From Gammaproteobacteria bacterium (GTDB lineage: Bacteria > Pseudomonadota > Gammaproteobacteria > Pseudomonadales > Pseudohongiellaceae), in assembly GCA_026710425.1 (NCBI GenBank), contig JAPORB010000164.1, positions 1 to 41,779 on the forward strand: a DNA stretch of 41,779 nucleotides, written 5' to 3'. Each line of letters opens with the position of its first letter. Positions within the stretch are counted from its first letter, which is position 1. The translations under genes and the position numbers were made by a program. Positions 1 through 41,779 of the stretch are shown in pieces. Below the pieces are notes generated by a model. The model did no database searches, was not told the origin of the DNA, and worked only from the letters and a program-made list of their open reading frames with translations.

Positions 1-820
1 TGTCGCGCTGCCGTCCCGCCTTGTCCTTGAAACAAGTTTCGTAGGCGAGTGCATTCACCAGCCACGGCTGACCAGCAGTCGATTCCACAATGCGACTGAT
101 GGCAGATTCCTGGAATACTTGACCAGTCTCCTCCGTGTGCTGCGCCAGCAGGGTGTGTACCTCCCGCTCACAGAAGTCGCCGAGGCGCAAGGAATCCGAC
201 TTGATGTTGAAGGCACTGCCGCCGGCAATGATATCTTTTTCGGAACTGGTATCGATGCGATAGTCCCGGACATTGCGTACACCGCACAGGATGACTGATT
301 GCGGGAACAGTGCCGGACGCTTATGATAGCGGGAACGGAGCTGACGCATCACCGACACCAGGGTATCGCCAACCAGAGCGTCAATCTCGTCCACCAATAA
401 TACCAGAGGGAGGGAACTTGCCTCGCACCATTGCGTGAGCACCTCAGCCAGTGCAGTATCAGGTCCGGCAGACTCGAAAATTTCTGCCTTTTTGTCACTG
501 ACGAACGAGTCTCGCAATTCAGTACGCGCTTCCGAGCCAAGGGTGGTGAGGATACTGCTTATTCCCCTGCTCACATCCTCACGCGCAGTCTGTGCGCCTT
601 CGACGTTTACATACAAGCAACGGAACTCATCACTGGCATTGAGCAGGTCGGCCAGTGCCAACAGCACCGAGGTCTTGCCAGTCTGCCGCGGCGCATGTAT
701 CACGAAGTATTTTTTTTGCCGAATCAGATATAGGAGTTCATCCACATCCAGCCGTTCAAGCGGTGGGATACAATAATGATCGGCGACCACTACTGGTCCT
801 GCTGTGTTAAAGAAGCGCAT
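1..820 (-). CDS. AAA-like ATPase (AAA_35 type), 3' end cut by window edge
   Basis: The reading frame is open from an ATG at 820 to the left edge, so about 273 N-terminal residues are visible and the C-terminus is missing. Residues 43-51 read APRQTGKTS, a Walker A variant, and residues 139-149 read LVLLVDEIDAL, a Walker B strand with the catalytic acid. The opening residues (MRFFNTAGPV, then DHYCIPPLERLD) match my memory of a family of stand-alone AAA-like ATPases found in many copies in some bacterial genomes. Their client is generally unknown. No partner gene is visible, because the neighbour at 1293 is separated by more than 450 bp. Family assignment is good; cellular role is not known. Confidence 0.85.
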   Translation of the reverse strand, partial: MRFFNTAGPVVVADHYCIPPLERLDVDELLYLIRQKKYFVIHAPRQTGKTSVLLALADLLNASDEFRCLYVNVEGAQTAREDVSRGISSILTTLGSEARTELRDSFVSDKKAEIFESAGPDTALAEVLTQWCEASSLPLVLLVDEIDALVGDTLVSVMRQLRSRYHKRPALFPQSVILCGVRNVRDYRIDTSSEKDIIAGGSAFNIKSDSLRLGDFCEREVHTLLAQHTEETGQVFQESAISRIVESTAGQPWLVNALAYETCFKDKAGRQRD

Positions 821-1292
821 ACTGCAATTATAACTTGACCTTAGTCGTCAATACGAATTTTTATTCAGTCAAGCATTGTAAGCACAATCGTTGCCATAAC
901 ATGCCAAATAGAAAGTTATTACAGGCAATAATGAATTTTTTATTTATTGCAAATTCGCAAAAACCCTCTTGAATTGTTGAGATCAAAACCATTCGGAATT
1001 ACAACCTGCTGACACTCGCAAAATGCCTTCGAAATCTGACAAACATTCAAAATTTGGTATAATTTTTCAAAGTAAATTGCAAAAATGTCGTTGCCAGGAA
1101 ATCTAAATATGAAAGTTCGAGGACTTTCAATCAAGAACTGCCATTACTCAATGACTGCTAGTCTTACTGGAATTGAACTGGCCAAACTTGTTAGGCCATA
1201 ACATAACGGTTGATCTTCGTAGGTAGTAGGTAGTAGGTAGTAGGTAACTGAAGCGACCTATTTTGGGGAATACTGAGTCCAAGGACTAAACC
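821..1292. other. intergenic region, AT-rich, with a short tandem repeat
   Basis: There is no supportable gene here. A 64-codon minus-strand frame at 940-1134 has no recognisable family or ribosome binding site. The only clear structure is the 7-base tandem repeat at 1219-1246. The region lies upstream of the ATPase on its left and downstream of the phosphatase on its right, so it probably holds the ATPase promoter. Confidence 0.6.
1219..1246. repeat. four exact tandem copies of GTAGGTA
   Basis: Four perfect 7-base units lie head to tail between the AAA-like ATPase and the SpoIIE phosphatase. A 7-base unit is outside any reading frame I accept. It has the form of a slippage-prone microsatellite. 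Confidence 0.95.
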
Positions 1293-2252
1293 CTAGAATA
1301 AAATCCTGAGCAGCGAAAAATCGTCTGGCAGACTAAGGTCTCCATTTTTGGATCGCACCCAGTCATAAAACTCCTTTGGCCCGTTGCTCGGATCGGCGGA
1401 GAGGAAATTCACCAAGTCATCAATTTCCAGCATGCCGTCTTTCGCATCCGGCAATTCAAAAGCTCCATCACTGTAAACGATCAGCCGGTCCCCCGTAGAG
1501 ACCCGGGTTATGCCTTCGCTGTAATTAAGGTCTGGGAAGGTACCAATGGCGATATTGCCAATATTGCCAAGCAATTCTGTTTCATCCCCACCACCACGCA
1601 TCAACACGGCGGGTGGATGTCCACCAGTCGAATAACGCAACTCACCGCTTCGGCGATCATGTACCCCGTACCACATAGTAAAAAACTTGTCATGCTGACT
1701 TTCCATGGGAAAAGCATTATTGAGTGCTCCCAGTACCGAACTCGGAGACAAAAAATCTGTGCCAATTAATGACTGGCCACGCAAGACATTAATAACTGAG
1801 AATGAAAGCAGAGCCGGGCCGACTCCATGGCCACAAACATCAATGAGATATATGGCAAAGTGGTCCGGGTCGATGTGATGATAACCGAAAAGATCTCCAC
1901 CGAGTTCGGTGCTGGGTTCATAATGCCAGTCAGTAGCTGGTGATTGCTGGCGCGGATCCGGGAGCACCGAGCGAGCATAGAGAACGGCCTCGTCCATCTC
2001 CTCCTGCAGCCTGGTCTGAGTGCGAGTAAGCTCAAGGTTGGCCTCGGCAAGTTGATCCTCTACCGCCTCACCATGGGCAATTGTCGCCTCGTATAGTAGT
2101 GTCAGATCCTCATACTCAGCTGTGAGCGCACTCAGCTTGCGTTGAGTTTCCGCCAATGTCATGGCCAGCTCCGATGCTTGCCGTTCACCTGCCTCAACGA
2201 CTGTCTGCCCTGCCCTGCTGGTTTCTGGATTGTTGTCTGTGCTGTTAGACAT
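1293..2252 (-). CDS. soluble SpoIIE/PP2C-family serine phosphatase with coiled-coil N-terminus
   Basis: A protein of 319 residues. Residues 1-95 are hydrophilic and heptad-like, a probable coiled coil, with no PAS, GAF or receiver domain. The rest is a PP2C phosphatase domain of the SpoIIE/RsbU class: GGDLFGY at 118-124, DVCGHG at 138-143, STGGHPPA at 208-215, SDGAFE at 261-266 and DDFSLL at 310-315, which supply the metal-binding aspartates. Enzymes of this class dephosphorylate a phosphoserine on a STAS-domain antagonist. It is cytosolic, since it has no signal peptide or membrane segment. It is transcribed away from the signalling operon that starts at 3138, which contains STAS proteins and a second phosphatase, so a shared substrate is a reasonable inference. 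With no sensor domain, its input must come through the coiled coil or a partner. Confidence 0.92.
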   Translation of the reverse strand: MSNSTDNNPETSRAGQTVVEAGERQASELAMTLAETQRKLSALTAEYEDLTLLYEATIAHGEAVEDQLAEANLELTRTQTRLQEEMDEAVLYARSVLPDPRQQSPATDWHYEPSTELGGDLFGYHHIDPDHFAIYLIDVCGHGVGPALLSFSVINVLRGQSLIGTDFLSPSSVLGALNNAFPMESQHDKFFTMWYGVHDRRSGELRYSTGGHPPAVLMRGGGDETELLGNIGNIAIGTFPDLNYSEGITRVSTGDRLIVYSDGAFELPDAKDGMLEIDDLVNFLSADPSNGPKEFYDWVRSKNGDLSLPDDFSLLRILF

Positions 2253-2487
2253 AATCTGGAAATATCTGGATATCTTTTGGTAGACGGATGCTTCCGCAAC
2301 CTGGTCTGGTGGTGGTGCAAAGCCGTTGAGGTATTTATATTAAGCATTATGCGCCGATTAGCGAAGTAGGGCAAGTGAACGACCTTTAACGGCAAGCCAT
2401 CTGTAGCCCTGACCACCTAGCCAAGCATAAGTAGTCAGTTTTTTATTCATACGGTCGGCTGCAACACGGATTGCGGCGGTGCTGACA

Positions 2488-2663
2488 GTGGGTTAACAAC
2501 CCACAGGGCAGACATTAGGCCAAGAGCAAAACTTACATTGGCACCGCTGTGCCAATGCTTAGCTCTGTGACCTGTCGCCAGTTGCCAGAGATCGCAAAAA
2601 AGCCGCTCTGATGCTGCCCTTATACACAGAGCAGTCTGCGTTATATGGAAATCGGCAACCGAT
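2488..2663. ncRNA. possible structured RNA or folded element (cluster of inverted repeats)
   Basis: Four perfect short stems occur within 176 bases. They are 2488-2494 with 2498-2504 (GTGGGTT, 3-base loop), 2536-2543 with 2550-2557 (CATTGGCA, 6-base loop), 2562-2569 with 2625-2632 (GCTCTGTG, long range), and 2651-2655 with 2659-2663 (ATCGG, 3-base loop). A further complement, 2505-2511 with 2614-2620 (AGGGCAG), would cross the long-range stem and so form a pseudoknot if both exist. No known RNA family was recognised and the transcribed strand is unknown. A folded RNA, a regulatory leader or a mobile-element end would all fit. Confidence 0.3.
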
Positions 2664-2987
2664 ACCGTTGGCACCTGATTAACCATCTCTCACCCCGAGA
2701 GCATGAGATGTGTTGGTCGCAATAATGGTGAAAAATGGTCATCAAATCCCAGTGATCAGCTTGGCCTGAAGTATTTGCATTTTACCTAGGCTATTGATTT
2801 TTAATGGATTTATATACCAAAAATAAGAGCTTTACCCTTAGAAAGACTTTTGGGATCGATTTTGGCAATTTCTTCGCCAATGTGTCATTTTCTCACTCAA
2901 GCGAAAAGTCCGAAACTGAAAAATTGCGTATTAAAATCCTAGTTTTGCTTGATTAACTCATGAAAGTAGTGGGAGGAGGTAAAAAAT

Positions 2988-3035
2988 ATGGGGAATTTAA
3001 CTGCTTTAATCCACAACGCAAATCCCAAGGCCTGA
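2988..3035 (+). CDS. possible 15-residue leader peptide with very strong ribosome binding site
   Basis: The sequence GGGAGGAGGT at 2971-2980 is a near-ideal Shine-Dalgarno site, placed 7 bases before an ATG at 2988. The frame runs 15 codons to TGA at 3033. It is the strongest ribosome binding site I found in the region and sits about 100 bp before the signalling operon, whose own first gene has none. The peptide is not rich in one amino acid, so classical attenuation is not suggested. It may be a leader peptide, or the site may be coincidental. Confidence 0.3.
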   Translation: MGNLTALIHNANPKA

Positions 3036-3137
3036 TTTGGTGTTGAAATCGGGTATGTGTTTGGTATATCTTTCGTAGTAATTTTTGGTTGCCAATTGAG
3101 AATCTAGACCAAGGATATCTGCCGCATAATCGAACTG

Positions 3138-3677
3138 ATGGTTGAAATAATGAAAAACAAAAAAGACAGCCAGGTGGAGAGCATAACCAACAACCATTTC
3201 AAGCCATTGCTGGAATTTGACCTGGATGCGAGCCACATTGATTCTCACTGGGAATATTGCACTCACATTGCTAATTTCGTGGCCCGTATGGTCAGCCAGA
3301 ACCGTACTGACCCCTTCATGTATTCAAACCTACTCTCCACTTCCCTGAACGAATTGCTTGAAACCGTCTACAGAACGGACAAGGAACCGGGCCAGTTGCA
3401 TTTTTGTATCCTGCGTGATGGCGATACCGACAGGATTGAACTGAGTATTCCATGTCCACAGAAAGAGCAGGAGTTTTTCACTGATCTGGTTGACAAAGTT
3501 TACGCACCGGATGCAACGGACATCTATCTTGGCTTTCTGTTTGCTGAGGGAGAGCTCGACCGCCGTATCGGGATCTACGAACTGGCACTCAACTACGATG
3601 CGCAAATTGAAGTGAACTTAACGAACAACAAGACAGTGCAATTGATTGTTGATGTGACCTTGAACGAAACCCACTGA
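3138..3677 (+). CDS. degenerate HATPase-fold regulator (probable pseudokinase), slr1658-like
   Basis: A protein of 179 residues, first gene of a five-gene plus-strand operon. Its layout parallels the intact kinase at 7235-7786: a central helix with NELLETV (71-77) aligns with NEMLENA there, and the C-terminal strands align as well. The asparagine of the N-box that should hold magnesium is threonine 76. The glycine-rich G2 loop (TGSGLGLL in the intact copy) is replaced around 140-150 by DRRIGIYELAL. Both ATP-binding elements are therefore lost, and I infer a non-catalytic binding protein. The start is uncertain: ATG at 3138 or 3150, neither with a good ribosome binding site. The next gene starts 10 bp after the stop. 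The family name is from memory of cyanobacterial slr1658-type regulators. Confidence 0.72.
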   Translation: MVEIMKNKKDSQVESITNNHFKPLLEFDLDASHIDSHWEYCTHIANFVARMVSQNRTDPFMYSNLLSTSLNELLETVYRTDKEPGQLHFCILRDGDTDRIELSIPCPQKEQEFFTDLVDKVYAPDATDIYLGFLFAEGELDRRIGIYELALNYDAQIEVNLTNNKTVQLIVDVTLNETH

Positions 3678-3687
3678 GCTATGTCTA

Positions 3688-4851
3688 GTGTCCACTTCAT
3701 TTGAATTCGACTTCAACGAAAACGATCAGGTTTTCAAGCTTTCGGGCAACATGCGCCCGCAAAGCGAAAGCGAGATCAAAGGTTGCCTAAATGCATTGCG
3801 GGACTCGGCTCAAAATGCCAGTGGTACCCTCTACGTCAACGTGCGACGGCTATTGCAAACCAACAATGTTGCCTTCAAGGGCATTACGGCTGCCTTGGCG
3901 GAAATAGGTCGCGAACATCCAAAGCTTAATATCACAATCTCCACCTCAAGTGCTCTTGGCTGGTCAGCCAGAAAGTTTGGCGTGCTGCCGGACCGGTTGC
4001 CCAATGTCAATGTGGAGGAATACGACAAGGAATTTTATCCAGGCCAGTCCTTTGTCGAGGACGATTTCTTCGTTTCAGTGCTGCGTACCCAGACCACCAT
4101 GACCTGGCGCCATGAGAAACACATTTTGCCCCGTCATGGGATTGCAAAAGGTATGAAAGTAGCCGACATTTGCTGTGGCATTGGCGATTTCGCGATTCTG
4201 CTGTGGAAAGAGTTTCAACCTTCCCAAGTTGTGGCTCTTGATCATGCCAAGGCAAGCCTTGACTATGCCAGAAAAATGGCACAGGAGTTCAAAGTTAGCG
4301 GTGTCGAATATGTCTTTGGTGACGCGGCGGAAATCCTGCTTTCTGAAAACGAGTTCGATTTTGTGACTTGCCGCCATTCCCTGCAGGTGTTCGATCGGCC
4401 AGAGTTGATCCTGGAAGAAATGTTCCGTATCTGCAAACCGGGTGGAAGGGTTTATGTCACCAACGAGAAAAACTCCCACTGCCTAGGTGAACCCCGCGGC
4501 GAATCGATTCAGTGGACCTATAGTGAAGTGGCAAAACTATGGGATTATTTCAATATGGATATAGAGATTGGTCCAAAAGGCCGCCGCTTGCTGGCGGATG
4601 CTGGGTTTGATGATATCCGTATGGAGTCCTTCATGGTGACCAATCTGGACGGGAACCCGGAGGAGTTTGCAGCCATTATTCGCACCTGGAAACACCTATT
4701 TGCCGAGAATATGGCGCGGGCCCGCGGGGATGATGAGGCATTCATTGAAAAGTTCAAGCAAGGCTTTGATGATCATATTTTCGCCGCCCTACATCCCCGG
4801 GGTTATGCAGGTTGGCCCATCTGGGTAGCATCTGGACGTAAGCCCACATAG
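3688..4851 (+). CDS. STAS-like domain fused to a class I SAM-dependent methyltransferase
   Basis: A protein of 387 residues. Residues 1-115 look like a STAS domain related to the stand-alone protein at 7875-8213. An ungapped match around the phosphoacceptor loop puts N60 and V61 where that protein has S61 and S62, so the phosphorylatable serine is missing. Residues 145-300 form a Rossmann methyltransferase: motif I VADICCGIGDF (158-168), acidic loop VVALDHA (181-187), then FDFVTCRHSLQVF and ICKPGGRVYV. The substrate is unknown. The C-terminal 90 residues are probably a substrate cap. The start is GTG at 3688; an ATG at 3681 is in another frame and stops at once. The next gene begins 10 bp downstream. 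Fusing an output enzyme to a partner-switch domain suggests its activity is set by HATPase binding rather than by phosphorylation. Confidence 0.82.
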   Translation: MSTSFEFDFNENDQVFKLSGNMRPQSESEIKGCLNALRDSAQNASGTLYVNVRRLLQTNNVAFKGITAALAEIGREHPKLNITISTSSALGWSARKFGVLPDRLPNVNVEEYDKEFYPGQSFVEDDFFVSVLRTQTTMTWRHEKHILPRHGIAKGMKVADICCGIGDFAILLWKEFQPSQVVALDHAKASLDYARKMAQEFKVSGVEYVFGDAAEILLSENEFDFVTCRHSLQVFDRPELILEEMFRICKPGGRVYVTNEKNSHCLGEPRGESIQWTYSEVAKLWDYFNMDIEIGPKGRRLLADAGFDDIRMESFMVTNLDGNPEEFAAIIRTWKHLFAENMARARGDDEAFIEKFKQGFDDHIFAALHPRGYAGWPIWVASGRKPT

Positions 4852-4861
4852 AGCAATTACC

Positions 4862-7231
4862 ATGCAGGAAATTAGAAACAACTTTGGAAGATTCGATTTC
4901 GCCAGCTTTCGGCTCAAGTTCATTCTGGTCGTCTGTGCAGCAGTCGTTTTCGATCTGTTAATGTCGGGTAGCGTGTCAATCTGGAATATGACTCGCCTAT
5001 CCGATGATGCCCGCCGAGAAGTGAACACAGGCTTGACAGAGTCCACCGAGCAATTTCTCGAAACCTATATACTGATGACCACTTCGCAGGCAGATTTGTT
5101 GCTTGATCAGGTACACTCCGAACTGACAATGCTAGCACTGGGCATGCAGGAGCTGATCGATAATCCTGACGTAAAGGATAGTCTTGGAAGTGCAATACAG
5201 AATCAACAGGGGCTGACTACCGAGCTGGTTTATAACGAGACCGGAGGCTGGTCCCAGAATGAGCCGGGAGCTCCCTCGGCTGTAAGCGTTTGGGGCTATT
5301 TGCTGGATGACAATCTTGATCCTTTGCCCGCTACCCAGGAACAAATCAGGCAAAGCAAGTATCTGGATCTAATGGGACCGGCACTGATGGAGTCGGGTGC
5401 TTCCAAATTGCAGGTGTATTATGTTGGCCCTAAAAATGCGTCAATCCTTCGGGCCACTCCTTATTCTGATCAGGCTGCCACCTTTGATGAGCTATATCCG
5501 GGCCACAATGAGGGTCCGAACTTCTGGGATTTCTTCTTCCCCGGTGTCTACGAAGGCTGGCAGGACTGGCTGGCAGATCCAAATACCAGACCTCTTGATA
5601 CTAATGTAGTGATGACAGACCCCTATGTGGATGCCATCACCGGCATAACGATTGTCAGTTTTTTCCACCCGCTGTGGACAGCAGACCGCAGCGATGTGGC
5701 CGGGATGGTGGCTATCGACATTACACTCGACCAGCTGGAAACTCTAGTGGAAAGCATTGCTGTGGCCGAAACTGGTTTTGGCTTTCTATTGATGTCCAAT
5801 GGAAATGTCATCGCCATCAACGAGGTTGACGAAAGCTATATCGGTCTAACCGCTGGCGAAGGTGATGGACAGGGAGTTACTGGTGTGGAACGCTCAATCC
5901 GCGACAGTAGCTATCCTGCTGTTGCCCGTCTGACCTTGCCGAGTTCGGAAGCAGAGGGTGTGACGATTCAGCATCTGAACCTTGGAAGAGAGGGAGCCGA
6001 TTACATGGTGGTGCAAAAACTCATGCAACCCATGCAACTGTGGAATCCGGAAACGGGAATCGGCACCGAAAACATGACGATGGGATTCTTTATATCAGAG
6101 GCTGAGCTCTACCAGCTGCTTTCCACCATTGAGGGCGATATAGAAGCAGCCACATTCCGTATATTCAACCTGCAAATCATGGTGCTGTCCATCAGTCTGG
6201 TTATTGTAATTTTGGCTGTATACGCCATATCCGGTCGCATTACTCGCGGGTTGAGTGCGTTGGCCGTTGCCGCCCGGCAAATTGAGAAAAAAGACTATTC
6301 CGTTCGCGTTGATATTCCATCGAAAGATGAGGTTGGCAAGGTTGGACATGCCTTCAACTCCATGGTCAAGGAAATTCGGTTGCATACCGAAAATCTCGAA
6401 AACCTGGTGGAGGAGCGTACCCGTGACCTTGAAAAGGCAAACCGGGAAATCATCACGCTCAACGAGAAACTGAAAACCGAAAATTTACGACTTGGTGCCG
6501 AACTCGAAATTGCACAACACATCCAGACCATGGTACTGCCACGCACACGGGAGCTAAAGTACTTGCCCACCCTGGAGGTTTCGGGTTTCATGAAGCCTGC
6601 CGATGAAGTCGGTGGCGATTACTACGATGTGCTGCAAAACGGGACTAATGTGAAAATCGGCATCGGTGATGTCACCGGTCATGGCTTGGAAAGTGGTGTG
6701 CTGATGCTGATGGTGCAGTCTATTGCCCGCGGCTTGTATGAACAGGGCGAGGCCAGTAACGAAAAGTTTCTGGATACAGTCAATCGAGCCGTATTCAAGA
6801 ATATCGAACGCACAGAGACTGACAAGCATCTGACACTGGCCTTTATCGATTATGACAATGAAATGCTGACACTAACCGGACAGCATGAGATTGCCCTAAT
6901 TCTCCGGGCGGACGGCAGCCTGGAAAAAATTGATACCATGGAACTTGGTTTTCCGGTAGGCCTGGAGTTCGATATTGCCCCCTTCATTAGTAGCCGACAG
7001 CTAAGTTTTACCACTGGCGATACCCTGATATTGCACACAGACGGAGTTACCGAGGCAGAGAACAGTGCTGGCGAATTGTTTGGCTTTGATCGTCTTTGTG
7101 AGAGTGCAATTCGCTATGGCCAGGCTGAACCTGAAGAGGTGACCAAAGGGATTGTTGATGATGTCATGAGCTTTATCGGAGACCAGAGCATCTTTGACGA
7201 CATTACACTTGTTGTTATGAAACACAGGTAA
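4862..7231 (+). CDS. membrane sensor serine phosphatase: dCache - HAMP - SpoIIE
   Basis: A protein of 789 residues. A first membrane segment at about 19-42 and a second at 436-458 enclose a periplasmic region of nearly 400 residues with the look of a double Cache sensor. A HAMP linker (about 455-510) and a coiled coil (about 508-550) lead to a SpoIIE/PP2C phosphatase domain from 575 to the end: GGDYYDV at 584-590, DVTGHG at 603-608, HTDGVTE at 725-731 and DDIT at 779-782. The architecture matches SiaA of Pseudomonas and similar RsbU-like receptors, which dephosphorylate a STAS or STAS-like partner in response to an external ligand. It lies between the degenerate and the intact kinase/STAS pairs, so the STAS protein at 7875 is the likely substrate. 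The gap to the next gene is only a few bases. Confidence 0.93.
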   Translation: MQEIRNNFGRFDFASFRLKFILVVCAAVVFDLLMSGSVSIWNMTRLSDDARREVNTGLTESTEQFLETYILMTTSQADLLLDQVHSELTMLALGMQELIDNPDVKDSLGSAIQNQQGLTTELVYNETGGWSQNEPGAPSAVSVWGYLLDDNLDPLPATQEQIRQSKYLDLMGPALMESGASKLQVYYVGPKNASILRATPYSDQAATFDELYPGHNEGPNFWDFFFPGVYEGWQDWLADPNTRPLDTNVVMTDPYVDAITGITIVSFFHPLWTADRSDVAGMVAIDITLDQLETLVESIAVAETGFGFLLMSNGNVIAINEVDESYIGLTAGEGDGQGVTGVERSIRDSSYPAVARLTLPSSEAEGVTIQHLNLGREGADYMVVQKLMQPMQLWNPETGIGTENMTMGFFISEAELYQLLSTIEGDIEAATFRIFNLQIMVLSISLVIVILAVYAISGRITRGLSALAVAARQIEKKDYSVRVDIPSKDEVGKVGHAFNSMVKEIRLHTENLENLVEERTRDLEKANREIITLNEKLKTENLRLGAELEIAQHIQTMVLPRTRELKYLPTLEVSGFMKPADEVGGDYYDVLQNGTNVKIGIGDVTGHGLESGVLMLMVQSIARGLYEQGEASNEKFLDTVNRAVFKNIERTETDKHLTLAFIDYDNEMLTLTGQHEIALILRADGSLEKIDTMELGFPVGLEFDIAPFISSRQLSFTTGDTLILHTDGVTEAENSAGELFGFDRLCESAIRYGQAEPEEVTKGIVDDVMSFIGDQSIFDDITLVVMKHR

Positions 7232-7234
7232 TCA

Positions 7235-7786
7235 GTGATGCAGGAAGTGATAGGAAACCCGGAGGTCGTTGAGCATAAGCAAATACCAACATTCCGATTG
7301 CAATTGTTTGAAGGCCCGCTAGAGCTGGCTTGGAAACACTGCGATATTACAGCAGATTTTCTGGGCAAGTTGCATGCGGTATGGTCAGGCCAGGCGGATA
7401 CTGATGCCAACGAGATACGGCATAATGTGTCCTATATCATTAATGAAATGCTGGAAAATGCGGTTAAGTTTAGCTGCTCGCCCTGTGTCGAACTTGATAC
7501 AGGACTGGGACATAAGAAGTTCCTGTTGCGGATTGTCAATGCCATCACACGAGATTCGGCGATGCAATTTCAGGAATTGCTCAATAAAATGGAGAAAGGT
7601 GACCCTTCAAGCCTGCTGATTGAGCGTCTTGAGTTTAATGCTGCCGATCCGAATTTGACTGGCTCGGGGCTGGGTTTGCTGACACTGATGAGCGATTACT
7701 CGGTCGAGTTCTTCTGGAAATTCGCCGAAACTGACGATTCTGAGTTCATAAACCTTGAAGCTCATGCCAGTTTACCACTTGAATAG
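7235..7786 (+). CDS. RsbW/SpoIIAB-like HATPase serine kinase, slr1658-like
   Basis: A protein of 183 residues with intact ATP-binding motifs: N-box NEMLENAVKFS (70-80) and G2 loop TGSGLGLLTL (142-151). Proteins of this fold phosphorylate a serine on a STAS antagonist and bind it when it is unphosphorylated. The first 60 residues are an extra N-terminal segment typical of the slr1658-like group as I remember it. Start is GTG at 7235 or ATG at 7238, only 3 or 6 bases after the phosphatase stop, so the two are co-translated. The STAS gene follows after 88 bp. No sigma factor is encoded nearby, so the target may be another protein, for example the methyltransferase fusion at 3688. Confidence 0.88.
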   Translation: MMQEVIGNPEVVEHKQIPTFRLQLFEGPLELAWKHCDITADFLGKLHAVWSGQADTDANEIRHNVSYIINEMLENAVKFSCSPCVELDTGLGHKKFLLRIVNAITRDSAMQFQELLNKMEKGDPSSLLIERLEFNAADPNLTGSGLGLLTLMSDYSVEFFWKFAETDDSEFINLEAHASLPLE

Positions 7787-7874
7787 ACTGTACTACAATT
7801 TAACCTCCTGACAGCAACTGACTGTTGCCTCAAGAGACGATTCAGCGACACTAAGTAGAGGCTAGGATTTTTCA

Positions 7875-8213
7875 ATGGAAATAAAGACCGGCGAGTATCG
7901 AATTTGGAGCGAGGAATCAACCATCCACTTTGAAGGCACCATGCGGTTGTCCGGGATGGAAGCTTATGAACCCATCCTAAAACTAATGGACGAAGTTCTT
8001 GACCAAAGCCCGGATCAGATCAATCTTAACTTGCTGGAGTTGGAGTTCCTGAATAGCTCTGGCATCAATCTGCTTGCACGTTTCGTCATCAAGGTGCGCA
8101 AACTGGGTTCGACAAAGATTTCGGTCAAGGGATCAAAACGCATACCATGGCAATCTAAATCATTGCCCAACCTCAACAGGCTACACCCAGACCTTACACT
8201 CTCGGTCGTCTGA
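7875..8213 (+). CDS. STAS-domain anti-anti-sigma-type switch protein, slr1659-like
   Basis: A protein of 112 residues made of a single STAS domain. The strand-helix turn FLNSSGIN (58-65) carries the serine pair that is phosphorylated in SpoIIAA/RsbV-type proteins (S61 or S62). The C-terminal part IPWQSKSLPNL (90-100) is characteristic of the slr1659-like subgroup as I recall it. A ribosome binding site AGGA lies 7 bases before the ATG. As last gene of the operon it is the expected substrate of the kinase at 7235 and of the phosphatases at 4862 and perhaps 1293. It converges on pstA with 172 bp between them; I saw no clear terminator in that gap. Confidence 0.9.
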   Translation: MEIKTGEYRIWSEESTIHFEGTMRLSGMEAYEPILKLMDEVLDQSPDQINLNLLELEFLNSSGINLLARFVIKVRKLGSTKISVKGSKRIPWQSKSLPNLNRLHPDLTLSVV

Positions 8214-8385
8214 ACCCTTGCCATCAACATGAAGTGCAATGCTACGCTCCTGCAGCAAGTCTGGTGTGCCCACCTTGTTTCAACCCCTGTAGCCATTCGC
8301 TATTTCTTTAACTAAAGAGTCCTAGGCATTGTCAGGTCTGGCCGATCCGAACCTTGCTCGCCTTCGATGCCAAGCAGCATGTTGG

Positions 8386-10071
8386 TTAAAGTCCCTCCCG
8401 CAATCTGTTTCTTAACACTGCCGCACTGAAATTCAGCAAAGCAATTACTGCCACCAACAGCAAGGCGGTGGCAAAGACCAGCGGCATTGCTGCTTGCGTA
8501 TTGGGACTTTGCAATCCGACTCCATAAATGTGATAGCCCAGATGCATGAACTTCTGGTTGAGATGAAGATAGGGGTATAGGCCATTTACCGGCAGTGAGG
8601 GGGCTAGCTTGACCACTCCGACGAGCATCAGGGGAGCCACTGTGCCCGCCGCCCGTGCGATAGCCAGCATCAGCCCGGTCATCATGGCCGGACTGGCAAT
8701 GGGAAAGACCACCTTGACGATGGTTTCAAATTTGGTAGCTCCCAAGGCCAGACTACCCTCGCGCAGACTGCGGGGAACTCGTGCCAGCCCCTCTTCGGTG
8801 GCAACAATTACCACTGGCATGGTCAGCAGGGCCAGAGTCAGGGATGCCCAAAGCAAGCCCGGTGTTCCAAAAGTTGGTGCCGGAAGGGCCTCAGCAAAAA
8901 ACTGGCGATCAATCTCTCCACCCACGATATAAATGAAAAACCCCAAACCAAACACACCATAGACGATAGAGGGTACGCCGGCGAGATTATTGACCGCTAT
9001 ACGAATTATGCGTGTCAGCAGTCCCTGTCTGGCGTATTCACGCAAATAGATGGCCGCTATCACGCCAAACGGTGCTACTAACATCGACATCAATAGCACC
9101 ATCACCACGGTGCCAAAAATAGCTGGAAAGATGCCACCCTCGGTATTGCCCTCCCTGGGATCATCAGCAACGAACTCAAGTACCTTTGTCATGAAAAGGG
9201 TCAGTTTTTCTGTAAAATCTAACTGGTTGGGACGATAAGCACGAATGATTTCGCTTAGCGGTATTTCGATGCGTTGATTATTGGCGGTGATTAGCCGCAC
9301 CGAATCACGATTGACCTGTTCGGCAAGATTATTCAAGCGTGTCTGAAAATCTCCATACTGGGACTCAAGAAGCGATAATTGACGAACGTCAGCATCCAGG
9401 TCCTGTGCTGGTTCGCTAATCAGTAATTCATTACGGCTTTGTTGTCGACGCAGCTGTTCAATCTGTCGATTTATTCGAGCCAGTTGCCGACTTTCCAACA
9501 AGCTGATTTCCTCAAGTAACTGCGCTGTCCGTTGGAGACGCTGTTGAAAATCCTGCCAAAGCGTCTCGTCAGTTGACTGATCACCAGCATTTGGCACTAC
9601 TTCCTTAGCCTGCTGCAACACAGATTCCATATACCCATAAAGATTACCCCAGCGACGACGCTCCAGCACGACTATATCCGCTGGATAAGCAATATCAGAA
9701 GTGAATTCCATTACGATCCAGCCAAAATCTGACTCGGACAAGTCCCGATTACCGAACTTGACCAGCTGGCGTTGGTAGGTGTCAACTCCAAGAGAAAGCG
9801 CAAAGCCATTATCAGCCAGTTGCTCTGCCGCTACTGCTTCAAACTGAACTCGTTCCCCGATAAATTCCGATGTTGCGATGGCTCTGCTGGCAATTGGTGG
9901 GTTGTAGTTACCCTGCATAACCTGCTTGGGCCAAAAATGGCCCATCCCCTTGAATGCCAGGAGTGACAGCAAACCAACCACCATGATTAGGCTGATGGCA
10001 ACCGCACTGGCAGTGATCCAGATAAATGGCGTGCCCGAACCAGCCCAGTTCTGCAAACGAGCCACTTTCAC
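8386..10071 (-). CDS. pstA: phosphate ABC transporter permease PstA, long form
   Basis: A protein of 561 residues, about twice the usual length. A first membrane segment lies at about 17-40. A long soluble insert follows (about 45-295), with a probable coiled coil at 175-255. The typical permease core starts near 315. The EAA loop that docks on the ATPase is at about 426-450 and includes LARVPRSLREGSLALGATKF. With PstC it forms the inner-membrane channel for phosphate delivered by PstS. Its ATG overlaps the pstC stop by 4 bases, so translation is coupled. The downstream neighbour is convergent, so pstB, normally next, is not here. Long PstA proteins with such inserts occur in several gammaproteobacteria. 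Confidence 0.95.
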   Translation of the reverse strand: MKVARLQNWAGSGTPFIWITASAVAISLIMVVGLLSLLAFKGMGHFWPKQVMQGNYNPPIASRAIATSEFIGERVQFEAVAAEQLADNGFALSLGVDTYQRQLVKFGNRDLSESDFGWIVMEFTSDIAYPADIVVLERRRWGNLYGYMESVLQQAKEVVPNAGDQSTDETLWQDFQQRLQRTAQLLEEISLLESRQLARINRQIEQLRRQQSRNELLISEPAQDLDADVRQLSLLESQYGDFQTRLNNLAEQVNRDSVRLITANNQRIEIPLSEIIRAYRPNQLDFTEKLTLFMTKVLEFVADDPREGNTEGGIFPAIFGTVVMVLLMSMLVAPFGVIAAIYLREYARQGLLTRIIRIAVNNLAGVPSIVYGVFGLGFFIYIVGGEIDRQFFAEALPAPTFGTPGLLWASLTLALLTMPVVIVATEEGLARVPRSLREGSLALGATKFETIVKVVFPIASPAMMTGLMLAIARAAGTVAPLMLVGVVKLAPSLPVNGLYPYLHLNQKFMHLGYHIYGVGLQSPNTQAAMPLVFATALLLVAVIALLNFSAAVLRNRLREGL

Positions 10072-12410
10072 AGTCCGCTATACCTCTGCCGTAAACGCTG
10101 ATGGACTAGTTCAGCCACTGTGTTGATAAAGAACGTGAATAAAAACAGGACCATCGCTGCAAGAAACAGAATACGATAGTGAGTGCTGTCCACCGCTGAT
10201 TCCGGAATCTCTATTGCAATGTTGGCAGCCAAGGTGCGCATGCCATCAAACAGGTCAAAGTCCATAATTGGTGTGTTGCCAGTGGCCATCAGCACGATCA
10301 TGGTCTCGCCCAGTGCCCTTCCTAATCCGACCAGCAATGCACTGCACAGTCCTGGGCTAGCAGTGGGCAGAATTACTTGATACAGGCTCTGCCAAGGCGT
10401 GGCACCCAGAGCCAACGAACCATAGGACAAATGGCGCGGTACCGAGGAAATCGCATCCTCAGCAATGGCAAAGATGGTGGGAATCACAGCAAATCCCATG
10501 GCAATTCCGATCACCATGGCATTACGTTGAACATAGTCCAGGCCCAGTTCCCTGCTAAGCCAAGAGCGAAAATCGCCGGCAAAAAACATGATTTCAACAG
10601 GCGTAGATACGACAAAAGACAGCCAGCCAGCGAGCAGTATGACCGGCAGTAACAGAACCACCACCCAGCCGTCAGGCAAACTTTGCCGAATATTTCCTGG
10701 CAGCAGAGACCAGCCCAGACTGGTCAAGAGAATGCTAAAGGGCAGAATGACCAGTATATTGAACACTGCCAGCAAATGCTGTTCGAACACAGGTGCGAAC
10801 CACAGACCAGCCAAAAAGCCCAGCACTACCGTTGGCAGTGCTTCCATTAATTCAATCGTCGGTCTGACCTTGCGGCGCAGGGCTGATGCCATGAAATAGC
10901 CGCTGTAGATGGCACCGCAGAGTGCCAGAGGGGCCGCCAGCAACATGGCATAAAACGCTGCCTTCAAGGTGCCAAAGGAGAGCGGGACAAGGGAGTACTT
11001 GGGTTCGGAAGAATTGCCGGTACCAGAAGATTGCCAGATATAGTCCGGTTCGGCGTAACCTTCATACCAAATTTTGCCCCACAGAGCAGTCCAGGAAATC
11101 TCGGGATGAGGATTGTCAATTCGCCACACCGAAAACCGGTTCGGCTTAATTTCAAGCACCAGCAGATTACCTCGGGGAGCCACCGCCATGGCAAGTGGTG
11201 CTCCCGCGGAGACCTGTACACTGTATGTTTCCCTGTTGCTGGTGGCATTAAAGGCACGCAGAAAACCTTGCTGATCAATACTGATGAAATTCTTTGCACG
11301 CCGTTCAGAAACCAGTGTTGCCAGTGACTGATTGGAGACGGTGAAGACTCGAGCTGGTAACAGGGGATTATTGGCATCAATACCGTTGAGGAAAAACTGG
11401 TGTATTCGACCCACCGAATCGGGCAGCAGCAGGGAATCGGCACCTGGCAACCACTGTGCGGCAGAGAGGTTTGGCTCCGTAATTCCCAGAGTAAAATCAA
11501 CTGCTGATGAATTGCCAGCAAATAACTGTTTCAGGTCATATGCCCGGAGCTGTCCGGATTCTGACAAAAACCAGAGGTGTCGCAGAGTGCTATCTATGAG
11601 AATCCTTTGCTCATCACCGGAAGTCTCTTCATTGAAAGAAGAGGTATATATTTCATAGGCTGAACTAGCTGCGGGGTCAATTGTCGACATCAGATCCCGC
11701 TCACGTTTTGCATGCAATACCCGTATATGCCCGGTGGGATCCCAGGCTGCCAGCATGATGCTGTCATCCTGACCGGCAACAGCAAGGCTGGTAGGTATAC
11801 CCTTACTGCCAAGCGCAATCGGATTGCGTCCCAGTGGGTAGACCAGGAAGGGGGTGATGGTACGGTTTTTATTTTCAGTGCTGAAATCGGTTCGGTATTG
11901 GCGGACAAACACCAGAGCTTTACCCGATGCCAGGACTACCGCCATCAATGTACCGTTGCCCATTGTAGTCGTGAAATCCGTGATCACATCATCTTCAGCC
12001 AGCGGCAACTTTTCTTGACTGATCAGTCTACCGGAAGCCAGATCTATAAAACTGGCTGTACCATCATCCGTGAGGCGAAATCCAATACTCCCCTGTTCCA
12101 TTGCTGCAAGGTGAAGTGTTTGGACATTTGCTGGTGTCGGCAGAGAAAACTCAGTGAACAACTCAAGACTGGCAGAACGAAACAGGGGTAACACTTCAAA
12201 CAACAGGAAAACAAACAGTAAAAGCAGCGTAAGGATAACGCCTATTCCACCTAGCGGGATGATCAGTCCAGCCACCTGATTCTGGAGCAACCGCCTCCTA
12301 CTCTTGCCGCTGGATTGATGCAGACAGGTCGCTGCTGTTGTATCAGTGATAACTGGCCCTGCGGTCTGTTCTTTGGATTCAGCTATGACATCCGGCAATT
12401 GACTATTCAT
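10068..12410 (-). CDS. pstC: phosphate ABC transporter permease PstC, long form with periplasmic propeller-like insert
   Basis: A protein of 780 residues. A hydrophilic N-terminus (about 1-43) is followed by a membrane segment at about 45-75. Then comes a roughly 400-residue extracytoplasmic region of repeated beta-strand pieces that looks like a WD40/PQQ-type propeller. The permease core occupies about 475-775. The EAA loop is recognisable in SSVPRHLSYGSLALGATPW. The core pairs with PstA to move phosphate across the inner membrane. The gene starts 51 bp after pstS and overlaps pstA by 4 bp. The large insert is known in gammaproteobacterial PstC; its role is unclear, possibly docking PstS or sensing. 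Annotation of the family is secure. Confidence 0.95.
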   Translation of the reverse strand: MNSQLPDVIAESKEQTAGPVITDTTAATCLHQSSGKSRRRLLQNQVAGLIIPLGGIGVILTLLLLFVFLLFEVLPLFRSASLELFTEFSLPTPANVQTLHLAAMEQGSIGFRLTDDGTASFIDLASGRLISQEKLPLAEDDVITDFTTTMGNGTLMAVVLASGKALVFVRQYRTDFSTENKNRTITPFLVYPLGRNPIALGSKGIPTSLAVAGQDDSIMLAAWDPTGHIRVLHAKRERDLMSTIDPAASSAYEIYTSSFNEETSGDEQRILIDSTLRHLWFLSESGQLRAYDLKQLFAGNSSAVDFTLGITEPNLSAAQWLPGADSLLLPDSVGRIHQFFLNGIDANNPLLPARVFTVSNQSLATLVSERRAKNFISIDQQGFLRAFNATSNRETYSVQVSAGAPLAMAVAPRGNLLVLEIKPNRFSVWRIDNPHPEISWTALWGKIWYEGYAEPDYIWQSSGTGNSSEPKYSLVPLSFGTLKAAFYAMLLAAPLALCGAIYSGYFMASALRRKVRPTIELMEALPTVVLGFLAGLWFAPVFEQHLLAVFNILVILPFSILLTSLGWSLLPGNIRQSLPDGWVVVLLLPVILLAGWLSFVVSTPVEIMFFAGDFRSWLSRELGLDYVQRNAMVIGIAMGFAVIPTIFAIAEDAISSVPRHLSYGSLALGATPWQSLYQVILPTASPGLCSALLVGLGRALGETMIVLMATGNTPIMDFDLFDGMRTLAANIAIEIPESAVDSTHYRILFLAAMVLFLFTFFINTVAELVHQRLRQRYSGL

Positions 12411-12461
12411 ACCATTAGCTCAGACCGATGTCATACAGATATCTGGAAATTCTGTAATTTT

Positions 12462-13436
12462 CTAGAAATCAAGACGGCGACGGGTAAATTCAATCATTGG
12501 CTTTGACAGGGGTATGTATCCGTCACGCCTGACGATATCCTGGCCTTCCCGTGACAGGACCAGTTTCAGAAACTCCTGCTCCAGGAGCGGAAGTTCTCGA
12601 TTGGGTTCCTTGTTGACATAAATGTAGAGGATTCGTACCAGGGGATAGTGCCCGGCAATGACGTTCTCCGCTGTTGCCTCGACAAAAGGTGCTGTGGCCG
12701 ATCGGGCCAGTGACAGAGCGCGCACATTGGGTGTCCGGTAGCCAATACCGGAATAGCCGATGGCACTGATGGAGGTTCCAACAGAATGCACCACCGAGGC
12801 CGATCCGGGCTGCTCATTGACCTCCTTTTTGAAGTCTCCACTGCACAGGGCAACTTCCTTGAAGTAACCATAAGTTCCAGAAACCGAGTTGCGACCAAAG
12901 ATTTGAATTGGTCTGCTTTCCCAAGCATGGCTTAGTCCAAGTTCACTCCAGTCATTAATTCGGTGTGTATATCCGCAGTACCTGGTGATGGAAAAAATGG
13001 CATCCAGCTGCTGCAGATTCAATCCCTCTAGCGGATTGTCCTGGTGAACAAAAACAGCCAGGGCATCTATAGCCACCGGAACGGCTGTCGGCTTATAACT
13101 GAAGCGAATTTCAAAGGCTTCGATCTCGCTATCTTTCAATTCCCTGCTCACTGGCACAATATTGGCGGTACCCTGAGTCAATGCTGGTGCGGCAGTAGAG
13201 GATCCAGCAGCTTGAATCTGGATATTGACATTCGGATAGAAACGGCTGAATTCTTCGCTCCAGAATATCACCAGATTAGCCAGGGTGTCGGAGCCCACAC
13301 TGGTGAGGGTGCCAAAAATTCCGGACACTGGCTCATAGGCCGGTATATCATTTTCCAATTCAGAGGCCAGAGCAATTCCGGGCACTAGGGAACAGCAAAG
13401 TAATGAAAGCAACAGACTAAAACGCAATCTGAGCAT
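12462..13436 (-). CDS. pstS: periplasmic phosphate-binding protein PstS-like
   Basis: I place the start at the ATG ending at 13436, giving 324 residues. It follows GGAG at a suitable distance and begins a normal signal peptide ([20 protein letters not shown], cleavage after ALAS); the longer frame to 13553 adds 39 unlikely residues. The mature protein has the phosphate-binding signatures [11 protein letters not shown] near the start and [16 protein letters not shown], then [14 protein letters not shown] and [10 protein letters not shown]. It captures phosphate in the periplasm and hands it to PstC and PstA, encoded next. Phosphate-starvation control is expected; a weak Pho-box-like sequence lies about 62-80 bases upstream. 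Confidence 0.94.
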
Positions 13437-13497
13437 AAGCCTGGCTCCGTGCTGAGCAAATAAGGCAGAACAATCGTTGTACTTTAAGGTGGGCATT

Positions 13498-13515
13498 TTG
13501 TGAAAATGTGACATT
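13498..13515 (-). promoter_or_regulatory. weak Pho-box-like sequence upstream of pstS
   Basis: On the minus strand this reads ATGTCACATTTTCACA, containing one good TGTCAC half-site and a poor second one 11 bases on. PhoB sites are two 7-base repeats at 11-base spacing. Position relative to pstS is right, but the match is partial, so this is a suggestion only. Confidence 0.2.
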
Positions 13516-13636
13516 TTTATTTCAAGGGCATCACAAGAAAGCTTTTTGAGCATGTGAAAGTGGACCTGTAAATATTTGGTGAAGTCAAAACCATGAATTA
13601 CCTTTCTGCAAAAACTGCTTTGACTGAGGAGCTATT

Positions 13637-13807
13637 GTGAAGGCCATGCCGTTACCGTTGAGGCTGTGGCAAAGCAGGTCCCTTGGATCTGGGCTTGACC
13701 AAGTCATAAAAGCTGCCCGAAAGTTCCGTAGGCGGGTTATGGAGATGTACATGGCGGCAGGACTGATCTTGGCTGCCTATGGGGACTTTCGAAAGACGGA
13801 TAAATAG
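13637..13807 (+). CDS. possible small basic protein with one membrane segment
   Basis: A 56-codon frame with a GTG start, preceded by GAGGAG with 5 bases spacing, a strong ribosome binding site. A second start, ATG, lies at 13646. The protein has an arginine/lysine-rich middle (KAARKFRRRVMEMY) and then a short hydrophobic run (MAAGLILAAYGDF) before a charged tail. This suggests a small membrane-associated protein. It is divergent from pstS with 200 bp between. No family was recognised. Ribosome site, frame and composition favour a real gene, but its size leaves doubt. Confidence 0.5.
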   Translation: MKAMPLPLRLWQSRSLGSGLDQVIKAARKFRRRVMEMYMAAGLILAAYGDFRKTDK

Positions 13808-13867
13808 CCCGCTATATCCTAGCTGTACCCTATTAAACAGGTAACATCGCTTTAAGTAGATTTGATG

Positions 13868-14641
13868 TCATCTGTTTTCCTCTAACTTTTCTATCGCAAA
13901 TTGGCGGCGGATCCCCTCAAAGGCATCCCGTGGTTCCAAGTCTGCCGCTTGACGAAGCAACTCCTTAGCCCGGGTACCATGCTTGCGGCGGTTGAGGCTT
14001 AGCAACCCCCGACCCACTTCAGCATACACCACGATATCTGCTTCGGCCAATTTCAGTGCGCGTTCATAATGCTCCAAGGCATTATTCACACTAGCACCAT
14101 AAGTGATGCGAGCCACTAGTGGACTGGCTTTCAATACGACCTCTATGTGCCATGAGCCAAGCTGAAGCAATGCATAGACCATTTCCGAGTCAAGAGCGAG
14201 GACTTCCTCAGCAAGTTGACGCGAACGGCTTACATAACCTTCTGCCAATGCCTTGATCATAGGAATGCTTTGTGCGTAGCGACCTACGGCATGAGCCAGC
14301 TGAAATCGCACCCACGGATCCGAAGGTTGCAGTTGGACAGCCTTTTCGGATAGTTCGATAGCTCGCTGAAGTAGTTCCAGGCGATTAGCTTCCGGTAGCA
14401 CATAATAGGCGTAGATGGACAATGCTTCAGCAGCAAGAGCGAGACCCATAGCCGTCCCAGCCGCTTCACCGAGTTCCGCCGCCTCTTGCCAGCGACCTTC
14501 TACCAGTGCCTTTCGGGCTTCGGCAAGATCTTCAATGCCGGAATATACGTTAGTTGAGCCTTCTACCGACATAGTTTTTACCACACACACAGCGGTAACA
14601 ACTGCTGTGGCCAGCCATTTCTGTATCGCAAATATTTGCAT
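13868..14641 (-). CDS. exported TPR-repeat protein
   Basis: A protein of 257 residues. Residues 1-25 resemble a signal peptide or membrane anchor. The rest is helical and rich in alanine and leucine, with tetratricopeptide-like units such as LLQRAIELSEKAVQLQPSDP, ALEHYERALKLAEADI and AKELLRQAADLEPRDA. These repeats mediate protein contacts. AAGGA lies 7 bases before the ATG. It stands alone, with 1.5 kb of non-coding sequence upstream, so no partner can be read from context. Function is unknown; it resembles small periplasmic TPR proteins of unknown role seen across Proteobacteria. Confidence 0.8.
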   Translation of the reverse strand: MQIFAIQKWLATAVVTAVCVVKTMSVEGSTNVYSGIEDLAEARKALVEGRWQEAAELGEAAGTAMGLALAAEALSIYAYYVLPEANRLELLQRAIELSEKAVQLQPSDPWVRFQLAHAVGRYAQSIPMIKALAEGYVSRSRQLAEEVLALDSEMVYALLQLGSWHIEVVLKASPLVARITYGASVNNALEHYERALKLAEADIVVYAEVGRGLLSLNRRKHGTRAKELLRQAADLEPRDAFEGIRRQFAIEKLEENR

Positions 14642-16152
14642 CTACGATTCCTTGCGCCAGTAACGCTCTCACCTGGTGAATTCACTTGTTTCAGTGTTCT
14701 CATCGTTACCCTAACTTTCAGCCCTTGGTGTGAGATCTTTGCCTCATGCTCCTTTGGCAATGATAATAATGGCCCAAAAATGCTGGCAAAAAACCATCAA
14801 ATCAACTTCTATTAGATACCGACTATATATATCATCAACTTCCTCAGGAAGGAAAGGCAGACCACTCTCACTGGTCAATAAAAAGATCCCACTTAGACCA
14901 TACTACGAATTGGCATAGAGTTAGGAAGACCAACAACCTTGAGATTAACACTAATTTACCTTGAATAGATGCTGTGGCGCAATTCAAACCCCGATGAAAA
15001 TACCCTGGCCCAGTCAAGTCAATGTCTCACCATTATTGTTCTTGTCATTCCTTGTGATCACGGTATCAGCCTAGCTTCAACGACTAAGCTGAGAGTGTCA
15101 ACGTGAACACCATAGCAGAATTTTGGATTTATTGTCTTTGGGGACCGATGTTCTGCCGCTCTCCTTTAGGTTTACTGTTCATTTCATATTTTGGCAAAAG
15201 TCGAGTCTATGGGAAACGCAAGGGTTGAAACAACAGCAATCAAGGGGTGTGATTGCAAGTATTGAGAAACCGTTGGCGGCTTGATAAGCATAAGGGGGAG
15301 GAGAATCAGGCGCAAATTCAGAAGCAAATTCAGAAAAAGTCACTAGTGCCATGATCGAGTCTTTAAATGCTTCTCAATGTGTGAATAAGAATCAATTCGG
15401 AGGCTTTGCATTAATCACAGGCATCTTGCCTTGTCATAGTCCGTCAAAAACATTGCCTGATCAATGAAAATATTATCTTGCAACCTTGGCTAACAGCATG
15501 CTTTATTATGCTGGTAATTCGACCAGAGGCCAACAATCTTGATACCTCATCAGTCCTCGAAACGGCAAGTCCATAAGATCCAAGTAGCAGTGGTTAGCCA
15601 GCAGTAGCCAGTCAACGGTGAAATTAAATTGGCTTATTTCTTTTAATTTCAGTCAAAAATGAATTTATTTAGGGTCCACGTTTCGAATAGGGTCAATCAT
15701 TTTTTTTTGAAATCCGAGATTGGTAGGGAAACCTCATAGCTTTCAAAAGCAAATTGCATATTCCTGCTGATTGAGACTTAGCCTTCTTGGGAGAACCCTG
15801 TGAATAAAGCGTTTTTAGGGATTAGTTTAATCCCTGAGAATGCGCTAGTTTCTAAGCGTCTGATTTAATTAATTTTTTAACGCATAGGTCTTGGTTAGTA
15901 ATAAATTGACTAGTGTTTAGTTAATCAAAAAGTGACGAATGAACGCGCCTCGGTTTAACTGACTGCCTTGCTAATCAGAGCAAGTAAATAATTCATCTAT
16001 GCGACAAATATCCATTGACTTGACACTGGCAGCACAAAACCACTGACTAGCCACTAATGAGGGATTGTTTGGTAGATTTAAGACAGTTGCAGCGGTCAAT
16101 TTTCTATCCTACAATCTAATTCATGGATGGAGTCAATTCATAGGTAGCATCA
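14642..16152. other. 1.5 kb region without supportable genes
   Basis: No frame here has family resemblance, a ribosome binding site and sensible composition together. Visible structures are a tandem GCAAATTCAGAA-like pair at about 15310-15333, a small hairpin at about 15495-15514 (CAGCAT/ATGCTG) and the palindromic element at 15808-15846. It could contain decayed genes or an unrecognised RNA. Confidence 0.6.
15808..15846. repeat. inverted repeat with nested outer stem
   Basis: The core AGGGATTA (15817-15824), a 3-base loop GTT, and TAATCCCT (15828-15835) form a perfect 8-bp stem. An outer AGCG (15808-15811) and CGCT (15843-15846) could close it across an asymmetric internal loop. There is no T-run, so it is not a standard terminator. 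It may be an operator or part of an RNA. Confidence 0.6.
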
Positions 16153-16533
16153 ATGAAACAGGATGAGAAAGAAGTTCTTGAAGAGGCTAAGTCAAAGAGT
16201 TTTCATGTCTTTAGCAATGGTCAGATGGGAGTATTTCTATCAGTAGCTGCCATCTTGATCAGCGTGAATTTATGGGGATTTAGTTCTATCAATACCCGAA
16301 TTGACGACTCGGTTGCTAGCATCAACACCCGAATCGACGATGTCAACACCCGAATTGATGATCTTTCTATGGAAGTCCGCACACTGAGGGGTGAAGTTGT
16401 TGATGTATCCGTCCGGGTTGCCCGTATTGAGGGGCATCTTGGTTTAACAACAGAGGTGGCAAGTGTCGAGTATACCGACCCGGAAGATGCATTGACCAAC
16501 CCATCCGCACCTCTAGCCATCACAGGAAACTGA
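16153..16533 (+). CDS. small membrane-anchored coiled-coil protein with INTRIDD repeats
   Basis: A protein of 126 residues. A charged N-terminus (1-24) is followed by one membrane segment (about 26-46). Then comes a coiled coil built from three near-copies of INTRIDD separated by short spacers, visible in the DNA as repeated CAACACCCGAAT-like units. It continues as LSMEVRTLRGEV...RVARIEGHLG. The last 30 residues are acidic and proline-containing. Such proteins form trimeric or dimeric stalks anchored in the inner membrane; function is unknown. Repeat number may vary between strains because the DNA copies are similar. It is flanked by non-coding DNA on both sides. Confidence 0.75.
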   Translation: MKQDEKEVLEEAKSKSFHVFSNGQMGVFLSVAAILISVNLWGFSSINTRIDDSVASINTRIDDVNTRIDDLSMEVRTLRGEVVDVSVRVARIEGHLGLTTEVASVEYTDPEDALTNPSAPLAITGN

Positions 16534-17006
16534 CTGCAAGTTTCTATTTCAACCAATGGTTGGAGAAATGAATAATACGGGCACCCCTGAAGTAGAAGAC
16601 AGATGCCAGCAGGTAGGTTTAACCAAAGCATTCTTTTGATCTCATAATGATCCGATTGCCAACACTCTCGTTGGGTTTTGGGCTGGCTAGTAGCAAGTCA
16701 AGAGATATTCGTCACATAGGCGGGATTATTCGCACTTTCTGGTAATCAATACGGTGGGCCAAACCGAAGTAGGCACATCCGCCATTTTTCGATTGACTAG
16801 ACACTAGTTATATCCCCATTAACTGATCTTTACTATTCTGTATATTATTGATTTGAATGACAATATATGTTTTTGCAAGCCCATAATCATTATGGCTGTA
16901 ACAAAACAGGAGAGCAAAGTTTTCGCTCAGGTGATGTTTTTCCAATTAGTCATTTCGGTTACAATTACCGATTTAGTAGATTATAAACAACAATAACAGC
17001 TAGGTA
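16534..17006. other. intergenic region before the LolA-like operon
   Basis: No gene is supportable. A weak hairpin (CAACC at 16550-16554, GGTTG at 16558-16562) follows the upstream gene. An AT-rich stretch around 16828-16850 (TATTCTGTATATTATTG) could be a promoter for the gene at 17007, about 160 bp away. Confidence 0.5.
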
Positions 17007-17816
17007 ATGAAATCCATGATCACAGTAAAACCTGCGCTAACTGCGCTTTTATTCTCGGTGGTGGCGGGCTCATATGGGATGTCAGCTTTGTCCCAGACCC
17101 CAGAAGAGATAGGCCTGCGTATTGAGAAAGAATACCATGAGGCCTTGGATGGTTTCGCAAACTATACCGCCAATCTCAATATGCTGTTACGCAATCGGCA
17201 AGGTCAGGAAAGTGAACGCCAGTTGCGGATCAAGGTCCTTGAGATGGAGAATGACGGCGACCGAAGCCTCTTTATCTTCGACGAACCTCGCGATGTCGCC
17301 GGCACTGCATTTCTTGTCCACTCTCGCCGTGAGGAAAATGATGAGCAGTGGCTGTATCTGCCGGCATTGCAAAGGGTGAAAAGGATCGCTTCCTCCAACC
17401 GTTCTGGCTCCTTCATGGGCAGCGAATTTGCTTACGAAGATATGGGGGTGCCTGAGGTTGAAAAATTCACCTATAAATACTTACGTGATGAGTCATGTGC
17501 AAATTCGGAATGCACGGTAACCGAACGCTATCCGGTAGATAAACGGTCGGGATACCGGCGTCAGGTAGTCTGGCGGGACAAGGATGAGTTGCGCATCCGT
17601 CGTATAGAGTTTTACGATCGCAAGGATTCCCTCCTGAAAACACTAAATTTTGAAGACTATCAGCAATATCAGGACAGATACTGGCAGGCTCATACTCTCG
17701 ACATGGTCAACCATGTGACCGGTAAAAGTACGACGCTAACCTGGTCCGACTTCGTCTATGGCGAGGATGTCAACGCAAACGAGTTCACTCAGACTGGCTT
17801 AAGGCGTATCCGTTGA
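17007..17816 (+). CDS. LolA-like periplasmic protein (outer membrane lipoprotein-sorting protein family)
   Basis: A protein of 269 residues with a signal peptide (about 1-30, ending MSALSQ). The conserved core of this LolA-like family is clear: FIFDEPRDVAGTAFL, then DEQWLYLPALQRVKRI and SNRSGSFMGSEFAYEDM. Members are thought to carry lipids or lipoproteins across the periplasm and are usually encoded beside an RND-type exporter. Here no RND gene is present; instead an outer-membrane protein overlaps or directly follows, and a squalene/phytoene synthase comes third. That order suggests a role in lipid or isoprenoid traffic, which is inference only. Start at 17007 is chosen for the signal peptide; ATG at 17016 is an alternative. 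Confidence 0.88.
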   Translation: MKSMITVKPALTALLFSVVAGSYGMSALSQTPEEIGLRIEKEYHEALDGFANYTANLNMLLRNRQGQESERQLRIKVLEMENDGDRSLFIFDEPRDVAGTAFLVHSRREENDEQWLYLPALQRVKRIASSNRSGSFMGSEFAYEDMGVPEVEKFTYKYLRDESCANSECTVTERYPVDKRSGYRRQVVWRDKDELRIRRIEFYDRKDSLLKTLNFEDYQQYQDRYWQAHTLDMVNHVTGKSTTLTWSDFVYGEDVNANEFTQTGLRRIR

Positions 17817-17830
17817 GCCAAAGGCTAGTG

Positions 17831-19129
17831 ATGCAATCGCAGCCACCTGATTCCGGGTGCCGCAGCACAATGTTCAACATATTGCCGGGTCCCCGTATTT
17901 TGCTCATGCTTCTCGTAAGCATTGGCGTAGCATGTCCATTGGCCCAAGCTCAGGTTGAATTTTTCGATCTTGCCGGCGATCTTACACTGGAGACCCGCCA
18001 TTCCCCTGAAAGCGGCCTCTATCCTGGACAGACCTCCTCCGCAAGCGGATTTTCGCTGACACCAAGGCTATATTTTGAGAATGCTCAGGGATGGAGTTTT
18101 AATCTCACCCCCTTTCTGCGCATCGACCATGTCGATTCGGAGAGAACCCACATGGATTTGCGTCAAGCGTATTTCCTGATGTTTGGTGACATTGGTGATG
18201 ACCAGTGGGAATTACGACTGGGCATTGATCAGGTCTTTTGGGGCGTAACGGAGTCTCAGCATCTAGTTGATATCATTAATCAGGTTGATCTCGTCGAGAA
18301 TCCGTCAGCTGAGCAGAAACTGGGGCAGACGATGGTCCATTTCACCCGCTTTGGTAACTGGGGCACTGCCGAGCTATTTGTGCTTCCATTTCATCGGCCA
18401 CGCACATTTCCCGGAGCCGGGGGCCGACTGCGACTGGCACTTCCGGTAGATCCCGATCCTATTTCGCGAGCTGCGTCCAATGATGAAAGACATATCGATC
18501 TTGCTGCCCGATACAGCCATTCCTTTGGTCCACTGGACCTCGGCTTGAGTGTGTTTGACGGCACCAGTCGGGAGCCTGTGTTATTTCCAGAGCTGGATGC
18601 CATCGGCTCACCAGCCTTGTTGCAACACTACGATGATATCCGTCAGTATGGGCTTGATGCTCAGCTGACTACCGGTGCCTGGCTGCTGAAGTTGGAAGCG
18701 ATTCATCGCAGTGGTGAAACCAACTTGGTTGGCGAGCAAGAGGATTATGCGGCGGCGGTCATGGGCTTTGAATATCAATTCCAATCTGTTTTTGGTGGCA
18801 CGGATCTTTCGCTGGTTTCCGAGTGGAACATTGATGCCAGAGGCGATCGGGCATTGCCGAGGCGAAATCCGCTCACCTTGCAAAATGATTTAGCCGTGTT
18901 AACTCGCTTTGGTTTCAACGATGTCAGTGGCAGCGAACTGACAATTGGCGTAATTCGGGATATGGAACGCGATTCGCAATTGGCCGCAGTAGAATTCAGT
19001 CGGCGGCTCACCGACCGCTGGTCCATCAGTCTGGAGTGGTATGGCTTGCTGGAAATCGACCCCGATGAAATTTTCTATCAGGCACGCCGGGACAGTTTTT
19101 TCGAACTCAGTCTGAGTCTATTCCTTTGA
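17831..19129 (+). CDS. outer-membrane beta-barrel protein of unknown substrate
   Basis: I choose ATG at 17831 (432 residues), which has AAAGG just upstream. A TTG at 17813 overlapping the previous stop and an ATG at 17870 are alternatives. Either way the hydrophobic stretch ILLMLLVSIGVACPLAQAQ gives a signal peptide. The mature protein has alternating hydrophobic and polar strands with frequent aromatic residues, such as GFSLTPRLYFE, GWSFNLTPFLRI and WELRLGIDQVFWG, and ends in strand-like FFELSLSLFL. This is the look of a porin-type barrel. It is often seen next to LolA-like proteins as a hypothetical protein. The substrate is unknown. Confidence 0.78.
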   Translation: MQSQPPDSGCRSTMFNILPGPRILLMLLVSIGVACPLAQAQVEFFDLAGDLTLETRHSPESGLYPGQTSSASGFSLTPRLYFENAQGWSFNLTPFLRIDHVDSERTHMDLRQAYFLMFGDIGDDQWELRLGIDQVFWGVTESQHLVDIINQVDLVENPSAEQKLGQTMVHFTRFGNWGTAELFVLPFHRPRTFPGAGGRLRLALPVDPDPISRAASNDERHIDLAARYSHSFGPLDLGLSVFDGTSREPVLFPELDAIGSPALLQHYDDIRQYGLDAQLTTGAWLLKLEAIHRSGETNLVGEQEDYAAAVMGFEYQFQSVFGGTDLSLVSEWNIDARGDRALPRRNPLTLQNDLAVLTRFGFNDVSGSELTIGVIRDMERDSQLAAVEFSRRLTDRWSISLEWYGLLEIDPDEIFYQARRDSFFELSLSLFL

Positions 19130-19155
19130 ACAGACAACTCAGAAAGTCATAAATT

Positions 19156-20199
19156 GTGTCTGAAGTGAATACTAATACTGCAATGACTCTGGAACAGGAT
19201 CTTCAGTATCAGACTGACATACTGCCCGGTGTGTCCAGAACCTTTGCACTGACCATTCCGGCTTTGCCACATCGCCTGGAGGTGATAGTGACCAATGCCT
19301 ATTTGCTGTGCCGTATTGCTGACACTATTGAGGATGATCCACAAATGGATGTCAGTCTAAAAGAAGAAAATCTCAAACGTTTTTTATCTACAGTCAAGGG
19401 GGAGGAAGACCCAGCAGATTTCTCAGCTTCCGTCTCACCGTTACTTTGCCCGGAATTGTCGGCCGAAGCGGAACTTATGCGTAATTCATACCGAGTGGTC
19501 GGCATTACTCACTCATTCACTGAGGCCGAGCGACATATCCTTGAGCGCTGCGTCTCCGTGATGTGTCTGGACATGCAAAAATTTCAGCGCAACAGTAGCT
19601 TGACTGGGTTGCGAGACCTTCCGGAACTGGATGCCTACTGTTATGCCGTGGCCGGGGTCATCGGTGAAATGCTCACTGACCTGTTTTGTATTCAGTGTCA
19701 GGAGTTAGAGGATAGACATGCCCACCTGCGCGAACTGGGCATCTCTTTTGGCCAGGGGCTGCAAATGACCAATATCTTGAAGGATATTTGGACTGACCAT
19801 GAACGTGGTGCCTGCTGGTTACCGCGTTCGGTGTTTGGTGATGACAGCCTATCATTTGAAAATCTGCCAGAGCACCATCAGTCGGAAGCATTCCAGAGCG
19901 GCTTACATAACCTGATCGGTATCGCCCATGGGCATCTTCAGAATGCTCTGGAATATACTTGCACCCTTCCGGTGAGAGAACCAGGTATGCGCCGGTTTTG
20001 CCTATGGGCTCTTGGTATGGCGGTACTGACCCTGCAAAAAATTGAGCAGAACCCGCTCTTTACCTCTTCTGATCAGGTCAAAATTTCTCGCCGCTCTGTG
20101 AAGGCAACCTTGCTGGCTACCAATCTCATGCTGCGCAGCAATAGTGGATTGCGTTGGTTGTTCCGTCGGGCTGCAAAAGGTTTACCAGCAACCCCCTGA
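19156..20199 (+). CDS. squalene/phytoene synthase family protein, squalene synthase-like
   Basis: A protein of 347 residues, GTG start at 19156, 27 bp after the outer-membrane gene. It carries both aspartate-rich prenyl-diphosphate motifs: DTIED at 56-60 (first) and DIWTD at 210-214 within MTNILKDIWTDHERG (second). PGVSRTFALTIPALP near the start is the usual substrate pocket segment, and YCYAVAGVIGEMLTDLF is the conserved helix between. The enzyme condenses two C15 or C20 diphosphates head to head. The long C-terminal helical part favours a squalene synthase over a phytoene synthase, but no cyclase, epoxidase or desaturase gene is present in the window to decide. It converges with the NHL gene at 20362. 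Confidence 0.88.
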   Translation: MSEVNTNTAMTLEQDLQYQTDILPGVSRTFALTIPALPHRLEVIVTNAYLLCRIADTIEDDPQMDVSLKEENLKRFLSTVKGEEDPADFSASVSPLLCPELSAEAELMRNSYRVVGITHSFTEAERHILERCVSVMCLDMQKFQRNSSLTGLRDLPELDAYCYAVAGVIGEMLTDLFCIQCQELEDRHAHLRELGISFGQGLQMTNILKDIWTDHERGACWLPRSVFGDDSLSFENLPEHHQSEAFQSGLHNLIGIAHGHLQNALEYTCTLPVREPGMRRFCLWALGMAVLTLQKIEQNPLFTSSDQVKISRRSVKATLLATNLMLRSNSGLRWLFRRAAKGLPATP

Positions 20200-20361
20200 A
20201 GAACACGTTCCCTCGATAGTCCTGATAATTTGTGGCTGCAATCCTGCGGTCGTACCTTCAAAGAATCAATACTGGCAACGATAAGCAGGATGGCAATAGC
20301 CACCCCGCCTGTTGCGACCGCGCCAGCGGCTTTAACCTGTAATGGAACGCTAATTAAATTA

Positions 20362-21504
20362 TTAAGAATTGCCGGGCTGCCTTTCATACTTGGTAAACGC
20401 TCCTCCCGCCCAGCTCAATGAGTTAGGTCCTTCCGCTGCATAGACATTGCCTTCGGCATCCACAGCAACGCCTTCACCCGCAGTCCCCTGACCTTCACGA
20501 TCCGGTCTTTCGAACGGCTGAATCAAGCCAACTATGGTGTCTTCTTCCAGGGGGCCGATACGAACTCCATTGCGCCATCCTACATGGTTAGTTGGACTGG
20601 ACTCGGAATCAATGGCATACACCATATTGTCTTCTGTGATGTACATTCCACTGATTCGACCATAGGCATAGCGTGATTCCAGATAGTTGCCGTCCTGGTC
20701 AAATATTTCAATCCGGTGATTACCGCGATCAGCAACCCATAGACGACCTTGGGCATCAAACGCCAGGGCATGGGGTGTTCGGAATTCACCATGACGGACA
20801 CCTATCTGTCCCCATTCCTTGATGAAAGTGCCATCAGGCGCAAATTTCATAATGCGTCCGGTATTCCCGTTTGCGCGGCCTTCTTCCATCGCCGCGACCG
20901 TGGTCATGCCCTGTCCATTGTGGCCATCAGAAACATAGATACTACCGTCTGGGCCTACCACCACATCATTAGGCTGATTGAACATGCCGAGATCTGTACC
21001 GGCCTGGCCAGGGGTACCCAGACTCATTAGCAGCTCACCATCAGCACTAAAATGATGCACCTGATGGCCCTTGGTGCCATCGGCATTGGCTGCAAAGTCG
21101 GTGACCCAGACCGTGCCATCCTCAGCGGCATAAATGCCATGCGGGGTCTGCATCAGACCGCCTCCGAAATTGGCCATGATCTCGCCGGTATGCCTATTGA
21201 ATTTGAATATCGGATCTACCGGATTGGTGTCGCAATTTACCGGCACCCCACCACCGAAACTGCTGGCACCGCATCGTTCATAAGCCCAGATGTGGCCATC
21301 TGTTGGGTCTATATCAATGCCGGCTGTTGATCCCCAGTTTCTGCCTGCGGGCAGTTCTCCCCAGTTTTGCGTAACCACCGGATTAGGGTCGGGTATTCCT
21401 TCGCCAGTAATTATATTGCCTTGGGCAATTGCGCCCGAGGTTGTGAGCATTGCAAACAAGGCAGGCAGGAAAATTCGAGACATCTTTACAGCACTGTTTT
21501 TCAT
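20362..21504 (-). CDS. secreted NHL-repeat beta-propeller protein
   Basis: A protein of 380 residues with a signal peptide (1-27, ending GAIAQ). GAGGTG lies 6 bases before the ATG. The body is a six-bladed propeller of NHL-type units, recognisable by repeated turns: GIDIDPTDGHIW, GIYAAEDGTVWVTD, DVVVGPDGSIYVSDGHNG, ALAFDAQGRLWVADRGNHRIEIFD and GVAVDAEGNVYAAEG. It resembles the peptidyl-alpha-hydroxyglycine alpha-amidating lyase-like group of bacterial proteins, though lyase activity cannot be claimed. It is periplasmic or secreted. Its upstream region is a diverged tandem duplication (21503-21885), so regulation may be unusual. Confidence 0.85.
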   Translation of the reverse strand: MKNSAVKMSRIFLPALFAMLTTSGAIAQGNIITGEGIPDPNPVVTQNWGELPAGRNWGSTAGIDIDPTDGHIWAYERCGASSFGGGVPVNCDTNPVDPIFKFNRHTGEIMANFGGGLMQTPHGIYAAEDGTVWVTDFAANADGTKGHQVHHFSADGELLMSLGTPGQAGTDLGMFNQPNDVVVGPDGSIYVSDGHNGQGMTTVAAMEEGRANGNTGRIMKFAPDGTFIKEWGQIGVRHGEFRTPHALAFDAQGRLWVADRGNHRIEIFDQDGNYLESRYAYGRISGMYITEDNMVYAIDSESSPTNHVGWRNGVRIGPLEEDTIVGLIQPFERPDREGQGTAGEGVAVDAEGNVYAAEGPNSLSWAGGAFTKYERQPGNS

Positions 21505-21885
21505 GATTGCACCTCTATGTCGGATGATTATTGCTTTTGTTGGTTTTGTTGGTTTTGTTACTTTATAGCGTTATTACGTAATTCAATTTAAATTCTACAA
21601 CATAAACTAGTCAGACTCACCTTTTGCTATTTTGCAATTAATATCAAATGACTACTCTTGCGTTATTATTGAATTAATTGGGAGAATATAGTCTTGGGTA
21701 TGGATGATTGCACTTCCATATCGGATGATTGTTGGTTTTGTTACTTTATAGCGTTATCACGAAATTCAATTCAAAAATTGTATAACATAAACTGGACAGA
21801 AGCACCTTTTGCTATTTTGCAATTGATACTACATGACTACTCATCCTTTATTATTGAATTGATTTGGAGAATACTTTCTCGGGTA
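21503..21885. repeat. diverged tandem duplication upstream of the NHL gene
   Basis: Two units follow one another, about 21503-21703 and 21704-21885. Both begin ATGATTGCAC, share the landmarks TTGTTACTTTATAGCGTTAT, CACCTTTTGCTATTTTGCAA and GACTACTC, and end with GGAGAATA then GGGTA. Unit 1 has extra TTGGTTTTG copies. The first unit overlaps the start codon of the NHL gene, so the duplication covers its 5' untranslated region and promoter area. The rest of this 530-bp gap (to 22035) shows no gene. Confidence 0.85.
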
Positions 21886-22035
21886 CGCAGCTTACACTAC
21901 AAACAGAAGAGACTCATCTGGTTTGGGAATATTTCCGACACTCATTGCCACCATTAGGGTAATTGCCCTGCACAAGACGATACCTTCCCGGACTGATATA
22001 ATCCTAACTGTATGCTATGCTCAGAGGAAATGATC

Positions 22036-22566
22036 ATGATTTACTGTCTTGAGGAACACCGCGTTGAATTTGTAGGCGACGACCACTTCATAGCAGAAAA
22101 TGCCACCGTGGTAGGACGAGTACGATTAGAAAATAATGTCAGTGTCTGGTTCAGTGCAGTCATTCGCGGAGATAACGAACTGATTAGTATTGGAGAGAAT
22201 TCAAATATCCAGGATGGTTCGGTGCTACACACCGACCCCGGGATACCCCTCTGTATCGGCAAAAATGTCACGGTTGGCCATAAAGTAATGCTGCATGGTT
22301 GTCGGATTGGTGATAACTCTCTAATTGGCATCAATTCTGTGATCCTCAATGGTGCTGTCATTGGCAAGAACTGTCTTATTGGCGCCAACAGCCTGGTGAC
22401 CGAGGGCAAACAAATTCCAGATGGCTCGTTAGTCATGGGTTCACCTGCAAAGGTTGTGAGAGATCTTGGGGATGCACAGCAACAGCGATTGCTATTGAGT
22501 GCTGAAACCTATGTAAAAAATTTTAAGCGATTCAAGGCCGGCATGCGAAAACAGATTCATAGGTAA
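22036..22566 (+). CDS. gamma-class carbonic anhydrase family protein (YrdA/PaaY-like)
   Basis: A left-handed beta-helix protein of 176 residues from ATG 22036, which has AGAGGA 8 bases upstream; ATGs at 22012 and 22030 are less likely. The hexapeptide repeats run from about residue 15 to 150. Three zinc-ligand histidines are in place: H65 in GSVLHTD, H82 and H87 in [10 protein letters not shown], plus Q59 in NIQDG. The family includes active carbonic anhydrases and related thioesterase or carnitine-linked proteins, so the actual reaction is open. It acts in the cytosol. The next gene (trmO relic) follows on the same strand after about 90 bp. Confidence 0.92.
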
Positions 22567-22656
22567 GTCTGTAGTATCACTGCGGTACTAATACTGTCTT
22601 TGCCCGGAACAGGAGGCTTTGTCTATTTGAAAGACATTGAATCTGAATCCACTATC

Positions 22657-23368
22657 ATGATTGAACCTGTGGGCTATATCCATAGTCCGTTCAAGCAGAA
22701 GTTTGCCATCCCGCGTCAGCCCAATCTGGTGAAGCAGGCCATTGATGGAGTTGTGCTGAAATCAACTTTCACTGACTGTCATATACTTCGGGAACTTGAG
22801 CAGTTCTCACACTTTTGGTTGCTGTTCCATTTTCATGCTACTGCTGCACAAGGCTGGTCTTCAACTGTGCAGCCACCTCGTCTTGGTGGCAAAACCAGGG
22901 TAGGTGTCTTTGCCTCACGCTCACCCTTTCGTCCCAATGGTATTGGCATGTGAGCTAATTGAAAATCACGGTTATCAGTTACGAGATGGTCGTGTCAGGA
23001 TACAGCTAGGTAGCATTGATCTGCTGGACGGTACACCTATACTTGATATCAAGCCTTACTTGCCGTTTGCTGACAGCCTGCCAGAGGCCAAAGGTGGATT
23101 TGCTGCGGAAATACCGGGCAAAGCCACTGAAGTGTTGTTCTCCCACTGCGCCGAAGCTCAACTGGAGGAACTTGAAGCTACAATGCCAACACTACGCAGT
23201 TTTATCATTGCAGTGCTGAGGCAAGATCCTCGTCCAGCATGGCGAATACGAGAAGATGATGACAAGCAATACGGCATGAATCTCTATGACATAAATATCA
23301 AGTGGCAATTCCAGGATGACGCTATCATTGTCATAAGGATTGACAAGATAGAAACACTAAATTCATAG
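22657..23368 (+). pseudogene. trmO: trmO (tRNA t6A37 N6-methyltransferase), frameshifted
   Basis: The first frame (ATG at 22657, or TTG at 22627 behind AGGAGG) encodes the TsaA/VirR-type N-terminal half: EPVGYIHSPFKQKFAIPRQP, LEQFSHFWLLFHFH and SRSPFRPNGIGM. It stops at 22951. The second half continues in another frame from about 22942: ACELIENHGYQLRDG, LLDGTPILDIKPYLPFADS, then the C-terminal domain RIREDDDKQYGMNLYD. TrmO uses SAM to methylate t6A at position 37 of threonine tRNAs. The expected sequence at the junction is NGIGMSACELIE, so about 8 bases are missing, consistent with deletion between two GGCATG copies. As drawn, the protein is broken, although both halves are otherwise well preserved, so the break is recent or a sequencing error. 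Confidence 0.88.
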
Positions 23369-23600
23369 AGGAAACCGATCATCAATTAAGATTACCAAAA
23401 GTACCCTAGGTAGGAATGTGAATGGTTATGATAAAAACTGATCGGTATACTATATTAATTTCTCAATAGGATAACAGGAATATGAAAATATTCAAGGGAT
23501 CTGGATCAGCGTAAATCCCTCAGTGATAGAATACTAATGGGTGACGTTGTTAGGGGTCGATAACTCCTTTACTACTGCTTGATATAAGAGGGCGATTATC

Positions 23601-24788
23601 ATGTTGATTAATAGTAAGAATATTGTGGTACGTTTTAAAGAAAACCTTAGATGGGCGACCAGACTCGATCTGGTTTCAGCATGGGCAACTGAACATAAAG
23701 GTCTCAGTATTCTAGAAGAAGAATACAATAAGCAGGCTTTGCAGGTGCGTGCGATTATCGGCCTGTGGAACCACTTAACTGAGCCAGAGGCACTTCGTAG
23801 GTTGAATCAGTTGGGGGAATTGCGCTTGGCGAAAGATCGACATTTTCATCCGAAAGTTTACCTGTTTACTGGGCAGGGTCGAGCTTGTGCCTGGGTCGGC
23901 AGTGCCAACTTTACAGCAGGTGGCTTTCAAAATAATGAGGAAGCTATATTTGAATCCGAAGACACGCATTCTGTATCTGCGTGGTTTGATATACTCTGGA
24001 ATAAGTGCGGACACTTGGAACAAGATACAATTGACTCTTATAAAGATGATTACGAGAAAACTAGAAAATATGCGCGCGTAAAGCCAAAAAATGGTAAGAC
24101 CAAGCCAATTGAACTCCTCGAAGGAGTTAAGGACTGGGGTAGTTATGTCAATGCTGTGCGAGAATGCGACATATGGTGGAGCAACCGATCGAATTTTTCA
24201 GTACTTGGAGAGAGCGATAGCTGGCTACATACTATTGATATCTTGCACGATATTATTGCCCGTAAAAATCTCAAAACATTGGAAGATTCCGAAAAAAGAC
24301 GGGTTCTTGGATTAAGTCTCGATAGCTGGGCTTTGCTCGGCAAAATGCGGCAATCTTCTATGGGAACGGTATTTGGCATTAATGCTGACAATATCCAGAG
24401 GATTCTTCGGAAGGTAGCTACTGCCGAAAATGATGCCTTTCCCGACCTGGCGTTCATCTCCTATGAGGAAATAAGGAAATTTAGTGGCATCGGACAAGGA
24501 ATTGCTACGAGGCTTCTCTCGTTAGCAAGGCCGGACCGATTTGTATCAGTCAATGGGGGATCACTTAAATTTCTTGCACGGTTTGCTGGGTTAAAACCTT
24601 CAACCTTAGGAAAACCTGACAACTATCGCAAACTCCTTGAATATGCTTATGATCAGTCTTGGTTTCAAGCGAGTGAGCCCAAGCATGGTTTTGAAGCATC
24701 GATCTGGAGAATGAGAATTGCATTGCTGGATTGTTTTGTATATAGCCACAAAAACAAAAGCAGCAACGACCACAGCCTCCAGCAATAA
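23601..24788 (+). CDS. phospholipase D-like nuclease family protein with extra C-terminal domain
   Basis: A protein of 395 residues; AGAGGG precedes the ATG by 8 bases. The N-terminal third is a PLD-like domain with a single catalytic motif: HPK at 83-85 in HFHPKVYLF, and GSANFTAGG at 100-108. One motif means it would act as a dimer, as in PLD-type restriction nucleases and Nuc. The C-terminal part (about 250-385) carries FSGIGQGIATRLLSLA, reminiscent of a helix-hairpin-helix, and RPDRFVSVNGGS. Proteins of this form are often in defence or mobile islands. Its stop at 24788 sits within 5 bases of where a cut PQQ dehydrogenase begins, so it looks like an inserted gene. Confidence 0.82.
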   Translation: MLINSKNIVVRFKENLRWATRLDLVSAWATEHKGLSILEEEYNKQALQVRAIIGLWNHLTEPEALRRLNQLGELRLAKDRHFHPKVYLFTGQGRACAWVGSANFTAGGFQNNEEAIFESEDTHSVSAWFDILWNKCGHLEQDTIDSYKDDYEKTRKYARVKPKNGKTKPIELLEGVKDWGSYVNAVRECDIWWSNRSNFSVLGESDSWLHTIDILHDIIARKNLKTLEDSEKRRVLGLSLDSWALLGKMRQSSMGTVFGINADNIQRILRKVATAENDAFPDLAFISYEEIRKFSGIGQGIATRLLSLARPDRFVSVNGGSLKFLARFAGLKPSTLGKPDNYRKLLEYAYDQSWFQASEPKHGFEASIWRMRIALLDCFVYSHKNKSSNDHSLQQ

Positions 24789-25167
24789 CTCCCGTCTGCT
24801 GGTCTATAGGATCGATGGTGAAGTACAGCTTCCACGAGTTCCGCTGGAAACCAGTAATGAGATTGATTTTATGATTCCACAAACTGATGCGCCCATTGAA
24901 GTCATTGTAGCAGGCGATCTGGCCTATAACCGGAACTGCGCGGTTTGCCATGGCATGGACGGCATCAGTTTACGACGAGACACTTACCCGGATTTGCGTC
25001 ACAGCAGCCGGATGCTCATTGCGGCTAGTTGGGATAGCGTGGTGCTTGGTGGAGAGTTGCAGGATAACGCTATGGTTTCCTTTGCCGACCAGCTGGTTGA
25101 TGGCGAGGCAGAAGCAATTCGGGCCTACATAATTTCGCGTGCCGAAAGCAATTTCGCTGAGCAATAG
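24784..25167 (+). pseudogene. 3' remnant of PQQ-dependent alcohol dehydrogenase (cytochrome c end)
   Basis: The frame encodes SRLLVYRIDGEVQLP, then the cytochrome c part GDLAYNRNCAVCHGMDG, with the haem site CAVCH, followed by LRRDTYPDLRHSS, ASWDSVVLGG, MVSFADQL and RAYIISR. This is the C-terminal haem domain of quinohaemoprotein alcohol dehydrogenases, periplasmic enzymes of about 600-700 residues. Only the last 127 or so residues exist; the propeller that holds PQQ is absent from the window. A frame start at 24718 exists only because this reading frame happens to be open inside the PLD gene. No signal peptide remains, so haem could not be attached. Treat as a relic. Confidence 0.85.
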
Positions 25168-25171
25168 TCTG

Positions 25172-26350
25172 CTAAATGACACTTTGCTCCTGCAGGTTCT
25201 GAATTTCTTCCTCACTGAGGCCCAGTTCTGCCAGAATACTCTCTGTATGCTGTCCAAGCTTTGGCACCTCACCAGTGACTGGCCCAAACTCGCTGTTATG
25301 CACTGGAGGCAACAGCGTCTCTATGGCACCACCCGGGCTAGCGACTTCGACAAATCGCTTCAGCTCTCGCAACTGTGGGTGATTCCAGACCTGATTCAAG
25401 TGGTTTACCTGAGCATAGGCAATTTTTGCGGTATCCAACTTGGAAATTATCACATCTGTCGAGGAACGGGAGAAAGCATCTTGAATAAGGTTTTTCAGGA
25501 TTTGCCGGTTGGCAGAACGCTGGGCATTGGTCACAAACCGGCTGTCTGAAAAAAGCTGTGGTTGCTCGATCACCTGCTCACAGAAGTGTTGCCATTCCCT
25601 TTGGTTTTGCACTCCCAGCATAATCACATCATCCTGCTGCGAGGTGAACAGACCGTAAGGGTAGATGCTGGCGTGATCAGCACCGGTTCGCAATGGCGGC
25701 TCTGCACCCTCGTAGGCGTAGTACAGGGGGAACCCCATCCATTCCACCATGGCTTCCAGCATAGAGATATCGAGACAGGCTCCTCGCCCGGTTTTACCAC
25801 GCTGAATCAATGCGGCAAGAATACCCGCATGGGCCTGGGTTCCGGCAGCTATGTCAGCGATAGAGATACCACTTTTAACCAGGGTATCGGGCAGTCCGGT
25901 CACCGTCAGCAAGCCAGCCTCGGCCTGCACCAATAGGTCATAGGCTTTCCTGTTGGCATAAGAGCCACTGCTGCCGTAACCGGAAATATTGCACAGAATC
26001 AGTTGCGGATAATGGTTGGACAGTTCCTCATAGCCTAGTCCCATGCGTTTGGCAGCGGCGGGTGTCAGGTTTTGCACCAACACATCGGCCTGCTCCAGCA
26101 GGCGGTCAAGCAGATGCCGACCCGACCCGGACTTAAGATCCATAGTCAGGCTTTCTTTGCCACGGTTAGTCCAGACAAAGTGAGAAGATTGCCCCTTCAC
26201 CCGAGTGTCATAATGCCGGGCAAAGTCACCTACATCGGGCCGTTCAATCTTGATTACGCGAGCACCGAGGTCAGCCAGCTGCCGGGTACAGAGCGGAGCG
26301 GCGATAGCCTGCTCAATGGCCAGAACCGTTATGCCTTGAAGAGGAGGCAC
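25172..26350 (-). CDS. CaiB/BaiF-type (class III) CoA transferase
   Basis: A protein of 392 residues with a GTG start at 26350. It opens with LQGITVLAIEQAIAAPLCTRQLADLGARVIKIE, the usual first strands of the family. Near position 85-100 it has ADVLVQNLTPAAAKRMGLGY, and the catalytic aspartate is D138 in KAYDLLVQAEAGL. These dimeric cytosolic enzymes move CoA between carboxylic acids. The donor and acceptor cannot be told from sequence. It lies 51 bp after a secreted serine hydrolase on the same strand, so the two are probably co-transcribed. The stop is 4 bp from the PQQ dehydrogenase relic, with which it converges. Confidence 0.93.
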   Translation of the reverse strand: MPPLQGITVLAIEQAIAAPLCTRQLADLGARVIKIERPDVGDFARHYDTRVKGQSSHFVWTNRGKESLTMDLKSGSGRHLLDRLLEQADVLVQNLTPAAAKRMGLGYEELSNHYPQLILCNISGYGSSGSYANRKAYDLLVQAEAGLLTVTGLPDTLVKSGISIADIAAGTQAHAGILAALIQRGKTGRGACLDISMLEAMVEWMGFPLYYAYEGAEPPLRTGADHASIYPYGLFTSQQDDVIMLGVQNQREWQHFCEQVIEQPQLFSDSRFVTNAQRSANRQILKNLIQDAFSRSSTDVIISKLDTAKIAYAQVNHLNQVWNHPQLRELKRFVEVASPGGAIETLLPPVHNSEFGPVTGEVPKLGQHTESILAELGLSEEEIQNLQEQSVI

Positions 26351-26401
26351 GGTCTGCCCAACACAGATTTGCTGGAGGAGCGTGTTGACCTAGCCCGGGG
26401 C

Positions 26402-27706
26402 TCAGTCGATCAGTGCCGCATAAACCATGGCGGCAAGCTGACCACGAATAGCATCGGTGCCCGGTGTCGCCATATGCTGGGTCATGCCAACAACAACGAT
26501 CTCTTCCATCGGATCGATCCAGAACACAGTGGCAGCCGCTCCGCCCCAGTAATAAGTACCTTCGCTGAGAGGAAATCCTAACTGACCGGGATGCTCAACG
26601 ACAGCAAAGCCCAATCCCCAAGTTGTCGCCGCAGTATAGCGCTGTTGTGCCGTGAAGTGGTCGCTGGTCATGAACCCGACGGTTCGCTGTCCCAAAATTC
26701 TGGCACCATTCAATTCACCTCCATTCAACATCGCTTGGGCAAACCTCCAGTAATCCGCTGCGGTCGACAGCAGTCCAAAGCTGCCCCCCCTAAACTCATG
26801 TTCAAATGTATAACTGTTCACCGACCATGGATTGACCAGAACACCTCCTGTCGGCTTGCCATATTCCTCATCAATAGGCACCAGATCTCCCTCGCGCCAC
26901 CAATGTACTGGGCCCAATCGTGATGCCTTGTCTGGGCCAACCCAGTAGCCTGTATCGGTCATCCCCAAAGGTTCAGTCAGATTCTGCGCCAGATACTCCT
27001 CAGCAGACATTCCTGAGAGGACTTCCACCAGACGCAAGGCTACATCAGGGCCTACACTGTAACGGAATTGTGAGCCGGGCTGGTTCATCAGCGGTATGTC
27101 GGCCAATAGACTCATCATTTCCTCGAGTGAGGTTTCGGTACTGAATATTCCGGATCCAACAAAATGCTGATCATAACCGCTGATGCCCAGCCCATGGGAA
27201 AATCCTGCCGTATGGCGAAGCACATCCTGAATGGTTGGCTCTCTTTCCATTGGCACCGTGTCGTCCAATACACTGTCGGGTGTTCGAAGCACTTCCAGAT
27301 TGGCAAACTCAGGAATGTAGCGCGACAACGGATCAGTTAACTGAAAAGCACCCTGCTCATAGAGTTGCATCAGAGCTGTAGTGGCAATGGCCTTGGTCAT
27401 GGAATAGATGCGGAAGATTGTTTGTGGTGACATCGGAATCTCCCGCTGAACATCCTGATAGCCCACCGCACTTAAATGAGCAACTTTGCCCTGACGAGCC
27501 ACCAAGGTCACAATGCCTGCCAACTCTCCGTTATCAACTTTCTGCTGAAAAAAGGCATCGATCTGATCCAGGTGTTCCGCATCAAAACCGACTTCCTCCG
27601 GTTTAACAATGGGCAGGTCTTGGGCAAGTACCGAAAAGGTATAGAGAGCAAGGCTAAGAAAAGCTGTAAGAGACAGCAAGCTCCGCATCAATGAGACCAA
27701 GGACAT
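26402..27706 (-). CDS. secreted serine hydrolase, class C beta-lactamase / esterase family
   Basis: A protein of 434 residues from the ATG at 27706, which follows AAGGAG at proper spacing; the frame opens further upstream without a ribosome site. A signal peptide ends near SVLAQ (residue 29). The active-site motif SMTK is at 102-105 in IFRIYSMTKAIATTAL, and YSV at 216-218 in QFRYSVGPD is the second motif. These penicillin-binding-like proteins hydrolyse esters, peptides or lactams in the periplasm; most are not resistance enzymes. It is the middle gene of a minus-strand trio with a small membrane protein and the CoA transferase. Confidence 0.92.
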   Translation of the reverse strand: MSLVSLMRSLLSLTAFLSLALYTFSVLAQDLPIVKPEEVGFDAEHLDQIDAFFQQKVDNGELAGIVTLVARQGKVAHLSAVGYQDVQREIPMSPQTIFRIYSMTKAIATTALMQLYEQGAFQLTDPLSRYIPEFANLEVLRTPDSVLDDTVPMEREPTIQDVLRHTAGFSHGLGISGYDQHFVGSGIFSTETSLEEMMSLLADIPLMNQPGSQFRYSVGPDVALRLVEVLSGMSAEEYLAQNLTEPLGMTDTGYWVGPDKASRLGPVHWWREGDLVPIDEEYGKPTGGVLVNPWSVNSYTFEHEFRGGSFGLLSTAADYWRFAQAMLNGGELNGARILGQRTVGFMTSDHFTAQQRYTAATTWGLGFAVVEHPGQLGFPLSEGTYYWGGAAATVFWIDPMEEIVVVGMTQHMATPGTDAIRGQLAAMVYAALID

Positions 27707-27786
27707 GGTTAACTCCTTATTTGTAGTAATGATTTCAATATGGCAGCGGTGGTTGCACAGGCAAAAACCAGTAAAATAGCAGTTTG

Positions 27787-28287
27787 TTACTCGGCAGGTG
27801 TCCAGTAGAACACTTCCCATTCGTTGAGGGGTTCTGAGCCCGGATAGAGAGGCTCATCAAGCGGTCTGCCGGACTTGGCGGCCCATTGCCCCATCATTTC
27901 GAGCCGTTGGGGGCCAAGAATCTCGGTCGCTTTCATAACATAGGTTGCCTCATCCAGACGCAACCAGGCTTCATCATTGCCTTCCCTGATCCGCTGCGCC
28001 CAGAAGCCGCCATCCGGGCGGGTTGCCGTAATTATGCCATCCTTTGTTGCAACCCAGGACAGGTAATTGACAAAGGGTGGAAAACCTTTCTGCTTGAAGA
28101 GCAGCAATTCCAGAAAATCATTGTGGACGGTAAAATCTTCTGGTGGTGGGGTCAAGGTCCCACCAATGATCAACCCCGGTGTGCGGCCAAGTCCCTGATT
28201 ACTCAGGTATGGGGCTGTTAAGGCCCAGCCAAGCAGACCTGCGAAAATTAAGCCGAGTGATATCATGACCAGACCTGCTTTACTCAT
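27787..28287 (-). CDS. membrane-anchored protein of unknown function
   Basis: A protein of 166 residues with one N-terminal membrane segment (about 5-27, GLVMISLGLIFAGLLGWAL) and an extracytoplasmic remainder. The middle (FLELLLFKQKGFPPFVNYLS, then WVATKDGIITATRPDGGFWAQRI) has the feel of a small beta-barrel, perhaps split-barrel-like, but I cannot place it with assurance. It is the first gene of the trio ending with the CoA transferase; 80 bp separate it from the serine hydrolase. Confidence 0.75.
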   Translation of the reverse strand: MSKAGLVMISLGLIFAGLLGWALTAPYLSNQGLGRTPGLIIGGTLTPPPEDFTVHNDFLELLLFKQKGFPPFVNYLSWVATKDGIITATRPDGGFWAQRIREGNDEAWLRLDEATYVMKATEILGPQRLEMMGQWAAKSGRPLDEPLYPGSEPLNEWEVFYWTPAE

Positions 28288-28891
28288 TGTGTATTCTCCT
28301 TATAAGTTTGCGCTGCAAAATTCAGCCTCTTAGCCGGTGACTCGTAAAACTCATCGGTTATATTAGGTAATTGGAACTCAATTTACCAGACATACATAAG
28401 GATGGAGTTCCTCCTGCTGGTAGATACCCAAATGCTAAAAGTAAAGAAGTAGACAGTTTCCCCTGCCTTATTTATTGTAGCTTAACTTAGTTGCAAACAT
28501 GAGGGTCTGGAAATAGTTGCAGCATAGATTGATATGAACATAAGCGACAATGCTGGCAGTTTGGATTCAGCAGAGAAAGTTCTGACCCAGTGATCAAGTG
28601 CATCTGACAGGTATACCGATAAAGGATTCTATTCTCCCGCAGATTCACGAGATCCGAAGAGAGATTCGCTTGTGCCGGAAACTGTCCGAAGAATCTTAAT
28701 AACGTTTTTGGGGCAAGTCACAGCGTCGGATTTCACCTGCAAACTATTGTGGCTAGGAGCAGTTATTTTGGGGAAATTATATACTATTGACCCATACCAT
28801 AGTCTTGACTTTTCGGGCATTTAGCATAAGAATGTTTCCAGTTAAGCAATTGAATTGGGGAGCAATCAGGCTCAAAGGTCTAGCCAAAACC
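28288..28891. other. intergenic region between the minus-strand trio and the IS relic
   Basis: No supportable gene. It should include the promoter of the trio near 28290-28400. The right part borders the transposase relic, and I could not identify terminal inverted repeats or a target duplication. Confidence 0.5.
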
Positions 28892-29635
28892 ATATCAGTT
28901 CTTGAATATTTTGGGTTGTTCACTGACTAGGCTGTTACCGTGAAGCTCGTAGAAGAGCAGAGTTGGCCAAATGGCTCAGTCTGCCCCTCATGTGATGAGA
29001 TTGGCAACATCGCACATAGAGTCAAGGCCACCCCCTGCAAGTCTTGCCTCAAGGATTTCTCAGAAAACTGCTTGGTTGTTGCTGGAACGCATACGCGAGC
29101 TTGCAAGCTGGGCGACCAGATGCTGTCGAATATGGTTGAGTTAGACGAATCCTACTTCGGCGGTAAGGAAGTAAAACAGCACAATGAGAAGAATGCTAAC
29201 GCAGGGTAAGGCCCTCTGGAAAAGCAAGCCGTGATGGGAGCATGTGAAAGAGGCGGCAATGTGAAGGCACAGAAAATAGGCACAACTGATGCTAAAATAC
29301 TGACAGACTTTGTACATGCCAATGTGCAGGTTGGATTGACCCTATACACTGAAGAAAATAAGGGTTACAAATGTCTTCTCAGAGTCTTCCACAATCATGA
29401 TTCAGAAAAGCATTTCGCTAAGGAATTCGTCAAAGTAATGGCGTACAACAACGGCATTGAATCCGTTTGGGCGGTACTGAAGCGTGGCTATGTAAGCAAC
29501 TTTCACCACCTTAGCTTTAAGTACTTGCAACGCTTTGCCGATGAGTTCTCATTCCGCTTGAATGAGGGCAATGTCGAGCAGGATACAATCAACCGAATGA
29601 AATCTCGTGCGCTTCCAGTGAACATAAAAAATTGA
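28892..29635 (+). mobile_element. decayed IS1595-family transposase relic
   Basis: One reading frame holds all recognisable parts. It opens with ISVLEYFGLFTD, then an in-frame TAG at 28928. A zinc-ribbon follows (SWPNGSVCPSC and CKSCLKDFS), then VELDESYFGGKE with the first catalytic aspartate, an in-frame TAA at 29207, and VMGACERGGNVKAQKI. The end carries LYTEENKGY, NGIESVWAVLKRGY and FHHLSFKYLQRFADEF. In intact members about 55-60 residues lie between the zinc-ribbon and the DE segment; here they are deleted. The usual YTD is YTE. Two stops plus a deletion mean no active transposase. It ends 20 bp before the methyltransferase start, so it may mark the edge of the inserted restriction-modification pair. 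Confidence 0.88.
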
Positions 29636-29654
29636 TCCATGAGGAATTCACAAT

Positions 29655-30491
29655 ATGAGAGCTGCTTTAGAGCAGCCCCCAATGTGCGCCACAACAGTGT
29701 ATGAAGGGGACTGTTTAACAATTATTCCAGATAGTATTCCTATGAACTCGATAGATCTAGTTATCACGTCACCACCATATGCAGATCAGCGCAAAGACAA
29801 TTATGGCGGCGTACCAGCTGACAAATATGTGAACTGGATGCTACCTCGTACCGAGCAATTACTGAATTGCCTAAAGCCTACTGGATCATTTGTGCTTAAC
29901 ATAAAAGAACGAGCAATTAATGGCGAACGCCACACCTATGTAATCGAACTGATTCAGGCTATGCGGGAGCAAGGCTGGCGGTGGGTAGAGGAGTATTGCT
30001 GGCACAAAAAAAACTGTTATCCTGGAAAGTGGCCGAACCGGTTTAGGGATTCATGGGAAAGGTTGCTGCATTTCACAAAATCAAAGAAGTTCAAGATGAA
30101 TCAGGATGCTGTCAGGGTGCCAATGGGAGACTGGGCCAAGTCTCGACTTAAGAACCTGTCTGATAGGGACAAATCACGAGACGAAAGTGTTCACGGCAAT
30201 GGCTTTGGCAAAAACGTATCAAACTGGGTGGGTAGGGAGACTGCTTATCCTACTAACGTTTTACACATGGCGACGGAGTGCGGCAATGCGGGGCATCCAG
30301 CGGCCTTCCCTGAGCAATTGCCAGACTGGTTTATTCGATTATTTACAGACTCCAGGGATGTGGTTCTTGATCCCTTTGCCGGATCGGGAACAACGTTGAT
30401 AGCAGCTTACAAACTGAACCGATCATCTATTGGTATAGACCTATCTAACGAATACTGCGAATTTATGCGGGAAAGGATCAGTAGTTTATGA
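29655..30491 (+). CDS. type II DNA methyltransferase (SPPY class, probable N4-cytosine or N6-adenine)
   Basis: A protein of 278 residues; GAGGAA precedes the ATG by 8 bases. The catalytic motif TSPPY is at 38-42 within DLVITSPPYADQRKDNYGG, and the SAM-binding FAGSGTT is at 241-247 near the C-terminus, the motif order of beta-class methyltransferases. SPPY favours N4-cytosine methylation, though some adenine enzymes share it. It protects host DNA from the paired endonuclease. Its TGA overlaps the ATG of that gene by 4 bases, so both are made together. The specificity cannot be read from sequence. Confidence 0.92.
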   Translation: MRAALEQPPMCATTVYEGDCLTIIPDSIPMNSIDLVITSPPYADQRKDNYGGVPADKYVNWMLPRTEQLLNCLKPTGSFVLNIKERAINGERHTYVIELIQAMREQGWRWVEEYCWHKKNCYPGKWPNRFRDSWERLLHFTKSKKFKMNQDAVRVPMGDWAKSRLKNLSDRDKSRDESVHGNGFGKNVSNWVGRETAYPTNVLHMATECGNAGHPAAFPEQLPDWFIRLFTDSRDVVLDPFAGSGTTLIAAYKLNRSSIGIDLSNEYCEFMRERISSL

Positions 30492-31222
30492 ATCCCGAAT
30501 GGTGGAGGCAGGCTGTTATACAACTGGATGAGCAGGTAGGCGGGTTCACAGACAAAATCAGAGTCAAGCTGAAGGAGCTGAAACCGCAAGAACTGATTAT
30601 CAGAAAAAACCCGTACCTGTTCTGTTTGCGGGCTACCAACGACACAAGACGGTATGCAGAATCTATACTGGATGCTTTCCTGTCCTCAAGCGAGGAAACT
30701 ATGTTTGGAACCTTGGCCGAAGATTGTGCAGTTATTATTTGTAATCATGGTAAACACGGCTGGAAATCCGGTGCTGAGGGTATTGACATTGAGTACTCGG
30801 ATGTCGAATATTTGAAGAGCAAGACAAGAACAATCGTTCAGGTTAAATCAGGTAAGAACTGGGGTAACTCATCGCAGCGCAAAAAGATGGAAGATTACTT
30901 CAAAAAGTATGCGAAGATTTTAAGGCAAGGTGGCGATATAAATGTTAGGTGTATTGAAGGTGTTTGTTACGGCCCAGCAAGCAAGAACGACAGAGGCAAC
31001 TTCCACACTTATATTGGTTCGGAATTTTGGAAGGAAATTAGCGGATGGGACGGTACTTACCTAGCGTTGCTGGGTGTATTCAGGTCACATGCACAAAACG
31101 GGTTGTCAGAAGTCAAGGCGGATGCAAAAGAGTGTATAACAAATTTTCTTGTGAAAAATGCAATATCTGTAAATGGACAAATTAATTGGGACAACCTGAT
31201 TTTATATGTAAATGGGAAATAA
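30488..31222 (+). CDS. PmeII-family type II restriction endonuclease
   Basis: A protein of 244 residues whose start overlaps the methyltransferase stop. Residues 60-72 (ILDAFLSSSEETMFG) and 96-102 (AEGIDIE) followed by IVQVKSGKNWGNSSQ (116-130) match the PmeII-like endonucleases as I remember them. D100, E102 and Q118-x-K120 form a PD-(D/E)xK-type centre with glutamine in the middle position. It cleaves unmethylated recognition sites on incoming DNA. No frame break is seen, so the pair looks functional. The region beyond is non-coding. No control (C) protein gene was found next to it. Confidence 0.85.
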   Translation: MNPEWWRQAVIQLDEQVGGFTDKIRVKLKELKPQELIIRKNPYLFCLRATNDTRRYAESILDAFLSSSEETMFGTLAEDCAVIICNHGKHGWKSGAEGIDIEYSDVEYLKSKTRTIVQVKSGKNWGNSSQRKKMEDYFKKYAKILRQGGDINVRCIEGVCYGPASKNDRGNFHTYIGSEFWKEISGWDGTYLALLGVFRSHAQNGLSEVKADAKECITNFLVKNAISVNGQINWDNLILYVNGK

Positions 31223-31588
31223 CATCAGTTAAAGCTAGTGCCTCTGCTTTAGTAATCCATCTTTTTTATTATTAATCAAAATTAGCCAGACACCATTGGT
31301 AACCGATGACAGACATATGGTATCTGTTTTCACTTTCAGCTCAACCTGATAGAATTATAATTGGTGTACTTCACTGATATATCATCAGAACCTTACCACA
31401 ACATAACTGATCACCATGATGAAAAGTACTGTCACCGGATAGATAACATCAGTTCGAATGCTCAGCTCCCTATTCTGGGGCTGAAATCCACATTGACACT
31501 ATGGCTGGTAAAGGCTAGGCATTCCCCGGATTATTTCCTACCCAGACCATATCGTGTGACCCACAGGTTGTAAAGGAACGCAATAGAC
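31223..31588. other. intergenic region after the restriction gene
   Basis: No supportable gene or clear terminator. A 70-codon frame at 31361-31573 has no family likeness. This is the right-hand edge of the restriction-modification insert, where a target-site copy might be found by comparison with relatives. Confidence 0.5.
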
Positions 31589-32662
31589 TTGCCCCTTAAT
31601 AGACACTATAGTTCAGTTGTGCCTGACAAAAACCGACTTCTTTCTGACTCTCTGCACTGGGAGCACTGGCTTGCGCTAGCTGGTTTGCTTTTGCTTTGTT
31701 CACTGTGTGCAGGTCAGACCAAGTTTTCAGAAAGGCTTCCGAACACCCTTCTGAATGTTAGCCCGCCCACGGCCCGAGTCACCGGCAAACCCGGTGACAT
31801 GGTTTATATAATGCGCAGCTGTCCTTCGATACCACTGAAGGATGTTCGTAGAAGAATTGTCAACACTACGATTCAGGAGTGGGCTTATTTTGGCTATAGT
31901 GTGCTGGATCTGGTACCGACTCGCGAGTCCAACCCAGAACCTAAACGTCAACCTTGGCGCCGGACTCTCATAGCATCTGATGAGGCACTGCGGGTAGCCA
32001 GTTCAATCGCAGGCTACTGGGCCGCCACGCCAGACAGTGCCTGGATTCTGGAACAGCAAAACCAATCCTGGGCCAGATACGGGTCGGGTTCCCGCTGGCG
32101 TCAACCTTGGTCGGCGGCGTTTATCTCATGGGTTATGTGCGAAAGCGGGATCGGAGAAACGGAAGTCTTCCATCGCGCCATCGCCCACCACAGCTATATC
32201 GATCAGGCAATTACTGCAACTGATCAACAAGACAGTCAGGCAGCTTACAGGGCTTTTGAACCGGGAGAGCAGCAGATATTGCCTGGAGATATGTTGTGCC
32301 GCGGTTACCGCCCAGCTTATAAGACCTTGGTCGCCAGACGTCAACAAATGGATTCTGGTGCCCGCACCCATTGTGACATTGTTATCAAGCTTGATCCGCA
32401 TAACGAACGCATCATGCTAATTGGCGGAAACGTACGCAGCTGGGTGAGGCTGAAACTATTGCCCGCTGCAATAAATGACCGGGGGTACCTTACCCCTGAA
32501 CCCTATAATGGCCGCACTATTTTCGCTCATCTTCAGCTGCAAGCCGGAGATGCCGACAATGATATGTTGCACCAAAGCCCAACTTTTCAGTCTCTCAATT
32601 GTGCAAAATTGCCGGTTGCATTACGGTTGATTCAACCCACCCTGTTTGAGGACTGTTCCTGA
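31589..32662 (+). CDS. DUF2272-type exported protein
   Basis: A protein of 357 residues from a TTG start, with AAAGGAA about 12 bases upstream. A hydrophobic segment at about 27-42 (WLALAGLLLLCSLCAG) is a signal peptide or anchor. The family core is RWRQPWSAAFISWVMCESGIG (about 170-190), then RAIAHHSYIDQAI, LPGDMLCR and GARTHCDIVIKL. The order of a cysteine-free WSAAFISW segment, GDMLCR and an HCDIVI segment resembles NlpC/P60-like amidases, and DUF2272 is thought to be related to them. A cell-wall role is therefore plausible but not shown. Thymidine kinase follows after 79 bp. Confidence 0.8.
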   Translation: MPLNRHYSSVVPDKNRLLSDSLHWEHWLALAGLLLLCSLCAGQTKFSERLPNTLLNVSPPTARVTGKPGDMVYIMRSCPSIPLKDVRRRIVNTTIQEWAYFGYSVLDLVPTRESNPEPKRQPWRRTLIASDEALRVASSIAGYWAATPDSAWILEQQNQSWARYGSGSRWRQPWSAAFISWVMCESGIGETEVFHRAIAHHSYIDQAITATDQQDSQAAYRAFEPGEQQILPGDMLCRGYRPAYKTLVARRQQMDSGARTHCDIVIKLDPHNERIMLIGGNVRSWVRLKLLPAAINDRGYLTPEPYNGRTIFAHLQLQAGDADNDMLHQSPTFQSLNCAKLPVALRLIQPTLFEDCS

Positions 32663-32741
32663 AACGCGCCTATTGAACTCGTCAAGAATGTTCTCTCAGG
32701 CCCGAAGCAACCAACGCAATAATTTCACTTGATTTCCCACC

Positions 32742-33359
32742 ATGGCCAAGTTGTATTTCTATTACTCTTCAATGAATGCCGGCAAGTCCACTTCCCTGTT
32801 GCAATCCAGCTACAATTATAGGGAAAGGGGGATGAATACACTGATTCTGGCTCCTGAATTGGACAATCGCTATGGAGTAGGCAAGGTCACCTCCCGCATC
32901 GGACTGGAATCTGATGCTATGATTTTCAAGTCCACCGATGATCTATACCAATTAATTCAGCAGCAGCATAACAATGACACCCTGCACTGTGTCCTGGTTG
33001 ACGAGGCCCAGTTTCTCAGCAAGGAGCAGGTTTTTCAGCTGGGTGAGGTCACTGACAAGCTGAATATTCCTGTTCTTGCCTATGGACTGCGTACCGATTT
33101 TCGCGGTGAACCTTTTGAGGGAAGCAAATATCTTATGGCTTGGTCCGATAATCTCAAGGAACTGAAAGCCATCTGCCATTGTGGTGCGAAAGCGACCATG
33201 GTGGTCAGAATCAGTGATGATGGCACACCCGTCAGGGAAGGTTCACAGGTGGAAATTGGCGGGAATGACCGCTATGTTTCCATGTGCCGAAGGCACTTCA
33301 GGGAATTGGTATTTCAGGATGGTGAGACCAGCCAGAATCATTCAGCGGTAGGAAAATGA
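32742..33359 (+). CDS. tdk: thymidine kinase, type II
   Basis: A protein of 205 residues, normal length for this enzyme. It phosphorylates thymidine with ATP in the salvage pathway. The phosphate-binding loop [12 protein letters not shown] is at 9-20, the Walker B DEAQFLS is near residue 88, and [14 protein letters not shown] is the thymidine-binding lasso region start. Zinc ligands are AICHCGAKA and CRRHF near the end. No frame disturbance. The Shine-Dalgarno site is weak. It stands between the DUF2272 gene and the gamma-glutamyltransferase gene, with no functional tie. Confidence 0.97.
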
Positions 33360-33532
33360 AAATCTACCCCTAAACCGACCAGTCTAACTGCCTGCCTTGC
33401 GTTTATTTTATTGTCGCAATTGTAGGAATGCATTGGGGGCGATCAACCCTGTGGTAGAATTATTGTCAGATCATCCTGTCGACTTATGTTTCATGGCAGG
33501 CTTACAATCTTTATTGGAGTATGTAGAGCGTT

Positions 33533-35320
33533 ATGATGAAAAACCTTTTGAGTATTACTGTTCTCAGCCTGCTGGTTTTCTGCTTTGAAACCGGACCAGT
33601 CCATATCAATGCAGCATTCGCCAGCCCGGATCCTGCCGAACCCTCAGCAGTAGAGGGTACCAGCAATGAGGTTGAGGGCGACTCTGGCTGGACAGCCGGC
33701 TACATGGCATCCGTGGCAAACCCCTACGCTACAGAAGCAGCTGCTGAGATTCTGGCACAGGGAGGACATGCCGTGGACGCTGCTATTGCTGCCCACACTG
33801 TGCTGGGTCTGGTGGAACCAGAAAGTTCGGGTCTGGGAGGCGGAGGTTTCATGGTGGTCTACCAGCAAGATGGCCAGCAAGTAAAGTTCTACGATGGACG
33901 GGAAACAGCACCTGCTGGTGCCAGTGTGGATATGTTTATGCAGGATGGTCAGGAGATGGGGTTTTTTCAGGCAAAGGAAAGCGGCAAGGCGGTGGGGGTA
34001 CCCGGTGCTGTTGCCTTATACAAGCTTGCACATGATGCTCACGGCCAATTGCCCTGGGCTGATGTGTTTCAACCTGCGATTCGACTGGCTACTGAAGGCT
34101 TTGTAGTTCCCAAGAAAATGGCCAATTACCTGCCCATGTTGAGCGGCGTATCTTTGCTGGCCCAATTCCCAGGCAGTGCCGAATATTTCTATCCAGATGG
34201 CGAACCCTTGCAGGCCGGGGATGTCCTGAGGAATCTCGAGTATGCAGCCACCTTGACTCGAATTGCCGAAGAGGGTCCGCAAGCATTTTATACTGGGGAA
34301 ATTGCAGCATCAATTGCGGCGGCGGCCCAGGCCGAACCCAATCCGGGAACTCTTTCCACGGATGACATTGCCAGCTATCAGGCCGTTATTCGCGATGCGA
34401 TATGTGCAGACTGGCGTGATCTGCAAATCTGTGGCGCAACGCCGCCATCCTCAGGAGCGATGCAAATAATGGTGGCCAATCTCTATGATGAACTGGTCTC
34501 CGAGGATGCCTCACAGATGGAAAAAATCCAAGCTTTTGTTGATGCTCAACGTCTGGCCTACGCAGATCGGGATTACTACTTTGGCGACCCGGACCGTATA
34601 AATGTTCCAGTAGAGCAACTCATTGACCCTGCCTATCTCAGTTATCGTGCTGCGAATCCGATTGCACCAGGGGATGTGCCAACCCATGGTGATCCGGCAA
34701 CTGTATTTGGCACCAGCTCAGCTACTCTTTGGAGGCAGGATAGCACTGCCGAACCTGCTGGGACTACTCACTTTTCCATTGTTGATAACAATGGCAATGC
34801 CGTATCCGCTACCATGACAGTGGAATCAATATTTGGCTCTGCCCGTTGGGTCGCAGGTTTTGTTTTGAACAATCAGCTGACGGATTTTGCAACGGAATAT
34901 GATCCAGAATTGCCTGAGGCGGCCAATGCAGTCCGGCCCGGTGCTCGGCCTCGTTCATCTATGTCTCCCACAATCGTGCTGGACCAAAATGATGAACTGT
35001 TCATGATTACCGGCTCACCTGGTGGCAATTCGATACCTGCCTACACAGCAAAAACTATTCTCGGCATCGTTGACTGGAATTTGTCGGTTGCAGATGCTAT
35101 CAGCTTTCCCAACATTGTTGCCCGGGGTCAGAGTGTGCGTGTTGAAACCGGCACTGAACCTGGGACTGAAGTGGCGAGCTTTCTGAAGGATGCGGGCTAT
35201 CAGGTGCAAGAGAGCCGGGGGGAGAACTCAGGTTTGCATGTGATTCTGGTTCAAGATGAGATGCTGGAAGGCGGTGCTGACCCGCGTCGGGCGGGAACAG
35301 TGCTCTCTCGTGCGCCATAG
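33533..35320 (+). CDS. ggt: periplasmic gamma-glutamyltransferase (glutathione hydrolase)
   Basis: A protein of 595 residues with a signal peptide (about 1-30). It matures by self-cleavage before threonine 411 in PAGTTHFSIVD, giving a large subunit (about 31-410) and a small one (411-595). Other marks are the glycine loop SSGLGGGGFMVVY at 98-110, DGRETAP at 121-127, and ITGSPGGNSIP in the small subunit, which holds the gamma-glutamyl group. It cleaves glutathione and other gamma-glutamyl compounds in the periplasm and can transfer the group to amino acids. ATG at 33533 and 33536 are both possible starts. Confidence 0.96.
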   Translation: MMKNLLSITVLSLLVFCFETGPVHINAAFASPDPAEPSAVEGTSNEVEGDSGWTAGYMASVANPYATEAAAEILAQGGHAVDAAIAAHTVLGLVEPESSGLGGGGFMVVYQQDGQQVKFYDGRETAPAGASVDMFMQDGQEMGFFQAKESGKAVGVPGAVALYKLAHDAHGQLPWADVFQPAIRLATEGFVVPKKMANYLPMLSGVSLLAQFPGSAEYFYPDGEPLQAGDVLRNLEYAATLTRIAEEGPQAFYTGEIAASIAAAAQAEPNPGTLSTDDIASYQAVIRDAICADWRDLQICGATPPSSGAMQIMVANLYDELVSEDASQMEKIQAFVDAQRLAYADRDYYFGDPDRINVPVEQLIDPAYLSYRAANPIAPGDVPTHGDPATVFGTSSATLWRQDSTAEPAGTTHFSIVDNNGNAVSATMTVESIFGSARWVAGFVLNNQLTDFATEYDPELPEAANAVRPGARPRSSMSPTIVLDQNDELFMITGSPGGNSIPAYTAKTILGIVDWNLSVADAISFPNIVARGQSVRVETGTEPGTEVASFLKDAGYQVQESRGENSGLHVILVQDEMLEGGADPRRAGTVLSRAP

Positions 35321-35663
35321 GACTAACTTCAGACTACAGACAGATTCGACACAAATATACCAATTTGCCATCTAACTTGTCTCTTGAGATGTAATACTAT
35401 CAGATAGTGAGTGCTGAACTTTTCTTGGAAGGCCACCATTTGCCATCTGCATCAAGCTTCTGGTGCTAACAATGAGATAGGGGCAAATACCAACTTTCTG
35501 TTCACAAGACATTTGGAAACATTCCATCCACATTCACAGATGTTATCGGAAAAGGTATCTAGATATTAGCCCATGATAGCAATCTAAAATTTGAAGAAAT
35601 CAGTAAAGAGGCAAAAATATATCGAACGCTAGTAAAATTATCCAGTTACAGGACGGAATTTCG
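35321..35663. other. intergenic region containing decayed upstream part of an ATPase
   Basis: No intact gene. The reading frame of the relic at 35664 stays open back to about 35611 and includes IQLQDGIS just before the TTG, with no proper start codon or ribosome site. That suggests the original gene extended further left and was cut. Confidence 0.5.
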
Positions 35664-36089
35664 TTGTCCAATGTAGGCTCTGGTGCTTCTCAGGTTTTAC
35701 CGATGGGTGCTTCTTTATTAGCTGAAGATTCTATAATAATGGAACAGCCCGAAATCCACCTTTACCCGGAGGCGCAAAGCAGCCTTGCCAATCTTATTCT
35801 GAATGCCTCCAAAGCAAGGAAGTTGCAAATAGTCATTAAGAGTCTTAGTAAATACCTTCTTCGAAGACTTCAAAATCGTGTTGCAAAGGGAAAAGACTGC
35901 GCAAATGATTTAACAATATATTCTTCAAAAATCAGGAATGGTCTTGCTCAATTTCAAAATCTTGAACTCAATAAGTGGGGAGAAATAGTAAATCGGCCAA
36001 AGAATATTTTTGGTGACGAAGTGGGTGAAGTATCGGCAATAATGAAAGAAGGTGTAACCAGAAAAGCAGGAAGCTTAGTTTATGATTAG
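35664..36089 (+). pseudogene. 3' remnant of an SMC/ABC-type AAA ATPase (DUF3696-like)
   Basis: About 141 residues remain. SNVGSGASQVLPMGASLL is the signature-loop region, and IIMEQPEIHLYPEAQSSLANL contains the Walker B/D-loop. IVIKSLSKYLLRRLQNRVAKG is the segment where intact relatives have IxETHSEHLLxRLQ, so the conserved histidine is lost. FGDEVGEVSAIMKEG near the end matches the family C-terminus. Walker A and some 200-300 upstream residues are absent. Such ATPases occur in defence islands, often beside nucleases. Here the neighbour is a convergent HNH protein whose stop overlaps this one by 4 bases. It is not expected to bind ATP. Confidence 0.8.
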
Positions 36090-37030
36090 TGACAATTCAT
36101 AAACAGTTCAAACCTGGCCTTGAGCCGATCTCTATCAGGCTGTGAACTTGATTCTTTTGGAAGGAAAAGATATTTACCATGAGAGTCTACAATAGACTCC
36201 AGTATCTTACCGTCCTTTGAGGCCAGTAATTCCTGGCTCACAACTATCTTATAGTCAGGAGAAATTCCAAGCATATTCGAATCATAGGCAACATGATGTA
36301 TTCTACTGAGTGCGATGCCATTGCTGACCGAAGCAATTCCATCGTCATCCGAATCCGGTGTTATATGAGCTGCCTCCAGAAGCCTCACTATTGGTAATCT
36401 GGAGATTGCGCAACGATAATCATAAGCCTTCAATACTGATTCACGGAATCTTGCCTGATGAAGGCGTACCAAGGTCTGTTGTACTGAGTAACGGCGATCT
36501 GCCTCAGAGGGTAAATATAATTCTAGTCCATCCCTTGGTAAAGCTGTCTGGATTGAAGTACAAACTTCACAGTACCATTTATTATCTTCTTGTTGTTTGA
36601 TGTTTGCAATGAAACAAGGCCAGATAGCTTTATATTTCGCCTCTGCTACAGCATGAAAGTAGATGAATGGAGTCCCGTTCTCTAATGCCTTCCGAAGATG
36701 TTTATTGTCTCTGCCTTTCTTTTCCCGGCCATGAGGGTCTCCATCTTGCAGTGAGTAACGGAAATAGCCTTCATCTAACTCTTGATCCCTATAGATATTT
36801 GATCTTCCTTTTCTTGGCTCTGTTGTCTTTATGCTTAATAGACCCTGCGCCAGCTGTCTAGGCTTAAAGATTCCATTAGCTTTAGAAGCCAATAGAATTT
36901 TTTCACCATTGATATAAAAGCCTTCATTAATGGCAGCCCAAGGGATGCAATCACCATAAAGCATTTCCAAATACTGAATCTTTTCAATGGCAGCTCTGAA
37001 TACCTCTTGAGGTTCGTAATGGTGATTCAT
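36086..37030 (-). CDS. HNH endonuclease family protein
   Basis: A protein of 314 residues. The N-terminal 170 residues are an uncharacterised domain of the kind found in restriction-type HNH proteins, rich in charged residues. The HNH domain lies at about 190-262: YDYRCAIS (203-210), LLEAAHITPD with H222, NGIALSRIHHVAYD with N236, H245 and H246. These form the metal site that cuts DNA. The CAIS form in place of CAVC means the structural zinc pair is not present, which is common in this subgroup. It is probably a modification-dependent or defence nuclease, but no target can be stated. It converges with the ATPase relic at 35664. Confidence 0.86.
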   Translation of the reverse strand: MNHHYEPQEVFRAAIEKIQYLEMLYGDCIPWAAINEGFYINGEKILLASKANGIFKPRQLAQGLLSIKTTEPRKGRSNIYRDQELDEGYFRYSLQDGDPHGREKKGRDNKHLRKALENGTPFIYFHAVAEAKYKAIWPCFIANIKQQEDNKWYCEVCTSIQTALPRDGLELYLPSEADRRYSVQQTLVRLHQARFRESVLKAYDYRCAISRLPIVRLLEAAHITPDSDDDGIASVSNGIALSRIHHVAYDSNMLGISPDYKIVVSQELLASKDGKILESIVDSHGKYLFLPKESSSQPDRDRLKARFELFMNCH

Positions 37031-37451
37031 TTAGATCATAGTATAGATTTTATCATCAGGAATATCAAAGATTTACAATCAACCTGATTCTGTTATAGGA
37101 AGTTTGATGGATTATAGGAATCAATCATTACTATTTTATAACAAAACTCTCATTTTTAAATCGCATTGCTTTCGAGCTACATGTATCAATCTCTGGATCA
37201 GATGTTGAGATAACTTGCCTTAGAAGCCTGAAATCACCCTTACCTGAATACTATTTGCAAAAGAATGGGAGCATTTTTTCAGGAAATTCACTAAGTTTAG
37301 AGAACTTTTCACCAGTATTCCGAACTATACCTCTTAGTCATGCCAAAAAGTCAGCATGGAGCCCCCAGAACCAAATAAGGCAGGAAGCAAATTTTCATCC
37401 ACTATCCTGCCTTATAGACATTCAGTTCAATCTTAAGCCATGGTCGGTGTC
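37031..37451. other. intergenic region between HNH gene and katG
   Basis: No supportable gene; a 96-codon plus-strand frame at 37255-37545 runs into katG and has no family likeness. The HNH promoter should be near 37035-37140. A hairpin lies at 37375-37415, downstream of katG. Confidence 0.5.
37375..37415 (-). terminator. hairpin downstream of katG, possible terminator without T-run
   Basis: ATAAGGCAGGA (37375-37385) and TCCTGCCTTAT (37405-37415) are perfectly complementary over 11 bases with a 19-base loop, starting 37 bases past the katG stop. On the minus strand it is followed by TTGGTTCTGG, not a T-tract, so it may protect the 3' end of the message rather than stop transcription. Confidence 0.45.
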
Positions 37452-39770
<2,319 letters not shown>

Positions 39771-39855
39771 TCAATCGGAAAATACGATAACAATATTTTC
39801 AATTAGTAACAGATCCTAGCTTGCAAAACCCCAAAGTTTGATGGTGCTCACTTGA

Positions 39856-40719
39856 TTACTGGCAGCCCAAGGCCCGCAGCAAAGCAGCTGATTCGCCTAT
39901 GGCAGACCTGTCAGGGAAGAAACTGATTCTGGCCATAGTTTCAATTGCTGAAACCTCCACACGTTGAGCACATAGTGGCTCGTGTTGCTTCAAGTCATGG
40001 GGAAATGCAAAAGCAACCACACCACTGTCATCAAAGACCAGTTTGTAATAGGCAGCCGGATTGAGGCCTCCTGGAATTGGAGAAAGACTCAGTTCATCGA
40101 TGACATATAACGGTCCGGCTATGACATGCAACTCCCCCATTTCAGCTGCCAGACGATTCAGCCGCTGTTCCAGACTAAGCCAGGGACCCAAGCGCAGAGG
40201 TGATGGCATTGGTATCATATTGCTCAGCCTATTCAGGTCCAGCCAGTAAGGAGTGTTGGCAAAACCAGTCATAGGAGCCAACCTAGCGCGGTGTTCTGGT
40301 TCCTTTTCTGGTATTGCCATGGCCGCATAAGGATTGTCATTAGCACTCGCCACTTGCGAAAGACTGAGTTCTTTCTCACCAAGCCCCAGAATGTCCTCAA
40401 CCTCGGAGATACCCACCAGTGGATCAGTCTGCCAATTGCGAGGCAGCAAAGAAGCCACACCGACAGCATCCTTGATTAATCGATAGGACACCCAATCCGC
40501 CAGTCCAGTATCACCGTTGAGGCCAGCCGCATACAGGTGGTGAATCACAACATGGGAGCGATTGGCAGCCAGCTGTGAGAAGTGCTGGGGACACTCCCCA
40601 CCGCAATGGGTAACCGCCACCGACTGGGCAAAGCCAGAGTGCGTCAGACACGACAGGAACAGAACTATACCAAACAGGCAAACACCTGTTGTCAACAAGG
40701 GTGGTTTTCGATTTTTCAT
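39856..40719 (-). CDS. secreted EndoG/NucA-fold protein with lost catalytic motif
   Basis: A protein of 287 residues with a signal peptide (about 1-32, ending GFAQ). The C-terminal half follows the DNA/RNA non-specific endonuclease fold: LAPMTGFANTPYWLDLNRLSN, PLRLGPWLSLEQRL, LHVIAGPLYV and PAAYYKLVFDDSG. The DRGH catalytic signature is HRAR at 143-146, so the catalytic histidine is arginine 146. The magnesium-binding asparagine of the Serratia enzyme (N119) aligns with R176. Cleavage is therefore unlikely and a binding or structural role is more probable. Four or more cysteines (for example 39, 43, 250) could form disulfides. It may be co-transcribed with katG. The ATG has no strong ribosome site. 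Confidence 0.72.
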   Translation of the reverse strand: MKNRKPPLLTTGVCLFGIVLFLSCLTHSGFAQSVAVTHCGGECPQHFSQLAANRSHVVIHHLYAAGLNGDTGLADWVSYRLIKDAVGVASLLPRNWQTDPLVGISEVEDILGLGEKELSLSQVASANDNPYAAMAIPEKEPEHRARLAPMTGFANTPYWLDLNRLSNMIPMPSPLRLGPWLSLEQRLNRLAAEMGELHVIAGPLYVIDELSLSPIPGGLNPAAYYKLVFDDSGVVAFAFPHDLKQHEPLCAQRVEVSAIETMARISFFPDRSAIGESAALLRALGCQ

Positions 40720-41112
40720 TAGTTGAATATGGCTGTTGATTATTCGTTATTGTTCAAATTCCATAGGCAGTTGGTAATCATCTGCCCGAAGCAAGTGCAC
40801 TGTCCCGCAGAGATACAGGGTCGTCGGCCTTTACCTGCTGCCAGACGGACGAATCAGCCTATGCTACCAGGAAGGGTGTGCCGCAAAAGCTTACCCCCAG
40901 CACAAGAATCTTGATGAAGCTGATTACTGTTTTTCCGAGCATTCTTTGTTGTCCCGATGTCTCTGCTTGATTAGTAAACGAATATGACGAACCGTACTGT
41001 GTAAGGTTTACGGTTGCTCATTACCAAGCTCATATGCAAGATTGTCCCAATTGCTGTCAGTAATCAGCGACTCTACTGTGAAACTAACTCGCGTCGTTTC
41101 GAAGTAAATTCG
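40720..41112. other. intergenic region, nothing recognised
   Basis: Short frames only, none with a family resemblance. It should contain the promoter for the nuclease-fold gene on its left. Confidence 0.5.
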
Positions 41113-41346
41113 CTAATGAGGAGCCTTTAAGCTCTCCATTTTCAGTGATGTTAATCGCCACGAAAAATTTTGGCCCTCTTTAACAACTTTAATGTTTTCC
41201 TCTTCGATTTTATCAATTTTCCGGAGAGCATCTTCGCTGATTGTTAGAGTGATACCGACAACGCTTGCCGGGATAGTTGTCCGCTCAGAAGCATTGGCAG
41301 ATTGTTGTGGCCGATTTTGTCCGCTAGGGGAGTGGGTGTCATTCAT
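41113..41346 (-). CDS. small hypothetical protein
   Basis: A 77-residue frame from ATG at 41346; a longer start at 41379 is less likely. The first 27 residues are polar and disordered (rich in S, Q, N). The rest is predicted as strand then helix: SVVGITLTISEDALRKIDKIEEENIKVVKEG, amphipathic and charged. No family was recognised. The ribosome binding site is weak (GGAAAA). It could be a real small cytosolic protein or a chance frame. Confidence 0.4.
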   Translation of the reverse strand: MNDTHSPSGQNRPQQSANASERTTIPASVVGITLTISEDALRKIDKIEEENIKVVKEGQNFSWRLTSLKMESLKAPH

Positions 41347-41779
41347 AGCTAATTTTCCAATTACATTACCAACCAACAATTTGCATTTTCACCAGTGGTT
41401 TGCGATATACGCTCTGATAATTGCCTAACACATGAGAATGTAATTTCTGAAAGTTATATTTTGCTGAAATCATTGAACTTTAATTGCCCATTACTGCATT
41501 TTTGTTCTATAAGATAAAAAGCATCTGAACTGTAAAATTTTCTGATGCTACTATGCTACTCCGGTTCCGGGTATCTCAATTACGGCATAATCCGTTTTTA
41601 TTGTGGGAATATCAACCCTAGTTGATTAAAAGGCAATTAATTTTTTGTAGTTTCCTGCCCTACTGCAGTATTCAAGCTCTGCTTTTGATGTAGGCAATGA
41701 ACACTCTTGGATTGAGAAAGGACCTATACTGCCACATCAATCAGGCTGACCAGCAAACCAAGTGCCAAAGACCAGCATA
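41347..41779. other. right-edge region, nothing recognised
   Basis: AT-rich sequence with no supportable gene, RNA or repeat up to the window end. Confidence 0.5.

Follow-up and report, generated by a model that had tools for sequence, protein, structure and literature searches.

A mobile partner-switch-type gene module with a STAS-methyltransferase fusion as its putative output

A stretch of 41,779 nucleotides from a gammaproteobacterial contig (JAPORB010000164.1), hereafter called the window, carries six genes, A to F, which we read as a mobile, conserved module of the SiaABC or slr1658-slr1659 kind, with a methyltransferase as core output that would be controlled by exchange of the STAS protein F for the STAS-methyltransferase C on the pseudokinase B; we give this joint reading a probability of about 45%. 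At the level of sequence, the gene content, the homologies, the intact and lost motifs and the conserved gene order are established, and the module seems to link an outside signal to methylation via a phosphorylation switch. To our knowledge, the end points of partner switches are mostly sigma factors, with c-di-GMP synthesis in the case of SiaABCD. A methylation output in which holding and phosphorylating are divided between two paralogous kinases would, if true, provide a route to new switch outputs.

An intact and a degenerate kinase/STAS pair

The six open reading frames of the original prediction are present at matching coordinates, and B to F show operon-like packing on the forward strand, with gaps of 10, 10, 3 and 88 bp. 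The kinase E (7235..7786, +), with intact N-box and G-box, and the STAS protein F (7875..8213, +), with an NSSG phosphosite, are members of the slr1658 and slr1659 superfamilies, with 150.8 bits against NF047703 (E 2.7e-44) and 145.4 bits against NF047705 (E 7.1e-43), respectively, the cut-off being 100 in both cases; these superfamilies are named after Synechocystis genes. The matches of the other pair to the same models are weaker: the degenerate SpoIIAB/SiaB-like kinase, or pseudokinase, B (3138..3677, +) reached 53 bits (E 2.8e-14) and the N-terminal STAS domain of C (3688..4080, +, limit approximate), which lacks the phospho-serine, 26.2 bits (E 7.8e-6), both below the cut-off of 100, which makes them homologues and not members. 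By profile-profile comparison the B family matched the E family at E 1e-8 and C-STAS matched the F family at E 5.1e-11 over 102 aligned columns, and in a tree B forms one group (91/94) and E another (100/99).

The proposal of two pairs, one intact and one degenerate, holds across relatives, as judged from motif counts over distinct aligned sequences, some of which are fragments or near-copies. The metal-binding Asn of the N-box is found in 35/35 sequences of the E family, with SGLG in 32 of the 35, and in 0/33 of the B family. The N-box Glu is retained in 33/33 B sequences, so B has not simply decayed. All 36 F-family sequences have the NSSG phosphosite, which aligned, weakly, with the DSSG site of SpoIIAA. 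At the phospho-Ser column the C family (n=29) has Asn in 22 sequences, Met in 4, Ala in 1 and Ser in 2, and C of the window has Asn. Since Ser is kept in 2/29 and a Thr lies one residue past this column in 14/29 (Val in the window copy), phosphorylation might still occur in part of the C family.

Inspection of a 3-D model of B (mean pLDDT 85.4) against the PDB gave SpoIIAB complexes as top matches and the SiaB-SiaC complex 6kko at rank 6, with modest TM-scores of 0.38-0.53 of the query; the fold of B is predicted to be of the SpoIIAB/SiaB type, in line with the HATPase fold first proposed for it. The E-family profile found no convincing chain in the PDB (best E 0.12). The model of C was weak (mean pLDDT 61.9) and all 50 Foldseek matches listed were methyltransferases or methyltransferase-fold proteins, so the STAS assignment of its N-terminus rests on sequence profiles; the STAS fold first proposed there stands by profile, and the 3-D model is too weak to carry it alone.

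The C-terminal part of C (4081..4851, +, limit approximate) is a class I SAM methyltransferase with the motif DICCGIGDFA (PF13847, E 4.2e-19; PDB 3mgg, 6e-19), and the predicted fusion of a degenerate STAS domain to a methyltransferase is supported. Its best NCBIfam score was 72 bits, and it lay under the cut-off of all 25 best NCBIfam models. Over 20 sequences motif I is invariant apart from one nearly invariant residue, and the domain is apparently intact. C shares its catalytic core with UbiE/MenG-like class I methyltransferases and, unlike them, has an N-terminal STAS domain. At least 80% of C is contained in 120 of 72,556 plasmid records. In a spread sample of 50 of the 195 matching plasmid records, 31 cover 99-100% of C at 56-62% identity, and the remaining 19 cover 21-45% of it, essentially the methyltransferase part, at <35%; this split into full-length and methyltransferase-part sets indicates that the fusion is a discrete family.

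The loss of catalytic and phosphorylation motifs in most copies could also mean that B and C are a decaying, functionless duplicate, but B has invariant residues including N71, E72, L73 and E75 in 18/18 sequences, C is 59-75% identical over its full length between distant hosts and the gene order is retained in 18/19 loci, which makes such decay very improbable.

Two phosphatases accompany the pairs. D (4862..7231, +) is a membrane sensor phosphatase (PF07228, 1e-34; HAMP, PF00672, 4.3e-12) whose dCache match (PF02743, 1.2e-9) lies below the cut-off of that model, and its domain order is likely dCache, HAMP, SpoIIE. A (1293..2252, −) is a soluble SpoIIE/PPM phosphatase (PF07228, E 4.8e-36, residues 129-316) with an N-terminal coil. 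Pfam found neither a sigma factor nor a GGDEF domain in the six genes.

Comparison with known switches and a proposed mechanism

With a kinase, a STAS antagonist with a serine site and PPM phosphatases, the module has the gene content of a partner switch. A HATPase kinase, a serine-site STAS antagonist and a PPM phosphatase are likewise found in SpoIIAB-SpoIIAA-SpoIIE and RsbW-RsbV-RsbU, where the phosphosite of RsbV is Ser56 according to the accessible text of PMC11418112; unlike in these systems, there is no sigma factor among the six genes. The module shares a membrane SpoIIE phosphatase, a SiaB-type kinase and a SiaC/STAS protein with SiaABCD of Pseudomonas aeruginosa, whose output is a diguanylate cyclase, whereas here the output would be a methyltransferase whose fused STAS domain mostly lacks the serine, and the module has in addition a degenerate second kinase and a phosphatase with a coil. 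The match of D to NCBIfam SiaA is partial (6.9e-35), and scores fell below the SiaABC cut-offs, with 120.7 of 700 bits for D against SiaA, 16.2 of 85 for E against SiaB and 12.9 of 150 for F against SiaC. In the accessible text of literature naming slr1658 or slr1659 we found no two-pair system and no methyltransferase output. Nor did the literature searched, mostly open-access and in its accessible text, describe the module (including PMC7555055, PMC4614683, PMC7902896 and PMC8256260) or a methyltransferase output for a partner switch.

By analogy with SiaABC and SpoIIA, the kinase E would phosphorylate F at Ser61 and D, switched by a periplasmic ligand, would dephosphorylate it. With less certainty, the pseudokinase B may hold C through its STAS domain and unphosphorylated F, which resembles C-STAS, may replace C on B. 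As phosphorylation of C could not undo such a hold, release would fall to F in its unphosphorylated form. The signal would then set the amount of C that is free (or held), and through it the methylation of a substrate. Control of methylation by F through competition for B is a plausible hypothesis, and the kinase and holding roles appear to be split between E and B.

Distribution and gene order

The gene order expected to recur in relatives is conserved, and in the loci collected by tblastn the order and orientation of B to F are kept in 18 of 19 C-holding loci, which range from alphaproteobacterial MAGs to rhizobial megaplasmids. These loci were collected using C as the search key, so the constancy of C is by choice. 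In the 19th locus (G125), A and B lie together ∼9.8 kb from C-F and B is not adjacent to C, and in locus L026 both B and D are split into two pieces as read. The genes flanking the module vary from host to host, and a search of the 36 other genomes of the same genus did not find C. Since pSymB of the tractable symbiont Sinorhizobium meliloti 2011 carries the module, it is directly testable.

One further locus bears on the partner of B. In L032 (G174), where no C was found, a B-type pseudokinase precedes an intact kinase/STAS pair and groups with B in the tree (support 100/100), so that B may serve E and F rather than C. B would then be a regulatory partner of E/F, for instance in a B-E heterodimer or as a sink for F, and C-STAS, a permanently unphosphorylated mimic of F, would dock as F does, the methyltransferase being recruited to a site and not switched by release; the 102-column alignment of C-STAS with F is consistent with such docking. 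However, B adjoins C in 18/19 loci, and in many of them the two reading frames overlap by 1-4 bp; the pseudokinase of L032 (L032b) is a long branch; and the coil of A, the obvious docking site, is absent from the rhizobial cassettes. We consider this arrangement unlikely and retain the exchange of F for C on B as the preferred reading.

Orthologues of A divergent from B were found in seven MAG loci (in one of these, L009, A is truncated by the contig end), in R. jaguaris L028 and in three genomes of the class of the window. A is absent near 8/9 rhizobial plasmid cassettes, and on most rhizobial plasmids inspected its position is taken by a GGDEF-EAL gene; in the two rhizobial cassettes examined with Pfam, such a gene precedes the cassette.

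The coil of A and related enzymes

The coil of A (1989..2156, −) is a candidate STAS-docking site; its profile match of E 1.4e-22 is to a profile that includes the window's own row. Besides A, proteins with linkage to other slr1659 genes have a coil of this kind, namely histidine kinases, nucleotide cyclases and a diguanylate cyclase. Its residues L, H, E and L are invariant in six A proteins, three histidine kinases and one cyclase. A profile built without any A, run against 3201 ORFs, recovered the coils of A with E values from 5e-7 to 2.4e-4, that of the window at E 1e-4. In a first run with an A-only profile, the cyclase of L032 (5e-4) and the kinase of L030 (0.011) ranked above all 800 shuffled controls. 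L031 and L037 ranked among these controls, and therefore profiles made without each group were tested. The A-only profile in this test found the cyclases of L067 (6e-4) and L032 (1.4e-3) and the kinase of L030 (0.02), as well as an unrelated M23-peptidase coil (0.011), and did not find L031 and L037. The class-wide coil scan is partly circular, with 6/8 slr1659 genomes having supplied profile rows. Five cassette genomes of the phylum sample and the cyanobacterial kinase-STAS locus L069 gave no coil match, so this part is not general.

SiaC binds the coiled stalk of the SiaABCD output enzyme, with its Thr68 inserted between the stalk helices of SiaD, and phosphorylation of Thr68 by SiaB blocks this binding, according to the accessible text of PMC8457831. 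A search of the PDB with the coil (E up to 10) returned nothing beyond coiled coils of a generic kind and a single unrelated regulator, and SiaD was not found; the link to SiaD is thus one of design and not of detected sequence homology. In loci with A, including that of the window organism, unphosphorylated F may also bind the coil of A, comparable to SiaC on the SiaD stalk, as a second output.

A wider and more tentative reading, which we regard as possible but on balance doubtful, combines two proposals: that slr1659-type STAS proteins choose their outputs by a portable coil (rough consensus L..LY..T.EH...VE..L), and that a frozen paralogous pair adds methylation. The coil would be placed on phosphatases, histidine kinases, nucleotide cyclases or diguanylate cyclases, and the B/C pair, frozen by its lost catalysis and lost phosphosite, would turn the same signal into methylation, so that a single sensor could act at the same time on the methyltransferase and, from D to F to A, on a phosphatase cascade.

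Coil-bearing enzymes are likely the outputs of related slr1659 switches, and several slr1659 loci in which C was not found have them. The methyltransferase of C could, on this ground, lie outside switch control, its STAS domain only dimerising or placing the enzyme while the switch acts solely on A or, in rhizobia, on the GGDEF-EAL protein. Against this, B to F are kept together in 18/19 C loci while A is missing near 8/9 rhizobial plasmid cassettes, and the fusion of an enzyme to an F-homologous STAS domain, in linkage with B-F, is suggestive of control; an unregulated C appears quite improbable, and we favour C as an output of the switch. A shared coil would, if true, extend the principle of SiaC-SiaD activation to phosphatases, histidine kinases and cyclases. 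In the genome G857, a coil-GGDEF protein adjoins the kinase/STAS pair.

The six genes and their two kinase/STAS pairs

The six open reading frames (ORFs) lie where the original prediction had placed them. A soluble SpoIIE phosphatase (A, 1293-2252; SpoIIE by Pfam) is encoded on the minus strand, divergent from five plus-strand genes that start at 3138 (B), 3688 (C), 4862 (D), 7235 (E) and 7875 (F), with intergenic spacings of 10, 10, 3 and 88 bp. Pfam finds no credible domain in B, a methyltransferase in C, HAMP-SpoIIE in D, with a probable dCache sensor below the Pfam cut-off, a weak DUF6272 match in E and weak SiaC and STAS matches in F. By NCBIfam, E and F are slr1658- and slr1659-superfamily regulators, respectively, over the cut-off, and the pseudokinase B and the N-terminus of C match these same superfamilies at 53 and 26 bits, respectively, each under a cut-off of 100. 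Profile-profile comparison joined B to E (E-value 1e-8) and the STAS region of C to F (5e-11). The AlphaFold2 model of B, built with 10 sequences, is confident (mean pLDDT 85.4). The four PDB structures closest to it show SpoIIAB bound to SpoIIAA or to sigma F, and SiaB-SiaC ranks sixth, with TM-scores that are modest throughout. For C the model is weak (mean pLDDT 61.9), and by our own reading the strands and helices of its N-terminus alternate in a STAS-like manner.

Motifs were counted over distinct aligned sequences from the loci collected, fragments and near-copies among them, and the E and F sets also take in systems without C. The phosphosite NSSG is present in 36/36 F-type sequences, although it aligns only weakly with the DSSG site of SpoIIAA (E-value 0.05-0.08), and E-type sequences carry the N-box Asn in 35/35 and SGLG in 32/35 cases. 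In the C family the phospho-serine column holds Asn in 22, Met in 4, Ala in 1 and Ser in 2 of 29 sequences; the following residue is Val in the window copy and Thr in 14 of the 29, all from plasmids or phylum-sample cassette genomes. In the B type the N-box Asn column holds Thr (14), Val (10), Leu (4), Met (3) or Ile (2), the Glu of the NE pair is retained in all 33 sequences, and no G-box is seen in an alignment of 20 B rows. The column counts across relatives bear out the observation that E and F keep their motifs and that B and the STAS domain of C have lost theirs. Judged by these residues, one kinase/STAS pair has stayed intact, and the other has degenerated in a constrained manner. The methyltransferase of C retains motif I (DICCGIGDFA), and C is more highly conserved than B.

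Gene order and mobility

A scan of genome contigs gave seven relatives of C, all in alphaproteobacterial MAGs and with 73-76% identity, and the A-B-C-D-E-F arrangement is identical in all seven, the contig end cutting A in L009. By tblastn, B-F are in order in 11 of 12 further C-holding loci, namely eight plasmid regions (L026, L027, L029, L039-L043), R. jaguaris (L028) and genomes of the window's class (L033, L035, L036). In L036 (G125) C-F form one group and A with B another, some 9.8 kb away. B and D each read as two pieces in L026 (S. meliloti AK57) and as a single ORF in L053 (S. meliloti strain 2011). Conservation of gene order in relatives, a check named with the original prediction, therefore amounts to 18 of the 19 C-holding loci checked by tblastn. 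In the plasmid loci L053, L054, L070 and L071, ORF reading together with profile or tblastn matches reveals this order too, and in six other loci, chosen because they match slr1659 (weakly in one case), tblastn found no C.

At least 80% of C is present in 120 of 72,556 plasmid records; among 50 records listed as a spread over the 195 that match, identities drop from 56% (full-length) directly to below 35%, essentially the methyltransferase alone. Within 58 genomes, 37 of them from the window's genus including its own and some incomplete, C occurs at an E-value ≤1e-25 only in the window's own genome. Four of 385 genomes of the class of G425, an alphaproteobacterial MAG, hold C, G425 being one and the other three perhaps being among the seven MAGs, and three more genomes of the window's class hold it as a second STAS match in a 389-395-aa frame, confirmed by tblastn. 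The handles listed for the window's class and for that of G425 are not the same, so the host probably belongs to a proteobacterial class other than that of G425. The genes flanking the module vary from host to host, and the B-F cassette is a discrete, transferable module.

The R. jaguaris plasmid of L028 has a second cassette (L070). By eye, a pstB-like ORF right after pstA, then a phoU-like ORF, are found in six of seven same-genus loci. In the window, what comes after pstA (8386-10071) is the module and, at the contig edge, a fragment of an AAA-ATPase gene. Another contig (G000:C258:1-2652) opens with some 0.9 kb of other sequence and then carries the best match to pstB, split in two pieces, and a phoU-like ORF. 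Comparing window 1-10071 with that contig, the module seems to have landed within the pst operon of this organism.

Proposed mechanism and relation to known systems

Judged from their families, E would phosphorylate F, and D would take the phosphate off F on a periplasmic ligand. Less certain than this cycle are the further steps, in which B would hold C via its STAS domain, unphosphorylated F would compete with C, such that the signal would set C activity, and, in A-bearing loci, F would additionally bind a coil in the N-terminus of A. The chief ground for doubting these steps is L032 (G174), with a B-type pseudokinase and no C. In this locus (L032:7575-10215) the pseudokinase is followed by an intact kinase and STAS protein of the E and F types, a convergent gene encodes a coil-bearing Guanylate_cyc-domain cyclase, and no C is found in the 17.5 kb. 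The pseudokinase groups with B at 100/100 in a tree that contains long branches, its own row among them, and it seems to serve something other than C.

The module has the same build as a partner switch and may putatively work as one. It is distinct from SiaABCD, whose NCBIfam cut-offs its proteins do not reach and whose output is different. In the open-access literature searched we saw neither a methyltransferase output nor this order of genes described, and we regard the module as a previously undescribed variant within that literature.

Genes preceding B and the coil of A

A adjoins B in the seven MAG loci, L028, L033, L035 and G125, whereas in eight of nine rhizobial (Hyphomicrobiales) plasmid loci tblastn gave no match to A around the cassette. 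There, a GGDEF-EAL gene immediately precedes B, by Pfam in L027 and L054 and judged from ORFs alone in other loci; annotations of the preceding gene read 'EAL domain-containing' and 'diguanylate cyclase/phosphodiesterase'. The AK57 module sits on pSymB upstream of SMP-30, DUF1236, AraC-family, galE and glycosyltransferase genes, a neighbourhood that is putatively the c-di-GMP-responsive cuxR/arabinose-polysaccharide region. The arabinose-polysaccharide operon and its control by c-di-GMP are mentioned in a 2021 paper (PMC7902896). In R. jaguaris (L028:5410-7252) A has as neighbours a HATPase_c_2 kinase and a STAS protein of canonical type, a possible third pair and a possible substrate of A. 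In Aminobacter sp. MDW-2 the orthologue of B (L027:7462-7977) is annotated 'ubiquinone biosynthesis methyltransferase UbiE', a label unsupported by its sequence, which groups with B.

The coil of A, a candidate STAS-docking element, is common to proteins adjoining slr1659 genes elsewhere, namely histidine kinases (L030, L031, L037) and the L032 cyclase, and L15, H25, E30 and L33 are invariant across 10 aligned rows. A profile of four non-A coils recovers A coils among 3201 ORFs (E-value 5e-7 to 2.4e-4); the reverse profile is weaker and admits one unrelated coil. SiaC is reported to bind SiaD at two conserved stalk motifs, with SiaC Thr68 inserting between the stalk helices and binding blocked by phosphorylation (PMC8457831); a sequence search of the PDB with the coil showed no match to SiaD.

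Among 369 genomes of the window's class, slr1659 is over the cut-off in eight and the coil is found in nine, the same eight plus G316, whose match is an M23-peptidase coiled coil. Six of the eight contributed rows to the coil profile; G125, with an A orthologue, and G289 contributed none, and in G289 the coil occurs as two repeats in a cyclase encoded on another contig. Among 388 genomes of the phylum, slr1659 is over the cut-off in seven and the coil is found in five, the two together in the window genome and G857, the latter without a row in the profile. In G857, two coils in tandem are followed by a GGDEF domain in a protein encoded just upstream of a kinase-STAS pair; the full row (L111:4485-9353) comprises coil-GGDEF, kinase, STAS protein, a phosphate-binding-like protein (by eye) and a SpoIIE phosphatase, a SiaABCD-like system built of slr1658/slr1659 parts. 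The three phylum-sample coil matches without slr1659 are weak (7e-4 to 7e-3). The coil was not found in the five other slr1659 genomes of this sample, which have a second STAS match in a long frame as in the cassette, in genomes with only sub-threshold STAS matches (G140, G863, G1081), or within the 16 kb of the cyanobacterial L069, where a kinase-STAS pair is present. The coil thus accompanies several kinds of slr1659 system, excepting rhizobial-type cassettes and some other loci. In L069 (L069:7265-9874, a Kovacikia minuta plasmid) the kinase-like and STAS ORFs are directly followed by a sulfate-permease-family gene.
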